Assembly (NCBI RefSeq): GCF_001623405.1
Contig: NZ_LUHG01000065.1
Coordinates: 1 to 64,000, forward strand
Length of the DNA stretch: 64,000 nt
Direction: 5' to 3'
Source: Hydrotalea flava
Lineage (GTDB): Bacteria > Bacteroidota > Bacteroidia > Chitinophagales > Chitinophagaceae
Both the position numbers and the translations under genes were made by a program. Under the pieces are notes generated by a model. It saw only the letters and a program-made list of their open reading frames with translations, was not told where the DNA came from and did not search any database. Shown here one piece after another: positions 1-64,000 of the stretch (position 1 is the stretch's first letter; the number at the start of each line of letters is the position of its first letter).

Positions 1-111
1 TTTCTTATAAACACTTCTGAAAGATAAAAAATTACGCTGGGACACCCAAGACACCAAAAATAAAATAAACAAATAATTGATAATCAATAACTTAGAAAAA
101 TATCTATTTAA

Positions 112-216
112 TGGCGAGGAAAACAGGAGGTATCACCTTCCGGGTATGGTATTCATTGGCCACTTATTGATGAGGATTTATCAATAGAAGCAATTCTTAA
201 AACATACGGGAACTAA
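112..216 (+). pseudogene. C-terminal remnant of a DUF2442-family protein
   Basis: In the frame ending at the TAA at 214-216 the translation ends with SPSGYGIHWPLIDEDLSIEA followed by ILKTYGN. This resembles the conserved C-terminus of DUF2442 proteins (a GIHWP.(I/L)DEDLS(V/I)(E/D)GLL pattern). The frame is closed by a stop at 109-111 and has no start or N-terminal half, so about 35 codons of a usually 80-100 residue protein remain. DUF2442 genes often sit beside DUF4160 genes and have been proposed to form toxin-antitoxin-like pairs; no DUF4160 partner is visible. The family call rests on motif memory, not a search. Confidence 0.55.
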
Positions 217-505
217 TTGCATACTGCTTTGCTGTAACCTTTTCATTTGCAGTAATAAATTTTAAGTAATTCTTGAATAATTGAGTAATTTCTTCTCCAT
301 TTTGTTCAATTAGGCTGACCATTTATTACCGTTTGCTTTACAATTATCTTAAATTTTGTAACCAACTAAATTCTTTTTTAAAAACAGGTGAATTGTTAAA
401 GTTTACGAAGAATATACGATCTATTTAGGAATTGAATGATGGCACTATTACACAAAATACATTTATCTGAACGTTACCGTAAATTTGTAGCCTAAATTTG
501 AGCAG
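217..505. other. AT-rich intergenic region without a supported gene
   Basis: No open frame with family-like sequence, RNA gene or convincing repeat is visible. A 19-codon ATG frame (436-495, MMALLHKIHLSERYRKFVA) ends 10 bases before the sco gene. It has no recognisable family and no terminator behind it, so it is not called as a gene. The promoter of the following sco-fur unit should lie here. Confidence 0.5.
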
Positions 506-1144
506 ATGAATAAGAAGAAGGCTTTAGGTTATGGATTATTTTTTATTGGATTAACTGCTGTTTTCATGTTTGTTATTTCAAGAGTAACCGACATGTTTAA
601 GCGAAGTACCCTAACGGAAAGAAGTACGGTGCAACCTTTCCGTTTTGCCAATCAGGATGGAAAAGATATTACCAATGCAGATGTTGCAGGCAAGGTATGT
701 GTTGTTAATTATTTTTTTACCACTTGTAAAGGCATTTGCCCAAGAATGAACAACAATTTAAAATCCATTTATGAAACGTTTAAAGGACGACCAGATTTTA
801 TGATACTTTCACACACCTGCGATCCTGAAACAGATTCAGTGCCAAGAATGAGAAGGTATGCAGACTCGATGCAGGTAAATACCCAACAATGGGAGTTTTT
901 AACGGGAAGAAAAGACAGTTTGTATAAAATGGCACGTTACAGCTATGGCATTGATGATCCTAAAAATGCTGTAAACGACATAAAAGATGATTTTATTCAT
1001 ACCCAATTTGTAGCACTGGTAGATAAAAACGGCATTGTACGCGGCCAGGTGTATGATACGCTGAAAAAAGATGAATTAGATAAATTAAAACACGATATTG
1101 AGGAATTATTAAAAGAACAACCCGATAATAACACGGCGAAATAA
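506..1144 (+). CDS. Sco1/SenC/PrrC-family copper chaperone, membrane-anchored
   Basis: Sco-family proteins have a thioredoxin fold, bind copper and help assemble the CuA centre of cytochrome c oxidase or act as thiol-disulfide proteins outside the cytoplasmic membrane. The 212-residue product starts with a basic stretch and one transmembrane helix (about 7-27), which would anchor the rest in the periplasm. The copper-binding CxxxC is visible as TTCKGICP (Cys74, Cys78), and the distal ligand is His165 in DDFIHTQF, so all three ligands are present. The context SHTCDPETD (around 102-110) is also typical of Sco proteins. The gene is 16 bases upstream of a Fur-family regulator and probably co-transcribed with it. 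No oxidase genes are in the window. Confidence 0.9.
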   Translation: MNKKKALGYGLFFIGLTAVFMFVISRVTDMFKRSTLTERSTVQPFRFANQDGKDITNADVAGKVCVVNYFFTTCKGICPRMNNNLKSIYETFKGRPDFMILSHTCDPETDSVPRMRRYADSMQVNTQQWEFLTGRKDSLYKMARYSYGIDDPKNAVNDIKDDFIHTQFVALVDKNGIVRGQVYDTLKKDELDKLKHDIEELLKEQPDNNTAK

Positions 1145-1160
1145 AATACCTATTTGCAAT

Positions 1161-1580
1161 ATGCCCGATGCAATCAATTCAATATTAAAAAAAAGCAGTT
1201 TAAGTATTACCCCGAGCAGACTGGCTATTTTGCAACTGTTTCATCAATCAAACGGTGCACTAACCCATGCTGCAATTGAAGAAAAAACCGGTGATCAGTT
1301 TGATCGGGTAACTATTTACCGCACATTGCAGATTTTTGTTGAGAAAGGTTTAATTCACACCATTCCCAGTCCGGATAATTCTATTTTATACGCATTATGT
1401 AAAGATACCTGTACAGAAGGCCATCACCACGATAACCATATTCATTTCATCTGCGACAAATGCGGCACCACATATTGCCTAGACCATATTATATCGCCGG
1501 CCATTGCATTGCCCAAAGGTTTTCAAACCAATCAAACCGATGTACTCATTAAAGGTTTGTGTGCACATTGTAATCAGTAA
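1161..1580 (+). CDS. Fur-family metal-responsive transcriptional regulator
   Basis: A 139-residue Fur-superfamily protein (Fur/Zur/PerR/Mur group), normally a dimeric repressor that binds DNA when metal-loaded. The N-terminal winged helix includes TPSRLAILQLF (17-27) and the recognition region DRVTIYRTLQIFVEKGLIH (48-66). The C-terminal half carries the His-rich metal site GHHHDNHIHF (87-96) and two CxxC pairs, Cys98/Cys101 and Cys134/Cys137, expected to hold structural zinc. The length is normal. Its position directly after a copper-chaperone gene and before a thioredoxin lipoprotein hints at a metal or redox regulon, but the sequence does not show which metal is sensed. Confidence 0.9.
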   Translation: MPDAINSILKKSSLSITPSRLAILQLFHQSNGALTHAAIEEKTGDQFDRVTIYRTLQIFVEKGLIHTIPSPDNSILYALCKDTCTEGHHHDNHIHFICDKCGTTYCLDHIISPAIALPKGFQTNQTDVLIKGLCAHCNQ

Positions 1581-1636
1581 ACATATAAAAAAATAAATAA
1601 AACAAAAAAATTTTTAAAATTTAAAACTATAGATTC

Positions 1637-2200
1637 ATGTCAATAAAACAAATAACAACCAAATTTTTAATACTTGTATTTGTTACAAGTTTTATCACAT
1701 TTACAGGCTGTAAAAATAGTGGCAATAATGAAAATATGCAGGCTCCAGGTAGCAACTCAGTTCCGCCGCCTCCACCACCTGCTGTTAACAGCAATGCCAG
1801 TGCATTACCAATATTCAATATAAAAAATGCAGCCGGAAATGTAATCAACATCAAAGATGCATTTAAAGGAAAAAAAGTTTTAGTAAATCTTTGGGCCACC
1901 TGGTGCCCGCCCTGCCGTGCCGAAATGCCTTCTTTACAAACTTTATACAGCAGCACCGACAGCAGTAAAGTGGCTTTTGTATTTCTTTCAATGGATGATG
2001 ATTTTAGCAAAGCCATTCAGTTTATGAAAGATAAAAGATATACCATGCCCGTGTATTATCCTGCGCAGGAACTTCCTGCTTTATTTAATGTAGAGGGGAT
2101 ACCCACTACTTTCATTTTTGATGCCAACGGGAAGATTATTCACCAGCAAACCGGTATGGGCGATTATACCAGTCCGGAAATAAAACAATTACTTCAATAA
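1637..2200 (+). CDS. TlpA-like thioredoxin-fold lipoprotein
   Basis: A predicted lipoprotein thiol-disulfide oxidoreductase of the TlpA/ResA type (187 residues). The signal peptide ends in a lipobox at FTGC (Cys25), so the mature protein would be lipid-anchored. A low-complexity linker with six prolines (about 43-48) precedes the redoxin domain, whose active site is WATWCPPC (Cys90, Cys93). The cis-proline loop is seen in VEGIPTTFIFDANG. Such proteins reduce periplasmic disulfides, for example during cytochrome c maturation. It lies 56 bases after the fur-like gene on the same strand and may belong to the same unit. It converges with pdxH. Confidence 0.9.
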   Translation: MSIKQITTKFLILVFVTSFITFTGCKNSGNNENMQAPGSNSVPPPPPPAVNSNASALPIFNIKNAAGNVINIKDAFKGKKVLVNLWATWCPPCRAEMPSLQTLYSSTDSSKVAFVFLSMDDDFSKAIQFMKDKRYTMPVYYPAQELPALFNVEGIPTTFIFDANGKIIHQQTGMGDYTSPEIKQLLQ

Positions 2201-2290
2201 AATAAAACTTGCGGAATAATTGTGCAATTAAATGTTACTCAATTATAAAAAACCAAAGCATAGCCAACAGAAACAGTAAACCCATTACCG

Positions 2291-2935
2291 TTATGGCGCC
2301 AGTCGAACTTTTTTCCAGCTGCCATCGGGTTGTAAAGTATATTGAATCCTGTCGTGCAGCCTATTGCTTCTACCCTGCCAAAATTCAATGGCAGTAGGCC
2401 TTACCACATACCCACCCCAGTGCTGAGGGCGTGGAATAGCAGTTTCTTTAAATTTATTTTCAAACAACAATACCTCATTTTCCAAAATTGACCGATTAGC
2501 TATAACAGCACTTTGAGGCGATGCCCAGGCACCAATACGGCTGCCCACAGGCCTTTGTTGAAAATAGGCATCACTTTCTGACGCAGGAACTTTTTCTATC
2601 AAACCCTGTATACGCACCTGTCGCTCTAATTCTTTCCAAAAAAATACCAATGCAGCATGTGGATTTTCTTCTAACTCCTTGCCTTTATGGCTATTGTAAT
2701 TGGTGTAGAAAACAAAGCCGTTTTCACTATAATCTTTCAACAATACAATACGGGCCGAAGGTAACCCTGTTTTTGAAGCAGTAGCTAACGTCATGGCATT
2801 GACTTCATCAATTTCACTTTCAATAGCCTGTTTCCACCAGGCTTCAAACTGAGTAAACGGATTATCTGCACAATCTGATTCGTCAAAAGATTGCAACTTA
2901 TAATCTTTCCGGATATTCGCAATATCTAAACGCAT
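2291..2935 (-). CDS. pdxH: Pyridoxamine 5'-phosphate oxidase
   Basis: Catalyses FMN-dependent oxidation of pyridoxamine- or pyridoxine-5'-phosphate to pyridoxal-5'-phosphate, the last step of B6 cofactor synthesis and salvage. The start chosen is the ATG at 2933-2935 (MRLDIANIRKDYKL), giving 214 residues, the usual family length. The frame runs 21 codons further upstream, but those residues are hydrophobic and unlike PdxH. FMN-binding parts include SARIVLLKDY and NYNSHKGKEL; the C-terminal signature EFWQGRSNRLHDRI and the end W..VRLAP are intact. It appears monocistronic, 87 bases downstream of an RND pump gene on the same strand. Confidence 0.95.
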   Translation of the reverse strand: MRLDIANIRKDYKLQSFDESDCADNPFTQFEAWWKQAIESEIDEVNAMTLATASKTGLPSARIVLLKDYSENGFVFYTNYNSHKGKELEENPHAALVFFWKELERQVRIQGLIEKVPASESDAYFQQRPVGSRIGAWASPQSAVIANRSILENEVLLFENKFKETAIPRPQHWGGYVVRPTAIEFWQGRSNRLHDRIQYTLQPDGSWKKVRLAP

Positions 2936-3022
2936 TTTTTTGTACAAAATTAATGGTAAGTATACAATGCATGTACTGATTTTCATCAGTTCATACAAAT
3001 TGACAAATTAAAAGCACCTGCC

Positions 3023-6000
3023 TTATTCAATAATCTCAAACTCTTTACGCTTGTGTTTTCCGGAAATATACGTGTATACAGCAGGAATAACAAACAGGGT
3101 AAGAATTAGTGAAAACAAAATACCGCCTACCACAACAATACCTAAGGGAATACGACTGGTTGAAGCTGCCCCTAAACTCAGTGCAATAGGCAAAGCGCCT
3201 AATGAAGTAGCCAGACTCGTCATTAAAATAGGCCTTAAGCGCTGCGTAGCAGCCTGCACAACTGCCGCTTCTTTTTCTAACCCATTGCCTCTTTTTTGAT
3301 TAGCAAATTCTACAATCAAAATACCATTTTTAGTAACAAGGCCAATCAACATAATCATACCAATCTCAGAAAATATATTGAGTGTTTGGTGAAAAAGAAA
3401 CAAACTAAGCAAAGCACCTGCCAGCGCCAGTGGTACGGTTAACATAATGGTAAACGGATCCAGAAAACTTTCGAACTGAGCCGACAATACCAAATAAATC
3501 AGTATTAATGCTAAGATAAAAGCAAACAGAATGTTAGAAGAACTTTCTGCATAATCCCGGGACGGGCCATTCAGCGCCGTGTGATAAGTTTCATCTAACA
3601 ACCGATTTGAAATGGCCTGCATGGCTTTAATACCATCGCCAATGGTTTTACCTTCAGCCAATGAAGCAGAAATAGTAGCCGATTTATAACGATTGAAGTG
3701 ATATAACGTAGCCGGGTTACTGTTTTCTTCTAAATGAACAACCGCATCCAAAGGAATAATTTCGCCTGTTTTAGAACGAAGAAATACATTTTTAATATCA
3801 TCAGGATTATTCCTTCCTGACCGATTAATCTGTGCAATTACCTGATACTGATAACCATTCATGATAAAATAAGCCAATCGTCCACCACTGAATGCAGCCT
3901 GAATGGCACCAACCACATCAGCAGTACTTAAGCCCAGGTCTTTTACTTTCATCCTATCAACTGTAAGTTGTACTTCCGGTTTATTGAACTTGATATTAAC
4001 ATCTGCATTGGCAAAAGTTTTATCCTTCCGAACCTCTTCCAAAAACTTTGGAATAATATTTTTTAGTTTATTCAAATCCTGATTTTGCAAAATAAATTGA
4101 ATAGGCAAAGAACCTCTTGAACCCAAACCAACAGAAATAGTTTGCTCCTGAATAGCAAAAATGCGGGCATCATTAAACCGGCCTAATTTTTTTTGAAGAT
4201 CATTGGCTATATCTGCCTGGCTGCGTGTTCTGAATGCAGGATCAATTAAGCCCAAACGCGGCTGTGATGTGTTGCTTCCCGGTCCAGCAGGTGTTCTGGC
4301 AAAAACAAAATCTCTTTCTGGTATAGAGTCATACAAATAATTGGCAAACTTATCTACAAAGTTTACCATATAATTATAACTGGTGCCTTCCGGTGCCGTT
4401 ACCACAAAACGAATACTGCTGCGATCTTCAACCGGAGCCAGTTCTGTTTGCAAGTTTTTAATTAAAAAACCAATTAATACCAAACATATACCAACAATAA
4501 CCCAGGCCATCCATCTTATTTTCATGAAGCCTAGCAAAGTACGTTGGTATAAAGCCTCCATACCGGTAAAAAAAGGTTCTGTTTTTTTATAAAACCAACC
4601 TTCATGCGCATTTTTAGTGTTTAAATAAACGTTTAAAACAGGTGTAATGGTTAAAGAAACAAAAGCAGAAATTAAAACAGCGGCAGCCAGTGTTACTCCA
4701 AACTCTCTAAACAGGCGGCCCACAAATCCTTCTAAGAAAATAACCGGCAGAAATACTACCGCCAACGTAATGGAGGTAGATATTACTGCAAAGAAAATTT
4801 CTTTACTGCCTTCTAAAGCAGCCTTCCTTATCGGCATGCCTTCCTCTAACTTTCGAAAGATATTTTCGGTTACTACAATACCATCATCCACCACCAAACC
4901 CGTTGCCAGTACAATACCTAACAGGGTTAGAATATTGATGGAAAAGCCGGCAATATACATTACAAAGAAAGTTCCGATTAATGAAATGGGAATATCGATT
5001 AACGGTCGCAATGCAATGAGCCAGTTTCTGAAAAAGAAGAAAATAACCAATACCACCAAGGCAAAAGAAATGAGTAATGTTTCTTTTACCTCGGCCAAAC
5101 TTTTTCGGATATTGATGGTATTATCTATTAATACATGAAACTGAATATCAGATTTGTTGGAAGATTCTATTTGTTTAAGACGGCGATAAAACTCATTCGC
5201 AATTTCAATATTATTGGCGCCGGGTTGTGGAATAATAGCTAACCCTACTGCATTGACGCCATTATACTTCCAGGATTGCTCTAAATTTTCAGGCCCTAAT
5301 TCAACTATTGCTACATCGTTCAGCCGTACAATGCCGGTTGAATCTTCTTTTATAATTAAATCGCGGAATTGTTGTTCATTGGTTAAACGCCCCATAGTTC
5401 GTATCACCATTTCGGTATTATTACCATAAATTTTACCGGGTGGTAATTCAATGTTTTCAGTTTTGAGCGCATCACCAATATCGGTAAAAGCAACATTATG
5501 TGCCAACATTTTTGCCGGATTTAGCCATAGTCGCATCGCATATCTTTTCTGTCCGAATATATTAATGGAACTTACATCTTTAATGGTTTGCAATTGCTGT
5601 TGCAAAACTGTTTCGGCATAATCACTTAATTCCAATAAGCTTTTAGTGTGGCTTTGCACGGCCAATATTAAAATAAAATCGCTGTTGGCATCGGCTTTTG
5701 AAACTGTTGGTGGTGCATCTATATCTTGCGGAAGTCCCCGTTGTGCCTGCCCTACCTTATCACGCACATCGCTGGCTGCTGCTTCTAAATCGGTACCCAA
5801 ATTAAATTCAACGGTAATTTGGCTGCTGCCCAAACTACTGGAAGAAGTAATAGAGCGAATGCCGGGTATGCCATTAATTTGCTTTTCTAATGGTTCTGTA
5901 ATCTGGCTCTCAATAATATCGGCATTGGCGCCGGTATAATTGGTGGAAACGGTAATAATCGGAGGATCGATTGCCGGATAATCGCGAACAGCCAAAAAAG

Positions 6001-6088
6001 TATACCCCACTATTCCGAATAAAATAATAATGAGGTTCATCACAGTAGCTAATACCGGACGTTTTAACGATAAAGCAGATATATTCAT
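3023..6088 (-). CDS. RND efflux transporter, inner-membrane pump (AcrB/MexB-like, HAE1 type)
   Basis: A 1,021-residue proton-driven resistance-nodulation-division pump of normal length for the hydrophobe/amphiphile (HAE1) family. TM1 is near the N-terminus (about 11-30). The first porter domain has the usual ADIIESQITEPLEKQINGIPG (54-74). TM4 carries the proton-relay motif GLVVDDGIVVTENIFR, with two adjacent Asp residues. The second half repeats the layout and ends with TM segments including GLVTKNGILIVEFANQKR. It is expected to capture substrates from the periplasm or outer membrane leaflet and pass them to a TolC-type channel. It follows its adaptor gene by 52 bases; no channel gene is adjacent. 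Substrates cannot be read from the sequence. Confidence 0.95.
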   Translation of the reverse strand: MNISALSLKRPVLATVMNLIIILFGIVGYTFLAVRDYPAIDPPIITVSTNYTGANADIIESQITEPLEKQINGIPGIRSITSSSSLGSSQITVEFNLGTDLEAAASDVRDKVGQAQRGLPQDIDAPPTVSKADANSDFILILAVQSHTKSLLELSDYAETVLQQQLQTIKDVSSINIFGQKRYAMRLWLNPAKMLAHNVAFTDIGDALKTENIELPPGKIYGNNTEMVIRTMGRLTNEQQFRDLIIKEDSTGIVRLNDVAIVELGPENLEQSWKYNGVNAVGLAIIPQPGANNIEIANEFYRRLKQIESSNKSDIQFHVLIDNTINIRKSLAEVKETLLISFALVVLVIFFFFRNWLIALRPLIDIPISLIGTFFVMYIAGFSINILTLLGIVLATGLVVDDGIVVTENIFRKLEEGMPIRKAALEGSKEIFFAVISTSITLAVVFLPVIFLEGFVGRLFREFGVTLAAAVLISAFVSLTITPVLNVYLNTKNAHEGWFYKKTEPFFTGMEALYQRTLLGFMKIRWMAWVIVGICLVLIGFLIKNLQTELAPVEDRSSIRFVVTAPEGTSYNYMVNFVDKFANYLYDSIPERDFVFARTPAGPGSNTSQPRLGLIDPAFRTRSQADIANDLQKKLGRFNDARIFAIQEQTISVGLGSRGSLPIQFILQNQDLNKLKNIIPKFLEEVRKDKTFANADVNIKFNKPEVQLTVDRMKVKDLGLSTADVVGAIQAAFSGGRLAYFIMNGYQYQVIAQINRSGRNNPDDIKNVFLRSKTGEIIPLDAVVHLEENSNPATLYHFNRYKSATISASLAEGKTIGDGIKAMQAISNRLLDETYHTALNGPSRDYAESSSNILFAFILALILIYLVLSAQFESFLDPFTIMLTVPLALAGALLSLFLFHQTLNIFSEIGMIMLIGLVTKNGILIVEFANQKRGNGLEKEAAVVQAATQRLRPILMTSLATSLGALPIALSLGAASTSRIPLGIVVVGGILFSLILTLFVIPAVYTYISGKHKRKEFEIIE

Positions 6089-6140
6089 GTATCAGTGTAT
6101 CTATAAGTTGAACAATAGCAGAAACCCGGGTGGGATGGCA

Positions 6141-7199
6141 TTAATTACTAAAATCAGCCAGTTGTTTAATGCTTCTCACCTGAACTGCATTTTGCGGACG
6201 GGCAAATAAAACGCCTGTTACCACAACAGAATCGCCAGGCTGAATACCCTTTGTAATTTCAATAGCATCGGCTTGCCGTAAACCCGTTTCTACATTTACA
6301 AAAAAAGCTTTTCCATGCTTCACTAATACTGCCTGTTTATTTTTATCATCGGGTATCAGTGCATTGGTAGGTACTAAAATGGCTTTTTTATCCTGGTTAG
6401 TGGCTACCAATACTTTCACAAAAGCACCGGGGTTAACCCCTCCTTCTTCCAATACAGCTCTTACCTTAATATTACGGGTAGCTGTATTAATTTGTGGTTC
6501 AGCGGCAATAATAGTGGCTTTTTGTATCGGTTTAACAGCGGCATCGCTTTGCACCATAACGGTATTGCCTTTGCGAATATAACGGGCATACTCTTCCGGC
6601 AGGGTAAAATCTATTTTAACCTGATTCAATTGTTGCAAAGTGGCAATGGTATTGGCAGGTGTTAAATATGCACCCAGACTTACCTGTCGCAATCCCATTA
6701 CACCATCAAATGGAGCTTTAATTACCGTTTTATCAATCAGCGCCTGGGTATACGCCATATCTGCCCGTATACTTTCTACCTGGTTTAGTGATGCATCATA
6801 ATCGCTTTGATTAATGCCATTAATGGCGAGTAATTTTTTGTTACGTGCCGCTGTAATTTCAGCCAACTGCAACAATACGCTCGATTTAGCCAATTGTGCC
6901 TGCAAATCGGCATCATTCATAGTAGCAACAACAGTGCCTTTGGTAACATATTTACCTTCGGGTACATTCAAATAGGAGAGTCGGCCACTTACTTCAGGTT
7001 TTAGTTCAACATATTCATTGGCAACAACAGTTCCATTGGCTTCAATTTGCGAAACAATATTCTGTGGCTTTGCTATTAATACATCTACAACCGGTGTAAC
7101 CGATGGTGGTGTTTGGGCAGCATTGTTTTCTTTTTTGCTATGGCATCCATATATAAAAATAGCAAGCGGTACAATTACTGCAAGAATGGGTTTTATCAT
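6141..7199 (-). CDS. RND efflux periplasmic adaptor (membrane fusion protein), lipoprotein
   Basis: A 352-residue HlyD/AcrA-type adaptor that would link the RND pump encoded just downstream to an outer-membrane channel. The signal peptide ends in a lipobox with Cys19 (FIYGC), so it is probably lipid-anchored to the inner membrane. The barrel-sandwich (lipoyl-like) halves are visible as EVSGRLSYLNVPEGKYVTKG and IKAPFDGVMGLRQVSLGAYL, flanking a short alpha-helical hairpin. A beta-barrel and membrane-proximal domain follow (IDFTLPEEYARYIRKGNTV; VLVPTNALIPDDKNKQAVLV). It is the first gene of a two-gene operon with the pump. Confidence 0.93.
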   Translation of the reverse strand: MIKPILAVIVPLAIFIYGCHSKKENNAAQTPPSVTPVVDVLIAKPQNIVSQIEANGTVVANEYVELKPEVSGRLSYLNVPEGKYVTKGTVVATMNDADLQAQLAKSSVLLQLAEITAARNKKLLAINGINQSDYDASLNQVESIRADMAYTQALIDKTVIKAPFDGVMGLRQVSLGAYLTPANTIATLQQLNQVKIDFTLPEEYARYIRKGNTVMVQSDAAVKPIQKATIIAAEPQINTATRNIKVRAVLEEGGVNPGAFVKVLVATNQDKKAILVPTNALIPDDKNKQAVLVKHGKAFFVNVETGLRQADAIEITKGIQPGDSVVVTGVLFARPQNAVQVRSIKQLADFSN

Positions 7200-7235
7200 T
7201 GAAACAGCGGGTTAAAGTTTGGTTGCTAATATAGC

Positions 7236-7243
7236 CAAAAATA
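7236..7243 (-). promoter_or_regulatory. Possible -7 promoter element for the adaptor-pump operon
   Basis: On the minus strand the octamer reads TATTTTTG, matching the Bacteroidota -7 consensus TAnnTTTG, 36 bases upstream of the adaptor start. No TTTG is found at the usual -33 spacing, and such octamers occur by chance in AT-rich DNA. Confidence 0.25.
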
Positions 7244-7395
7244 AAAGGTGGGAACGTATATCAGGGATGAATGGATGAAACCCTTGAATTTTAGATTCAA
7301 AAGAAGGTATTTGAAAATGCGAAGTAGTGCTATAAAGGGGTTAATTCTATTCAACCGTACATAGGATACCTTGTTCTAGTTATTAGCGGCAGTTT

Positions 7396-8355
7396 TTATT
7401 TTTTTTCATCAGTGTTTAGCCATACAACCGTCTGTTCCGATTTGTGATTTTGCCCAATAATGTCCTTATACAATTCTGGTTTCCTTGCTTTAATATAACG
7501 ATGTCCACCGGCTTGAATAAGTTTTTCCGGGGTGATAGTGGCTGTTACCAAACTGTCTTCAAAAATGCAACACTCTGCAAGAATATCGCCGAAAGGGTCA
7601 ATTATCATAGAGCATCCATTTTTTAATTGGTCATCGTCCATGCCTATTGGATTTGAAAAAACGACATATACCCCGTTATCATATGCTCTTGCGGGCAACC
7701 ATTTCATTAACCAATCTCGTCCTTTCATCCCGTCAAATTCTAATCGTAATGATGTTGGATCAGCTTCTCTATTTTCCCAAAGTTTCGGGTCAATAAATCC
7801 CGAACCTGGCCGTGTGGAAGGGGTACACATAGTAACATGCGGCATAAAAATGATATTAGCTCCTAAAAGTGTTGTAGCTCTTACGTTCTCTATTACATTA
7901 TTATCATAACAAATCAGGATTCCACATTTCCATCCATGAATTTCAAAAATGCAATACGCTTTTCCTTCCGTTAAATAAGGGTTAATGAAAGGGTGCAGTT
8001 TTCTATATTTTGCAACCAGACCATTTTTATCAACACAAACATAGGCATTAAATAAATTGTCATTTTTATCTTTCTCAAACAAACCTGCCAGTATAATGAT
8101 ATCAAATTTATTTGCAATTTTTTTCAGTTTTAAAATACTTTGACCTTCAGGAATGAATTCTGCTAAATCAAGCATTTGCTCTTTTGAAAGTTGTCGTGCA
8201 AAAGTATATCCAGTAATAGAACATTCATGAAATGCAATCACATTAGAACCTTCTTTAGATGCCTTTTCCGATAGTTTTTCAATAATGGAAAGATTGTAAT
8301 TCTTATCGCCACTTTTGTTCTCAAATTGAGCCGTAGATATTTTAAATTTGTTCAT
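7396..8355 (-). CDS. Carbon-nitrogen hydrolase (nitrilase superfamily)
   Basis: A 319-residue nitrilase-superfamily enzyme (amidase/carbamoylase type) that would hydrolyse a non-peptide C-N bond. The catalytic triad is visible: Glu44 in AFHECSITGY, Lys119 in AKYRKLHPF and the nucleophile Cys149 in CGILICYDNN. Each sits in its normal context, and the length fits single-domain members. No signal peptide is seen, so it should be cytoplasmic. It stands alone, with 196 bases upstream of the efflux operon and about 320 bases on its other side. The substrate cannot be deduced; conserved tracts such as MPHVTMCTPSTRPGSG could help subfamily placement. Confidence 0.88.
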   Translation of the reverse strand: MNKFKISTAQFENKSGDKNYNLSIIEKLSEKASKEGSNVIAFHECSITGYTFARQLSKEQMLDLAEFIPEGQSILKLKKIANKFDIIILAGLFEKDKNDNLFNAYVCVDKNGLVAKYRKLHPFINPYLTEGKAYCIFEIHGWKCGILICYDNNVIENVRATTLLGANIIFMPHVTMCTPSTRPGSGFIDPKLWENREADPTSLRLEFDGMKGRDWLMKWLPARAYDNGVYVVFSNPIGMDDDQLKNGCSMIIDPFGDILAECCIFEDSLVTATITPEKLIQAGGHRYIKARKPELYKDIIGQNHKSEQTVVWLNTDEKK

Positions 8356-8676
8356 TTATAATATTTTTAAAAAATTATCATGATAAAAAAGTTTGTATTG
8401 ATCTAATTATGCGTTGCTATACCATAAAAAATTATCAAAAGTTATTGTAGTTTTTACAAAGTTCATATTCAGTGTTCTCCTTATAAGTATTTGATTTACA
8501 GCTCAAATAAAAAACATTGGTCAGAATATTAGAGAGATCCACCACAATTTTAAGTTAAACTTAGCGACAGTTAACATTTTTTGTATTCATCTTTAATAGA
8601 CAAATTATGATACAACGGCAATTCAACTAAAACGTCAGGAAACTTTGTCCCTACCACTCAATATATCGATTTTTTA
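8356..8676. other. Intergenic region, no gene seen
   Basis: About 320 AT-rich bases between the cytochrome c gene end and the start of the nitrilase-like gene, both on the minus strand. No frame with recognisable protein, no strong hairpin and no repeat pair was found. It should contain the promoter of the nitrilase gene, but no clean TTTG...TAnnTTTG pair was recognised. Confidence 0.5.
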
Positions 8677-9654
8677 CTATTTATTTTGAATGGCATTCAA
8701 TTCAAAATGCTGCACTTTGTTTTTGATAGGTGGTAAGGATTTTAAATAAACATAAATCGCTTCCAAATCGCTTGTATTCATCCCCCCGTACATCGACCAG
8801 GGCATAATGGTATTTACTTTATCTGGCGTAATTGTTTCCAGATTGGCAGTATCACTATAGGTTTTAAATCGGGCTACAAAGCTTTCTTTACTCCAATTGC
8901 CAATGCCGGTAGCCGAATCGGGGGTAATATTGGCAGAAACGGTAATGCCATTTGGCATTTTAAATGCACGCCCACCTGCAAAAGCCAGTTCTGTTTTAAG
9001 GTTTCCTTGATCCTGTTGTGTATGGCATTCCATACAAGCGGCAATACTCACCAAATAGTGGCCATACAAAAGCGTTTCTGATTTTAAAGGTTTTTTGAGC
9101 GGTACTGCTTTTTGAGGCAGTGTATTTAAAATAAAGTTCATAGGGAAGTTGATGGAACGCGACTGAATATTATTTTGAATTGGGTGTAATGTTCTAATGT
9201 AGGCAATGATATCATACACATCTTCTTTATCCATTTTCCCAAAATAGGTATAAGGCATTACCGGAAAAATTGCATTCCCTTTTTTATCAACGCCTGTAGT
9301 AATAACGCGGTAAATTTCCCCGTCAGTCCAGTTTTTTAAATTAACCGGAGTAATATTTTTTGAATAAAATTTTCCGGGGAAACCGGATTCTACACCAAAA
9401 TATTCACCACCTTCCCCTTCTGTACCCGGCACAATCGGTCCGGTAAACTTTAACCAGTTGCGGGTAGAATGGCAATCCATACAAACCGTAACATGATTGG
9501 CAAGATATGCCCCATGCCGCACCCGTTGCGGTGTAATTTCTACCGTTAAAACAGGCGCATTTTCTACATTTGGGAGGAAAAACTTAAGATATACGAGCAA
9601 GCCTGCTACCAATAATAGCAGCAACAAACCCACCCAAAAAAGTACTTTTTTCAT
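8677..9654 (-). CDS. Membrane-anchored dihaem cytochrome c
   Basis: A 325-residue c-type cytochrome with an N-terminal transmembrane anchor (about 4-27) and two class I-like cytochrome c domains facing the periplasm. Haem attachment sites are CMDCH (Cys58, Cys61, His62) and CMECH (Cys207, Cys210, His211). Likely axial Met ligands are Met133 in FPVMPYTYFG and the Met in TIMPWSMYGG. The architecture resembles the cytochrome subunits of membrane alcohol/aldehyde dehydrogenases and other dihaem electron carriers, but no dehydrogenase is adjacent. It would pass electrons to the respiratory chain; its partner is unknown. Confidence 0.9.
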   Translation of the reverse strand: MKKVLFWVGLLLLLLVAGLLVYLKFFLPNVENAPVLTVEITPQRVRHGAYLANHVTVCMDCHSTRNWLKFTGPIVPGTEGEGGEYFGVESGFPGKFYSKNITPVNLKNWTDGEIYRVITTGVDKKGNAIFPVMPYTYFGKMDKEDVYDIIAYIRTLHPIQNNIQSRSINFPMNFILNTLPQKAVPLKKPLKSETLLYGHYLVSIAACMECHTQQDQGNLKTELAFAGGRAFKMPNGITVSANITPDSATGIGNWSKESFVARFKTYSDTANLETITPDKVNTIMPWSMYGGMNTSDLEAIYVYLKSLPPIKNKVQHFELNAIQNK

Positions 9655-9833
9655 GTAATTTATTTTTATTTTTTGAACTATTTAAAAAAAGAGACATGGG
9701 TTCATTTGGCAGTTATGCGGCACACTACTTAGCTTCTTAAGCCATTTAGAAATATACTGTACAGTTTTCAATCATGCAAGTAAACAACCGGAAAATATTT
9801 AGTTACAATAATTAAGTAATATTTTTAGCAATT

Positions 9834-9864
9834 TTTGCTAAATTTATTAGTGTGTGTAATTTTA
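9834..9864 (+). promoter_or_regulatory. Candidate recA promoter
   Basis: TTTG at 9834-9837 is followed after 19 bases by TAATTTTA at 9857-9864, one base off the Bacteroidota -7 consensus TAnnTTTG with ideal spacing. Transcription would start near 9870, leaving a leader of about 40 bases before the recA ATG. No LexA-like operator was recognised. Confidence 0.45.
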
Positions 9865-9912
9865 TTTCTATAACTTCGTGGCATCATTAATTTTGAAAGA
9901 AAATATACAGCT

Positions 9913-10938
9913 ATGAGTAATGCAGATAAATTGAAAGCGCTGAAGCTTACCATGGATAAAATTGATAAAGACTATGGCAAGGGCAGTGTAATGATGATGA
10001 ATGAAAAACCGGAAAGATTGAATGAGGTGGTTTCTACCGGTTCTATTGGTTTAGATATTGCACTGGGTATTGGAGGATTACCCAAAGGAAGAGTGATTGA
10101 AATTTATGGTCCTGAATCGTCAGGTAAAACCACTATTGCCACACACGTAATTGCAGAAGCACAGAAAAAAGGAGGCATTTGTGCCATTATAGATGCGGAA
10201 CATGCCTTTGATAGTGTATATGCACAGAAGTTAGGGGTTGATGTAGATAATCTTTTAATTTCTCAACCCGATTATGGTGAACAGGCTTTGGAAATTGCAG
10301 ACCGGTTAATTTTATCGGGCGCATTGGATGTAGTAGTCATTGACTCTGTTGCTGCATTGGTTCCGAAAAGCGAATTGGAAGGTGAAATGGGTGATAGCAA
10401 AATGGGTTTGCAAGCCCGTTTAATGAGCCAGGCTTTGCGAAAATTAACAGCAACCATCAGTAAAACCAATACCATTTGTATTTTTATTAATCAACTCCGC
10501 GAAAAAATTGGGGTAATGTTCGGCAATCCGGAAACAACCACCGGTGGTAACGCCTTGAAATTTTATTCTTCCGTTCGTTTAGATATTCGCAGAATTTCTC
10601 AAATAAAAGATGGAGACGAAGCCATTGGCAACCGTGTAAAAGTAAAAGTGGTGAAAAATAAAGTGGCGCCACCTTTCCGTTCTGCCGAATTCGATATTAT
10701 TTTTGGACAGGGTATCAGTAAAATTGGGGAAATTATTGATATGGGTGTTGAATTAGGTATTGTGCAAAAAAGCGGTAGCTGGTTTAGTTACGATAGTAAT
10801 AAATTAGGTCAGGGTCGTGATGCCGTTAAACAATTGCTGCTCGATAATCCTGATTTGGCCAATGAAATTGAAGCTAAAATCAGGGCTAAAATATTAGAAG
10901 CAGCAACTCCGGCTGAACCCATTCCGGCAAAACCATAA
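9913..10938 (+). CDS. recA: Recombinase RecA
   Basis: The ATP-dependent strand-exchange protein of homologous recombination and coprotease of the SOS response. The 341-residue sequence is collinear with other RecA proteins. The N-terminal helix is followed by the Walker A motif GPESSGKTT (66-74, Lys72) and the Walker B segment [12 protein letters not shown]. The L1/L2 DNA-binding region includes [20 protein letters not shown], and the MAW-like region is [14 protein letters not shown]. The C-terminal tail is short and alanine/proline-rich (PAEPIPAKP) rather than strongly acidic. The gene is monocistronic: a probable promoter lies upstream and a hairpin terminator follows. Confidence 0.98.
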
Positions 10939-10975
10939 TAAGTATTTTTGGATTTAACAGGTTAGTAAGTGTAAA

Positions 10976-11007
10976 GTCATCTCTCTTCTGGGAGATGGCT
11001 TTTTTTA
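10976..11007 (+). terminator. Rho-independent terminator of recA
   Basis: The arms GTCATCTC (10976-10983) and GAGATGGC (10992-10999) form an 8-bp stem with one G-U pair, followed at once by a run of T residues (11000-11007). It lies 38 bases after the recA stop. Confidence 0.8.
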
Positions 11008-11070
11008 TAACCAATACCCAAAGTTTATGCGCAAATTGTATCTTCAAAGCTCCAAATAAAAACAAACAAT

Positions 11071-11538
11071 ATGGCCGAGTTTAGATTATTAGCAAAAAGA
11101 AAAAGAATTGCATTGGTAGCACATGATAATAAGAAAGCAGATTTAATGGCGTGGGCTGAATACAATAAAACAGTATTGGCCAAACACGAGTTAATTGCCA
11201 CCGGTACCACCGGTAAATTAATAGAAACAGCCTTAGATCGGCCTGTAAAAAAATTATTAAGTGGCCCTTTAGGCGGCGATCAGCAAATTGGCAGTATGAT
11301 TGCAACCGGCGAAATTGATATCATGATTTTTTTCTGGGATCCTATGGAAGCACAACCACATGACAGTGATGTAAAAGCATTGTTACGGCTTTGTGTAGCC
11401 TGGAACATACCCATGGCATGCGATCGTTCAACAGCAGATTTCATTATGACATCGCCTTTTATGCATGAACCATATGAACTTACACTACCGGATTATACGA
11501 ATTATTTAACCAGAAAAATAGAAACATCGGAAAATTAA
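11071..11538 (+). CDS. mgsA: Methylglyoxal synthase
   Basis: Converts dihydroxyacetone phosphate to methylglyoxal and phosphate, a bypass of lower glycolysis used when phosphate is limiting or sugar phosphates accumulate. The 155-residue sequence matches the family throughout. It has ALVAHDNKK (His18), the phosphate-binding ATGTTGKL, SGPLGGDQQIG with the catalytic Asp70, and FFWDPMEAQPHDSDVKALLR containing Asp90, His97 and Asp100. These correspond to E. coli His19, Asp71, Asp91, His98 and Asp101. The gene lies between recA and a GNAT acetyltransferase gene on the same strand, after the recA terminator. No glyoxalase gene is nearby. Confidence 0.96.
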   Translation: MAEFRLLAKRKRIALVAHDNKKADLMAWAEYNKTVLAKHELIATGTTGKLIETALDRPVKKLLSGPLGGDQQIGSMIATGEIDIMIFFWDPMEAQPHDSDVKALLRLCVAWNIPMACDRSTADFIMTSPFMHEPYELTLPDYTNYLTRKIETSEN

Positions 11539-11593
11539 TTTTTAATTCCTTTCACTTGTATTACATGCATTTTAAAATTATTAAATACATGCC

Positions 11594-12103
11594 ATGTTGC
11601 CGGTAACTTTAAAAATTTGGCACAAAACAGATGCCGCTGCATTAGCTGTGATTGCCAATAACAGAAATATATTTAATCAGGTAAGAGATTCTTTTCCACA
11701 ACCCTATACTGTTACCGATGCATTAAAATGGATTGAAATACATGGTTCAAAAAATCCTTATCAGAATTATGCAATTTGGGCAGATGATCAGTTAGTAGGA
11801 AGTATTGGTTTTGTGCCACAGGAACATGAGCGCCGGCATGTTGCTGAAATAGGCTATTTTATAGGGGAAGCTTATTGGGGTAAGGGTATTGCAACAACTG
11901 CAATACAACAATTATTAGCATTGATTGAACAAGAAAAAAAATATTCCAGAATAGAGGCATATGTATTTTCGAAAAACACAGCTTCAATGAAAGTGCTGCA
12001 AAGAAATAAATTTTACTTAGAAGGCATACAACACAAGGCAGCCATTAAAAACAACGTTATGTTGGACATTTATATATGGGTAAAGTTTTTAGAATCAAAA
12101 TAA
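11594..12103 (+). CDS. GNAT-family N-acetyltransferase (RimJ/RimL-like)
   Basis: A 169-residue GCN5-related acetyltransferase of the RimJ/RimL type, transferring acetyl from acetyl-CoA to an unidentified amine (a protein N-terminus or small molecule). The acetyl-CoA pyrophosphate loop is visible as GEAYWGKGIATTAIQQL (around 91-107), preceded by the beta strand AEIGYFIG. The C-terminal motif VFSKNTASMKVLQRNKFYLEG with the conserved Asn is typical of the group. It follows mgsA by 55 bases and could be co-transcribed. The start at 11594 is the second of two closely spaced ATGs and begins with the expected first strand (LPVTLKIWH). Function beyond the family is not evident. Confidence 0.88.
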   Translation: MLPVTLKIWHKTDAAALAVIANNRNIFNQVRDSFPQPYTVTDALKWIEIHGSKNPYQNYAIWADDQLVGSIGFVPQEHERRHVAEIGYFIGEAYWGKGIATTAIQQLLALIEQEKKYSRIEAYVFSKNTASMKVLQRNKFYLEGIQHKAAIKNNVMLDIYIWVKFLESK

Positions 12104-12196
12104 ACAAGTTGCATCAACATACAGTTTTTAAAAATGTACGCTCATTCATCTGTTTACTTTGCTACAGAATACTTATCATTTTACAATTTGAAATAA

Positions 12197-13276
12197 TTAA
12201 GCATTAAGCTGTTGCAGCACTATATCTCCCATTTGCTGCGTACCCAAAATTTTATCAGCAACTGTTGTTGCATCGGCAATATCACGGGTTCTAAAACCAG
12301 CTTTCAATACCGCATCAACAGCCTTTATGATGGTATTTGCTTCTTCTTTCAATCCAAAAGAAATATCTAACATTAATGCCACAGAAAGGATGGAAGCTAA
12401 CGGATTAGCAATGCCTTTACCGGTTATATCGTGAGCAGAACCATGAATGGGTTCATAAACGCCGGTTCCATCGCCAATAGATGCAGAAGCCAGCATGCCC
12501 ATTGAACCAGCAATTTGCGAAGCTTCATCGGTTAATATATCGCCAAACAAATTTGCGGTTACAACCACATCAAATCGTTTCGGATCTTTAATCAGCAACA
12601 TAGCTGTAGCATCTACAAACTGATGTTCTACAGTTACATCAGGATAATCTAATGCTACCTGTTGTACCACTTCCCGCCACAAACGGCTGGTTTCAATAAC
12701 ATTGGCTTTATCTACCGAACATAATTTTTTTCGGCGTGTTTTTGCCGCTTCAAAAGCTTTTCGGGCAATACGTTCTACTTCATAACGGCTATATTCGGCT
12801 ACATCATAAGCTGTATCACCATTATTTCTTCTTCCTTTTTCTCCAAAATAAATATCGCCGGTTAATTCCCGGAAAAACAAAATATCGGCACCCCTTAAAA
12901 TTTCAGGTTTAATGCTGGAAGCGCCCAATAATTCGTCAAATAATTGAATGGGACGAATATTAGCATACAACCCCAACTCTTTGCGCATTTTTAATAAACC
13001 CTGTTCCGGTCGCAGTTTTGCTGTTGGATCGTTATCATATTTAGGATGACCCACAGCACCAAACAAAACCGCGTCAGACGCTTTCATTTTAACTAATGAT
13101 TCATCCGGCAAGGGGGTACCGGTAGCCTCTATGGCCACATGCCCAATTAAAGCAGTATCATAAGTAAATTGATGCGAAAATTTGGTTGCAATGGCATCTA
13201 ATACTTTTTTTCCTACTGCGGTTACTTCCTGTCCAATACCATCACCGGGAACTATTAAAATTTTTTTTTGCACCAT
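12197..13276 (-). CDS. leuB: 3-isopropylmalate dehydrogenase
   Basis: Catalyses NAD-dependent oxidative decarboxylation of 3-isopropylmalate to 2-oxoisocaproate, the third step of leucine synthesis. The 359-residue protein has the family start LIVPGDGIGQEV, the substrate loop LLKMRKELGLYANIRPI, the FFRELTGDIYFG tract and the Lys/Asp catalytic region (SVDKANVIETSRLWREVV; NLFGDILTDEASQIAGSMG). The adenine/NAD-binding segment is EPIHGSAHDITGKGIANP. It is the last gene of a leuC-leuD-synthase-leuB operon, 15 bases after the synthase gene, and converges with the GNAT gene. Confidence 0.97.
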   Translation of the reverse strand: MVQKKILIVPGDGIGQEVTAVGKKVLDAIATKFSHQFTYDTALIGHVAIEATGTPLPDESLVKMKASDAVLFGAVGHPKYDNDPTAKLRPEQGLLKMRKELGLYANIRPIQLFDELLGASSIKPEILRGADILFFRELTGDIYFGEKGRRNNGDTAYDVAEYSRYEVERIARKAFEAAKTRRKKLCSVDKANVIETSRLWREVVQQVALDYPDVTVEHQFVDATAMLLIKDPKRFDVVVTANLFGDILTDEASQIAGSMGMLASASIGDGTGVYEPIHGSAHDITGKGIANPLASILSVALMLDISFGLKEEANTIIKAVDAVLKAGFRTRDIADATTVADKILGTQQMGDIVLQQLNA

Positions 13277-13291
13277 AATTATTTACTTACT

Positions 13292-14818
13292 TTAAATCTG
13301 GTTCAACATTTTTTGTGTAGCTTTTATAGCAGATACTGTTTGATCGCTATCCAATCCTCTGGTTTTAAATTCGCGGTTCTGATAGCACCAGGTTATAATG
13401 GTTTCACATAATGCATCTGATTTTCCACCGGGGGGAATGCGCACTGCATAATCTGTTAATTGCGGCAGTTCCTTTTTCTTTAAGGCATAAATGTTTTTTA
13501 ATGCATTCATAAAAGCATCATATTGCCCATCTCCCTGTGCATGTTCTTCAAATATTTCCCCTTCCATATTTATTTTCAGAGTAACCGATGGGCGCAGATT
13601 TTTTGAATGTGTTAAAACATAATTTTCAATATGTACTTTTTCTTCAATAGAATTACTGTCTAATACATCTGAAAGAATGTAAGGAAGATCAGATTGTGTA
13701 ACCACTTCTTTTTTGTCGCCCAGTTCAATAATGCGCTGGGTTACTTTCTTCAAATCATCATCTGATAATTGAATGCCTAATTGCTGTAAGTTGTTTTCGA
13801 TATTTGCCTTACCGCTGGTTTTACCCAATGCATATTTTCTTTGACGTCCAAAGCGTTCGGGCATTAAATCATTAAAATATAAATTGTTTTTTTTGTCGCC
13901 ATCGGCATGTATTCCGGCAGTTTGTGTAAATACATTTTCGCCCACCACCGGTTTGTTAACCGGGATTCTGAAACCCGAAAATGTTTCAACCAATTTGCTT
14001 ACGGTATACAACGATTTTTCGGCTACAGAAGTTTTTACATCTTTTACATAATCATTCAAAACAGCAATTGCACTGGCTAAAGGTGCATTACCTGCCCGCT
14101 CGCCCATGCCATTTACTGTTAAATGTAAGCCTTTGGCGCCGGCATTCACTGCTTCTAATACATTGGCTATGCTTAAATCATAATCGTTATGGGCATGAAA
14201 ATCGAAATGTATATCAGGATAGCGCTGAACAATTGAAGAAATGTATGCTTTAGTTTCAGAAGGAATTAAAACACCGAGTGTATCGGGCAATAAAATTCTT
14301 TTGATTGGTTGCGTTGCCAGAAAGTCAAGATATTCAAAAACATAACCTTTAGAATGGCGCATCCCATTACTCCAGTCTTCTAAATACACATTACAATCAA
14401 TTTTATGCTGTTGCGCCAATGCAATTACTTCGCCAACTTCTTTAAAATGTTGTTGGGGTGTTTTCTTTAACTGATGGGTTAAATGATTCAGCGAACCTTT
14501 GGTAAGCAGGTTCATCACTTTAGCCCCGGCTTCCATCATCCACTCAATTGAAGTAGTACCATCTACAAAAGTGAGTACTTCAATTTTATCGAGATAGCCA
14601 TTATCACTTGCCCATTGTGTAATTTTTTTTACCGCCTGAAATTCACCCTCTGATACACGTGCAGAGGCAATTTCAATTCTATCTACTTTTACTTCGGTTA
14701 ATAATAATTGTGCGATCGTTAATTTTTCTGAAGCAGAAAAAGATACACTACTGGTTTGTTCACCATCCCGCAGGGTAGTATCCATTATTTCAATGTGCCG
14801 CAGTTTATTTTCATGCAT
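13292..14818 (-). CDS. 2-isopropylmalate synthase / (R)-citramalate synthase family enzyme
   Basis: Condenses acetyl-CoA with a 2-keto acid: 2-oxoisovalerate (LeuA activity) or pyruvate (CimA activity). The 508-residue protein has the HMGL-like TIM barrel with MDTTLRDGEQ (12-21) and the metal-binding FDFHAHNDYDLSIANVLEAV. The glycine-rich HLTVNGMGERAGNAPLAS and a C-terminal LeuA-type regulatory domain with PPGGKSDALCETI (about 470-482) follow. The HNDYDL variant and overall length resemble the long LeuA2/CimA-like group seen in Bacteroidota and spirochaetes more than the short LeuA. The setting inside leuCD-leuB fits either role, because LeuCD and LeuB can also process citramalate. Substrate choice is not decidable here, so no gene symbol is given. 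Confidence 0.88.
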   Translation of the reverse strand: MHENKLRHIEIMDTTLRDGEQTSSVSFSASEKLTIAQLLLTEVKVDRIEIASARVSEGEFQAVKKITQWASDNGYLDKIEVLTFVDGTTSIEWMMEAGAKVMNLLTKGSLNHLTHQLKKTPQQHFKEVGEVIALAQQHKIDCNVYLEDWSNGMRHSKGYVFEYLDFLATQPIKRILLPDTLGVLIPSETKAYISSIVQRYPDIHFDFHAHNDYDLSIANVLEAVNAGAKGLHLTVNGMGERAGNAPLASAIAVLNDYVKDVKTSVAEKSLYTVSKLVETFSGFRIPVNKPVVGENVFTQTAGIHADGDKKNNLYFNDLMPERFGRQRKYALGKTSGKANIENNLQQLGIQLSDDDLKKVTQRIIELGDKKEVVTQSDLPYILSDVLDSNSIEEKVHIENYVLTHSKNLRPSVTLKINMEGEIFEEHAQGDGQYDAFMNALKNIYALKKKELPQLTDYAVRIPPGGKSDALCETIITWCYQNREFKTRGLDSDQTVSAIKATQKMLNQI

Positions 14819-14873
14819 ACGATACCTATCCTTTCCGGTTGTAAACTATTCGCATACAACCCATTATTGTCAA

Positions 14874-15470
14874 TTAATAAAAACTTTTTTCAGTAAATGC
14901 CTGAATAGCCGGTTTAATGGATTGCAGATAATCTATATCATCAAACCCATTTAACATATTATGTTTTTTATATGTATTAATATCAAAAACAGCTATTTCA
15001 CTGGTTGCTGCAATAGTGAATGTTTGAGCCGGCAGATCAACGATAAACTGAGCTTTAGGATCTGTTTCAATTGACTTGAAAATTTTTTCTAAAAATTCGG
15101 GGCTTACCTGTACCGGAAGAATGCCAATATTTAATGCATTGTTTTTAAAAATATCTGCAAAAAAACTGGATACCACGCAACGAAAACCATAGTCGTAAAT
15201 AGCCCAGGCTGCATGTTCGCGGCTACTGCCACTACCAAAATTTTTTCCACCTACCAATATCTTACCCGAATACAGTGGATTATTTAATATAAAATCTTGT
15301 TTGGGTGTGTTATCAGGATTATAGCGCCAGTCGCGAAATAAATTATCACCAAAACCTGTTCTTTCTGTTGCTTTTAAGAAACGTGCAGGAATAATTTGAT
15401 CGGTATCGATGTTCTCCATTGGCATGGGAACTGCAGTACTTTTTAAAACAGTAAATTTATCGTAAGCCAT
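14874..15470 (-). CDS. leuD: 3-isopropylmalate dehydratase, small subunit
   Basis: Small (swivel-domain) subunit of isopropylmalate isomerase, which with LeuC interconverts 2- and 3-isopropylmalate through 2-isopropylmaleate. The 198-residue protein shows the usual start [20 protein letters not shown] and the substrate-loop signature [18 protein letters not shown]. The following segment, [18 protein letters not shown], is also typical. It lies 23 bases after leuC and 55 bases before the synthase gene, consistent with one leu transcript. Confidence 0.97.
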
Positions 15471-15493
15471 ATCATGAATATTTGTATAAAAAA

Positions 15494-16900
15494 TTATTGC
15501 ATTAACGCTCTTGGATCGGTAACCACACCTGTAACGGCGGCGGCGGCGGCCACCAATGGGCTGGCCAATAAAGTTCTGCTGCCGGGGCCCTGCCTTCCTT
15601 CAAAATTTCTATTGCTGGTGCTTACCGCATATTTACCTGCAGGAATTTTATCATCATTCATGGCCAGACAGGCAGAGCAACCGGGCTGCCGTAATTGAAA
15701 ACCGGCTTCGGTTAATATATTTAAAATACCTTCTTCTTTAATTTGCTGTTCTACAATATGCGAACCGGGTACCAACCATGCAGTGATATTATCTGCCTTT
15801 TTACGGCCTTTCACCAATGAAGCAAATGCACGAAAATCTTCAATACGCCCATTGGTACAACTTCCCAGAAACACATAATCTACTTTCTTACCAAGTATGA
15901 GTTCATTTTCCTGAAAGCCCATATACTCTAACGATTTTTTGTAAGAGTTTTCACTGCCGGCAATTTCAGCAGCAGCCGGAATTTTTTTAGTAATACCGGT
16001 ACCCAAACCAGGATTGGTGCCATAGGTAATTTGAGGTTCAATATCGGCAGCATTAAAATTGAGTTCTTTATCGAATGTAGCATCCTTATCGGATTTTAAT
16101 GTTTTCCAATAAGCCAAAACCGAATCCCATGCAGCACCCTTGGGCGATTTCTCTCTTCCTTTTAAATACGCAAATGTGGTATCGTCAGGTGCAATCATTC
16201 CACCACGAGCTCCCATTTCAATAGACATGTTACAAACTGTCATTCTACCTTCCATGCTCATATTTTCAAACACCTCGCCGGCATATTCTACAAAATAACC
16301 GGTAGCACCACTTGCGGTAATTTGAGATATGATATACAAAGCAACATCTTTGGGCAATACCGCTTTTCCTAATTTACCATGCACATTAATACGCATTTTT
16401 TTAGGTTTAGGTTGCATGATACATTGCGATGAAAGTACCATTTCTACTTCAGATGTACCAATACCAAAAGCAATACAACCAAAAGCGCCATGAGTAGAAG
16501 TATGTGAATCGCCGCATACAATGGTCATTCCGGGTAAGGTAATACCATTTTCGGGCCCAATTACATGCACAATACCATTTTTAGGATTACCCAAACCCCA
16601 ATGTGATATACCATATTTGGCAGCATTATCTTCCAAGGCTTTCAGCTGATTGGCAGAAAGTGGGTCTTGCACCGGCATGTGTTGGTTAATGGTGGGCGTA
16701 TTATGATCAGCAGTAGCAAAAGTTTTGTCAGGAAACATCACAGATAGGCCTCTGTTTTTTAAGCCTAAAAATGCAACCGGGCTGGTTACCTCATGAATAA
16801 AGTGACGATCAATAAACAGAACATCAGGGCCATCATCTATATGTTGAACAACGTGTGCATCCCAAACTTTATCGAACAAGGTAGTAGGTGTAGTGCTCAT
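15494..16900 (-). CDS. leuC: 3-isopropylmalate dehydratase, large subunit
   Basis: Large, [4Fe-4S]-containing subunit of isopropylmalate isomerase. The start chosen is the ATG at 16898-16900 ([18 protein letters not shown]), giving 468 residues; the frame extends ten codons further, but that sequence does not match the family. Cluster-binding cysteines are visible in [14 protein letters not shown] and [12 protein letters not shown], and substrate-binding tracts in [15 protein letters not shown]. Near the C-terminus, a GCC/GCG-rich tract (+ strand near 15535-15555) encodes five consecutive alanines ([10 protein letters not shown]), locally GC-rich in an otherwise AT-rich gene. It is the first gene of the leu operon. 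The roughly 220 upstream bases show no leader peptide or terminator. Confidence 0.97.
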
Positions 16901-17123
16901 GGAATTTAATTTTAAATACAAATCAAGCAATTAAAAACAAGAACGCAAAATTCGACAATTTTTAGCGATTTGGCAGGTTTTTTTAAATATTTATTTAAAT
17001 ATTGGGATTTTTATTAAATACTAACGAATGTTTGTCTGAAAATTAAAAGAAAATTTTATTATAGGAAACAAATCAACTTTGTATGCCACTTTTGTATAGC
17101 TTACAACAACTTATTATTTATTT

Positions 17124-17537
17124 ATGTTTATGAAAAAAATATTCATCAACGGCATATTAGCTGGAATTATTCTAACCATTATCAGTTATGGAGGATTGTA
17201 TTTATCCATCCGCTTCTTTCCTTTTTTGTTTGAAGAATACAATAACCCGCTTTTTCACTCAGATGGCAGTAGAGATGTTTTATTCTATTCGCATACCTTC
17301 ATTATCAGTTTTGCTTTATCGTGGTTTTGGGAAAACCTTAAAACAATTTTTAGAGGAAACTTTTTATTCCGAGGTATACAATTTGGATGTACCTATACAT
17401 TGGTAGGCGTTGTCCCTATTTTATGGATTACATTCGCCTCAATGGATGTAACACTGCTCATGGTTGGCAGTTGGCTATTGTATGCCTTTATACAGTCAAT
17501 TATTGCAGGTATGTTCTTTGCAAAAAGAAATCCTTAG
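17124..17537 (+). CDS. Small four-helix membrane protein of unknown function
   Basis: A 137-residue hydrophobic protein with about four predicted transmembrane segments: about 7-30, 57-72, 88-107 and 112-130. A short soluble loop with EEYNNPLFHSDGSRD lies after the first helix. No family is recognised; size and layout are like small DUF membrane proteins of Bacteroidota. ATG 17130 (MKKIFING) is an equally plausible start two codons later. The gene is transcribed divergently from leuC and overlaps the end of the convergent yceI-like gene by four bases, so it likely stands alone. Confidence 0.65.
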   Translation: MFMKKIFINGILAGIILTIISYGGLYLSIRFFPFLFEEYNNPLFHSDGSRDVLFYSHTFIISFALSWFWENLKTIFRGNFLFRGIQFGCTYTLVGVVPILWITFASMDVTLLMVGSWLLYAFIQSIIAGMFFAKRNP

Positions 17538-18178
17538 TGCATCAACTCCATTTTTAAAGTGAAGGCCACATCCAATTTTTCATTGGTTCGTATCATTCCA
17601 CCTAATTTTCTGGGTGGTTCTAAATTAAAATCTGAAAAATTAACGGGTCTTGTACCAATCATATACAGCAGTGTAGGTGTAATAAAAGCATACTGATAGT
17701 TTACCTCAAATACTTTTTTTACACCAGCCATTTCAATGGATACATCACCCTTTATCCAGCCTTTTCCTGATTTTACATCGGGAATGGTATTTATGGATAA
17801 AAACTGAATAATTAAAGCAGGATATTTTTTTGCCTGCAATGTTTTACACAAGTCACTTGACATCATGGCATTGTGGCAATCAAAATCAGTTACCTGCAAA
17901 ATAAGATTGCCTTTTAAAATACAAGATTCATTTTTTAAACTATTGCGATAAAAATAAAGGGTATCATTATTAATGTATTCAGGAATACGACAACTGAATT
18001 TATTGATATTGGTGCTTCCATTAACCACTAAGCTACTACCCCTCAGTACTAACCATTTTTCGATATTATTATTTACAGCAAGGCTGCTGAGTTCATTTTT
18101 TACTTGTGCAATAACAGATGCCTGACAAAACATCAGGATAATCAAAAAGACTTTCCATATATTTTTACAAAAAAGCAT
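17534..18178 (-). CDS. YceI-like family protein, secreted
   Basis: A 214-residue protein with an N-terminal signal peptide (about 1-25, ending near VIAQ) and a YceI-like lipocalin-fold domain. Members bind polyisoprenoid-type lipids in the periplasm; the exact role is usually unknown. Family-like features are VVNGSTNINKFSCRIPEY (in place of GTSTMHDW), LQAKKYPALIIQFLSI, VKGDVSIEMAGVKKVFEVNY and the end KLDVAFTLKMELMH. It is more divergent than the second YceI protein 1.5 kb upstream on the same strand. A strong terminator lies between this gene and the porin gene, so it probably has its own promoter. Confidence 0.8.
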   Translation of the reverse strand: MLFCKNIWKVFLIILMFCQASVIAQVKNELSSLAVNNNIEKWLVLRGSSLVVNGSTNINKFSCRIPEYINNDTLYFYRNSLKNESCILKGNLILQVTDFDCHNAMMSSDLCKTLQAKKYPALIIQFLSINTIPDVKSGKGWIKGDVSIEMAGVKKVFEVNYQYAFITPTLLYMIGTRPVNFSDFNLEPPRKLGGMIRTNEKLDVAFTLKMELMH

Positions 18179-18242
18179 ATAAAAAAATATGATTGTACAA
18201 GCGTATAAAAGTGAAATACTTCATATAATATACAATAAAAAC

Positions 18243-18268
18243 AATCGGGGTAGCTTTCTACCCCGATT
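18243..18268 (-). terminator. Terminator of the yceI-porin unit
   Basis: A perfect 10-bp inverted repeat (AATCGGGGTA / TACCCCGATT, 6-base loop) lies 30 bases downstream of the porin gene. Read on the minus strand it is followed by GTTTTTATT. It separates the yceI-porin pair from the next yceI-like gene. Confidence 0.8.
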
Positions 18269-18298
18269 TAATTTTAACCTTTAAAATAAAGCACAATA

Positions 18299-19693
18299 TT
18301 AAAATCCAACTACTGCTTCTACAACATATCCATAAAATTTACCTGTGCTTCTAAAATCGGCAGCAGGAAAATTATTGTAAACCTGATCCACATATTCTGC
18401 TTTCAGTAAAATATTTTTAGTTAAAAACCAACCACCGGCTATAGCAAAGCGATTAATGGTTACATCGTTGGTATACACAATGGGACCGGCTCCAGTTCCT
18501 CTTTGATTATTAACTAATGCTGCTTTTACTGTATTATAACGTACACCAACAAACAAATTTTCTGTTTTGCCAAAGCGGTATACACCATCAATAGCATATT
18601 GACTCATGCTTCTGTCAGATGTTTCAACAGCAGTTCTACCAGATGCAGCTTCAGCAGTACCAAACAATTCAAATCCTTTTACTTTAAGAAAAGTATTAAA
18701 CATAACCGCATTAATTTTTTTGCTGAATCCCGGATTGAATCTTCCGGAAAATGCAAGAGGTGTACCTGCACCTGTAGTACTACTTGGATTTGCAGAAGCC
18801 TGTTCCATTACAAACTGATAGTTTGATCCGGTTCTATCGCCTCCAAATAATGTATTACCGCCGCTACTTTGATTGCCATAATAAGATAATGACATTCTTA
18901 AACGAACATTCTGCGCAACTGTTTTATCAAACCCTGCTTTTAAAAGTACGGAGGGTGATTTGTGTAAATTACCATCCGGATTACTGGCAGCATATAAAGA
19001 ATCAATATTTCCTTTAATCATACCATTGGTTAAACCTACCATTCCAAAAAAGCCGTTTTTCTTTACATAAATTTCACCGCCAATTTCTGTTGCAAACTCA
19101 TCTACAATATTATTTTCCATAAAGGGATTGTATAGGGCTTGTCCACCATCACTTCTGCGAAAATGGGCATCACCATAATCTACTTCAAAGTGCCCCATTT
19201 TAATGGTTGTAACTTTCATTATATCATCCCAAATTTTGCCCTTAAAAGGAAGTTTATTGAATTCAATAAATCCACCTTTTACCCAGGCTTCATTGTGGTG
19301 TTTAGATGATAAGTAAGTAGTAACATTTAAGCGAATACCATCTGCCAATTGCACATCCATATACAAATTGGCCATAGCTGTTTGAAAACCCGGTGTAATT
19401 ACCTTTAATTTATTACCGGGTGTTGAAACGCCATTTACAAATGCACCGGCATTGTTATTGAGTGCACCAGGGTTTTCATCTTTTAAATTTTGAAATTGTT
19501 GTGTAAATGCTGCGCCCCATCTAACTTTTAATCCTTCAAATTTAACGGAGTCAGATTTTGGTTCTTCAAATACATTAATTCCGGATTTATCATATGGGCG
19601 TAAATATCCAATTTTAGGCTGTTGGGCTATTAATGTTACTGGTACAATGGTAGCCAGCGCAATAGCAAGTTGTTTTAAATGCATCTTTTTCAT
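18299..19693 (-). CDS. Outer-membrane beta-barrel porin
   Basis: A 464-residue predicted outer-membrane porin. It has a signal peptide (about 1-23, ending TLIAQ), alternating amphipathic strands rich in Tyr/Phe/Gly, and a C-terminal strand ending in aromatic residue Phe (GKFYGYVVEAVVGF), as typical for barrel assembly signals. Tracts such as MKVTTIKMGHFEVDYGDAHFRRSDGG resemble phosphate-selective porin O/P-like and related Bacteroidota porins, but the substrate is not evident. It follows a yceI gene by 34 bases and ends at a strong terminator, so the two form an operon. The pairing with a lipid-binding YceI protein suggests an envelope or respiratory stress function, which is an inference only. 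Confidence 0.78.
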   Translation of the reverse strand: MKKMHLKQLAIALATIVPVTLIAQQPKIGYLRPYDKSGINVFEEPKSDSVKFEGLKVRWGAAFTQQFQNLKDENPGALNNNAGAFVNGVSTPGNKLKVITPGFQTAMANLYMDVQLADGIRLNVTTYLSSKHHNEAWVKGGFIEFNKLPFKGKIWDDIMKVTTIKMGHFEVDYGDAHFRRSDGGQALYNPFMENNIVDEFATEIGGEIYVKKNGFFGMVGLTNGMIKGNIDSLYAASNPDGNLHKSPSVLLKAGFDKTVAQNVRLRMSLSYYGNQSSGGNTLFGGDRTGSNYQFVMEQASANPSSTTGAGTPLAFSGRFNPGFSKKINAVMFNTFLKVKGFELFGTAEAASGRTAVETSDRSMSQYAIDGVYRFGKTENLFVGVRYNTVKAALVNNQRGTGAGPIVYTNDVTINRFAIAGGWFLTKNILLKAEYVDQVYNNFPAADFRSTGKFYGYVVEAVVGF

Positions 19694-19727
19694 ATACTTT
19701 TTAGTTTAGGTTATTTTAAGATATTAG

Positions 19728-20330
19728 TTAATCTTTTACAAGGGTTACATGAATAGTAAGGGTTACATCATTTCCTAACTTTAATGCACCGAACATGAAA
19801 GAAGGTGGCTTAATACCATAGTCGGTCATTTTTATTTTTTTGTTGGTAGTTAACTCTACTGTACCATTTACTGTTTTACATGCCAATTTTAAATCTGTAT
19901 TTTGCGTTTTACCTGCGATGGTTAAATTTCCTAAAACATCAATAATGGTAATGCCATTGTTGTTTTGAACAGATACAACTTTTGTAACCTGAAATGTTAT
20001 GTTGGGATATTTATCAGCCTGCAAAGCAGTATAAGTTCTATTATCCATCATTGAACCTTCTTTACTTTTAATAGACTTGGCCTCTACACTTACATAACCA
20101 CTATTCAACGATTGAATGATGCCATTTTGTATTGAAAAGTCCGCATTCACAATAACATTATTGGCCTTTTCTTCCCAATCGTGCATAGTTGATGTGCCGG
20201 ATATGACAAGATTTACCTGTTCGCTTTTATATTTACTTTGTGCTTGTAATTTGGAAGGGATAAACATTACAACCATTATTGCCATAAAGACTATTCCGGA
20301 AATTCGTTCTACTTTGTTAAACTGTTTCAT
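19728..20330 (-). CDS. YceI family protein, secreted
   Basis: A 200-residue YceI-family protein: signal peptide (about 1-30, ending LQAQ), then a lipocalin-like domain with the hallmark VISGTSTMHDWEEKA (42-56). Later tracts are TALQADKYPNITFQVTKV, VLGNLTIAGKTQNTDLKLAC and KMTDYGIKPPSFMFGALKLG. Family members bind isoprenoid quinone-like lipids in a hydrophobic pocket, in the periplasm. It is the first gene of an operon with the downstream porin. Upstream are a consensus-like promoter and a pair of 13-bp direct repeats that may bind an activator. Confidence 0.9.
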   Translation of the reverse strand: MKQFNKVERISGIVFMAIMVVMFIPSKLQAQSKYKSEQVNLVISGTSTMHDWEEKANNVIVNADFSIQNGIIQSLNSGYVSVEAKSIKSKEGSMMDNRTYTALQADKYPNITFQVTKVVSVQNNNGITIIDVLGNLTIAGKTQNTDLKLACKTVNGTVELTTNKKIKMTDYGIKPPSFMFGALKLGNDVTLTIHVTLVKD

Positions 20331-20364
20331 AACTGAAAGTTTTGATGTTTTGAATAAGCCGACA

Positions 20365-20372
20365 CAAAACTA
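20365..20372 (-). promoter_or_regulatory. Candidate -7 promoter element of the yceI-porin operon
   Basis: On the minus strand the octamer reads TAGTTTTG, a full match to TAnnTTTG, 34 bases upstream of the yceI start codon. A TTTC lies roughly where the -33 TTTG would be. The 13-bp direct repeats begin directly upstream, an arrangement expected for an activated promoter. Confidence 0.45.
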
Positions 20373-20394
20373 TTCTACCATTTATGTAGGAAAC

Positions 20395-20429
20395 ATGACA
20401 GATATCATTTAAAAAGATGATAGATATCA
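20395..20429 (-). repeat. Two 13-bp direct repeats, probable activator site
   Basis: ATGACAGATATCA (20395-20407) and ATGATAGATATCA (20417-20429) on the + strand differ at one base and start exactly 22 bases apart, two turns of the helix. They lie just upstream of the proposed -33 region of the yceI-porin promoter, the usual position for tandem binding of a response regulator or similar activator. Confidence 0.5.
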
Positions 20430-20488
20430 GTTCATTAAATTATGATATGCATAGTGCAGAAAGTAAAACAATACTCTGCAGTGACTAA

Positions 20489-20546
20489 AAGCGATAGTCA
20501 TGATGCTATCGCTTTCAATCAATTGCATTATCAGTAATGATGCAAT
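20489..20546. other. Two consecutive hairpins between icd and yceI genes
   Basis: The first is a perfect 10-bp inverted repeat, AAAGCGATAG / CTATCGCTTT (20489-20498, 20507-20516, 8-base loop). The second pairs ATTGCATTAT (20522-20531) with ATGATGCAAT (20537-20546), with one G-U pair. They lie in a 488-base gap that holds no gene. Neither has a long T-run, so they may be weak terminators of the isocitrate dehydrogenase transcript or part of an unrecognised RNA. Nothing else was found in 20550-20818. Confidence 0.4.
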
Positions 20547-20818
20547 CCTTAATTTATTCTATTGCATTTCATGCCTGAATGGAATAAAGCATATTCGTAT
20601 TTGCAAGCGGGGCAGTAAATACAGCTAATTATCCTATACAGATTGTATCTTTCTCACTTTTATAGATGTCTCTACTTTATTAGAAGTACATCCAATTTTA
20701 TTTGAAATGGATTTTAAGCTTGAACCATTTGTACAATACGAGTCAAGGCATCTGCCGTTATATAATGATATTCATTATAAGTTTATCGGCAATACTATTC
20801 ATTGAAAAATTATTTTAT

Positions 20819-22255
20819 TTATTGGCCCTGCCCTAATGAAAAGCCTCTGATACCATTAAAAGTATATAAATTCTCGGTTTTAATAATATCGATTCCCTGT
20901 TCTGCTGCAGCATACAATAGCTGAACAATATCCAGCTTTTGAACTGTATGATTTGCTTTCGCATAAAACCGGCAACGCCAGTGATCGGTGCAAAAGGTTT
21001 CATCAAAACCATTGGGCCAAACTTTCGTACCACGGTTGGTAATTATTTGCAATTCAATTGAACCGGAATTTAGTTTTTGCAAGCGATCTGCAAGTGCTTC
21101 GGGTTGAATATCGGGACAATCCACAAAAACATCTACCCCTACCAACATTTTTTGTGATGGCGCTTTTCGATGATATACAGGAATGTTTAGCGCTATACCC
21201 TTTGCGTAGGAAACAGATGGAAGCAGTTTTGGTTTTTTTCCAAGCCTTTCAATAACAGCATTGGCAAATTCGGCAGTACCTGTCTTTTGAGTACTGAATC
21301 CTTCCTTATAAATGTCAAATGTATGTATTCCTTCTTCAATGGTAGCAAGCCATGCGTTTTGTATTTTTTCAGCTACTTCATTCTGGCCAATATGGTTTAA
21401 CATTAAAATGGCGCCCTGAATTAACCCGGATGGGTTGGCTATATTCTTACCGGCAATATCCGGTGCAGAGCCATGAATGGCTTCAAACATGGCGCAGGTA
21501 GCACCTATATTGGCAGAGCCTGCCAAACCTACTGAGCCTGCTATTTCAGCAGCCACATCCGATAAAATATCGCCATATAAATTGGGCATTACAATTACAT
21601 CAAACAGTTCAGGGCTATTGGCCAATTTTGCTGCACCAATATCAACAATCAAATGTTGATTTTCAATATCAGCGTATTCCTGTGCAATTTCATTAAATAC
21701 CCGATGAAACAACCCATCTGTTTGTTTCATAATATTATCTTTTGTAAAGCAGGTAACCTTTTTTCTGCCGTATTGTTGAGCATATTCAAAAGCATATCGG
21801 ATAATTTGTTCACAACCGGGTCTGGAAATTAATTTCAGGCATTGGACCACTTCATCTGTTTGCTGATGCTCGATACCTCCATACAAATCTTCTTCATTTT
21901 CACGAATAATTACCAAATCCATTTCCGGATGTTTTGTGCTAACATAGGGAAACATGCTTTTACATGGACGCACATTTGCATACAGGCCTAATGTTTTTCG
22001 GATACTAACATTCAAACTTTTGTAACCGCCACCCTGTGGGGTTGTAATGGGCGCCTTTAATAAAATTTTATTGTTTCTGATGCTTTGCCATGCCTGCTGA
22101 TCAATTCCAGAACTGTTTCCCGCCAAATATACTTTTTCACCAATCTTTATTTCTTCAATTTCTAATTGTGCACCGGCTGCCATCATAATTTTTAACGTGG
22201 CATCCATAATTTCGGGGCCTATGCCATCGCCTTTTGCTACTGTTATTTTTTTCAT
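20819..22255 (-). CDS. icd: NADP-dependent isocitrate dehydrogenase, Thermus-like type with C-terminal extension
   Basis: Catalyses oxidative decarboxylation of isocitrate to 2-oxoglutarate in the TCA cycle. The 478-residue protein has an isocitrate/isopropylmalate dehydrogenase domain: start ITVAKGDGIGPEIMDATL, substrate loop YKSLNVSIRKTLGLYANVRP, IIRENEEDLYGGIEHQQT, NLYGDILSDVAAEIAGSVG and FEAIHGSAPDIAGKNIANPS. An additional domain of about 140 residues follows (from about 340, including VGVDVFVDCPDIQPEALADRL and the end NGIRGFSLGQGQ). That layout matches the ~490-residue isocitrate dehydrogenase of Thermus and many Bacteroidota rather than the short E. coli type. The coenzyme is inferred from that resemblance. 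It is divergent from a LysR-family gene 86 bases away. Confidence 0.9.
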   Translation of the reverse strand: MKKITVAKGDGIGPEIMDATLKIMMAAGAQLEIEEIKIGEKVYLAGNSSGIDQQAWQSIRNNKILLKAPITTPQGGGYKSLNVSIRKTLGLYANVRPCKSMFPYVSTKHPEMDLVIIRENEEDLYGGIEHQQTDEVVQCLKLISRPGCEQIIRYAFEYAQQYGRKKVTCFTKDNIMKQTDGLFHRVFNEIAQEYADIENQHLIVDIGAAKLANSPELFDVIVMPNLYGDILSDVAAEIAGSVGLAGSANIGATCAMFEAIHGSAPDIAGKNIANPSGLIQGAILMLNHIGQNEVAEKIQNAWLATIEEGIHTFDIYKEGFSTQKTGTAEFANAVIERLGKKPKLLPSVSYAKGIALNIPVYHRKAPSQKMLVGVDVFVDCPDIQPEALADRLQKLNSGSIELQIITNRGTKVWPNGFDETFCTDHWRCRFYAKANHTVQKLDIVQLLYAAAEQGIDIIKTENLYTFNGIRGFSLGQGQ

Positions 22256-22327
22256 ATCTGTTTCATTGAACGGCGCAAAAGTATTGGCAGCTTTTCATTG
22301 TGTTTTATTTATCTTTATAATGAAATA

Positions 22328-22344
22328 CATAAATATTATTTATG
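22328..22344. promoter_or_regulatory. Palindrome overlapping the LysR-gene start codon
   Basis: CATAAAT-ATT-ATTTATG is a perfect 7+3+7 inverted repeat whose right arm ends with the ATG of the LysR-family gene. It contains the T-N11-A pattern of LysR-type boxes and lies in the 86-base divergent region with icd. Autoregulatory binding is an inference; AT-rich palindromes also arise by chance. Confidence 0.35.
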
Positions 22345-23265
22345 AATTACACTTTACATCAACTCATGGTGTTTTCAATTATTGCAAAAACACAGAGTAT
22401 AACAAAAGCTGCAGAAGAATTAAATTTAACCCAGCCGGCAGTTTCCATTCAATTAAAAAACTTTCAGGATCAGTTCGATTTGCCTTTAACAGAAATCATT
22501 GGAAGAAAATTATTTGTTACAGATTTTGGAAAGGAAATTGCTGCAGCGGCCAATAATATTTTAGATGAAGTATATGCCATTAATTATAAAACACTTGCTT
22601 ATAAAGGGTTGCTGAGCGGCAGACTTAAAATTGCGGTAGTTTCTACCGGCATTTATGTAATGCCCTATTTTTTAGAGGGTTTTATGCAACAACATCCGGA
22701 AATTGAATTATCATTAGATGTTACCAACAAAGCCAAAGTATTGGAAAGTTTAGAAAATAATGCCATTGACTTTGCAATGGTTTCTGTATTGCCGGAAAAT
22801 ATGGCCATTGAAAACATCCAATTACTTCAAAACAAATTATACCTTGTAAACAATACCGCACAAAACTTCAAACAAAAAAAACACAATATATCTGTACTGG
22901 AAAAAATGCCGCTCATTTTCAGAGAACAGGGCAGTGGTACCCGTTTAACCATGGAATTATTTTTTGAAAAACAACAACTAAAAGTGAAGCAAAAATTAGA
23001 GCTAACATCGAATGAAGCAGTAAAGCAGGCAGTTTTAGCAGGATTAGGCAGTTCCATTATGCCATTAATTGGTATAAAAAATGAGTTATTGAATGGAAGT
23101 CTTCAAATTGTTCCACTACAACATTTCCCAATTATTACAAACTGGCAATTAATTTGGCTGAAAGGAAAGAAACATTCCGCAATTGGAAAAGCATTGTTAA
23201 GCTATATTGCCCGTGAAAAAGATCAGATTATTGAAAAATATTTCAATTGGTATGAACAATATTAA
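22342..23265 (+). CDS. LysR-family transcriptional regulator
   Basis: A 307-residue LysR-type regulator. The N-terminal winged helix-turn-helix is clear: LHQLMVFSIIAKTQSITKAA (5-24) followed by EELNLTQPAVSIQLKNFQ (25-42). The effector-binding region begins about residue 90 with LKIAVVSTGIYVMPYFLEGF and continues as a periplasmic-binding-protein-like fold, resembling CbbR/CysB-type sensors. Its start codon is 86 bases from, and divergent to, that of isocitrate dehydrogenase, the classical layout for a LysR regulator controlling its neighbour. The effector is unknown. Control of icd is inferred from position only. Confidence 0.93.
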   Translation: MNYTLHQLMVFSIIAKTQSITKAAEELNLTQPAVSIQLKNFQDQFDLPLTEIIGRKLFVTDFGKEIAAAANNILDEVYAINYKTLAYKGLLSGRLKIAVVSTGIYVMPYFLEGFMQQHPEIELSLDVTNKAKVLESLENNAIDFAMVSVLPENMAIENIQLLQNKLYLVNNTAQNFKQKKHNISVLEKMPLIFREQGSGTRLTMELFFEKQQLKVKQKLELTSNEAVKQAVLAGLGSSIMPLIGIKNELLNGSLQIVPLQHFPIITNWQLIWLKGKKHSAIGKALLSYIAREKDQIIEKYFNWYEQY

Positions 23266-23314
23266 TCACTACTTCATCTTTCTTTTGTAAACAGATGAAG
23301 CATTGAAAATTAGA

Positions 23315-23698
23315 TTAATTTTTTTTAATGTACGTTTTATTGCCATTTGAGTTGATATAATAATGGCCGCCACGTTTCCCTTCATAAATGGTTCTACCTT
23401 TATCATCTTTCCCAATTACTTTGTCGTTACCGGCAGCAGCCGTTGATGGAGCAGGCTTCGTATAACTTTTTGCGGACTTGGTTACAGGTGCTGCTGGTTT
23501 AGTGGTAACAGCTTTTGGAGCAGATTGCTTTTTTTCTTCAGTTGCTGCGGCTACTTTTGTTTTTTTAGCATTGATTTTAACGGCGTTTTCTTTTTTAGCT
23601 TTTGTTGTTTTTTTAGCAACGGTTTGTGCATTTGTTGCAGCAGGTATTACCATCATGGTTGCCATAGCAATTACAATACCCATTATTAATTTTTTCAT
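23315..23698 (-). CDS. Secreted Lys/Ala-rich protein with a PBCV-adaptor-like C-terminal motif
   Basis: A 127-residue protein with a clear signal peptide (1-24, ending TNAQ) and a low-complexity middle dominated by Lys, Ala, Thr and Pro (about 25-85). A short conserved end follows: VIGKDDKGRTIYEGKRGGHY, then YINSNGNKTYIKK. The GxRGGxYYIN..GxKxYI pattern resembles the short repeat called PBCV-specific basic adaptor, which also ends many small Bacteroidota secreted proteins; this is a recollection, not a search. The basic middle could bind nucleic acid or acidic polymer outside the cytoplasm. Function is unknown. It converges with the LysR gene. Confidence 0.6.
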   Translation of the reverse strand: MKKLIMGIVIAMATMMVIPAATNAQTVAKKTTKAKKENAVKINAKKTKVAAATEEKKQSAPKAVTTKPAAPVTKSAKSYTKPAPSTAAAGNDKVIGKDDKGRTIYEGKRGGHYYINSNGNKTYIKKN

Positions 23699-23800
23699 AC
23701 AAGGTTTTTTATGTGAAACAATAATTTGTTACAAGTTAGAAATTAAATTAGACAAATCATATATTATCACAAAAATTTTTTCATCTATAGTACTTTGTAT

Positions 23801-24802
23801 TTACAAGGCATCTTCAGGGTAGTGTATGCCTGCTGTTGCACGAATAGCATCTAAAGTTTCCATCAATAACAAAGTGTCAGCATGTGCCATAACCGGGCTC
23901 TCTGTTAAACCCTGCTGCAGGCATTGGTTTACATGCCGTGCTTCGTATTGATACCCGAAACCGGATTCTTTTGGCACCTGAATTTCAGTTGTTTCGCGAA
24001 TGGTGAAATGATAGTATTGAATGGTTGCAGAAGGCTCATAAAATCTGGATGTTAAACGAATACTACCGGCGGTTCCTGCAATTTCTGCCTCGGTAGGTAA
24101 TGTTGTTACAAATGAAGAGAACAATTGTGCCATTGCACCATTGGGATAGGTAAACAAAACTGCACATTGCTCATCTACACCCGTTGCAGCATGAGGCACC
24201 ATTACAGCCTGAATTTGCTGAGGCTTACCCAATATACTTAATGCCATAAAAACATTATAAATACCAATATCCATTAGGGTACCACCACCTAGTTTAAGAT
24301 CGAACAAACGAGGCGAAACGGGAGCCTGTGGTTTAAACCCAAAGTTGATTAAGACAGATTGCAATACGCCTAATTTCCCTTCCTGAATCATCTGGATGAG
24401 TTGTTGATAATGCGGAAGAAATTTGGTCCATAAGGCTTCCATTAAAAATACTTTTTGTTTTCTTGCAAAATTTATCATTTCCGTGGCCTGCAAAGTATTA
24501 ATGGCAAATGGCTTTTCACATAAAACTGCTTTACCATGTGCAATACACAACATGGTATGTTCATAATGGAAACTATGGGGCGTAGCAATATAAATTACAT
24601 CTACCGATTCATCTTGTACCAATGCTGTATAATTATCATAAGCTTTTGATGCCTGATGCGTAGCAGCAAATGCAGCGGCTGCATCATAAGATCGTGCTGC
24701 AACTGCGTACAATACTGCATCATCTACTAATTTTAAATCGCTTGCAAACTTTGCGGCAATTTTTCCGCAACCAATAATTCCCCATCGAATTGTTTTTTTC
24801 AT
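23801..24802 (-). CDS. Gfo/Idh/MocA-family oxidoreductase
   Basis: An NAD(P)-dependent sugar or polyol dehydrogenase of the Gfo/Idh/MocA family. The start chosen is ATG 24800-24802 (MKKTIRWGIIGCGKIA), which places the Rossmann GxGxxA motif (GIIGCGKIAAKF) at the usual position; 333 residues. The catalytic EKP motif is visible in VLCEKPFAINTLQATEM, and the C-terminal domain begins with FLMEALWTKFLPHYQQL, as in the trans-1,2-dihydrobenzene-1,2-diol dehydrogenase-like subgroup. No signal peptide is present. It follows a thioredoxin-fold protein gene by 62 bases on the same strand. The substrate is not evident. Confidence 0.9.
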   Translation of the reverse strand: MKKTIRWGIIGCGKIAAKFASDLKLVDDAVLYAVAARSYDAAAAFAATHQASKAYDNYTALVQDESVDVIYIATPHSFHYEHTMLCIAHGKAVLCEKPFAINTLQATEMINFARKQKVFLMEALWTKFLPHYQQLIQMIQEGKLGVLQSVLINFGFKPQAPVSPRLFDLKLGGGTLMDIGIYNVFMALSILGKPQQIQAVMVPHAATGVDEQCAVLFTYPNGAMAQLFSSFVTTLPTEAEIAGTAGSIRLTSRFYEPSATIQYYHFTIRETTEIQVPKESGFGYQYEARHVNQCLQQGLTESPVMAHADTLLLMETLDAIRATAGIHYPEDAL

Positions 24803-24864
24803 GTTTTTATTTTTTCCCATTAAATGTAGTAACGCTTTATGGTTAGGGTGTTACCATTTTATTT

Positions 24865-25995
24865 TTAATAATACCGCCCGATGTAGGGATTATCTACTAT
24901 TGTTTTTTTCATCAAAGCAGGATCAATGGCTCCTTCTTTAGCATAAACAATTTTTCCGCCGGGCTCAACTAATATCGTGTAGGGAAGTGCGCCCTGCCAG
25001 TTGGGATCAATGGCTTCAATCAATTTATATTTGTCATCACTATTAAAAATATAATTGCGGGAGGAAGCCTGCTGCGATTTTAAAAACTCCAATGCCTTCA
25101 TTTGTTTGGCTGGATCATCTGCACTAATGGAAATAAACTCAAAATCGCGGCCCCTATACATTCTATTAATGGTAATAAACTGCGAAAATTCAGTTACGCA
25201 CGGGCCACACCAGGTAGCCCACACATTAATTAGTCGTAATTTATCTGAATGATTTTGTAATAAATACTGAATACTATCGGTGCTAATTGGATGTAATGTT
25301 ACCGGTTCTGCCGCCCATTGTTGTTGTGCCAGAGTTATCCAATTACTTTTTTCGGCCCATTTAATTGAACAACCAAATACTTTGGTAGTAGTAACGGTAA
25401 CGGGCTTGTTTTGCAAAAGTGCATCAATGGCATTGGCAGCATCAGTATGGTGTGGGGTTTTGCCCGGCTTTTCAACATCATCAACCCTTCCTGAATAACG
25501 TAATTTTCTTGCTGCATCAAAAATAAATACATGTGGGGTAGCAATGGGACCATATTTTTTAGATACCTCCTGATTATCGCCATCATATAAATAAGGAAAA
25601 TTAAAATGTTTTTCGGAAGCCCTTATTTTCATTTCATCAAACGAATCGCTTAAGTCGGTATACCCTAATTCATCTAAACGAATCGATTTGGGATCATTCG
25701 GCATAATGGCAACCACGGCAACACCTTTATTTTTGTAGGTATTGGTTAATGCAATTATTCTGTCTTCATATGCCTGTGCAGTAGGGCAATGATTACAGGT
25801 AAATACAACCACTAAAATTTTAGCTTCTTTAAATGATGCCAAAGTATAATTTTTACCATCGGTAGCCGGTAAATTAAAATCGGGTGCAGCCGCACCAATG
25901 GCTAATGTAGGATGTTCATTCAAAAATAAATTGTCAGCAAAACTAATTTTAGCAATCGAAACCAATAAAAAAACAGGAATCAGGTACTTTAACAT
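24865..25995 (-). CDS. Secreted protein with two thioredoxin-like domains (AhpC/TSA-like plus TlpA-like)
   Basis: A 376-residue protein with a signal peptide (about 1-20) and two tandem redox domains. The first is an AhpC/TSA-type redoxin (about 31-200) starting with GAAAPDFNLPATDGK and carrying CNHC (Cys67, Cys70), as in the family of periplasmic redoxins beginning VVVFTCNHCP. The second is TlpA-like (about 205-376) with WATWCGPC (Cys263, Cys266). Both pairs are intact, so the domains could relay electrons or isomerise disulfides. Single-domain versions of each are common; the tandem fusion is less so. It is first in a possible operon with the Gfo/Idh/MocA gene. Confidence 0.85.
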   Translation of the reverse strand: MLKYLIPVFLLVSIAKISFADNLFLNEHPTLAIGAAAPDFNLPATDGKNYTLASFKEAKILVVVFTCNHCPTAQAYEDRIIALTNTYKNKGVAVVAIMPNDPKSIRLDELGYTDLSDSFDEMKIRASEKHFNFPYLYDGDNQEVSKKYGPIATPHVFIFDAARKLRYSGRVDDVEKPGKTPHHTDAANAIDALLQNKPVTVTTTKVFGCSIKWAEKSNWITLAQQQWAAEPVTLHPISTDSIQYLLQNHSDKLRLINVWATWCGPCVTEFSQFITINRMYRGRDFEFISISADDPAKQMKALEFLKSQQASSRNYIFNSDDKYKLIEAIDPNWQGALPYTILVEPGGKIVYAKEGAIDPALMKKTIVDNPYIGRYY

Positions 25996-26238
25996 ATGGC
26001 AATTTTTTAAATAAAAAGAACTGCAATTTCAGGTCCAAAAGGTACTTAGAAAAAAGGTAAAGACAAACAGTATCCTGAATAACCAAAACAATTTGATGAA
26101 CATCAATTATTTTTAAACAAGTTTATCATATGCCTGTACTGTTTTAACTTAGTATCTTCTAAAACCTGAAGTTCAGCTACCTTTCCACAAATAACAACAC
26201 TATTTACCAACTTTATTACACCTTTTAAACAAAACAAA

Positions 26239-27237
26239 ATGCATTATTCAGCAAGCCTTCATCGCTACGATAACATGGAATATCGCAGATGCGGCAACAG
26301 CGGATTATTATTACCTGCCCTTTCATTGGGCTTATGGCATAACTTTGGAGATATTGACTCACAAGCCAATGCCCGTGCTATTTTACGCTTAGCCTTTGAT
26401 AAAGGTATTACACATTTTGATTTGGCCAATAATTATGGACCCCCTCCGGGCAGTGCAGAGGCTAATTTTGGTAAAATTTTCAAAGAAGATTTTTTACCGT
26501 ATCGTGATGAATTGATTATCAGCACAAAAGCCGGCTGGAAAATGTGGGAAGGGCCTTATGGTGACTATGGTTCAAAAAAATATCTGGTAGCCAGTATAGA
26601 CCAAAGTTTAAAAAGAATGGGATTGGATTATGTAGATATTTTTTATCACCACCGTCCTGATCCTCATACACCTTTAGAAGAAACAATGGCTACCTTACAC
26701 CTACTGGTTCAGCAAGGCAAAGCACTCTACGTTGGTATATCCAGTTATCCGCCTGCAGAAGCTGCCAAAGCATTTCAGCTACTACAACAAATGGGCACTC
26801 CCTGTTTAATACATCAGCCGCGTTATTCCATGTTAGACAGATGGGTAGAAGATGGTTTATTAGATGTATTAGAGAAAAATGGCGTTGGGTGTATTGCATT
26901 TTCGCCATTGGCACAAGGCGTTTTAACCAATAAATATTTAAAAGGAATACCTGCCGATAGCCGTGCGGCCAGCCATCGGGGCAATGGTGCTATTGAAGAA
27001 AATGTAATTACGCCCCAACTCATTCATAAACTGAATGCGTTAAATGAAATTGCAGACAAACGCAATCAGTCACTTGCACAAATGGCACTGGCATGGATTT
27101 TAAAAGACAAACGCATTACATCTGTATTAATTGGTGTAAGTAAACCCGAACAATTAACCGATTCATTAACAGCATTGCAACATTACTCTTTTTCAACAGA
27201 GGAGTTACAAAGCATTGAAGCGATTCTACATGCTTAA
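26239..27237 (+). CDS. Aldo/keto reductase, YghZ/Gpr-like (L-glyceraldehyde 3-phosphate reductase type)
   Basis: A 332-residue NADPH-dependent aldo/keto reductase of the KCAB/YghZ subgroup. The start is supported by close similarity of the opening (RYDNMEYRRCGNSGLLLPAL) to E. coli YghZ. Active-site features include FDLANNYGPPPGSAEANFG (Asp and Tyr of the tetrad), STKAGWKMWEGPYGDYG (Lys) and YVDIFYHHRPD (His). The cofactor-binding end is SVLIGVSKPEQLTDSL. YghZ reduces L-glyceraldehyde 3-phosphate and methylglyoxal-like aldehydes; the methylglyoxal synthase gene elsewhere in the window makes that idea attractive but unproven. The GH27 gene follows after 29 bases, so they form an operon. The 243 bases upstream hold no gene. 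Confidence 0.92.
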   Translation: MHYSASLHRYDNMEYRRCGNSGLLLPALSLGLWHNFGDIDSQANARAILRLAFDKGITHFDLANNYGPPPGSAEANFGKIFKEDFLPYRDELIISTKAGWKMWEGPYGDYGSKKYLVASIDQSLKRMGLDYVDIFYHHRPDPHTPLEETMATLHLLVQQGKALYVGISSYPPAEAAKAFQLLQQMGTPCLIHQPRYSMLDRWVEDGLLDVLEKNGVGCIAFSPLAQGVLTNKYLKGIPADSRAASHRGNGAIEENVITPQLIHKLNALNEIADKRNQSLAQMALAWILKDKRITSVLIGVSKPEQLTDSLTALQHYSFSTEELQSIEAILHA

Positions 27238-27266
27238 AATTGAATGATAATACATCAAAAAAATAT

Positions 27267-28475
27267 ATGAAAAAAATTACATTTATTTTACTATTTGCCT
27301 CTTTTTCACATGCCTATAGCCAAAAAACACAAGGCCTTGCTTTAACACCGCCATTGGGCTGGAACAGCTGGAATACATTTCAAACCAATATTAATGAACA
27401 GTTGGTAAAAGATATTGCCGATGTAATGGTATCCAGCGGCATGAAAGATGCAGGCTATGAATACTTGGTATTGGATGATGGATGGATGGCTATGGAACGC
27501 GATAAAAATGGAAATCTGGTAGCAGACCCCAAAAAATTTCCGCATGGCATAAAAGCTGTGGCTGATTATGTGCACTCAAAAGGATTAAAGTTTGGTTTGT
27601 ACAACTGTGCAGGCACAAAAACCTGTGCAGGATACCCGGGTACCAGAGGCTATGAATACCAGGATGCCCGCTATTATGCAGCACATGATGTAGATTATTT
27701 AAAATTCGACTGGTGCAATACTGAAGGCATCAATGCAAAAGAAGCCTATACCACCATGAGTAAAGCATTGGCTACAACCGGAAGACCCATTGTTTTCAGC
27801 ATGTGCGAATGGGGACAAAATAAACCATGGGAATGGGCTGAAAATGTGGGGCATTTATGGCGCACTACCGGCGATATATCAAACATATTTGCCGGAACCA
27901 AAGATATGGGCACCTGGCATGCGTTGGGTGTTTTAAAAATTATTGATTTACAAAAAGGGCTGCGTAAGTATGCAGGTCCGGGCCATTGGAATGATCCCGA
28001 TATGCTGGAAGTAGGCAATGGCTTAACCGAAGCTGAAAACAGAGCACATTTCTCCATGTGGTGTATGCTGGCGGCACCGTTAATTGCCGGAAACGATTTA
28101 CGAAACATGAGTACCGAAACAAAAAATATTTTAATTAACAAAGATGCCATTGCTGTTGATCAGGATAAAATGGGAATAGAAGGCTTTGCTTATGCAGAAA
28201 AAGACAGTGTGGAAACATGGCTTAAACCTTTACAAAACGGCGATTGGGCAGTATGTTTTTTAAACAGAAGCACGCACCCGGTGTCTTTTGAAATGAACTG
28301 GAAAGAAAAACCCATTTTCGATTCACTTTCAAAAGCTTCCTTAGATGCTGAAAAAAATTCTTATCAAATTTTTAATATCTGGTCAAAAAAAACCGAAGGC
28401 ACTACCAATCATACATTCAAAGCAACAGTGGGTGCACATGATGTAGTGATGTTGCGCTTGAAGAAAGAAAATTAA
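27267..28475 (+). CDS. Alpha-galactosidase, glycoside hydrolase family 27, secreted
   Basis: Hydrolyses terminal alpha-linked galactose (some GH27 members act on other alpha-glycosides) from oligo- or polysaccharides. The start chosen is ATG 27267, which gives a clean signal peptide (1-19, SHAYSQ); an upstream TTG would add nine residues in front of it. The mature barrel begins LALTPPLGWNSWNTF, with VLDDGWM, GLYNCAGTKTCAGYPG and the nucleophile Asp148 in YLKFDWCN. The acid/base is Asp203 in WRTTGDISNIF. A C-terminal beta-sandwich domain follows (about 310-402). The length of 402 is normal. It is downstream of an aldo/keto reductase in the same operon; no sugar transporter or SusCD pair is nearby. 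Confidence 0.94.
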   Translation: MKKITFILLFASFSHAYSQKTQGLALTPPLGWNSWNTFQTNINEQLVKDIADVMVSSGMKDAGYEYLVLDDGWMAMERDKNGNLVADPKKFPHGIKAVADYVHSKGLKFGLYNCAGTKTCAGYPGTRGYEYQDARYYAAHDVDYLKFDWCNTEGINAKEAYTTMSKALATTGRPIVFSMCEWGQNKPWEWAENVGHLWRTTGDISNIFAGTKDMGTWHALGVLKIIDLQKGLRKYAGPGHWNDPDMLEVGNGLTEAENRAHFSMWCMLAAPLIAGNDLRNMSTETKNILINKDAIAVDQDKMGIEGFAYAEKDSVETWLKPLQNGDWAVCFLNRSTHPVSFEMNWKEKPIFDSLSKASLDAEKNSYQIFNIWSKKTEGTTNHTFKATVGAHDVVMLRLKKEN

Positions 28476-28485
28476 ATAATTTCTC

Positions 28486-30873
28486 TTAGGCTGCTGCTAC
28501 GTCCAATGTTCGCAGCAGCCATACTTTTATAACATCGTTCACTATCAAATTACAAAACAAAAAATATAATACTGTACTAATTGCGGGCAATATTGGCAAC
28601 GCAGTAAATCCGGTGAAACCAATTTGAAGCAATACCAGTACTACTGCCATATCTGCTATAATTACCCATAACAACGTTTTACTGATAGGTTCCTGATAAA
28701 ACCTTTGGTTGGTTCTTACCGTTAATACAGCACAAATACCGGAATAAAATAACGTAGCAAAACCAAGTGTATGTGCAGTTTCGGGTTGTAATAGTTGAAA
28801 ATAATGTGATGCCCATAAAAACCAAACCAAACATTCTGCAAAAAGTAAAACGCCTAATACAAAACCTTTTATCACCATAGGTTTTATATTCCAGTTAGCA
28901 GGCAACTTGCTCCATTGTACTTTATCGGTTGCCAATGCCAATACCACAAAATCAATTAAAAAAAGCATCAATACCATATCAATAGCTCCTACTACAAATG
29001 TTTTAGTAATAAGAAAGGCCCCACATACAAACAAAATAGTTTGTAGCGTTTTGGCAATTTTATTTACCGTATAATTAGAGATGCGCACATGGGTAATTCT
29101 GCCTACCCGTATTAAATCTACAATTTGTTTTAACCCATCCTGTAATAAAATAATACTGGCAGCCTGTTTGGCCACATCTGTTGCAGTACTAACAGCAATG
29201 CCTACTTCTGCCTGCTTTAATGCAGGTGCATCATTCACCCCATCACCCGTCATTCCTGTAATTTGCTTTTCTTGCTGTAATATTTTTACAATATTGTATT
29301 TATCTTCCGGCAATACTTCGGCAAAGCCATCATATTGCTGAATAATGGTACCGGAATGCTGCAATGCAGCTCTTACATCATTAATGGCAATAATTCTACT
29401 ACCCACACCGGCCCGCAGTGCAATTTCTTTTGCTACGGGTAATGCATCGCCGGTTAACATTTTTACGGTTACACCCAACTCTTTAATAGCTGAAAGCATC
29501 CCGGCAGAATCAGGACGCGGCGGATCGTACAAAGCGGCTATGCCAACCAATTGTGTTGTATTATCTTTTTGAATAGCTACTGCAATTGTTTTAAATCCTT
29601 TACCGGCCCAGACTTCAACCGTAGCATCCAGTTCTGGTAATGATGGTGTACACAATGACTGAATGGTAACGTAGGCGCCTTTTAGTACAACAAATGTATC
29701 ATTATTGTGTACAATCATTGCTTCGGTTCTTTTAGTAGCTGCAGAAAAAGGGACAAACGTTTTTTGCTGGTAAGTATTTGATGTAATTTCGGCAGTTTTA
29801 AATTTTTGAAAAAAAGCTTCATCAATAGCATCATTATTGGCCGCTACCGAGGCAAGCATGCCATACAACAATACTTCATTTTCAGAAAAGCCTTTAGCAG
29901 CCTTCATTTCCTGCAAGGAAAGTTTATTCTCGGTAATGGTACCGGTTTTATCAATACACAGCGTGGTTAAAGTGGCAGCATCTTCCGTTGCACTTAAGCG
30001 GCTTACCAGCAAACCCTTTTCAGACAGCTCCTGCGATGCTTTGGCCATGCTGATGGTAAACATAGCAGGTAACCCAATAGGTACTGCTGAAACCAACAAT
30101 ATTAAAATAAGCGGCAATGTGGTTAAAAAAAAAGCACCACCCAATAACGCATCCAATACAGTTATTCCCAACACCACCACCACAATTGAAAACAAAATTT
30201 GCACCACCTTTCCCACAATTTCTTCCATGTGCATTTTATGTTTGGCTGCCATAATTAAACCGGCAGTTTTACCAAAAACCGTATTGGCTGCAGTGGCTGT
30301 TACCAAAGCTGTACACTCACCATTTTTAACAATAGAGCCGGAATAAATATTATCATTCGCTGCAGCTTTAATTAAAGCTGACTCGCCGGTTAAAGCCGAT
30401 TTATCCACCTGAATATTGCCCTCAATAATTTGCATATCGGCTACAAGAAAATCGCCGGTTCTGATTCTGAGTACATCACCCGGAACAATTGCTCTGGAGG
30501 GAAGATTGACCCAAATTGCATTACGCAAAGCCCTTACCATAACAGTTAATTTTGTTTTTAACGACTCAACCGTTTTAGCTGCTTTTAACTCTTGCAAAAA
30601 ACCAAGCAAGCCATTAAAAAATAATAATCCGGCAATTAACCAACCGTCAAAATTACGATGCAATATAAAAGAAATAACAACAGTTGCTTCCAGCATCCAG
30701 GCAGTTAATCCCCAGAAATGGCGGAGGAACAATAAAATAGCAGATGGTTTTTTCTCTACTACCTCATTGGCGCCATATTTTAAATGCAAGGCAGCTACCT
30801 GTGCATCTGAAAGCCCGGTTCGTACATCTGTACCAAACGCCTTCATTTGATCTTGCAGGGATACATCAGACAT
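28486..30873 (-). CDS. P-type ATPase, plasma-membrane proton-efflux (P3A) type
   Basis: A 795-residue P-type ATPase resembling the P3A proton pumps of plants, fungi and some prokaryotes. The start chosen is ATG 30871-30873; a TTG three codons earlier opens the frame. It has the actuator motif ALTGESALIK (TGES about 162-165) and the M4 segment SAVPIGLPAMFTISMA. The phosphorylation motif is CIDKTGTITENKL (Asp308), with the hinge GMTGDGVNDAPALKQAEVG. There is no N-terminal heavy-metal domain and no long autoinhibitory C-terminus. It would export protons at the cost of ATP; ion specificity is inferred from family resemblance. It is 21 bases downstream of a universal stress protein gene, in the same operon. 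Confidence 0.85.
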   Translation of the reverse strand: MSDVSLQDQMKAFGTDVRTGLSDAQVAALHLKYGANEVVEKKPSAILLFLRHFWGLTAWMLEATVVISFILHRNFDGWLIAGLLFFNGLLGFLQELKAAKTVESLKTKLTVMVRALRNAIWVNLPSRAIVPGDVLRIRTGDFLVADMQIIEGNIQVDKSALTGESALIKAAANDNIYSGSIVKNGECTALVTATAANTVFGKTAGLIMAAKHKMHMEEIVGKVVQILFSIVVVVLGITVLDALLGGAFFLTTLPLILILLVSAVPIGLPAMFTISMAKASQELSEKGLLVSRLSATEDAATLTTLCIDKTGTITENKLSLQEMKAAKGFSENEVLLYGMLASVAANNDAIDEAFFQKFKTAEITSNTYQQKTFVPFSAATKRTEAMIVHNNDTFVVLKGAYVTIQSLCTPSLPELDATVEVWAGKGFKTIAVAIQKDNTTQLVGIAALYDPPRPDSAGMLSAIKELGVTVKMLTGDALPVAKEIALRAGVGSRIIAINDVRAALQHSGTIIQQYDGFAEVLPEDKYNIVKILQQEKQITGMTGDGVNDAPALKQAEVGIAVSTATDVAKQAASIILLQDGLKQIVDLIRVGRITHVRISNYTVNKIAKTLQTILFVCGAFLITKTFVVGAIDMVLMLFLIDFVVLALATDKVQWSKLPANWNIKPMVIKGFVLGVLLFAECLVWFLWASHYFQLLQPETAHTLGFATLFYSGICAVLTVRTNQRFYQEPISKTLLWVIIADMAVVLVLLQIGFTGFTALPILPAISTVLYFLFCNLIVNDVIKVWLLRTLDVAAA

Positions 30874-30894
30874 ATATACCAATTTAATGAACCG

Positions 30895-31350
30895 TTACTG
30901 ACCAGTTGGAATGATGAACAAAGGTTTTTTGGTGTATTTTAAAATTTTAGCCGGAACATTGCCCATTAACAAAGTATCTAAACCGCTGTGGCTATGTGAG
31001 CCCAAAACAATAATATCTGCTTTGTATTCATCGGCATAAGACAGAATTGCATCTGCAGTATCTCCTTCTAAAATCATAGTAGGTATGTTACCATCACCTA
31101 CATGCAAAGCAGCGGATGACAAAAACTGGCGTGCCTGTTTTTTTAATTCTTCCACCAATTCAATTGTATTAGCCGTATTAAACCCACCAAATCCCATGAT
31201 AGGTGAATAATCAACAGAATAATATCCGGCATCTGCCACCACATGCACCAAACAAACCTCGGACTGCATGGCTTTGGCTAACTGATAACCTTGTTCGGCA
31301 ATAAACTGGGCGGAAGGATTGTAATCGAGGGCAATTAATACTTTTTTCAT
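30895..31350 (-). CDS. Universal stress protein (UspA family)
   Basis: A 151-residue single-domain Usp protein. The start chosen is ATG 31348-31350 (MKKVLIALDYNPSAQ); the open frame extends 17 codons upstream from a TTG with no family similarity. The ATP-binding pattern G-2x-G-9x-G(S/T) is visible as VLGSHSHSGLDTLLMGNVPAKIL, so nucleotide binding is likely. Usp proteins respond to starvation and energy stress, often as regulators of partner proteins. The tight pairing with a proton-pumping ATPase gene suggests that it modulates the pump or is co-induced under acid or energy stress, which is inference from position. Confidence 0.9.
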   Translation of the reverse strand: MKKVLIALDYNPSAQFIAEQGYQLAKAMQSEVCLVHVVADAGYYSVDYSPIMGFGGFNTANTIELVEELKKQARQFLSSAALHVGDGNIPTMILEGDTADAILSYADEYKADIIVLGSHSHSGLDTLLMGNVPAKILKYTKKPLFIIPTGQ

Positions 31351-31503
31351 AAAATGATTTTTAATACTTTCAATAAAAACAGCATTTTCAAAGGCATACA
31401 AACAGGCATTGCTGCTATACCATGTTTGTGTTTAAATAGACTTGTAAGGTATAAATTTTAAAAGATACCAGCTATTTTTAGCCAGTAAAAAATGTATAAA
31501 AAA

Positions 31504-32415
31504 TTAGTTTAATGCATTGGGCTGTAATAACTCAAATGCATTTTGAACAATATTTACTTCAATGGTATCATTGGTATCTACCGGTTCGCCATCAATATGC
31601 ATAGGTGCATGTTTTAAATTACTGATGGTAACTGCCGGTGTTTGAAAATAGATGACATTTTTGTGTGTAATTTCATCTACCAATTCCTGCAGGCGGTTAT
31701 TTCCCTTAATTTGTTTCAGTAAAGCAAATGGAATTTTGGCTTTATTCATCTTTTGTATAATCACAATATCCAACAAACCATCATTTAAACTGGCAGCAGG
31801 TGCAATGGTTAAATTATTTCCAAACTGATTGCTGTTGGCAATGGTAATGGCAAAAGCATCGGTATAAAATGAAAAATCGTTCAGCTTCACTTCAAATTGA
31901 AAGGGCTGTGCTTTAAAAAAATTAATGAGGCTTTCTTTGGTATAAGTAAATAACCCTCTTTTAGAATTCATTGCAAACCTGTGGGCTACTTGTGCATCAA
32001 AACCTAACCCACTCAACATACAAGAGTAATGCTGGTTTAAAGTAAAAGCATCCACCGGCTTCGCCTTCCCATTAAAAATTACTGCTAATGCTGCCTTTGG
32101 TTTTTTGGGAATATTTGCCGCAAATGCCAATCCGTTACCCGAGCCTACAGGTATTATTCCAAATTGTACTTTATTATTTCGTAAGGCTTGTGTAACCTGA
32201 TTAACAGTTCCATCTCCTCCGGAAATTACCACATCGGTAAATCCTTCGTTTTCTATTTTATCTTTCACTACATCGTAATTCCCAATTGGTGAAGTAGATA
32301 AAATTTCAAAAGGAATATTTCGGGCACTTGTTTCAGATTCAATTAAATGAATAAGGGCATCTTTTTTAGTGGTACCTGAAATGGGATTCACTAAATAAAT
32401 AATTTTACGGGCCAT
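31504..32415 (-). CDS. Diacylglycerol kinase-family lipid kinase (YegS/DgkB-like)
   Basis: A 303-residue member of the diacylglycerol/sphingosine kinase family, which phosphorylates a lipid hydroxyl using ATP on the cytoplasmic face of the membrane. The N-terminal catalytic domain has YLVNPISGTTKKD (8-20), the nucleotide motif SGGDGTVNQV (SGGDGT about 65-70) and IPVGSGNGLAFA. The C-terminal beta domain has DGLLDIVIIQKMNK and HIDGEPVD, as in YegS/DgkB. The substrate lipid is not evident. It is 55 bases downstream of fabH on the same strand, fitting a lipid-metabolism pair. Confidence 0.92.
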   Translation of the reverse strand: MARKIIYLVNPISGTTKKDALIHLIESETSARNIPFEILSTSPIGNYDVVKDKIENEGFTDVVISGGDGTVNQVTQALRNNKVQFGIIPVGSGNGLAFAANIPKKPKAALAVIFNGKAKPVDAFTLNQHYSCMLSGLGFDAQVAHRFAMNSKRGLFTYTKESLINFFKAQPFQFEVKLNDFSFYTDAFAITIANSNQFGNNLTIAPAASLNDGLLDIVIIQKMNKAKIPFALLKQIKGNNRLQELVDEITHKNVIYFQTPAVTISNLKHAPMHIDGEPVDTNDTIEVNIVQNAFELLQPNALN

Positions 32416-32469
32416 GTTTGCAACAATTAGAAAATAGAGGATACAAATGGAATGAAACCGAAGCAGGCA

Positions 32470-33519
32470 TTACCATTTTAGTAATGCACTTGCCCAGGTA
32501 AATCCGCTGCCAAAAGCAGCCAAACAAACAAGATTACCTGTTTTTATTTTGCCTTGCTCCCAAGCTTCGCAAAGGGCTATGGGTATAGATGCCGCTGTTG
32601 TGTTGCCATAATGCTGAATATTATTGTATACTTTTTCATCGGGCAATCCCAATTGCTGTTGTACAAACTGCGCTATGCGTAAATTGGCCTGATGGGGGAT
32701 TAACATATCCAAATCGGCCGGCTGATAATCATTGGCCTGCAGGGCCTCTTTAATTACTTCCGGAAATTTTACCACTGCTTTTTTAAAAACGGCGGGGCCA
32801 TCCATGAACGGAAAATTTTCTGCATTGTCGATCATAGCATGACTCATAAACATATCTGCAATGGGTGCATCATTAAAGGTTGCATAATTTTTAGTGCCCC
32901 AATGGTTGGCATGGGTTCCGGGATTGTACATGGCTAAAATTTCAGCCGATTCACCATCACTATGCAAGTGTGTACTTAAAATTCCACGATTTGTATCTTC
33001 ACTTGGCTGCAGCACCACGGCACCAGCACCATCACCAAAAATAACACTTACATTACGACCACGGGTGCTAAAATCTAAACCAAAGCTGTGTTTTTCAGAA
33101 CCTACCACCAATATATTTTTATACATGCCGGTCTTTATAAACTGGTCTGCTACACTTAATGCATACACAAATCCACTGCATTGATTTCTGACATCCAAAG
33201 CACCCACTTCTTTCATTTTTAAAGCACGTTGCAATAAAACACCGCAACCGGGAAAATAATAATCGGGTGAAAGGGTGGCAAAAACGATAAAATCAATGTC
33301 CTGAGGCGTAATTCCGGCACGCTCAATGGCTATTTTAGCGGCTTCTACACCCATTGTAGTTGTGGTTTCATTGGTACGGTGTGCATATCTACGCTCTTTT
33401 ATTCCTGTTCTTTCCTGTATCCAGGCATCACTGGTATCCATGTATTGCAGCAAATCATTGTTCGTTATCACTTGTTCAGGAGCATACATGCCAATACCAG
33501 CAATTGCAGATCGTATCAT
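32470..33519 (-). CDS. fabH: 3-oxoacyl-ACP synthase III (KAS III)
   Basis: Initiates fatty-acid synthesis by condensing an acyl-CoA with malonyl-ACP. The start chosen is ATG 33517-33519 (MIRSAIAGIGMYAPEQVITN), giving 349 residues. The catalytic triad is Cys114 in RNQCSGFVYA, the His in IPHQANLRI and the Asn in HYGNTTAASIP. The family signature DTSDAWIQERTGIKERRYA near the N-terminus is intact. A few inserted residues around LAMYNPGTHANHWGTKN make it slightly longer than E. coli FabH (317), as in many Bacteroidota homologues; a KAS III-like enzyme of a special pathway is possible. Its promoter shares the 33.5-kb intergenic region with the divergent asd leader. Confidence 0.9.
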   Translation of the reverse strand: MIRSAIAGIGMYAPEQVITNNDLLQYMDTSDAWIQERTGIKERRYAHRTNETTTTMGVEAAKIAIERAGITPQDIDFIVFATLSPDYYFPGCGVLLQRALKMKEVGALDVRNQCSGFVYALSVADQFIKTGMYKNILVVGSEKHSFGLDFSTRGRNVSVIFGDGAGAVVLQPSEDTNRGILSTHLHSDGESAEILAMYNPGTHANHWGTKNYATFNDAPIADMFMSHAMIDNAENFPFMDGPAVFKKAVVKFPEVIKEALQANDYQPADLDMLIPHQANLRIAQFVQQQLGLPDEKVYNNIQHYGNTTAASIPIALCEAWEQGKIKTGNLVCLAAFGSGFTWASALLKW

Positions 33520-33556
33520 AATTCTCAATTTAGAAGTGAAGGTAAAGGAAAATAAT

Positions 33557-33587
33557 TTTGACAGAATGAATTTTGAGTCTATTTTCG
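33557..33587 (+). promoter_or_regulatory. Candidate promoter of the asd leader transcript
   Basis: TTTG (33557-33560), 19 bases, then TATTTTCG (33580-33587), one base off TAnnTTTG with ideal spacing. The predicted start of transcription, near 33593-33596, falls at or just before the leader-peptide ATG, so the mRNA would be nearly leaderless. Confidence 0.5.
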
Positions 33588-33595
33588 CACCCGCA

Positions 33596-33640
33596 ATGAA
33601 TAAAGTAATCTATACCAAACGTACCAAGAAACCTGTTTAG
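33596..33640 (+). CDS. Putative Thr/Lys leader peptide of asd
   Basis: ATG to TAG encodes 14 residues, MNKVIYTKRTKKPV, with four Lys and two Thr codons clustered as T-K-R-T-K-K. It lies between a promoter-like element and a terminator, about 150 bases before asd, whose product makes the common precursor of Thr, Lys and Met. The codons ACC AAG AAA CCT (33623-33634) sit in a segment that can pair with the downstream antiterminator arm. This fits a leader whose translation senses charged Thr/Lys tRNA. Translation is not proven, and no ribosome binding site is visible. Confidence 0.5.
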   Translation: MNKVIYTKRTKKPV

Positions 33641-33708
33641 CGGGAAGGTACTTTGTTTGTGTATAGGCAACATAAATTAAAACCTTCCCTTCAACGGAAG
33701 GTTTTTTT
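33623..33708 (+). promoter_or_regulatory. Candidate transcription attenuator upstream of asd
   Basis: Four segments can form alternative hairpins. Segment 1, ACCAAGAAACCT (33623-33634), overlaps the last leader codons. Segment 2, GGGAAGGT (33642-33649), can pair with part of segment 1 (ACCT/AGGT plus AAG/CTT). Segment 2 can instead pair perfectly over 8 bp with segment 3, ACCTTCCC (33682-33689). Segment 3 also pairs with segment 4 as the terminator AAAACCTTCC / GGAAGGTTTT (33679-33688, 33696-33705), with T residues running to 33708. No + strand gene other than the leader peptide precedes this terminator. The layout matches ribosome-mediated attenuation; mechanism inferred. Confidence 0.55.
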
Positions 33709-33787
33709 ATTGTTACACTTCATTCAATAAACATAACACAAAGCGTTAGAGCAAGCAAACATCATTCATTCACAAAAAAAACAAACA

Positions 33788-34777
33788 ATGAAAGTAGCCG
33801 TAGTTGGAGCTACCGGTTTAGTAGGCTCAAAAATGTTACAAGTTTTGGAAGAAAGAAACTTCCCCGTTACTGAATTAATTCCCGTTGCCTCTGAAAAATC
33901 TGTTGGCAAACAGGTTATTTTTAAAGGGAACCCACACACTGTAGTTGGTATGGAGCAGGGCATTGCAGCCAAACCGGCTGTTGCTATCTTTTCTGCAGGC
34001 GGTGGCACTTCATTAGAATGGGCACCCAAATTTGCAGCAGCAGGCATTAAGGTAATTGACAATTCCAGTGCCTGGCGTATGGACCCTTCTAAAAAACTAG
34101 TAGTGCCTGAAGTAAATGCCAACGTGTTAACCAAAGATGATTTTATTATTGCAAATCCCAATTGTTCTACCATTCAAATGGTAGTTGCTTTGCAACCCCT
34201 TCACAAAGCCTATACCATACAACGTATTGTGGTAAGTACATACCAAAGTGTTACCGGCACAGGCAAAAAAGCGGTTGACCAGTTAATGAATGAAAGAAAA
34301 GGTATTCAGGGAGAAATGGCTTATAAATACCCCATCGACTTAAATGTAATTCCTCAAATTGATGTGTTTTTAGACAATGGTTACACCAAAGAAGAAATGA
34401 AAATGGTGAATGAAACCAAAAAAATTATGCAGGATGACAGTATTCGCGTAACGGCAACCACCGTTCGTATTCCGGTAGTGGGCGGGCATAGCGAAAGTGT
34501 AAATATTGAATTTGAAAAAGAATTTGATGTAGCGGAAGTAATAAACTTGTTGAACAAAGCACCCGGAGTAATTGTACAACAGGATGATGCTGCTCAATTG
34601 TACCCCATGCCACTTTGGGCGCATGAAAAAGATGAAGTTTTTGTTGGCCGCATTCGCAGAGATGAAACACAGCCCAAAACTTTGAATATGTGGGTAGTGA
34701 GCGATAACCTGCGCAAAGGTGCTGCTACCAATGCCGTTCAAATTGCCGAATACTTAATGGCTAATCATTTGCTGTAG
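33788..34777 (+). CDS. asd: Aspartate-semialdehyde dehydrogenase
   Basis: Reduces aspartyl-4-phosphate to aspartate-4-semialdehyde with NADPH, the branch point to lysine/diaminopimelate, threonine and methionine. The 329-residue protein has the Rossmann motif VAVVGATGLVGSKM (3-16), the catalytic Cys126 in ANPNCSTIQM and the substrate-binding RIPVVGGHSESVNIEF with the conserved His. The ending RKGAATNAVQIAEYL is also typical. It is preceded by a putative Thr/Lys attenuator and followed by its own terminator, so it appears to be transcribed alone, with end-product control at the leader (inference). Confidence 0.97.
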   Translation: MKVAVVGATGLVGSKMLQVLEERNFPVTELIPVASEKSVGKQVIFKGNPHTVVGMEQGIAAKPAVAIFSAGGGTSLEWAPKFAAAGIKVIDNSSAWRMDPSKKLVVPEVNANVLTKDDFIIANPNCSTIQMVVALQPLHKAYTIQRIVVSTYQSVTGTGKKAVDQLMNERKGIQGEMAYKYPIDLNVIPQIDVFLDNGYTKEEMKMVNETKKIMQDDSIRVTATTVRIPVVGGHSESVNIEFEKEFDVAEVINLLNKAPGVIVQQDDAAQLYPMPLWAHEKDEVFVGRIRRDETQPKTLNMWVVSDNLRKGAATNAVQIAEYLMANHLL

Positions 34778-34798
34778 TATTATGGATTTTATTTTTTT

Positions 34799-34845
34799 TA
34801 CACCTTCCTTAAAGTTTTAAACCGGCGGGAAGGTGTAATTTTTTT
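34799..34845 (+). terminator. Terminator downstream of asd
   Basis: TACACCTTCC (34799-34808) pairs with GGAAGGTGTA (34828-34837), a 10-bp stem with a 19-base loop, followed by a T-run to 34845. The next gene starts only 16 bases later on the same strand. The core ACCTTCC/GGAAGGT is the same as in the leader terminator. Confidence 0.75.
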
Positions 34846-34861
34846 GGAATAAATTTAGGGT

Positions 34862-36364
34862 ATGAAGTTATTATCGGCTGCACAACTGCAACAATGGGAT
34901 GCATTTACCATGCAACACGAACCCATTGCATCTATCCATTTAATGGAACGGGCAGCATTAGCCTGCACCAAATGGCTATTACAGCAAAATTTTATACAAC
35001 AACCTGTTTTTATTTTTTGCGGCAAAGGCAATAATGGAGGCGATGGATTAGCCATTGCTCGCCAATTATTTGAGGCCGGCATTATACCATCCGTTTATAT
35101 TTTGGAATTTGGCAGGCCAGGTACCGATAATTTTCAGGAAAATTTACACCGGCTGCATATATTAGGTCTGGCTGTTCAATATATTTCTACAGAAGCTTTA
35201 TTACCAATTATTCCTGAAAATGCAGTGATTATTGATGCATTGCTCGGTGCAGGACTGAATAAACCACTAAGTGGCTTATATGCAATAATTGTACAGCATA
35301 TCAATAAAGCTCATTCAACAATAATATCCATCGATGTTCCTACAGGTATGTTTATTGATAGTAGTATAAATGGGGGTACCGTTGTAACTGCCCGGCATAC
35401 CCTTTCTTTTCAATGCTATAAATTGTGTTTTTTGGTAGCTGAAAATGCGCCCTATTTTGGGAAAGTACATATTTTGGATATTGGGCTACACCCCCAATTT
35501 CTACAAAAATTGGATACTACATTTTCAATGATTGAATTGGATGGCATACAACAATGCATTTCCGTTAGAAATCCGTTTGCACATAAAGGCACATTTGGAC
35601 ATGCATTACTCATTGCAGGCAGTACAGAAAAAATGGGTGCTGCACTCATGGCAACGGGTGCTGCCTTGCGAAGCGGATGTGGATTGGTTACCACTCAGGT
35701 GCCTGCTCAAGCTGCTGCTACATTAAATATTCGCTATCCTGAGGCAATGCTATTAATGAGAGAAGCGGGCTTGAATGATTTTACCCCTTATACATCGGTA
35801 GGTATTGGCCCCGGATTGGGTGTGAATGATGCATCAGCATTACTGCTTCAACAGCTAATAGCGCATTATAATCAACCTATGGTTATTGATGCAGATGCCC
35901 TCAACATTGTAGCACAACATAAAGATTGGTTGCAACAATTACCAGCCGGAACCATTCTTACACCACATCCTAAAGAATTTGACCGGGTATTTGGTACATC
36001 GGCTAATGAATTTGAAAGAATTGAAAAAGCAGTGCAATTATCTGCTGCCCTTGCCATTACAGTGGTTTTAAAAGGTCATTATACATTAGTAGCACATCAG
36101 GGAAAGGGTAGTTTTAATACCAGTGGCAACGTTGGATTAGCCAAGGGCGGTTCCGGCGATGTTTTAACCGGCATTATTACAGCTTTACTGGCACAGGGTT
36201 ATGCGCCGCAAACAGCTGCACAATTAGGTGTGTATTTACATGGATTGGCAGCTGATCTGGCATTAGAAATGCAGTCGGAAGAAAGTTTACTGGCAACCGA
36301 TGTAATTGAAAATTTAGGAAAAGCATTTTCTTATTGCAAACCGACTGACTTTTTGAATCATTAA
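34862..36364 (+). CDS. nnr: Bifunctional NAD(P)H-hydrate epimerase / ADP-dependent NAD(P)H-hydrate dehydratase
   Basis: Repairs hydrated NADH and NADPH (NADHX, NADPHX). The N-terminal YjeF-type epimerase domain (about 1-215) carries CGKGNNGGDGLAIARQLF and the tract IDALLGAGLNKPLSG. The C-terminal ribokinase-like dehydratase domain (about 225-500) carries GHALLIAGSTEKMGAALMA, VGIGPGLG, VIDADALNIV, ILTPHPKEF and the ADP-site motif GNVGLAKGGSGDVLTGII. At 500 residues both halves are complete. It starts 16 bases after the asd terminator and overlaps the end of the convergent DUF2461 gene by four bases. Confidence 0.95.
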   Translation: MKLLSAAQLQQWDAFTMQHEPIASIHLMERAALACTKWLLQQNFIQQPVFIFCGKGNNGGDGLAIARQLFEAGIIPSVYILEFGRPGTDNFQENLHRLHILGLAVQYISTEALLPIIPENAVIIDALLGAGLNKPLSGLYAIIVQHINKAHSTIISIDVPTGMFIDSSINGGTVVTARHTLSFQCYKLCFLVAENAPYFGKVHILDIGLHPQFLQKLDTTFSMIELDGIQQCISVRNPFAHKGTFGHALLIAGSTEKMGAALMATGAALRSGCGLVTTQVPAQAAATLNIRYPEAMLLMREAGLNDFTPYTSVGIGPGLGVNDASALLLQQLIAHYNQPMVIDADALNIVAQHKDWLQQLPAGTILTPHPKEFDRVFGTSANEFERIEKAVQLSAALAITVVLKGHYTLVAHQGKGSFNTSGNVGLAKGGSGDVLTGIITALLAQGYAPQTAAQLGVYLHGLAADLALEMQSEESLLATDVIENLGKAFSYCKPTDFLNH

Positions 36365-37029
36365 CCTTCAATAGCACGATTTAAAAAATGAATAACCGGT
36401 TGCAGTGCTTCAAAAGCCCGGATAACTTTTTGAAGCAGGACTTTATTAGTTAAATCCTCATCCGATAAGGGTTTTGTGGCAATCCAGCTTTTTAATTTTA
36501 AATAAGCAATGGCCGGATTGTCTTTATTATAACCTTTGGGCTCACGCTGTAAAAACATGCCTTCTTCTCTGCTTAAATCGCCGTACTGCTGCCGAAAAGG
36601 TTTTGCTTTGATGAGGCTTTCCCATTCATCCCAACAATAATCAATTTCCTGCCGTACTTTTTGGATCACTTCCTTTTCCGGCATCCAGAGGCCGCCACCT
36701 ACAAAACTTTTTCCAGGTTCCAAATGAAAATAATAGCCTGCCAGGATTGATTTTTTGCCACCCTTGCTAAATGCAGCGCCCATATTGGTTTTATAAGGAC
36801 TTTTATTGGTACTGAAACGCACATCGCGATTGATGCGAAAAATACAATCTTTGGGATGCAGCGGCAATAAATCGGGTTCCACCTTTGAAAAACCGGATAG
36901 TATTTGTGTTGTGAATGCAATAAAATCGGCTCGTGCCGCATCGTATTTTACTCTGTTTTTATTGAACCACTCTTTGTTATTGTGCTTTGCCAAATGTTGC
37001 AGAAAACGGAGGGTAGATAGTTGTAACAT
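36361..37029 (-). CDS. DUF2461 family protein (TIGR02453)
   Basis: A 222-residue protein of the widespread DUF2461 family; the function is unknown. The start chosen is ATG 37027-37029, two codons inside a TTG-initiated frame. Family features are NNKEWFNKNRVKYDAARADF near the N-terminus, the Arg-rich motif IFRINRDVRFSTNKSPYKTN (65-84) and YYFHLEPGKSFVGGGLWMPE. No signal peptide or membrane segment is seen, so it should be cytoplasmic. It shares four bases with the end of the convergent nnr gene and has no operon partner on its own strand. Confidence 0.88.
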   Translation of the reverse strand: MLQLSTLRFLQHLAKHNNKEWFNKNRVKYDAARADFIAFTTQILSGFSKVEPDLLPLHPKDCIFRINRDVRFSTNKSPYKTNMGAAFSKGGKKSILAGYYFHLEPGKSFVGGGLWMPEKEVIQKVRQEIDYCWDEWESLIKAKPFRQQYGDLSREEGMFLQREPKGYNKDNPAIAYLKLKSWIATKPLSDEDLTNKVLLQKVIRAFEALQPVIHFLNRAIEG

Positions 37030-37120
37030 ATACAAATAAAAATGTTAACAAGAAACGCAAATGGAATTCCGTTAACAAAACAAAGTATTGAATAAAATAT
37101 TTTTTCGATTCAAAAATAGG

Positions 37121-37699
37121 TTACACTTTAACGTGGCCCCAGTTTTCGCCCCGCTTAATACGTGTAATGGCCATTTCGCTTACGCCATATTTCTCGGCCA
37201 ATTGCTTATAGGTTAATTTACGCTTAGGGTTAGCCAGCATTTTTTTAATATCCTTCACCTGAGCAAGGGTTAACTTCAATCCCTTTTTAAGTTCAGATGT
37301 TCTTTGAAGCAGTTTTTTTCTGGCTGCTTTTACACGTGGGTTATTTTTATTGTGCTCAATCACTTCTTCCTGAGTAGCCCATTTTAAATTTTCGGCACGG
37401 TTGTCTTTTTTATTATGATTGAGATGAATAATAAATTTTTCGTTTGCCTTAGGTTTTTTCAGGAATAACTCGCCCACAGCTCTGTGTAAAAGAAAATGGG
37501 TATAACTATCCTTTACTTTCAGGCGAATGATGCGATAACCCTCTATCGCAGAGCCTTTTAGCAGGGTGCCGTCTTTTTTAAAATTGGTAGTAAAAGAGGC
37601 AATTCTTCCCATGTTGCTTACCATGTACTTTTTTTGAAGGGCATCTGAGTTCGTAAAGGAGAACTGGCGCCACTTTTCGTTGGGTAGGTGTTCAAACAT
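37121..37699 (-). CDS. NUMOD4/HNH endonuclease-like protein with C-terminal helix-turn-helix
   Basis: A 192-residue protein with the architecture of free-standing HNH homing-type endonucleases. A NUMOD4-like start reads EKWRQFSF...YMVSNMGRIASF. The HNH-like core has LLHRAVGELFL and HLNHNKKDNRAENLKWATQE (about 93-112), and a C-terminal HTH reads LTYKQLAEKYGVSEMAITRI (about 162-181). In typical members the core reads HxDGNxxNN; here it is HLNHNKKDN, so one acidic position is Asn and the Gly is His. Catalytic activity is therefore uncertain, and a DNA-binding or nicking role is possible. It sits 13 bases downstream of ligA on the same strand and is probably co-transcribed. No intron or intein is seen nearby. 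Confidence 0.78.
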   Translation of the reverse strand: MFEHLPNEKWRQFSFTNSDALQKKYMVSNMGRIASFTTNFKKDGTLLKGSAIEGYRIIRLKVKDSYTHFLLHRAVGELFLKKPKANEKFIIHLNHNKKDNRAENLKWATQEEVIEHNKNNPRVKAARKKLLQRTSELKKGLKLTLAQVKDIKKMLANPKRKLTYKQLAEKYGVSEMAITRIKRGENWGHVKV

Positions 37700-37712
37700 A
37701 GTTAAAGGTTAT

Positions 37713-39836
<2,124 letters not shown>

Positions 39837-39884
39837 TTAACTTCAAATTTACAGCCTTGCACATAAATTCAATTTTTTTGCCCA

Positions 39885-39897
39885 TGTAAAATTTACA
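39885..39897. promoter_or_regulatory. Palindromic candidate operator for the Nudix-type regulator
   Basis: TGTAAA-A-TTTACA is a perfect 6+1+6 inverted repeat in the 148-base region between ligA and the divergent regulator gene, about 80 bases before the regulator start. A half-site TTTACA recurs near 39848-39853. NrtR/AraR-type regulators often bind such palindromes and autoregulate; binding here is inferred. Confidence 0.4.
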
Positions 39898-39975
39898 CAA
39901 TGCCTAAAAGTATTACCTTCATTGCCCCAAAATTCCCATACATTTTTTAAGATGTAAGGAAAATACTTGCCAACA

Positions 39976-40719
39976 ATGAAACTGAACAACCACCAAACCG
40001 AATTGCCGGAGAAACGGCCACTGATTACCGATGTTCATGCCTTAGTTAATTCCTATCCCCGTGTACCTATTACGGTTGACTGTGTAATATTTGGGTTTGA
40101 TGGACAGGACCTGAAGGTTTTATTAATTAGAAGTGACCTGGAAATGTACAAAGGTAAATGGACTTTGCTGGGCGATTTTGCAGAAGACAATGAAGAATTG
40201 GATGATGCCGCTTACCGGGTACTGAAAGTAAGAACAGGCATGACAGATGTATATTTAGATCAGGTACGCACTTTCAGCAAACCCAACAGGCACCCTGGCG
40301 GAAGGGTATTAACCGTTGCCTATTGCTCACTGTTAAACATTCAGCACCACGAAGTGAAAATATTGGACAATGAGTTGCACTGGCATAGTGTAAATTCTAT
40401 TAAAGAAATGGCTTTTGACCATAAAGAAATTTTAGACACCTGCCATCAGTGGTTACAAAAAAGAATTCAGGAGCATCCATTGGGCTTTAATTTATTACCA
40501 GAAAAATTCTCCCTTCGTGAATTACAGAATTTATATGAAGCCATTTTAGGCATACAATTAGACCGACGCAATTTCAGAAAAAAATTTGCTGCCATGGGGT
40601 TGTTGATTGATGTGGGTGAAATGGAACAGGATGTGCCGCATCGTCCCGGGAAACTTTATAAATTCAATTTCCAGAAATACGAAAAGAATAAACGCAAATG
40701 GATTGGTATTGATTTCTAA
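39976..40719 (+). CDS. AraR/NrtR-like transcriptional regulator with degenerate Nudix domain
   Basis: A 247-residue regulator: Nudix-fold domain (about 30-160) plus a C-terminal winged helix (about 165-240, FSLRELQNLYEAILGIQLDR, RRNFRKKFAAMGLL). The start chosen is ATG 39976; a TTG three codons earlier opens the frame. The Nudix box reads GDFAEDNEELDDAA then YRVLKVRTGM. The REUxEE core of active hydrolases is replaced by RVLKVR, so catalysis is unlikely and the domain probably senses a ligand. In Bacteroides, related proteins regulate arabinose use; NrtR members sense ADP-ribose. A palindrome upstream may be its operator. Target genes cannot be read from the neighbours. Confidence 0.85.
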   Translation: MKLNNHQTELPEKRPLITDVHALVNSYPRVPITVDCVIFGFDGQDLKVLLIRSDLEMYKGKWTLLGDFAEDNEELDDAAYRVLKVRTGMTDVYLDQVRTFSKPNRHPGGRVLTVAYCSLLNIQHHEVKILDNELHWHSVNSIKEMAFDHKEILDTCHQWLQKRIQEHPLGFNLLPEKFSLRELQNLYEAILGIQLDRRNFRKKFAAMGLLIDVGEMEQDVPHRPGKLYKFNFQKYEKNKRKWIGIDF

Positions 40720-40849
40720 AAAAGGTTCCATAACTTTCCGTTGCAAGAAAAGCACTTTTGTGTTCACAAGTGAAATGGGCAGTACATGATAGTTTAATAC
40801 CCATTGCTGTATTTTTTCGCATCATTCATTCTAACCAAAACACTTAAAC

Positions 40850-42505
40850 ATGAGAACAATCACCATTTTATGCTTTTTCGCCTTACCCTTATTTCTTCAG
40901 GCACAAAAAGATACCATACCCACTGCACAAATTCGCATGGTTGCCGGCTTAGCTGATCTTTCTTTTACCCAACAGGAATTAGATTCCATGCAAGAGGGTA
41001 TAACGCAATTTTATCACACTTATCAATCGTTACACCGCCAATCACTGCCTAACGATGTGCCCATGAGCTTGTGGCAAAGCCCGGTAGTAGCCGGCATGCA
41101 TTTTTCTAATCAACAATTACCTATTCATTGGAAAATGCCTAAAACAGTGGTATTACCCACCCATTTAAACGAATTAGCATTTTACTCCATACCTCAATTG
41201 GCTTATTTAATTCAACACAAAAAAATTACTTCAGTAGCACTAACAAAGTTTTTCATTCAACGCATCAAACAATTTGGTGACACGCTGCAATGTGTGATTA
41301 CACTAACTGAAGATTTGGCCCTGCAACAGGCCAGACAGGCCGATGCTGAAATATCCGCCGGCAAATACAAAGGCATGTTACATGGCATACCCTATGGATT
41401 GAAAGATTTATTTGCTGTAAAAGGCTATAAAACTACCTGGGGCGCAGCACCCTACAAAAACCAAACCATTGATGAAAATGCTTTTGTATATGAACAATTA
41501 CGTAAAGCGGGTGCCGTTTTAGTAGCTAAATTTACTTTAGGGGCCTTGGCCATGGGCGATTATTGGTTTGGCGGACGCACCAAAAATCCATGGGATTTAA
41601 CAAGAGGGTCATCCGGTTCTTCGGCAGGTCCAGCAGCCGCTACTGCAGCAGGATTGGTACCTTTTGCCATTGGCACAGAAACCTGGGGAAGTATTGTTTC
41701 GCCTTCATCCACATGTGGCGTTACCGGTTTACGCCCCACATTTGGCAGTATTAGCAGAACAGGCGCTATGACGCTTAGCTGGAGTTTAGATAAAATTGGC
41801 CCCATTTGCCGCTCTGCAAATGATGCGGCTATTGTATTTAATGCCATTCATGGTACCGATGGAATAGATGAATCGGCTGTAAACCGCCCATTTAATTACA
41901 CGCCTAATAAACCCATACAAGCTTATAAAATAGCGTATGCCAAAAACTATTTCGATAAAATAACCGATACCTCCAGAAATGAATGGAAAGTGTTACAAAC
42001 ATTTAAAAAAATGGGGGTTCAATTAATTCCCGTTAATTTTCCCGACAGTGGGGTTTACAATGTCAATAGCATGAGTATTGTAATTGGTGCTGAGTGTGCC
42101 GCTGCTTTTGATGCATTTACTCGCAGTAATTTAGATGATGAAATGACCCGGCAAAGCCGTTACGACTGGCCCAACCAGTTTAGAGAAGCCAGGTTAATAC
42201 CCGCCGTAGAATACATCAATGCCAATCGGCACCGTTACTTGCTGATGCAAAAAGTAAATGCATTGCTGCAACAATACGATGCGGTTATTTGTCCCACCCA
42301 TGGTAGTGGCAACCAGTTGGCCATTACCAACTTAACGGGCAATCCGGTAGTTTGTGTTCCCACGGGTTTTGATAAAAGGTTTCATTTACCCACCAGCATT
42401 ACTTTTATTGGTAATTTATACGATGAAGGCGCACTGTTGCGCATTGCAGAAGCTTATCAGCAGGCAACACCTTGGAACAAAACCTATCCTAAGCTATTTC
42501 AATAA
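40850..42505 (+). CDS. Secreted amidase (amidase-signature family)
   Basis: A 551-residue amidase-signature hydrolase with a signal peptide (about 1-19, LFLQAQ), so it is periplasmic or exported. The Ser-cisSer-Lys triad is visible: Lys185 in GIPYGLKDLFAVKGYKT, the cis-Ser at about Ser254/255 in TRGSSGSSAGPAAA, and the nucleophile Ser281 in GTETWGSIVSPSS. A C-terminal tract, AVICPTHGSGNQLAITNLTG, completes the fold. An N-terminal extension of about 100 residues precedes the catalytic domain. It differs from GatA (secreted, no GatC/B neighbours), so an amide or peptide-amide scavenging role is more likely; the substrate is unknown. A terminator follows. Confidence 0.9.
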   Translation: MRTITILCFFALPLFLQAQKDTIPTAQIRMVAGLADLSFTQQELDSMQEGITQFYHTYQSLHRQSLPNDVPMSLWQSPVVAGMHFSNQQLPIHWKMPKTVVLPTHLNELAFYSIPQLAYLIQHKKITSVALTKFFIQRIKQFGDTLQCVITLTEDLALQQARQADAEISAGKYKGMLHGIPYGLKDLFAVKGYKTTWGAAPYKNQTIDENAFVYEQLRKAGAVLVAKFTLGALAMGDYWFGGRTKNPWDLTRGSSGSSAGPAAATAAGLVPFAIGTETWGSIVSPSSTCGVTGLRPTFGSISRTGAMTLSWSLDKIGPICRSANDAAIVFNAIHGTDGIDESAVNRPFNYTPNKPIQAYKIAYAKNYFDKITDTSRNEWKVLQTFKKMGVQLIPVNFPDSGVYNVNSMSIVIGAECAAAFDAFTRSNLDDEMTRQSRYDWPNQFREARLIPAVEYINANRHRYLLMQKVNALLQQYDAVICPTHGSGNQLAITNLTGNPVVCVPTGFDKRFHLPTSITFIGNLYDEGALLRIAEAYQQATPWNKTYPKLFQ

Positions 42506-42530
42506 AGATGAATAAGTTTTAAACACTCCG

Positions 42531-42555
42531 GCAGCTTTTCATAGCTGCTTTTTTT
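42531..42555 (+). terminator. Terminator of the amidase gene
   Basis: GCAGCT (42531-42536) and AGCTGC (42543-42548) form a 6-bp stem with a 6-base loop, followed directly by seven T residues. It lies 26 bases after the amidase stop. Confidence 0.75.
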
Positions 42556-42748
42556 ATGCCATCATTCATAGGAAATTACTTTTCATTGTACAATCAAAAC
42601 AAAAAAGCAAGATAAAAAGCACCCAAAAAAGGCAGTTTTATAACACGATGAAAATTTTTAATCAAAAATTTTATTGAAAATCAATGAGTTATGAAAGTAC
42701 TATCAAAAAAAGATCGTCAAGACACTAAAAATTCAACAATAGAACACC

Positions 42749-42756
42749 TACCTTTG
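42749..42756 (+). promoter_or_regulatory. Candidate -7 promoter element of the rplM operon
   Basis: TACCTTTG fully matches TAnnTTTG. Transcription would begin near 42762-42764, so the untranslated leader would be about 60 bases and consist mainly of the hairpin described next. No TTTG is seen at the -33 spacing, which lowers confidence. The bases from 42556 to 42748 hold no supported gene. Confidence 0.4.
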
Positions 42757-42759
42757 CCA

Positions 42760-42800
42760 TCCCAAAAAAATGGGACATTCACCGGGGGGATAGCCCCGGT
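42760..42800 (+). promoter_or_regulatory. Candidate structured leader of rplM (ribosomal protein leader)
   Basis: Two adjacent inverted repeats precede rplM: TCCCA / TGGGA (42760-42764, 42771-42775) and a GC-rich 7-bp perfect stem, ACCGGGG / CCCCGGT (42781-42787, 42794-42800, loop GGATAG). The latter ends 21 bases before the start codon and has no T-run, so it is not a terminator. Ribosomal protein operons are commonly autoregulated by a protein binding such leaders; uL13 leaders are known in other phyla. Binding here is inferred. Confidence 0.5.
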
Positions 42801-42821
42801 ATCATTTAAACAAACCATATT

Positions 42822-43265
42822 ATGAGTCATCTTCATTTCACTACCAAGCATGCAAACGCGGCTACCGTTAAGCACAACTGGTATGTTGTAGACGGTACTA
42901 ATCAAACCGTAGGGCGCCTTGCTTCAAAAATTGCCGCTGTGTTAAGAGGCAAAAACAAAGCGTATTATACACCGCATGTAGACTGTGGCGATTATGTTAT
43001 TATCATCAATGCCGATAAAGTTGTTTTAACCGGCAACAAAATGGATGATAAAATGTACATTAACTTCTCAGGTTATCCCGGCGGTAAAAAAGAAGAAGCA
43101 GCAAAAGATTTATTAAAACGCAGACCTGAAGTGCTTTTAGAAAGAGCCATTAAAGGCATGCTACCTAAAAATCGCCTCGGCCGCAAAATGTTCAATAAAT
43201 TGTTTGTTTATGCCGGCAATGAGCATCCGCACAGTGCACAACAACCCAAAGAATTAAAATTTTAA
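42822..43265 (+). CDS. rplM: Large-subunit ribosomal protein uL13
   Basis: A 147-residue 50S subunit protein, an early assembly protein that binds 23S rRNA. Family features are [20 protein letters not shown] (18-37), [33 protein letters not shown] and the C-terminal region [19 protein letters not shown] followed by VYAGNEHPH. It heads the conserved rplM-rpsI-rpsB cluster of Bacteroidota, 28 bases before rpsI. A GC-rich hairpin leader lies just upstream and may mediate autoregulation. Confidence 0.98.
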
Positions 43266-43293
43266 TCTAATTTCTAACATCAATTCCAAATAA

Positions 43294-43683
43294 ATGGAAA
43301 AGCAAAAAAACGCAGTTGGTCGCCGTAAAGAAGCCGTAACCCGGGTTTTTATTAGTAAGGGTGAAGGTAAAATTACCGTGAACAACAAAGATTATAAAGA
43401 ATATTTTCCGTTGGTTTACTTACAAAACCAGGTAGAAGCCCCTTTAAAAACTGCTGAGGTAATTACAAAATTTGATGTAGTAATCAATGCACAAGGTGGT
43501 GGTTTAAAAGGCCAGGCTGAAGCAGCAAAATTAGGCATAGCCCGTGCTTTATTAGAAGTAAACCCCGAGTTTAGGCCTGTATTAAAAGCCGCCGGATACT
43601 TAAAACGCGATCCCCGCAGTGTTGAACGTAAGAAATTTGGTCATAAAAAAGCCCGTAAGAGCTACCAGTTCAGCAAACGTTAA
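43294..43683 (+). CDS. rpsI: Small-subunit ribosomal protein uS9
   Basis: A 129-residue 30S protein whose C-terminal tail reaches the P-site tRNA. The family pattern is intact: NAVGRRKEAVTRVFISKGEG near the start, INAQGGGLKGQAEAAKLGIA in the middle, and the basic end RDPRSVERKKFGHKKARKSY followed by QFSKR, with the expected terminal Lys-Arg. It lies between rplM and rpsI's usual neighbour rpsB, 51 bases before the rpsB start, in one operon. Confidence 0.98.
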   Translation: MEKQKNAVGRRKEAVTRVFISKGEGKITVNNKDYKEYFPLVYLQNQVEAPLKTAEVITKFDVVINAQGGGLKGQAEAAKLGIARALLEVNPEFRPVLKAAGYLKRDPRSVERKKFGHKKARKSYQFSKR

Positions 43684-43734
43684 CCTGTATTGGATTACGC
43701 AAACCCTATCATTCAAACTATTTATACAAACACA

Positions 43735-44616
43735 ATGGAAAATAATACTTCACTACAGCAGCAGTTGTTAGAAGCCGGTGTGCATTTTGGCCATTTAAAA
43801 AAGAAATGGAATCCTAAAATGTTGCCTTATATCTATGCAGAAAAAAAAGGGATTCACATTATTGACCTGAACAAAACAGTAGACCATCTTCAGGAAACAG
43901 CCGCCGCTATGAAGCAAATTGCCAAGAACGGTAAAAAAATCATGTTCGTGGCTACCAAAAAGCAGGCTAAAGAAATTGTGGCTGAATGCGCAAAACGCGT
44001 AAACATGCCTTTTGCTACTGAACGTTGGTTAGGTGGTATGCTCACTAACTTTAACACTGTTCGTAAAAGCGTTAAAAAAATGCAGAGCATTGAAAAAATG
44101 CTGAACGATGGTAGTGCCGACAGTCTAACCAAAAAAGAGCGCCTTACCCTTAGCCGCGATAAAGAAAAAATGGAAAAAGTATTAGGCGGGATTGCCCAAA
44201 TGAGCAGACTGCCCGCAGCTTTATTCTTAGTAGATATTGGCGTAGAACACATTGCTTTAGCAGAAGCCAAACGCTTAGGCATTACCACTTTTGGTATGGT
44301 AGATACCAATTGTGATCCTAATAAAGTTGATTTCCCTATTCCTGCCAATGATGATGCCACTAAATCAATTGCCATCATTACCAATTATTTAACCGCTGCT
44401 ATTGCAGAAGGTTTGGCAGAACGTCAGGCAAATAAAGAAGAAGAAGATACCAACGATGATGCAAACGAATTAGAAGCAAAAGCCCGCAGACTGGAAGCTG
44501 AAGCACAAAGCGAAGCCGCACGTACCCGTAAAGGTGGCCGTGGTGCCGAACCCGGTGCCGGCGCTCCCAAACGTAGAGTGCCCAATAGCCGCAGACCAGC
44601 AGGCGGAGGCCGATAA
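43735..44616 (+). CDS. rpsB: Small-subunit ribosomal protein uS2
   Basis: A 293-residue 30S protein. The start chosen is ATG 43735 (MENNTSLQQQLLEAGVHFGH); a TTG 15 codons upstream opens the frame but adds no family sequence. The core is typical: HFGHLKKKWNPKMLPYIYAE, ERWLGGMLTNFNTVRKSVKK and FPIPANDDATKSI. The C-terminal tail of about 60 residues is unusual in composition: first acidic (KEEEDTNDDANELEAKARRL), then Gly/Arg/Pro-rich and basic to the end (RPAGGGR). Such tails vary between Bacteroidota uS2 proteins and are probably disordered. It is the last gene of the rplM operon; tsf follows after 193 bases with its own probable promoter. Confidence 0.96.
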   Translation: MENNTSLQQQLLEAGVHFGHLKKKWNPKMLPYIYAEKKGIHIIDLNKTVDHLQETAAAMKQIAKNGKKIMFVATKKQAKEIVAECAKRVNMPFATERWLGGMLTNFNTVRKSVKKMQSIEKMLNDGSADSLTKKERLTLSRDKEKMEKVLGGIAQMSRLPAALFLVDIGVEHIALAEAKRLGITTFGMVDTNCDPNKVDFPIPANDDATKSIAIITNYLTAAIAEGLAERQANKEEEDTNDDANELEAKARRLEAEAQSEAARTRKGGRGAEPGAGAPKRRVPNSRRPAGGGR

Positions 44617-44629
44617 AACATATTTACAA

Positions 44630-44661
44630 CGGGCCTGAAACGCTACTATATTTTGGGCCCG
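44630..44661 (+). terminator. Possible weak terminator after rpsB
   Basis: CGGGCC (44630-44635) and GGCCCG (44656-44661) can form a GC-rich 6-bp stem with a long 20-base loop, followed by GCTGTATCTTTTTATTT. The long loop and interrupted T-run make this uncertain. Confidence 0.35.
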
Positions 44662-44767
44662 GCTGTATCTTTTTATTTCAACTGCCGTTGCGTCGCACAC
44701 TGCAACACCTGTACTTTCTTCAACATTTCATAACCTGTAAACAACACAGCGTTTATAAAAGTATAGG

Positions 44768-44775
44768 TAGCTTTG
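44768..44775 (+). promoter_or_regulatory. Candidate -7 promoter element of tsf
   Basis: TAGCTTTG fully matches TAnnTTTG, 34 bases before the tsf ATG, giving a leader of about 25-30 bases. The -33 region has no TTTG. Confidence 0.4.
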
Positions 44776-44809
44776 CAACAATTTTTTTAATGACTAAATA
44801 ATTTTACAA

Positions 44810-45652
44810 ATGAGTACATCCGTTTCTATAACCGCAGCCGATATTAATAAATTGCGTCAGGCAACCGGCGCAGGTATGATGGACTGCCGTAAAGCCCTCA
44901 CCGAAACCAATGGCGATTTTGAAGCAGCTATTGACTGGTTACGCAAACAAGGACAAAAAGTTGCTGCCAAACGCAGCGATCGTGAAGCAAAAGAAGGCGT
45001 AATTATTGCAAAAACCACTGCCGATAATACCACTGGTTTTATTGTATGCATTAGTTGCGAAACCGATTTCGTATCCAAAAATGCCGACTTTGTGGCTTTT
45101 GCACAATCTATTGCCGATGCAGCTGTAGCCAACAATGTAAAAAGTGCAGATGAATTAAATGAAGTAACCGTAAATGGTGCTAAAGTAGCCGATTTAATTA
45201 ATGATAAACTAGCCGCGATTGGCGAAAAAATAGGCATCCAAAAATTTGAAAGAATTGAAGCCCCTTATGTAGCCTCTTATATACACGGTGCCAACCGTAT
45301 GGGTGTGTTGGTTGGTTTAAATAAACCTGCTGCAGAAGCCGGTAAAGACCTGGCTATGCAAATTGCCGCCATGAACCCCGTAGCTGTCGATGCTAATTCC
45401 GTTCCTGCCGATGTGGTAGAAAGAGAAAGAGCTATTGTTACCGAACAAATTGCCGCCGACCCAAAAATGGCCGGTAAACCCGCTGAAATGATTGCTAAAA
45501 TTGCAGATGGCAAATTAAATGCCTTCTTTAAAGAGCAAACTTTATTAGCACAAGCCTTTGTAAAAGATGGTAGCAAAAGCGTAGGCGATTACCTGAAATC
45601 GGTAGATGCTGATTTAAAAGTAGTTTCTTTTAAGCGTATTGCATTGGGATAA
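44810..45652 (+). CDS. tsf: Translation elongation factor Ts
   Basis: The guanine-nucleotide exchange factor for EF-Tu. The 280-residue protein has the UBA-like N-terminal domain with ADINKLRQATGAGMMDCRKAL (9-29), the adjacent segment DWLRKQGQKVAAKRSDREAK and the core tract ISCETDFVSKNADF. The central tract IGEKIGIQKFERIEAPYVAS and the C-terminal dimer/coil region are also present. The order rpsB-tsf-pyrH is conserved across many bacteria. A probable promoter and a following terminator suggest it is largely transcribed alone. Confidence 0.98.
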   Translation: MSTSVSITAADINKLRQATGAGMMDCRKALTETNGDFEAAIDWLRKQGQKVAAKRSDREAKEGVIIAKTTADNTTGFIVCISCETDFVSKNADFVAFAQSIADAAVANNVKSADELNEVTVNGAKVADLINDKLAAIGEKIGIQKFERIEAPYVASYIHGANRMGVLVGLNKPAAEAGKDLAMQIAAMNPVAVDANSVPADVVERERAIVTEQIAADPKMAGKPAEMIAKIADGKLNAFFKEQTLLAQAFVKDGSKSVGDYLKSVDADLKVVSFKRIALG

Positions 45653-45676
45653 TATAATTTATTATAACTATATTTT

Positions 45677-45710
45677 AAAGGGAACCCACAAGGTTCCCTT
45701 TATTCATTTT
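45677..45710 (+). terminator. Terminator of tsf
   Basis: AAAGGGAACC (45677-45686) and GGTTCCCTTT (45692-45701) form a perfect 10-bp stem with a 5-base loop, followed by ATTCATTTT. The stem is strong and the T-tract interrupted. It lies 24 bases after the tsf stop. Confidence 0.75.
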
Positions 45711-45762
45711 GAAACTTCTGCAAAAAATCAGGTTATTTGCAGTATAATCAACTCTTTTAATT

Positions 45763-46479
45763 ATGCTGCCTAAATACAAACGCATTTTACTGAAGCTATC
45801 CGGAGAAGCCCTTGTTGGTGATGTAAAAAATGGTGATCCCTTCGATCCAAAAATCATTGAACAATATGCACAAGACATTAAATTAGTAACCAACCTTGGT
45901 GTTCAGGTAGCCATTGTAATTGGAGGCGGCAATATTTACAGAGGCATGAATGAAGCTGAAAGTGGTATTGAAAGAGCACACGGCGATTATATGGGCATGC
46001 TGGCAACTGTAATCAATGCAATGGCCATGCAGGCAATGCTGGAAAAAATTGGCGTATACACCCGTTTACAAAGCGCTATTAATATGGAGCAGGTGGCCGA
46101 ACCCTATATCCGCAGAAAAGCATTGCGTCATTTAGAAAAAGGTAGGGTAGTTATTTTTGGTGCCGGCACAGGCAACCCTTATTTCACTACCGATACTGCA
46201 GGTTCATTAAGAGCCATTGAAATGAAAGCAGATGTTATTTTGAAAGGTACAAGGGTAGATGGTATTTACAACGCCGATCCCGAAAAAGAACCCAATGCCA
46301 AAAGATTTGAAAATATCAGCTTTCAGGAATGTATTAACCAAAACCTGAAAGTAATGGACATGACAGCTTTTACACTCTGCATGGAAAATAAATTACCCAT
46401 TATTGTTTTTGATATGAATAAACCGGGTAACCTGCTTAAAGTAGTAGAAGGAATGAATGTAGGAACACTGGTACAGTAA
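45763..46479 (+). CDS. pyrH: UMP kinase
   Basis: Phosphorylates UMP to UDP with ATP, the entry to pyrimidine nucleotides; a hexameric amino-acid-kinase-family enzyme. The 238-residue protein has [13 protein letters not shown] (7-19), the glycine-rich [40 protein letters not shown] and the ending [20 protein letters not shown]. It follows tsf as in many bacteria, but frr does not follow; a TolC-family gene starts 62 bases later. Confidence 0.97.
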
Positions 46480-46541
46480 CCCTTCATCCGCTCATAAAAT
46501 TTATTTGATACAACATAGCTCCATAGCTAATTTCATGGTTT

Positions 46542-47852
46542 ATGAGAAAAGCAATTTTATCAGGTGCTGTTATGCTCTGCTGCATGCTGCAAGCAACAGC
46601 CCAACGCTCAATTTCTGTAAACGAGGCTGTGAACCTTGCACTTCAACATAATTTTAATATTCAAATTGCTAAGAGCAATATTGCGATAGCCACGCTGAAT
46701 AACAATATAGGCGTGGCAGGGGGTTTACCAACCGTAACAGGTACTGCCACCAATCAGGAAAGTATTGTAAACATCAATCAAAAAATCAACAGTGTAACCG
46801 GCGATAGAGATTTAACCCGCAATGGCGCCATCAGTAATAATTTAAATGCCGGCATTGCAGGTACTATGGTGTTGTATAATGGTTACAGAGTAATTACTAC
46901 AAAAAAACAATTAGAAATGATTCAGGCACAAAGCGAATCTTTTTTTAATTCGCAGGTACAAAATACGATTGCGGTAGTAATGACAAAATATTTTGATGTA
47001 ATTCGGCAGCGCAGCTATATGAAAACTTTGGAACAAAGTATTGAAGTTTCAAAGAAACAATTAGAAATAATAGCAGTAAAACGCAAAATTGGCTTTGCCA
47101 ATGATGCCGATTATTTTCAGGCTGAAATTGATTTACATAGTAAAGAGCAAGACCTTCAATCGCAAAAAATTATACTGGAACAAGGCAGAGCTGATTTGTT
47201 TAATCTACTCAGCATGCCCGCAGATTCTTCTGCAATATTTACTGATTCTATTACTATTGAAAACAATATAAAATTAGAAGAGGTACTGAACAGAATGAAC
47301 CAAAACCCGGATATTATAGCTGCCGATCAGCAAATCAGCATTAACTCCCTTGCCGAAAAACAAACAGCAGCGCTAAGATATCCTACACTGCGTGTCAATA
47401 GCGGGATAAATTATGGTAGAAGCACCAGCAATGGCGGGCAAATTTTATTAAACCAGTCGTATGGCCCTTATGTTGGACTTGGTTTATCCGTACCCATTTA
47501 TACTGGAAGTATTTTAAAACGGCAACAACAAGCTGCTGCCATCAATACACACATTGCAAGAGTGCAAAAAGATGCCACCATTTTAAATTATCAAACCGAT
47601 CTCACAAAAACATATCAGATGTATATCCATACATTAGATTTGATTGCCACCCAATACGCCATTAACCGGTTAACCGAACAATTGGTGAATTTAACCCTGC
47701 AGCGTTTTAGTTTATCGCAGGCTACTATTTTGGAAGTAAGAGCCGCACAACAAAGTTTTGAAGAAGCAGGTTATAAATTAGTGAATTTAAATTATGCCGC
47801 AAAAGCTGCAGAAATTGAATTAAAAAGGGTAGCTGGCATTTTGGCACCTTAA
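46542..47852 (+). CDS. TolC-family outer-membrane efflux protein
   Basis: A 436-residue outer-membrane factor with a signal peptide (about 1-20, LQATAQ). Two repeated outer-membrane efflux (OEP) domains follow: SVNEAVNLALQHNFNIQIAK (24-43) starts the first, and EVLNRMNQNPDIIAADQQIS starts the second. Long coiled-coil helices form the periplasmic tunnel, and short strand segments form the barrel (RYPTLRVNSGINYGRSTSN). It lacks pump and adaptor genes beside it, so it may serve as the channel for the orphan RND pump elsewhere in the window or another exporter; that link is speculative. An aminotransferase gene follows after 33 bases. Confidence 0.9.
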   Translation: MRKAILSGAVMLCCMLQATAQRSISVNEAVNLALQHNFNIQIAKSNIAIATLNNNIGVAGGLPTVTGTATNQESIVNINQKINSVTGDRDLTRNGAISNNLNAGIAGTMVLYNGYRVITTKKQLEMIQAQSESFFNSQVQNTIAVVMTKYFDVIRQRSYMKTLEQSIEVSKKQLEIIAVKRKIGFANDADYFQAEIDLHSKEQDLQSQKIILEQGRADLFNLLSMPADSSAIFTDSITIENNIKLEEVLNRMNQNPDIIAADQQISINSLAEKQTAALRYPTLRVNSGINYGRSTSNGGQILLNQSYGPYVGLGLSVPIYTGSILKRQQQAAAINTHIARVQKDATILNYQTDLTKTYQMYIHTLDLIATQYAINRLTEQLVNLTLQRFSLSQATILEVRAAQQSFEEAGYKLVNLNYAAKAAEIELKRVAGILAP

Positions 47853-47885
47853 GTTTACTAACTTCCCATTTTATAAAAAAGGGCT

Positions 47886-49028
47886 ATGCACATTGCATCT
47901 AAATTACCGCAGGTAGGTACTACCATTTTCACTATAATGAGCCAGTTGGCACAACAACATCACGCCATTAATCTTGGGCAGGGATTTCCTGATTTTATGA
48001 TGGATGAGGCCTTAATTGATTTGATACAAAAAGCCATGATAGATGGTTGCAATCAGTATACGCATACCAATGGTTTACCTGCTCTACGGAATGCCCTTGC
48101 CGAAAAGGTAAAAAAATTGTACAACACCTCCATCCATCCTGAAACACAAATTACCATTACCCCGGGCGGCACCTACGCCATTTACACCGCACTCACTTCG
48201 TTTTTATATTCCGGCGATGAAGTGATTGTTTTTGAACCGGCATACGATAGCTATGTTCCCAATATTGTTTTAAATGGCGCTAAACCGGTTTTTATTGCAT
48301 TACAATATCCCGATTATTCCATTCCCTGGCATGAAGTAGCGCAGAAAATCAATTCCAAAACAAAAGCCATTATCATCAACTCGCCCCATAACCCAACAGG
48401 TGCTGTATTAAGTGAGCAGGATATTATGACTTTGAGAACACTGGTAGCCAAGACCAATATAATGATAGTGAGTGATGAGGTATATGAACATTTAATATTT
48501 GATGCTATCCCGCACCAAAGCCTGCTCCGTTATCCAGATTTGTTAGAAAGAAGTTTTATCATTTTTTCGTTTGGAAAAACCTATCACTGTACCGGCTGGA
48601 AGTTGGGTTACTGCATAGCAGCAGCACCATTGATGCAGGAATTTAGAAAAGTACACCAGTTTAATTGCTTTAGTTGCGATACCCCCAAACAATATGCTTT
48701 GGCAACTTATTTACAGGAAGAGGATAAATATGTACAATTGGGTGCGCAAATACAAAAAAAACGCGATTTTTTTAGAACATTAATGCAGCAAACGGGTTTT
48801 GTTTGTATTCCTTCACACGGAAGCTATTTTGAATGTTACAGTTATGCTGCATTATCTAATAAGCCCGATACAGAATTTGCAGTTGAATTGGTACAAAAAG
48901 CCGGTGTAGCCACCATTCCGGTTTCTGCATTTTATCATCATAAAACCGATGAAAAGGTACTTCGCTTTTGTTTTGCCAAAAAGGAAGAAACACTTCTGGA
49001 AGCAGCAGAACGATTGAAACACTTATAA
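47886..49028 (+). CDS. Class I/II PLP aminotransferase, methionine aminotransferase-like (YbdL)
   Basis: A 380-residue fold-type I pyridoxal-phosphate enzyme resembling YbdL and kynurenine/glutamine aminotransferases, which act on methionine, aromatic and related amino acids. The opening SKLPQVGTTIFTIMSQLAQQ then INLGQGFPDF is typical of that group. PLP-site features are NSPHNPTGAVLSEQD, VSDEVYEHLIFD (Asp to the pyridine nitrogen), FSFGKTYHCTGWKLGYC with the Schiff-base Lys, and the C-terminal Arg in KVLRFCFAKKEETL. It lies between a TolC gene and a fatty-acid desaturase gene on the same strand without an obvious pathway link. Confidence 0.92.
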   Translation: MHIASKLPQVGTTIFTIMSQLAQQHHAINLGQGFPDFMMDEALIDLIQKAMIDGCNQYTHTNGLPALRNALAEKVKKLYNTSIHPETQITITPGGTYAIYTALTSFLYSGDEVIVFEPAYDSYVPNIVLNGAKPVFIALQYPDYSIPWHEVAQKINSKTKAIIINSPHNPTGAVLSEQDIMTLRTLVAKTNIMIVSDEVYEHLIFDAIPHQSLLRYPDLLERSFIIFSFGKTYHCTGWKLGYCIAAAPLMQEFRKVHQFNCFSCDTPKQYALATYLQEEDKYVQLGAQIQKKRDFFRTLMQQTGFVCIPSHGSYFECYSYAALSNKPDTEFAVELVQKAGVATIPVSAFYHHKTDEKVLRFCFAKKEETLLEAAERLKHL

Positions 49029-49098
49029 ATCCAAAAAAATTTGTGTGAATTAACAGCAATTGTATGTTTTATTTCCATTCTTTTCATACGTTTGTTTA

Positions 49099-50076
49099 AT
49101 GCATACTTCCTCCGAAAAGGAATTAATTTTATCCACCAAACCGTTTGCCAAAGAAATTCGCTGGAAGAGTTGGTATTATACACTTTCTACTACAGTTTTA
49201 TTAATTGCAAGTTTAACAGGTTCTTTTTTACTACCGGGCATCCTAATTAAATTGGCTTTTAGCATTTTCAGTGCTTTACTGCTTTCCCGCATGTTCATTA
49301 TTTTTCATGATTTTCAGCATCATACTATTTTAAACAAATCGTTTGCTGCCAATATTTTATTTACCATTTTTGGTGCTTACATGATAACACCGCCAAGTAT
49401 CTGGAAACGTTCGCATGATCACCACCACAACAACAATGCTAAATTGTACAGCGCCAGTATTGGTTCCTATCCGATTATGACCAAACAAAAGTTTTATGCT
49501 GCGGATAAAAAAGAGCAAAGTATTTATCTGGCTATCCGGCATCCACTCAATATGTTCTTTTCTTATTTTACTATGTTTATGTTTGGCATGTGTGTTCGGT
49601 CGTTTCTCAGTTCAAAGAAAAGACATTGGGATTCTGCCATCGTTTTGCTGATACACTTTGGTATTGCCATTGTTTTATGGGTTCATTTTGGATGGCAAAT
49701 TTGGTTTTTTGTATTCTTTCTGCCTTTCTTCTTATCACACATGCTGGGTGCATATTTATTTTATGCGCAACATAATTTCCCCGGTGCTACTTACCGTTGC
49801 AATACAGAATGGAGTTATGCTGCTGCTGCATTAGAATCTTCCAGCTATATGAAAATGAGTACCTTATGGCAATGGTTTACTGCAAATATTGGCTACCATC
49901 ATATCCATCACCTCAATTGCAAAATTCCTTTTTACCGCTTACCCGAAGCAATGGCACATATACCTGCCCTACAGCAAGCAACGGTAACCAGTTTGCGTCC
50001 TAAAGATATTATTGCCTGCCTTCGTTTAAAAGTTTGGGACCCCAATCTGAATAAAATGGTTCCTTTAGATCGTTAG
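49099..50076 (+). CDS. Membrane fatty-acid desaturase-like di-iron protein
   Basis: A 325-residue integral membrane desaturase/hydroxylase of the FA_desaturase family, expected to introduce a double bond (or hydroxyl) into acyl chains with O2. The start chosen is ATG 49099 (MHTSSEKELILSTKPFAKE); an upstream TTG-opened extension lacks family sequence. All three His boxes are present: HDFQHH (70-75), SHDHHHNNN (around 105-113) and GYHHIHHL (near 270). Four hydrophobic spans surround them. A TAnnTTTG-like octamer ends four bases before the ATG, so the mRNA may be leaderless. It converges with lpxD. No dedicated ferredoxin or reductase is adjacent. Confidence 0.9.
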   Translation: MHTSSEKELILSTKPFAKEIRWKSWYYTLSTTVLLIASLTGSFLLPGILIKLAFSIFSALLLSRMFIIFHDFQHHTILNKSFAANILFTIFGAYMITPPSIWKRSHDHHHNNNAKLYSASIGSYPIMTKQKFYAADKKEQSIYLAIRHPLNMFFSYFTMFMFGMCVRSFLSSKKRHWDSAIVLLIHFGIAIVLWVHFGWQIWFFVFFLPFFLSHMLGAYLFYAQHNFPGATYRCNTEWSYAAAALESSSYMKMSTLWQWFTANIGYHHIHHLNCKIPFYRLPEAMAHIPALQQATVTSLRPKDIIACLRLKVWDPNLNKMVPLDR

Positions 50077-50108
50077 TGCAAATTGGCTTTAAGAATTAAT
50101 GCATTTAA

Positions 50109-51131
50109 CTAATCAGTTAGCTTTTTTTCAAGTATAGCTACCCGTTGTGCCAACTGATCTAAATTACGAAAATGGATATAAGCCTTTCTGTATTTATTGG
50201 CATCAAAGGCTGGTGAACCCATATAAACTTCGCCGGGCTTGGTAATGCTTTTGGATATGCCTGATTGTGCTGTAATAATTGTATTATCGGCTATTTGCAA
50301 ATGACCCACAATACCAACCTGTCCGCTAAACATGCAATTTTTACCCACTTTTGTTGATCCCGCAATCACTCCATGTGCTGCGATGTAGGTATTTTCGCCC
50401 ACTTCTACATTATGGGCAATATGTATTAAATTATCAAACTTTACACCTTTTCTTAATATTGTTGAACCCAGTGTTGCACGGTCAATAGCACAATTAGCGC
50501 CAATTTCAACATCATCTTCTATTACTACATTACCAATTTGTGCAATTTTTTTATTGCCTTCATTTTGCGGATCAAATCTAAAACCATCACTCCCAATAAC
50601 AGTACCGGAGTGAATAATACAATTTTTTCCAATGTGTGTTTCTGAATAAATCTTAACACCCGCAAACAAGGTGGTATTATCGCCAATTACGCAATTATCA
50701 CCAATATATACCTGCGGATATATTTTAACACCATTGCCTATTCTTGTATTTTCACCAACATAAGCAAATGCACCGGCATAAATTTGCTCACCAATTATTG
50801 CCGATGGCTCAATATGTGCATTGGGTGCAATACCGGTTTTATTCAGCTTTATCTGATTGTATAGTTCTAATAATTTTGCAAAAGCAGTTTGTGCATTTTC
50901 TACCCTTATTAATGTTGCCGTTACCGGTTCTTTTGCTTCAAAATCTTTATTCACAATTACAATAGAAGCCTTTGTAGTATACAGGTATTGCGTATACAAA
51001 GGATTGGCTAAAAAAGATAACGAACCCGGTACGCCTTCTTCTATTCTGGATAAAGTAGATACAGTTACTGTGGCATTACCTTCTATTGTACCCTGAAGCA
51101 TCTCTGCTATTTGTTGTGCCGAAAATTGCAT
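50109..51131 (-). CDS. lpxD: UDP-3-O-acylglucosamine N-acyltransferase
   Basis: Adds the N-linked hydroxyacyl chain in the third step of lipid A synthesis, using acyl-ACP. The 340-residue protein has an N-terminal uridine-binding domain (about 1-100, including LSRIEEGVPGSLSFLANPLY) and a left-handed beta-helix of hexapeptide repeats. The catalytic His lies in FDNLIHIAHNVEVGENTYIA, and SGTVIGSDGFRF is a further family tract. A C-terminal helix (LDQLAQRVAILEKKL) completes the trimer. It is separate from other lpx genes, and has about 190 bases upstream before the GH3 gene's terminator. Confidence 0.96.
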   Translation of the reverse strand: MQFSAQQIAEMLQGTIEGNATVTVSTLSRIEEGVPGSLSFLANPLYTQYLYTTKASIVIVNKDFEAKEPVTATLIRVENAQTAFAKLLELYNQIKLNKTGIAPNAHIEPSAIIGEQIYAGAFAYVGENTRIGNGVKIYPQVYIGDNCVIGDNTTLFAGVKIYSETHIGKNCIIHSGTVIGSDGFRFDPQNEGNKKIAQIGNVVIEDDVEIGANCAIDRATLGSTILRKGVKFDNLIHIAHNVEVGENTYIAAHGVIAGSTKVGKNCMFSGQVGIVGHLQIADNTIITAQSGISKSITKPGEVYMGSPAFDANKYRKAYIHFRNLDQLAQRVAILEKKLTD

Positions 51132-51234
51132 AATTTATTTTTAATATATTTTAAATGAAATTTGCAGAAATAATTTTAAAGGTAACAGAATTTTGTACGC
51201 CTGTTGCAATGAAATGCTAAAGTTTGGAACCCAT

Positions 51235-51263
51235 AAAAAAGGCAACGAAAAACGCTGCCTTTT
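51235..51263 (-). terminator. Terminator of the GH3 gene
   Basis: AAAAGGCA (51237-51244) and TGCCTTTT (51256-51263) form an 8-bp stem; on the minus strand it is followed by a T-run. It lies 57 bases downstream of the GH3 stop codon. Confidence 0.7.
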
Positions 51264-51319
51264 ATTTGTGCAACAGGTTGAAGTTGAATTGCACTTTTGG
51301 TTGTTATAGGGGCTACAAT

Positions 51320-53707
51320 TTATTGCATACTTAATTCTGTAATAACCTGCTTTGGAACCAGTAAATGGGTTACATGTTCTGTAATCATTTGTTGTGGCAA
51401 TAGAAAAGTGGCTGTTTGTAGCATGTTTTCGGACGAATTGCCAATTTTAATGGTATAAGTACCCGCATCGGCAATCCATGCAGATTGCGTGGTTTGAAAA
51501 GATGCAATATCGGCAGGTGAAATGATAAATGTTAAGGTTTGCGATTCGCCGGGTTGTAATAATTTTGTTTTAGCAAAGGCTTTTAATTCTTCAGAAGGCT
51601 TATCAATATTACTTTTTGGTGCCGTTATATATACCTGAATTACTTCCTTTCCGGCTCTTTTGCCTTTATTAGTAATTGTTACAGAAGCAGTAATATTTTT
51701 TTTCATTTCAGTAGTACTGAGGTGAATAGGTTTTGTTGAGAAATGAGTATACGATAATCCATAACCGAAAGGATAAGCCGGTTGTACATGAAATGTATTA
51801 AAATAACGGTAACCAACATAAATGCCTTCTTCATACACCACTTCAGCCGGATTACCCATTAAAGAGAACCCTTTGTGCCGGGCAGGTTGCAACGCTTTTC
51901 CCGGGAAATTTTTTGCAGAAGGTTCATCCTGATAATTCATGGGAAAAGTAACTGCTAATTTTCCGGAAGGATTTACTTTACCACTAATGATATCTGCAAT
52001 AGCATTTCCTGCCTCTAAACCAGGTTGCCAGGCCAATAAAATAGCATCCGGCATATTACGCCAACTGGCTGTTTCTATTACACCGCCAATATTTAATACT
52101 ACAATTACTTTTTTATTTTTTGCATGAAAGGCATCGCAAACCTGGCGAATCATATTTTTTTCGGCATCTGATAAAGTAAAATCATTGTCTACTTTTCTGT
52201 CGGCACCTTCTCCTGCATTTCTACCAATGGTAATAATTGCAGCCGCTGCCTTATCGGCTTCAGTTTGCAACAAAGGCAATTCTAAATCCATTTCTTTTAC
52301 ACGAGGTACCAACTCAAAAAAGAAACGGGGTTTGGGTTGTTTAACTTTTTCGGTTGTAATGTAAGTAGTATAAGCATCTATTAAATTTTTATCAATGGCA
52401 AAACCGGCATTTAATAATCCCTGTTCTAATGATATAGTGTAGGCTTTATTTACATCACCACTTCCGGTTCCTCCGGCAATAATATCATAGGATGTATTGC
52501 CAAACAAAGCCACTTGTTTTTGAGTGGTATTCGTCAATGGTAATGCGTTGTTATTGTTTTGTAACAGCACCATACCTTCAGCAGCAGCTTTTCTGGATAG
52601 TGCCGCATCGGCTTTCAAATCAGGCTGATTGGTGTAGGCAAATTTTTTATAAGTAGGCGATTCTAAAATTAAATCAACCACTCTTGCTGCATTTCGGTTA
52701 ATAATTTTTTCATCCAAAATTCCAACTTTTACTGCTTTTAAAATAGCGTTGTATTGCATAATAGTCCCGGGCATCAATAAATCATTGCCGGCTTTCATTT
52801 GCGCTACAGCATCTTTCCCGCCAAACCAATCGGTCATTACCAAGCCTTTAAAACCCCATTCATCGCGTAAAATGCCGGTTAATAAATCAGGGCTTTCTGA
52901 AGCATAGGTTCCATTAATTAAATTATAAGATGACATTACTGTCCAAGGTTTAGATTCTTTCACTGCAATTTCAAATCCTTTTAAATAAATTTCACGCAAT
53001 GCCCTTTCACTCACAATGGTATTTACGCTGTTTCTATTGGTTTCCTGATTATTGGCAACAAAATGTTTAATAGAGGTGCCTACTCCGTTTTGTTGAATTC
53101 CGTTTACAAATGCTGCTGCAATATGTCCTGAAACAAATGGGTCTTCAGAATAATATTCAAAATTTCTACCACCCAATGGATTGCGTTGTATATTCATAGC
53201 AGGTGCCAGTAACACATCAATACCGTATTCTTTCACTTCCTTCCCAAAAGCCTTGCCCACTTGTTGTACCAATGCTGTATCCCAAGATGAGGCCAGCAAA
53301 GTTCCCACCGGCCATGCGGTGGCATAATAAGTTTTGTTAGGATGATTGGATCTGAATGGATTGATGCGTACGCCGGCCGGACCATCCGACAGGGTTAATG
53401 AAGGCAACCCAAGACTTTCAATGGCATGTGTTCTGCCCGCAGCACCCGGAACTTTTTCGGGAATAGAAGCATCTTTTGGTAGCGATGGTGGTAATTGAAA
53501 TCCGGCAATTTCATGTTTTCCGGTATCGGTTTTTTTATCTGATGCTGCAGTTGGGCCTGGCAATCGCATACCCATTCCTACCAACAATTCAACTTTTTGT
53601 TCCAAGGTCATCCGTGCTATTAACTCATTGGCTTTACCCGATTGGGCATATAGCGTTGGTGTGCTGCATAGTACAGCAAGGGCAGGCAATAGTGTAGAAA
53701 GTTTCAT
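51320..53707 (-). CDS. Beta-glucosidase-like glycoside hydrolase family 3, secreted
   Basis: A 795-residue exo-acting GH3 enzyme expected to release glucose or xylose from beta-linked oligosaccharides. A signal peptide (1-21, TLYAQ) directs export. Then come the N-terminal barrel (about 30-330), with LPSLTLSDGPAGVRINPF, LLAPAMNIQRNPLGGRNFEY, IKHFVANNQETNRN and the nucleophile Asp in GLVMTDWFGGKDAV, an alpha/beta sandwich (about 380-610) and a C-terminal fibronectin III-like domain (about 680-770). Length is typical. A Crp/Fnr regulator gene lies 68 bases upstream on the same strand, and an inverted repeat (GTTTCAT...ATGAAAC) covers the start codon. No SusCD pair is adjacent. Confidence 0.93.
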   Translation of the reverse strand: MKLSTLLPALAVLCSTPTLYAQSGKANELIARMTLEQKVELLVGMGMRLPGPTAASDKKTDTGKHEIAGFQLPPSLPKDASIPEKVPGAAGRTHAIESLGLPSLTLSDGPAGVRINPFRSNHPNKTYYATAWPVGTLLASSWDTALVQQVGKAFGKEVKEYGIDVLLAPAMNIQRNPLGGRNFEYYSEDPFVSGHIAAAFVNGIQQNGVGTSIKHFVANNQETNRNSVNTIVSERALREIYLKGFEIAVKESKPWTVMSSYNLINGTYASESPDLLTGILRDEWGFKGLVMTDWFGGKDAVAQMKAGNDLLMPGTIMQYNAILKAVKVGILDEKIINRNAARVVDLILESPTYKKFAYTNQPDLKADAALSRKAAAEGMVLLQNNNNALPLTNTTQKQVALFGNTSYDIIAGGTGSGDVNKAYTISLEQGLLNAGFAIDKNLIDAYTTYITTEKVKQPKPRFFFELVPRVKEMDLELPLLQTEADKAAAAIITIGRNAGEGADRKVDNDFTLSDAEKNMIRQVCDAFHAKNKKVIVVLNIGGVIETASWRNMPDAILLAWQPGLEAGNAIADIISGKVNPSGKLAVTFPMNYQDEPSAKNFPGKALQPARHKGFSLMGNPAEVVYEEGIYVGYRYFNTFHVQPAYPFGYGLSYTHFSTKPIHLSTTEMKKNITASVTITNKGKRAGKEVIQVYITAPKSNIDKPSEELKAFAKTKLLQPGESQTLTFIISPADIASFQTTQSAWIADAGTYTIKIGNSSENMLQTATFLLPQQMITEHVTHLLVPKQVITELSMQ

Positions 53708-53775
53708 GATTAAAAATTAATGAAACATAAAGTTCATACGAATGTGAACACCTTTCATTGATAATTATCAAAAAA

Positions 53776-54339
53776 CTAACGATGCGCCCTAATACGGCTC
53801 AGTGTTTCCTGCGTAATACCTAAGAATGAAGCGATATAAGATAATGGTACCCTCTGCAAAATAGTAGGATGCTCATCGGCCAAACGCCGGTAACGATGTA
53901 AGGCGGTTTCAAATTGTATGGCATCCATTCTTTGCTGAGAAGAAATCAATGAGCGGGTTAACAATTTACGCAGCCATCGTTCCACATCATGGTATTCGTC
54001 GCACAAACGCATCAAATCATCATGATGTATACCTAAGATAACAGATGGCTCAATGGTATGGATATTCAGTTTGCTGGGTGTACGTTTAAAAAAACTGGTA
54101 ATAGAAAGAAAAAAAGTATCATCCATGGCCAGCCATTCGGTAATTTCTTTGCCATGTTTAAAATAATAAATACGGGCCAAACCGGAAGATACAAAATAAA
54201 TATAATCTGAAACAATGCCTTCTTTTAGCAGTAAATAATCTTTGGGCAATTTCCATTGTTGCCATTGTTGTAAAAAAGCCTGTAAACTATCTTCAGAAAA
54301 ATAGCCGGTTGCAGAAATTTTTTGGGTCAAACGGTCCAT
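53776..54339 (-). CDS. Crp/Fnr-family transcriptional regulator
   Basis: A 187-residue regulator with an N-terminal cyclic-nucleotide-binding-type beta-roll (about 15-115; LPKDYLLLKEGIVSDYIYFV, GKEITEWLAMDDTFFLSI) and a C-terminal helix-turn-helix, VPLSYIASFLGITQETLSRI. The start chosen is ATG 54337-54339; a TTG four codons upstream opens the frame. No Cys cluster for iron-sulfur is seen, and the exact cAMP-contact residues are not recognisable, so the effector is unknown. It precedes the GH3 gene and may regulate it, an inference from position. Confidence 0.9.
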   Translation of the reverse strand: MDRLTQKISATGYFSEDSLQAFLQQWQQWKLPKDYLLLKEGIVSDYIYFVSSGLARIYYFKHGKEITEWLAMDDTFFLSITSFFKRTPSKLNIHTIEPSVILGIHHDDLMRLCDEYHDVERWLRKLLTRSLISSQQRMDAIQFETALHRYRRLADEHPTILQRVPLSYIASFLGITQETLSRIRAHR

Positions 54340-54423
54340 AGTACATACCAACTTTGTGCCAACGAAATTAGGCTTTAGTTCAATAGAAAGTTATAAAAAT
54401 GCTGAATAGCAATTCTACCCGAT

Positions 54424-56319
54424 TTATGATTTATTTTTAGCATTATCTGGATTCATTTTTTCAGTATTTACTTTAAAACCCGGTGCAGTATAATTATCAG
54501 GCAGATAATCAGAAGGGATAGTGGTCTGATTTCCATCTCGTAAATTGGTATAATGCGCCGACATAATTTCTACGCCCGCTTCATTAAAAGTATCTTGTAT
54601 ATTGGCGTGCAAAAGGGAATATAATTCTGCCTGCTTATTGGGTTGTTTGGTGTAGGCATTAATCTGATAACTTACATAAAAGTCATTCAACGAAGTTTGC
54701 AATACAAAAGGTTCCGGATTTTTTTCAACATACGTTGTAGCTAATGCAGCTTTAATTAATAAAGCATGCACCTGCCGCCATGGAGCATCATACCCAATGG
54801 TAATAGTTGTATGCACAATTAAACCTCGTTCCGGCGCATCGCTGCTGTAATTAATGGTATGGCTATTTAAAATAGTAGCATTGGGAATAGAAATTATTTC
54901 ATTTTTAATGGTTCTGATGCGTGTAACCAACAAGGTTTTTTCAATCACATCGCCTGAAACATCTGCTATTTGAATTCGATCACCCATTTTAAATGAGCGC
55001 ATATATGTTAATACTAATCCTGCAATAATATTACTAAGTGATCCTGATGAACCAAACGTGAATAAGACCCCTAAAAAAACCGAAACCCCCCTGAATACAG
55101 GGCTATTTGAACCCGGCAGATAGGGAAAAATTACAATCAACAAAAAAGCAAACAAAAGAATTCGTATAATTTGATAGGAAGGGTTAGCCCAATCTGCATA
55201 AAAACCCGGAATAGATAAAGATCCCTTTTCAATTTCTTTTTTAAGATAACGAATGCCTTTTAAAACCAATCTAAATACAAATAGTATTACAATAATGGTA
55301 ATTAAGTTGGGAAAATAATCCCAAATACCAAGTAAAATTCTTTTTAACGGATCAACAAAATAGGATAATAATTTTGTGGCAATTGCTTTAGTCCAAGGAA
55401 AAATACCAAACACCAATGGAAAAGCCAAATAAACAGCAATGAGGATAATGAGCCATTTTATAATACGCAGTAAAGATTTAATCAAATTTACTTCCTGATC
55501 AATAGAAAGCAATTCATAATTTTTAATTTTAATGCCTTGTATCTGTATAAAATTTGCTGAAGCAATTTTTGATTCAATTTTTGAAAATATTTTCTTTATA
55601 TAATACACTAAAAATATCAACACAACAATAACGATCAATGCCAGTGCAACTTGCTTCAAAATATTTTGCCAAGAGGTTTCGTTACGATATTGCTGAATGG
55701 CAGTTTTAATTTTAAGTAGATACGTATTGGCTAATTGAAGTTTACTTACATTCTCCCATAACGCATCATTTTCTGTAATACTCATCACAACTAAATCATG
55801 AAACACTATATCTACCGTACTTTCATTATCCACAATACTTAGCGAATCAACAGCAAAATTATAATTATCGGCCAATGCCTGAATTCGATTGTTAATAGCA
55901 TTTGCTCTGTCGGCAGCAGAAAAACTACCCAATGAAGTATAAACAGTAAACAAGGTATCACCAAAAGGAGCTACAGCATAACCATGCATTATTTTTTTTA
56001 ATGAATCAATTTTTTGTTTTTGCATGGCCACACGAAGGCTGTCTTTTTGTTTCAAAACATCCAGTTCCTGCTGCAATGATTGTTTTTGTTGCTGATTGGC
56101 AGCTGAAAAGTTTTGCAATTTAAGTATGAGATTGATTCTTTTTAAAGAATCGGCCTGACGTTCCAGTTCAATTTGTTTCAATTGATTGGCTTGTTGCTGA
56201 ATATATATTTGCTGTGCTGAATCGGTATGTAAAGCAAGGGTATCTTTTTTGTGCTGTGCCATTATTGAAATGGGCAGTAGCATCCAACACAGAATTATTA
56301 TTGCATTTATCTTTTTCAT
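54424..56319 (-). CDS. Mechanosensitive ion channel, MscS family
   Basis: A 631-residue MscS-type channel with a signal peptide (about 1-21) and a periplasmic coiled-coil region rich in Gln/Leu/Lys heptads (about 30-110). About five transmembrane helices follow between 215 and 445. The pore-lining TM3 and beta domain are clear: SGSLSNIIAGLVLTYMRSFK and GDRIQIADVSGDVIEKTLLV, then IISIPNATILNSHTINYSS. It opens under membrane tension to release solutes during osmotic downshock. It has far more N-terminal sequence than E. coli MscS (286 residues) and resembles medium-size MscS homologues. It has no operon partner, with about 80 bases on either side. Confidence 0.92.
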   Translation of the reverse strand: MKKINAIIILCWMLLPISIMAQHKKDTLALHTDSAQQIYIQQQANQLKQIELERQADSLKRINLILKLQNFSAANQQQKQSLQQELDVLKQKDSLRVAMQKQKIDSLKKIMHGYAVAPFGDTLFTVYTSLGSFSAADRANAINNRIQALADNYNFAVDSLSIVDNESTVDIVFHDLVVMSITENDALWENVSKLQLANTYLLKIKTAIQQYRNETSWQNILKQVALALIVIVVLIFLVYYIKKIFSKIESKIASANFIQIQGIKIKNYELLSIDQEVNLIKSLLRIIKWLIILIAVYLAFPLVFGIFPWTKAIATKLLSYFVDPLKRILLGIWDYFPNLITIIVILFVFRLVLKGIRYLKKEIEKGSLSIPGFYADWANPSYQIIRILLFAFLLIVIFPYLPGSNSPVFRGVSVFLGVLFTFGSSGSLSNIIAGLVLTYMRSFKMGDRIQIADVSGDVIEKTLLVTRIRTIKNEIISIPNATILNSHTINYSSDAPERGLIVHTTITIGYDAPWRQVHALLIKAALATTYVEKNPEPFVLQTSLNDFYVSYQINAYTKQPNKQAELYSLLHANIQDTFNEAGVEIMSAHYTNLRDGNQTTIPSDYLPDNYTAPGFKVNTEKMNPDNAKNKS

Positions 56320-56399
56320 CAGGCATAAATTTAATACATTTCAGTCATTCCCATTTGAGCCATGCAACATGATGTTGATAGAAGAAAAAGATAATCGTT

Positions 56400-56891
56400 T
56401 TAAGTTAAGGAAGCATAAAAACCCAAATCTTTTCCGGTCATTTGTTTGGTTAACAAAGCAATTTGACCGGTATGATAAGAAAAATGTTCGGTTACATGAA
56501 CAAGAATGGCAATACCACTCATTTCATAAATTTGAACGGAATAATTTTTCAACAGGCAATCAGAGGAACAATTATTTGCTATTTGAACGGCTGCCTCTAT
56601 AATCGCATTCAATTGCGTTAACAATGCCGCTTTAGATAATTGAGGTTTTTGCTCAAACTCTGCATTCCGATTGCGTTGAAAACCCTGCGCTCCTAAAGTT
56701 GCCAGTATATATTGGCTGATGTTTCCGCAAAGATGTACTATCAAATTACCAATACTGTTACTAACGGTATTGTATTGCTGCCAAACCTGTTGTTCAGACA
56801 ATAAGGTAAAGCAATACTCCGTTTTCTTTACATTTTCCTGCCAGTAATGCAGGCAGGTTTGTACCAATGCTTGTTGAATATCATAAGTCAT
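56400..56891 (-). CDS. DinB-like / DUF1572-type putative metal-dependent protein
   Basis: A 163-residue four-helix-bundle protein of the DinB/YfiT-like superfamily. The start chosen is ATG 56889-56891 (MTYDIQQALVQTCLHYWQEN), 10 bases after the TIGR00266 gene ends; the longer frame upstream overlaps that gene and has no family sequence. Metal-ligand His positions are visible in NLIVHLCGNISQYIL and HVTEHFSYHTGQIALLTKQM. Members include thiol transferases and many of unknown function. It is translationally close to, and probably co-transcribed with, the TIGR00266 protein. Confidence 0.85.
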   Translation of the reverse strand: MTYDIQQALVQTCLHYWQENVKKTEYCFTLLSEQQVWQQYNTVSNSIGNLIVHLCGNISQYILATLGAQGFQRNRNAEFEQKPQLSKAALLTQLNAIIEAAVQIANNCSSDCLLKNYSVQIYEMSGIAILVHVTEHFSYHTGQIALLTKQMTGKDLGFYASLT

Positions 56892-56901
56892 AACAATAAT
56901 T

Positions 56902-57693
56902 TTACCAGCCATCACCATCCAATAAATTGCCCAGACCGCCGAGTACACTTCCTTCTTCTTTCCTTTTAAACGTAGCGTATTGTAAAATGCGGCCGGCCAG
57001 GCGGCTAATCGGCAAAGTTTGTATCCATACGGTTCCCGGCCCCCTGAGTGTGGCAAAGAAAACCCCTTCACCGCCAAATAATGTATTTTTAATACCTCCT
57101 ACAAATTGAATGTCGTATTGAACAGTTGCAGTAAACCCAACAATACAACCTGTATCTATTTTAAGTAACTCGCCGGGTTGCAACTCTTTTTGTTCAACAT
57201 GTCCGCATGCATGTACAAAGGCCATACCATCACCTTCTAATTTTTCCATTATAAATCCTTCCCCGCCAAACAAACCCGTTCCTAATTTTCTTTGAAACTC
57301 AATGCCAATACTTACCCCTTTGGCTGCACATAGAAATGCATCTTTCTGGCAAATTACTTTATTGCCCAATCGATTGAGATCGAGAGGAATGATTTTGCCG
57401 GGGTAAGGTGCAGCAAAGCTTACATGCTTTTTCCCGGCACTAACATTGGTGTAGGCAGTCATAAACAGATTTTCACCCACCAGCATGCGCTTTCCAGCCG
57501 AAAATAATTTGCCTAACAATCCGTTATTCTGGTTACTGCCATCTCCAAAAATAGTTTGCATGGTAATACCATCTTCCATCATCATAAAGGCACCGGGTTC
57601 AGCAACTGCTGTTTCATTGGGATCTAATTCTACCTCAACATATTGCATTTCTTCACCAATAATTCTATAGTCAATTTCATGATTTTGAATCAT
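56902..57693 (-). CDS. TIGR00266 / AIM24-family protein
   Basis: A 263-residue protein of the AIM24/TIGR00266 family, of unknown biochemical function (tryptophan RNA-binding attenuator-like fold). The start chosen is ATG 57691-57693 (MIQNHEIDYRIIGEEMQYVE), which matches the usual opening; 21 upstream codons are unrelated. Typical repeated strands are VELDPNETAVAEPGAFMMME, TNVSAGKKHVSFAAPYPGKI, FGGEGFIMEKLEGDGMAFVH and FGGEGVFFATLRGPGTVWIQ. It ends in a glycine-rich tail (GSVLGGLGNLLDGDGW). It is first in a two-gene operon with the DinB-like gene, downstream of the RND operon's terminator. Confidence 0.9.
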   Translation of the reverse strand: MIQNHEIDYRIIGEEMQYVEVELDPNETAVAEPGAFMMMEDGITMQTIFGDGSNQNNGLLGKLFSAGKRMLVGENLFMTAYTNVSAGKKHVSFAAPYPGKIIPLDLNRLGNKVICQKDAFLCAAKGVSIGIEFQRKLGTGLFGGEGFIMEKLEGDGMAFVHACGHVEQKELQPGELLKIDTGCIVGFTATVQYDIQFVGGIKNTLFGGEGVFFATLRGPGTVWIQTLPISRLAGRILQYATFKRKEEGSVLGGLGNLLDGDGW

Positions 57694-57754
57694 ACCAAAA
57701 ATTTTGTGTGAAAATACAAAAGGTTTTGCTGCATTTTGAATAGAAATAAAAAAC

Positions 57755-57789
57755 AAAAAAGCCGCTATGAAAATATTATAACGGCCTTT
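57755..57789 (-). terminator. Terminator of the RND efflux operon
   Basis: On the minus strand GCCGTTAT pairs with ATAGCGGC (one G-U pair) and is followed by TTTTTTG and further T-rich sequence. It lies about 25 bases after the pump gene's stop. It overlaps the upstream region of the next minus-strand gene. Confidence 0.7.
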
Positions 57790-57807
57790 TGTTAAAAACT
57801 TTAGATT

Positions 57808-60800
57808 TTAAAACCAACTTCCTATAAAAGCTTTATTTACATGTTTCAATTGCAGGCGCTTTCTTTTTTGAACATGCCTTCTGTGATTGTATAAAGTAAT
57901 TAAAATCAATAACAGGAAGATGATGGTGAAAGGAGGAATGGCTAAGAAACTAATCCATTTTCCACCAAACATTCTGCGCATGGGCTTGCGTAAACGTTCT
58001 GCTATTAAATACATGGAAGGTACAATTACAAGTGTCATAAAGAATGCAAATGCCAAACCAAAAATAATGGTCCATGACAATGGCTTCCAGAACACCACAT
58101 TATCACCTCCAAAAAAGATATGTGGATTTAATTCAGAAAATAAAGTAATGAAATTGATATTAAATCCAACTGCAATAGGAATAAATGCAAGGATGGCAGC
58201 CAATGCAGTAAGCAATACCGGTATAATACGGGTTTTTCCTGCAGCAATCACTGCTTCTCTTGTCTTCATACCACGGCCTCTTAGTTCATCGGCAAATTCT
58301 ATTACCAAAATTCCATTTTTTACCACAATACCTGCAAGGCCAACAATACCCAATCCTGTCATTACAACAGATACCTGCAAACCAGATATTGCAAAGCCGA
58401 GTAAAACACCTATTACACTAAACACAATTTCTGTTAATATAATAATGGGTTTACTAACGCTATTGAATTGCAGTACCAGAATAATTAAGATAAGTGCCAA
58501 TGCTATTAATAAAGCTTTACTTAAAAATGCACCGGTTTCAGCCTGTTGCTCACCCTCTCCCGTTTGTTTAATGGATACACCGGCGGGCACTTTGGGCTTA
58601 AACTGATCAATGTATTTTTTTATTACCTGGTTTACACCCGTTGCATCATAACCCTGATTGGTTAATACATTAGAGCGAAGGGTAATTAATCGCTTCTGAT
58701 CTTTGCGCTTTACACTTCCCAATGTAGTAGTGGGTTCTACTTTTACTAATGCACTAATGGGAATATTTTTTACCGCACCACCCGATGCCATATCGCGGAA
58801 TGAAATACGCATATTCAACAGATCGTTTAAATTTTGACGTTGATAATCCTGACTACGCAATTGAATTTTATATTCATCTTTCCCTTCTTTAATTTTTGAT
58901 ACTTCTTTACCAAATAAAGAAGTGCGAATTTGCTGGCCAATTTGTGCCGTTGAAACGCCTTCGGTTAAAGCCCTGTCACGATTAATGGTAAGGGTTAATT
59001 CAGGATTTTTTAAATCCACATCCATTTTTAATTCTTCCACACCTGGTACCTGAATGGAATCTAAATAATTTTTTAACGAAGTAGCCGTTCCAATTAAGTT
59101 ATCAAAATTTTCGCTGGCAATTTCAATATTAATCGGAGGATCGGTAGGAGGGCCTGAGCTTTCCTGGTCAACAGTAATTTCGGCACCGGGTATTCCTTTC
59201 ATAACTGCCCTAATCTGATCTAAATAAGGGGCAGTAGAAACACCGTGGCGTTTTTCATATTCCACAAATGAAACCTGAATTCTACCCAATTCACTTCTGG
59301 TACTTCTATCGCCACTCATCGGATCGCTGGCACCCACGGCCACATTGCTGATTACACTTTCAACAATAGGATTGGTTTTGCCTTTTGCTTCATCTATGCC
59401 CAAAACTTTATTCACCCTTCCTTCCAATACACGGGTAACGGAGTCAGTATATAACACATTCGTTCCAACCGGCAATTTCAGGTATACATAAATTTGGTTG
59501 GGATCCCCTTTCGGGAAGAATGTAATACCCACATGACTGGTACTGATAGCAATGGCAAAACCTACTACTGCCACAATTAATAAACCGAAAGTAACCAATA
59601 ACAATTTTACAGGACGCCATCCTTGCAATGCCCAGCATAATAAAGTTTCATAATGATTCATGATCCAGGGCAATCCATGATTCTGGAAATAATGAATGGC
59701 ATCATCTAACACAAACCTGTTTAATATAACCAGCAACATGAAGAAGATTAACAGATTACCAAAGAAGGTTAATCCGGTAATATCTAATAAAATACCGATG
59801 GCTATAGCTACCCAGAAAGAAGTTTTCTTAAAAAGATCTTTTTTAGGAGGCTTTACTTCATCTTCAGGATGATTCATAAAATCGACCGCAAAAACGGGGT
59901 TCATAATAAATGCTACTACCAACGATGCTGCTAATGTAAAGATGAGCATGGTGGGCAAGTAAATCATGAACTTACCTATAATACCCGGCCAGAATAACAA
60001 GGGGAAGAATGGGGCTAAGGTAGTAAGCGTTCCCGCAAATACGGGCACAAATACTTCTCCGGCAGCCATACGAGCTGAGGTTTGTATGGGTATTTTGCCT
60101 TTGCCTTGCATAAAAATACGATGGGTATTTTCAATTACCACAATAGCATCATCTACAATAATACCTAACCCAAACAGCAATGCAAATAATACGATAAAGT
60201 TTAAGGTTACATGCGAGCCTACAACTAAATCGGCTCCGGGCAAAAATACAAATGCCACAAACATACTCAGTGGAACAGAAAGGGCAACGAAGAATGCATT
60301 GACGACACCCATAAAAAACATCAACACTATTAATACCAATACAAAGCCAATTACAATAGAGTTAACCAAATCATTAAAAGAACTTCTTGTTTTAATACTT
60401 TGATCGCCTGTAACCATCGCCTTTAAATCTTTGGGTAATACAGTTTCTTTCATTTTTTCTACTACTGCTTTCACAGCATCACTGGTTTCAATCAGGTTTT
60501 CGCCGGAACGTTTAATGATGTTTAATGTAATTACATTTTTACCATCTAATCGGGCAAAGCTTTCACTTTCTTTAGTAGTATCTTTAATGGTGGCAATATC
60601 TTTCAAATAAACAGGGCCGCCGGTTTGGTTGCGCACAATAATTTTAGCAATATCGGCAGCGGTTTTTAACTGGCCTTTAATTTGCAGGTTGCGTTTCATA
60701 TTACCCACATCTAATAAACCGCCTGATATATCTAAGTTTTCGCGCTGTACAGCATTACTGATATCATCAAACGTAATTCCTGCCGATTGCATGCGGAAGT

Positions 60801-61410
60801 TATCTACATTAATCTGGAACTCCCGATCGGGGGCGCCCACTTCATCAACCCGATTAATTTGGGGAATATTTTCCAATTCATCTTTTACATCATCAGCATA
60901 TTTTTTGAGCTGTTGTAGATCGTAATCGCCACTCAGGTTTACATACATAATGGGTTGATCGCTAAAACTCACTTCTAAAACGGTAGGCTCTTGTGTTAAA
61001 TCGGTAGGCAAATCTTGTTTGGCTTTATCTACTGCATCTTTCACTTTTTGGAGTGCCACTTCGGTTTTAACATCGGTTTCAAATTCAACTGTAATAGCTG
61101 AATAATCTTGTTGCGATGTACTGGTAAACTTTTTAATTTTTGCACCGGTAATGCCCTTTATTTGTTTTTCGATGGGGCGTGTTACCAAATTTTCAATGTC
61201 TTTAGGCGAGTTGCCTACATAAATGGTTTGCACATAAATAGTTGGAATAACAATATCAGGAAATTGTTCTTTGGGTAAAGTAACAAACTGATAAATGCCA
61301 CCTAAACTAACAAAGAGCATAATTAAATAGATAGCCGTTTTGTTTTTAATACTCCATGTAGTAGGTGTAAACTCTTTAAACTTGCTGTTAATATCTTCTA
61401 ATAAACTCAT
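57808..61410 (-). CDS. RND efflux transporter, inner-membrane pump, extended form
   Basis: A 1,200-residue RND pump, about 170 residues longer than AcrB-type pumps. The N-terminus has a soluble stretch (SLLEDINSKFKEFTPTTWSI), then TM1. The porter entry motif IENLVTRPIEKQIKGITGAK and the proton-relay segment GLGIIVDDAIVVIENTHRIF are intact. Between TM6 and the second porter half lies an insert (about 505-600) with extra hydrophobic spans (VAIAIGILLDITGLTFFGNL, LIFFMLLVILNRFV), and an additional loop occurs near the last TMs (SELNPHIFFGGDNVVFWKPL). A basic tail follows. It is the third gene of a TolC-adaptor-pump operon, ending at a terminator. The substrate is not evident. Confidence 0.94.
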   Translation of the reverse strand: MSLLEDINSKFKEFTPTTWSIKNKTAIYLIMLFVSLGGIYQFVTLPKEQFPDIVIPTIYVQTIYVGNSPKDIENLVTRPIEKQIKGITGAKIKKFTSTSQQDYSAITVEFETDVKTEVALQKVKDAVDKAKQDLPTDLTQEPTVLEVSFSDQPIMYVNLSGDYDLQQLKKYADDVKDELENIPQINRVDEVGAPDREFQINVDNFRMQSAGITFDDISNAVQRENLDISGGLLDVGNMKRNLQIKGQLKTAADIAKIIVRNQTGGPVYLKDIATIKDTTKESESFARLDGKNVITLNIIKRSGENLIETSDAVKAVVEKMKETVLPKDLKAMVTGDQSIKTRSSFNDLVNSIVIGFVLVLIVLMFFMGVVNAFFVALSVPLSMFVAFVFLPGADLVVGSHVTLNFIVLFALLFGLGIIVDDAIVVIENTHRIFMQGKGKIPIQTSARMAAGEVFVPVFAGTLTTLAPFFPLLFWPGIIGKFMIYLPTMLIFTLAASLVVAFIMNPVFAVDFMNHPEDEVKPPKKDLFKKTSFWVAIAIGILLDITGLTFFGNLLIFFMLLVILNRFVLDDAIHYFQNHGLPWIMNHYETLLCWALQGWRPVKLLLVTFGLLIVAVVGFAIAISTSHVGITFFPKGDPNQIYVYLKLPVGTNVLYTDSVTRVLEGRVNKVLGIDEAKGKTNPIVESVISNVAVGASDPMSGDRSTRSELGRIQVSFVEYEKRHGVSTAPYLDQIRAVMKGIPGAEITVDQESSGPPTDPPINIEIASENFDNLIGTATSLKNYLDSIQVPGVEELKMDVDLKNPELTLTINRDRALTEGVSTAQIGQQIRTSLFGKEVSKIKEGKDEYKIQLRSQDYQRQNLNDLLNMRISFRDMASGGAVKNIPISALVKVEPTTTLGSVKRKDQKRLITLRSNVLTNQGYDATGVNQVIKKYIDQFKPKVPAGVSIKQTGEGEQQAETGAFLSKALLIALALILIILVLQFNSVSKPIIILTEIVFSVIGVLLGFAISGLQVSVVMTGLGIVGLAGIVVKNGILVIEFADELRGRGMKTREAVIAAGKTRIIPVLLTALAAILAFIPIAVGFNINFITLFSELNPHIFFGGDNVVFWKPLSWTIIFGLAFAFFMTLVIVPSMYLIAERLRKPMRRMFGGKWISFLAIPPFTIIFLLLILITLYNHRRHVQKRKRLQLKHVNKAFIGSWF

Positions 61411-61461
61411 AAACGTATTTTAAAAGCTGCATGTATAAGGTTAACAATAGCTATAACGGTA

Positions 61462-62664
61462 CTATAATTGTGTAGTAATTAGTTGCCCGTCGTACAAACT
61501 TTGGTAGCCATCGGTAATAATTTGATCACCTGCCTGTAAACCGCTTAAAATTTCAACACTATCATTATTCATCATTCCGATTTTAACGGGGCGTTTTTTA
61601 GCAATTAACCGATTGTTTTCTTTCACGGCTACTAACACATATTTTCCATTTTCATCATTTTGAATGGTGTTAATAGGTGCGGTAATGGCATTCAATGCTT
61701 TATAATCCTGAATGGCAACTACGGCTACCTGATTGGGATAAAACTCTTTACCGGAAGGCAATTTCGCTTCGGCAAAAAAACTGCGATTATTAGCATCAAT
61801 TAAATTACCCGTAACACTAATAGTTGCATCAATGGTTTTATTAATGTCGGGCAATGTAATTTTTACCGGAGAACCTACAACTACTTTCCCCAAATAATTT
61901 TCAGGAACCTGTGTAGTAACTTTTAAATTATTGGTATTTACAATTTTTATTTGGGGCGATGTGCCTGAAAAACCTGTAAACAATTCACCTACCCGCACGT
62001 TTACATCATCGGCAACACCATCAATTTCAGCATATACTTTGGTATAGTCTAATTGCTGTTTGGTGATATTCAATTGTTTTTGTAAGGTGGCCAACTGGCT
62101 TTGTAAATTTTCAACATTATTTTTAGCAGTAATTAATTGTACCTCGGTACCAATATTTTGATCCCACAAGTTTTTTTGTTTTTGATACAATGTTTTGGCA
62201 AAAGCGAATTGTGTTTGAACGGTTTCTATATTTTGTTGTGCTGCTGTTAAGCTTTGTTGCGCAATGGCATCATCTAACTGTAATAACAATTGGCCTTTAT
62301 GAATTTTGTCACCTTTTTTAACGTACAAAGCTTTTACTACACCGCCGGTACCTTTTGGTGCTACGTAAGCTATATTCACCGCATCAACCCTTCCCTGTAA
62401 ATTAATAAAATGTATAAATGTTTGGGGGGCAACGGTTGTAAGCATCACTAATTTTGCTTTTTCAGTATTGGCAAATGCAGTATCTTGTTGTGCCAGTTTA
62501 TTTTCCAGATCGCTGATTTGCTGATTAATTTTTTGTTGTTGCTTTTTTAAATCTGCTAACTGTTGTTTTTCTTTTTGAATTTCGGTAGAAGTGGTTTTAC
62601 CTGAACAGGCAGCCATCAAAACCACTGTACCCACAACAAATGAAAATTGAAATATTTTTTGCAT
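61462..62664 (-). CDS. RND efflux periplasmic adaptor (membrane fusion protein), lipoprotein
   Basis: A 400-residue adaptor for the extended RND pump. The signal peptide ends in a lipobox (LMAAC, Cys20). A short predicted coiled coil (about 29-62, EKQQLADLKKQQQKINQQIS) precedes the barrel-sandwich domain, an addition not present in most AcrA-like proteins. Then follow the lipoyl half (GVVKALYVKKGDKIHKGQLL), a long alpha-hairpin with Gln-rich heptads (about 130-200), the second lipoyl half (VYAEIDGVADDVNVRVGELF), and the beta-barrel and membrane-proximal domains (LSGLQAGDQIITDGYQSLYD). It lies 26 bases after the TolC gene and 51 before the pump gene. Confidence 0.93.
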   Translation of the reverse strand: MQKIFQFSFVVGTVVLMAACSGKTTSTEIQKEKQQLADLKKQQQKINQQISDLENKLAQQDTAFANTEKAKLVMLTTVAPQTFIHFINLQGRVDAVNIAYVAPKGTGGVVKALYVKKGDKIHKGQLLLQLDDAIAQQSLTAAQQNIETVQTQFAFAKTLYQKQKNLWDQNIGTEVQLITAKNNVENLQSQLATLQKQLNITKQQLDYTKVYAEIDGVADDVNVRVGELFTGFSGTSPQIKIVNTNNLKVTTQVPENYLGKVVVGSPVKITLPDINKTIDATISVTGNLIDANNRSFFAEAKLPSGKEFYPNQVAVVAIQDYKALNAITAPINTIQNDENGKYVLVAVKENNRLIAKKRPVKIGMMNNDSVEILSGLQAGDQIITDGYQSLYDGQLITTQL

Positions 62665-62690
62665 ATAAATGATTTGTTTATTTGAATGAA

Positions 62691-64000
62691 TTAAAGTTTT
62701 CCGGTTGCTTTTAAATAATCTACTTTGGCTATTACTGCATCATACATTGCACTGATGTAGTTGGTTTGGGCCGTTTTTAAATCGGTTTCGGCAGCAGTAA
62801 TTTCAGTATTGCTTCCGGTACCCACTTCATATTTTTTCTTTGTTTGGCTATATACTGTTTCGGCCAGTTCCATATTTTTTTTCTGGAAATTGAGGGTTTG
62901 TAATGCAGAAGCAAAATTGAGCTGTGCTGTTTTTACATCATTATCAATAGATAGTTTTAAATTATCTAATGAATTATCGGTTTGTTTCAGTTCCAGCCTG
63001 GATTGTTTAATTTTAGCATCTTTTGCAAAACCATCAAAAATGGGAATACCAATATTTAAGCCAATGGCAGATGCGGTAAACCAATCGCCCTTGTGGTCAA
63101 AAAAATCAAATTTGCCCCGATAGGCTTGTTTTGCAAAGGAACCGGACAACGTAACAGATGGCAAATAACTCATTTGATACCTTTTAACATTGTATTGGTT
63201 TAATTTTTTAACCAGTTCTAAGTATTGATAATCTTTACGGTTATTGTATTGATAAACGGTATCGTTGAGAATATTGTCTTTTATAACGTCTTCATTAATT
63301 GTATCGGTTAATACCAATGAGTCTTTAACAGGCATTCCCATTAACATTTTTAAACCCAGATACCCTACTGCAATACTGTTTAAAGTTTTTTGTTTTTCTG
63401 TTTGCAGGTTGGCCAATTGTACTGAAGTTTTATCTACATCTAATTTTTCGGCAAAACCATTTTTATACAATTCCTGTGTATCATGCAACAGTTTTTGAAA
63501 ACGCTCAATATTGGCATCTAACAATCCAATTTGTGTTTTACTGACTACCAATTGATAGTACACTTTGTAAATATTGGCTTTAATATTTTCTTCTGTTACT
63601 TCTACATTTTTTTGTTGGTATTGGATAGAAGTAGCACGGGCTTGTAAACCCACAAATACTTGTCCATCAAACAATATTTGAGTTAATGAAACATTGGCAC
63701 TGGCATTATAAGGTGTACCAAACTGTGCCTGCACATAACCAAAGTCGGAAGGTGGCACAATAGGGTTACCCGCACCGTTTTTTACACCTTCCTGTACTAA
63801 AACACCATAGGTTGCTGCGGCAATAAAATTGGGAAAGCTTTGTACGGCCACATTGGGGTAATAGTTGGTACCAATACCACCATTAATTTGTGGCAGTGCA
63901 GCCGAAGTAACACCCCTGTTTATTTGCTGCTGAATTTGCACATTCAGTAAGGCATTTTTAATTTGTGTATTGTTTTTATGTGCATAATCAAGGCATTGTT
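62691..64000 (-). CDS. TolC-family outer-membrane efflux protein, 5' end beyond the window
   Basis: The first gene of the tripartite RND operon. The frame stays open to the right edge: upstream of a GTG at 63939-63941 it reads DYAHKNNTQIKNALLNVQIQ, the typical OEP-domain opening, so the N-terminus and signal peptide lie outside. At least 436 residues are present. Family features are SAALPQINGGIGTNYYPN, a first coiled helix pair ending in GFAEKLDVDKTSVQLANLQT, SYLPSVTLSGSFAKQAYRGK and the repeat motif KKYEVGTGSNTEITAAETDL. It forms the outer-membrane channel for the downstream adaptor and pump. Confidence 0.92.
   Translation of the reverse strand, partial: QCLDYAHKNNTQIKNALLNVQIQQQINRGVTSAALPQINGGIGTNYYPNVAVQSFPNFIAAATYGVLVQEGVKNGAGNPIVPPSDFGYVQAQFGTPYNASANVSLTQILFDGQVFVGLQARATSIQYQQKNVEVTEENIKANIYKVYYQLVVSKTQIGLLDANIERFQKLLHDTQELYKNGFAEKLDVDKTSVQLANLQTEKQKTLNSIAVGYLGLKMLMGMPVKDSLVLTDTINEDVIKDNILNDTVYQYNNRKDYQYLELVKKLNQYNVKRYQMSYLPSVTLSGSFAKQAYRGKFDFFDHKGDWFTASAIGLNIGIPIFDGFAKDAKIKQSRLELKQTDNSLDNLKLSIDNDVKTAQLNFASALQTLNFQKKNMELAETVYSQTKKKYEVGTGSNTEITAAETDLKTAQTNYISAMYDAVIAKVDYLKATGKL

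Follow-up and report, generated by a model that had tools for sequence, protein, structure and literature searches.

We propose that asd of Hydrotalea flava, a gene on the common route to lysine and threonine, lies behind a ribosome-mediated transcription attenuator that would read charged Lys-tRNA and Thr-tRNA. Judged from sequence comparisons and a folding model, the probability of this reading is roughly 0.88. Very probably, a shortage of these two amino acids switches asd on through the leader, and the same element is present in many relatives, in some of them also before dapA.

The Leader Region of asd

The window, that is, the whole 64,000-nt stretch of DNA analysed, carries the leader and asd on the + strand, as follows.

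33557–33560, + strand: −33 promoter element TTTG, read directly and seen with the leaders of relatives.
33580–33587, + strand: −7 promoter element TATTTTCG, of the TAnnTTTG type, read directly, after a 19-nt spacer following TTTG.
33592–33595, + strand: predicted 5′ UTR of 4 nt, from the position of the −7 box.
33596–33640, + strand: leader peptide frame MNKVIYTKRTKKPV and stop codon, 14 codons, ATG at 33596–33598, read directly, with codons kept in relatives.
33610–33625, + strand: basal half of arm 1, overlapping the control codons and pairing with 33647–33666 (fold, co-variation).
33614–33631, + strand: control codons T-K-R-T-K-K, from register-wise counts of residues and codons across 114 asd leaders and from the masking boundary.
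33632–33636, + strand: apical half of arm 1, at the end of the leader frame, pairing with 33640–33644 (fold, co-variation).
33642–33649, + strand: arm 2, GGGAAGGT, the 5′ side of the antiterminator, masked in the model by a ribosome at the stop codon (2:3 pair counts, masking model).
33655–33666, + strand: arm 1′, GTTTGTGTATAG, the outer 3′ side of the basal 1:2 stem (fold).
33682–33689, + strand: arm 3, ACCTTCCC, partner of arm 2 or arm 4 (co-variation, pair counts, fold).
33696–33702, + strand: arm 4, GGAAGGT, the 3′ side of the terminator, whose predicted stem is 33679–33688 with 33696–33705 (fold, pair counts).
33702–33708, + strand: T-run of the intrinsic terminator, read directly.
33788–34777, + strand: asd, aspartate-semialdehyde dehydrogenase, the gene proposed to be regulated (NCBIfam TIGR01296, NF011456).

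The identity of asd is given by TIGR01296 at 421 bits (cut-off 324) and NF011456 at 440 bits (cut-off 223). Its ATG lies 79 nt past the leader region 33557–33708, which ends with the T-run, in agreement with the distance of about 80 bases in the original prediction. The fabH-like ORF upstream of the leader is on the − strand, divergent from asd, and, as had been claimed, no other + strand gene stands before the terminator. A second hairpin, ACACCTTCC...GGAAGGTGT, with its own T-run, is found directly 3′ of asd at 34800–34845 of the window. It is likely the asd terminator, and its arms are similar to those of the attenuator.

The near-consensus promoter TTTG-N19-TATTTTCG and the 14-codon frame with a T-K-R-T-K-K run, both named in the original prediction, can be read in the window. 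The promoter match by itself is no better than chance. A sigma-70 scan found 8 sites where 7.0 were expected, and the pattern TTTG-N17..21-TAnnTTYG-N5..9-ATG is not enriched in the genome, with 21 matches, one of them the pheA leader, against 33 for the reversed pattern. The weight of the promoter rests on its conservation in relatives, described below. In Flavobacterium, the −7 consensus TAnnTTTG spans −12 to −5, according to the available text of PMC9723704. With the box of the asd leader taken in the same way, transcription would start at 33592, leaving a UTR of 4 nt; tRNA genes having the same type of promoter did not fix the start site.

The RNA of the leader folds better than shuffled sequence, at −32.2 kcal/mol against −19.0 ± 3.1 (z −4.2; 0 of 200 shuffles as good). 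The same holds for each of its parts: the 1:2 hairpin, 33610–33666 (z −3.5; 0 of 200), the 2:3 antiterminator, 33642–33689 (z −4.7; 0 of 200), and the 3:4 terminator, 33679–33705 (z −3.5; 2 of 200). Three mutually exclusive pairings had been predicted, and 1:2, 2:3, and 3:4 with its T-run are all found, but 1:2 is longer than described. That is, the pairing of the leader end with GGGAAGGT (GGG; 33632–33636 with 33640–33644) exists as the apical tip of a longer stem. The base of that stem is a gapped helix between 33647–33666 and 33610–33625, the latter reaching from the end of codon 5 through codon 10.

The proposed mechanism is as follows. With transcription starting, as predicted, about 4 nt 5′ of the leader's start codon, the ribosome would load almost at the very end of the RNA and trail RNA polymerase closely. 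With ample lysine and threonine, the ribosome would get to the stop codon and cover arm 2, so that the 3:4 terminator forms and transcription ends before asd. With lysine or threonine scarce, the ribosome would stall on the K-x-x-K-x-x-K-K and Thr codons, opening 1:2 and leaving arm 2 free. Arm 2 would then pair with arm 3, blocking the terminator and allowing asd to be transcribed.

Distribution of the Element

An asd gene is present in 56 of 59 genomes, that of H. flava included. Thirty of these loci were fetched and, together with the best 80 of the named contigs, make a set of 110 loci, of which 48 carry the leader element. Named carriers include Sediminibacterium roseum (L035), Limnovirga soli (L043), Niastella yeongjuensis (L046), and Niabella ginsengisoli (L047). 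No convincing model match was obtained in the other 62, where two − strand matches had E-values of 0.02 and 0.05. The element is absent from loci titled Pedobacter, Mucilaginibacter, Dyadobacter, Flavobacterium, and Algoriphagus, and some asd loci of the Chitinophagaceae are also without it (e.g., L056, Chitinophaga sp. CF118). The contigs of three loci, L053, L075, and L077, stop shortly 5′ of asd and could not have shown it.

A covariance model, R1, was built from the 48 element-bearing loci. R1 matches 211 of 294 genomes of the family at an E-value of 0.01, in 83 of 101 genera, and 83 genomes have no match at that threshold. At E ≤ 1e-4, 180 of the 294 genomes match; the E-values of the other 31 of the 211 matches exceed 1e-4. 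Seven matches scoring below 50 bits were inspected, and one is a hisG leader while six have no recognisable leader. It follows that many of the 31 weak family matches may be plain terminators. At the level of the order, R1 matches 60 of 298 genomes at 1e-4, all except one in the family itself; at the level of the phylum, it matches 30 of 296 at 1e-3, and the eight strong matches (E ≤ 1e-7) are all in the family. The H. flava genome contains a single match.

Codons and Reading Frame

From 135 sequences, 125 distinct leaders were kept, 114 before asd and 11 before dapA. Their common core is K-H-T-K-R-T-K-K or a variant of it, and the peptide is variable beyond the core. A −7 box is recognisable in 115 of the 125 leaders and not in the other 10. 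An exact TTTG lies 17–21 nt 5′ of the box in 107 of these 115. All 131 of the 131 ATGs found 3–12 nt past a −7 box share the frame of the core; the leaders were picked by an in-frame ORF, and out-of-frame ATGs would still have counted. Three leaders (L224, L244, and L292) have the box and no in-frame ATG 3–12 nt downstream of it. The predicted 5′ UTR is 0–6 nt long in 112 of the 115 boxed leaders. Thus, the nearly leaderless start of the peptide, which the original prediction took to be unusual, is the rule here. It stands against low backgrounds elsewhere in the Bacteroidota: 5′ UTRs shorter than 10 nt are put at about 3.7% in the part of the source available for B. thetaiotaomicron, and leaderless mRNAs at 5.5% in F. 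psychrophilum in the available text of PMC9723704.

At least three Lys codons are found in all 114 asd leaders. Lys occupies core position 4 in 103 of them, with the codon free at its third base (AAG 54, AAA 49). At position 6, Thr is found in 65, Ile in 27, Asn in 10, and Ser in 6 of the 114; the Thr codons are ACA in 22, ACC in 21, ACG in 15, and ACT in the remainder. The Lys doublet strongly favours AAG followed by AAA (AAG in 94 of 114, then AAA in 80 of 114), a preference for which the peptide alone gives no explanation. As read from these codons, lysine is the more constant signal, and threonine, sometimes isoleucine, is the second input. The original reading of the region as a Thr/Lys attenuator is supported by the conserved frame, codons, and arms, with the refinement that lysine is the steadier of the two inputs and Thr/Ile the second.

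This codon record bears on the proposal that the leader senses threonine, or threonine and isoleucine, and nothing else, as E. coli thrL does, the Lys codons being a by-product of A-rich sequence. Such an attenuator would agree with the Thr or Ile that each of the 114 asd cores contains, and with the Thr/Ile-rich leaders found before thrA in the same genomes. It would not explain why Lys is never represented by fewer than three codons before asd, nor why Lys enrichment is specific to the frame: in the 125 leaders, the Lys share is 24.6% in frame 0 and 7.6% and 10.1% in the other two frames. Moreover, the seven thrA leaders examined contain one Lys in total, in the preferred reading. With the dapA and lysA leaders considered below, we regard threonine-only control as quite unlikely.

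Co-Variation of the Arms

Pairing of the arms was examined by swapping arms between sequences, using 37 sequences out of the 48, all with likeness below 75%, in a test that ignores phylogeny. Swapping weakens 2:3 (z −6.2), 3:4 (z −10.7), 1b:2 (z −3.5), and 1a:1′ (z −8.6), values uncorrected for phylogeny, and five control arm pairs in the same 37 sequences show no significant co-variation. The test was repeated with 50 of 87 further rows from outside the model alignment, again less than 75% alike. The result, likewise uncorrected for phylogeny, is much the same, with z-values of −5.5 for 2:3, −10.6 for 3:4, −3.2 for 1b:2, and −9.7 for 1a:1′; four control pairs are null or opposite. Fitting of the 50-row alignment took in 1:2 and 3:4 but left out 2:3, which is absent from the model. 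Pair counts agree. For 2:3, two-sided changes occur in 5 of 8 pairs, and 91.2% of 377 cells are paired; for 1:2 plus 3:4, they occur in 23 of 29 pairs, with 80.7% of cells paired, and in the terminator helix (helix 4, 3:4), 96.3% of cells are paired. These counts are above both shuffled and slid controls. The short frame, its Thr/Lys codons, and its arms, whose alignment across the Chitinophagaceae had been suggested along with the original prediction, are therefore all conserved in that family.

The core is conserved past the amino acids of the pathway: position 2 is His in 92 and position 5 is Arg in 64 of the 114 asd leaders, and neither is a pathway product. This would be expected if the peptide acted as such, either by arresting the ribosome as a nascent chain or as a small protein acting in trans, rather than as a counter of codons. 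The two codons lie in the basal 1:2 stem, though, and co-vary with its opposite strand. At position 5 (columns 40–42 with 79–81), 25 cells are changed on both sides, and at position 2 (columns 28–30 with 90–92), 7 cells. Therefore, the conservation of His and Arg can be explained by RNA pairing. The variability of the peptide outside the core also speaks against a peptide acting as such, as does the occurrence elsewhere of the same layout with runs of His, Phe/Tyr, Thr/Ile, or Trp, and we hold an arrest peptide or trans-acting protein to be very unlikely.

For a codon-reading attenuator, the position of the ribosome should decide between the alternative pairings, and this was modelled. Transcripts of the 48 loci, ending before arm 4, were folded with a 30-nt ribosome footprint kept unpaired at each codon in turn. 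In the model, a stall on any of the eight core codons leaves at least four expected antiterminator pairs in 47 of the 48 loci; the exception, L050, falls to two within the core. With the ribosome at the stop codon, one antiterminator pair at most is expected in 44 of 48 loci, and 4 of 48 keep more. In 41 of the 48 loci, the predicted boundary between the two states comes 2–3 codons after the Lys doublet ends, which suggests that the doublet is about the last useful stall site. In the absence of a ribosome, equilibrium folding mostly prefers 2:3 over 1:2, two or fewer 2:3 pairs being expected in just 5 of 48 loci. The 1:2 stem is conserved, yet equilibrium folding alone gives no support for its role as a protector, which, given the preference for 2:3, would have to be kinetic.

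Leaders before dapA and lysA

A second strong R1 match is found before dapA, at the lysine branch point, in seven genomes and in G027, G062, G146, and G281. One of these dapA genes was confirmed by NCBIfam, and four of the loci were also found by a search for dapA. The 11 dapA leaders represent 5 genera; one more dapA leader, L327, is outside these counts. In the dapA leaders, position 6 is Val in 7, Ser in 3, and Ala in 1, and Thr is found there in 0 of 11, against 65 of 114 before asd (Fisher p 2e-4, a value that ignores relatedness and draws on only 5 genera). Two of the 11, L300 and L301, are out of register, and both are without any Thr. All 11 keep at least four Lys. At position 3, the codon for which sits inside the 1:2 stem, the dapA leaders (Thr in 8 of 11) do not differ significantly from the asd leaders (Thr in 97 of 114). 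The loss of the position-6 Thr with retention of Lys is the reverse of what a threonine-only attenuator would predict.

The distribution of the dapA element is limited. Among 26 genomes searched, it is found in only 4 of the 25 dapA loci read (G005, G027, G032, and G062). The dapA of H. flava is without it and sits behind an accA-like end. The sole order-level match outside the family (G356, L326:309–423) is a leader, MMIYKHKSSKRFLPKW, before lysA, identified by TIGR01048 at 401 bits. Although a single case, this leader is Lys-rich and contains no Thr, again contrary to threonine-only control.

A conserved, co-varying hairpin ahead of a terminator is also what a riboswitch for lysine or another metabolite would present, with the short frame being incidental. 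The lysine riboswitch, RF00168, has no match in the window, and none was found in 79 genomes of the family by Infernal with stricter filters, in a search in which 4 of 14 control genomes were positive. No riboswitch of Rfam matches in the window, nor in L012, L031, L201, or L326 at E ≤ 0.01. Conservation of the frame, of its start codon, and of Lys codons free at the third base speaks against a ligand-binding RNA, and we judge a riboswitch to be extremely unlikely.

Returning to ribosome-mediated attenuation, we are inclined to propose, as rather more probable than its converse, that the leaders before asd, dapA, and the outgroup lysA form a family serving as a lysine sensor of Bacteroidota that lack the lysine riboswitch. 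In this proposal, Thr codons would be tuned by pathway branch: they would be kept before asd, a gene feeding both lysine and threonine, and the leaders of dapA and lysA, genes that feed lysine, would have lost some or all of them. The family would be part of a wider class of attenuators (trp, his, phe, thr, ilv, and lys) with one RNA layout, often starting within a few bases of the 5′ end.

Sister Leaders in the Bacteroidota

Control loci for thrA, hisG, and pheA were drawn from 8 genomes searched, 7 loci for each gene. His-run leader peptides precede hisG in 7 of 7 loci (L132–L138; H. flava, L136), for example, MNLNNVYMHHHTLPTL and MKINIHIHHHHFISNG, and the asd model also picks up a hisG leader (L304, E 3e-4). 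Phe/Tyr-rich leaders precede pheA in 7 of 7 loci (L154–L160); that of H. flava is as follows.

G000:C31 near 221600–221780, − strand: pheA leader of the H. flava genome (L116/L154), Phe/Tyr-rich frame MKQITANTGFCFFFYYYFIQ.

The start codons of 13 of the 14 his and phe leaders lie about 10 nt or less from a −7-like box. Before thrA, which encodes a fused aspartokinase-homoserine dehydrogenase, Thr/Ile-rich leaders are found in 7 of 7 loci (L161–L167; H. flava, MINSIIYIFSTTTTTTL). Several thrA leader starts are ambiguous, and L162 may use GTG. Inspection by eye of the 330 nt upstream of 8 hom genes shows no leader of the asd type. A match to the SAM riboswitch, RF00162, lies before the hom of H. 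flava (L152:874–981, 93.7 bits), and another is found in L150 (71.6 bits).

Fifteen weak matches of the asd model at the order and phylum levels were also fetched, and one representative per kind was run against NCBIfam. They comprise four trpE-like Trp leaders (L312, L313, L318, and L323), whose trpE representative scored under its NCBIfam family cut-off, four thrA-like Thr/Ile leaders (L314, L315, L319, and L324), Ile-rich leaders before ilvD (L316 and L317) and ilvA (L321), the lysA leader, and three regions (L320, L322, and L325) without a nameable gene behind. L320 and L322 contain short frames, MKFNICNMFKVAQDNS and MKFNICNTFKVAQDNSCGSLIA, respectively, with a terminator. The four Trp leaders, which come from another family of the class, score 47–57 bits with the asd model. 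The Trp leader of L312 is Bacteroid-trp in Rfam (74.5 bits), and the trpE type is the only one matched among the leaders given to Rfam, a scan that covered neither the ilv leaders nor the thrA leaders from outside the family. Since the asd model also finds Trp, Thr/Ile, and Ile leaders, it appears to recognise a layout common to a wider class in the Bacteroidota, of which Bacteroid-trp is one member.

Comparison with Known Systems

In the sequences scanned, no Rfam family accounts for the element. The whole window has no match, and the best hit of the leader region at E ≤ 1 is Phe_leader, at 24.5 bits (gathering score 55), with Thr_leader, RF00506, at 19.1 bits, also under its gathering score of 55. 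Bacteroid-trp, RF01692 (gathering score 49 bits), is not found in the window and is also missing from the matches of 33400–33800 at E ≤ 1. The asd/dapA element is under every Rfam gathering score in the window, L201, and L301, and L012, L031, L201, and L326 gave no match at E ≤ 0.01. In the open-licence literature, no description of a lysine leader-peptide attenuator or of an asd/dapA element was among the matches listed, and no paper bringing together Chitinophaga, leader peptide, and attenuation was found. Lysine is not touched on in the available portions of PMC4833913, PMC2965389, and PMC1183508. Thus, while the mechanism itself is known, a lysine-specific leader family is undescribed as far as searches of the open-licence literature reached. 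The survey by Vitreschak et al. (2004, FEMS Microbiol Lett) is said to mention attenuators in the Bacteroidetes/Chlorobi group.

Control of lysine genes by RNA is known from riboswitches and also from T-boxes, and a lysine leader peptide would fill a gap. The asd, dapA, and lysA series would be a natural experiment in how codons are tuned, in which one kind of RNA retains or loses its Thr codons according to pathway branch. The family would also let transcription–translation coupling be tested in bacteria that hardly use Shine-Dalgarno sequences.

Ribosome-mediated attenuators of amino-acid operons include the E. coli trp, his, and thr leaders. The asd element shares with these a short frame rich in codons for the product, exclusive 1:2, 2:3, and 3:4 pairings, a terminator before a biosynthetic gene, and a stop codon beside or just past arm 2. 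It differs in its Bacteroidota host, in having lysine as the main signal, and in the position of its ATG: with the RNA predicted to begin about 4 nt earlier, there is no space for a Shine-Dalgarno sequence.

Closer in phylogeny is Bacteroid-trp (RF01692; Weinberg et al. 2010, PMC2864571, as far as the available text goes); both are peptide-leader RNAs of the Bacteroidota, and Bacteroid-trp has Trp codons and trpE in place of Lys codons and asd. For Flavobacterium psychrophilum, the available text of PMC9723704 describes 5′ elements before pheA and hisG with “strong clues” of leader-peptide attenuation. These too are from the Bacteroidota, and neither asd nor lysine is named in that portion.

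Closer in its codons is SEP5 of Sinorhizobium meliloti, a proposed Thr/Lys leader whose frame, with six codons for Thr and three for Lys, lies in the 5′ UTR of a gene there called aspartate dehydrogenase (PMC10117765, in the portion available). SEP5 and the asd leader are alike in having a short Thr/Lys frame in a 5′ UTR; SEP5 is proteobacterial, and neither arms nor co-variation are given for it in the available text. Finally, leaderless leader peptides are reported in the accessible parts of the sources for S. meliloti trpL (PMC10117765) and C. glutamicum ilvBNC (PMC11857589). In these, as is predicted for the asd leader, the start codon is at or beside the first base of the RNA, in other phyla and for other amino acids.
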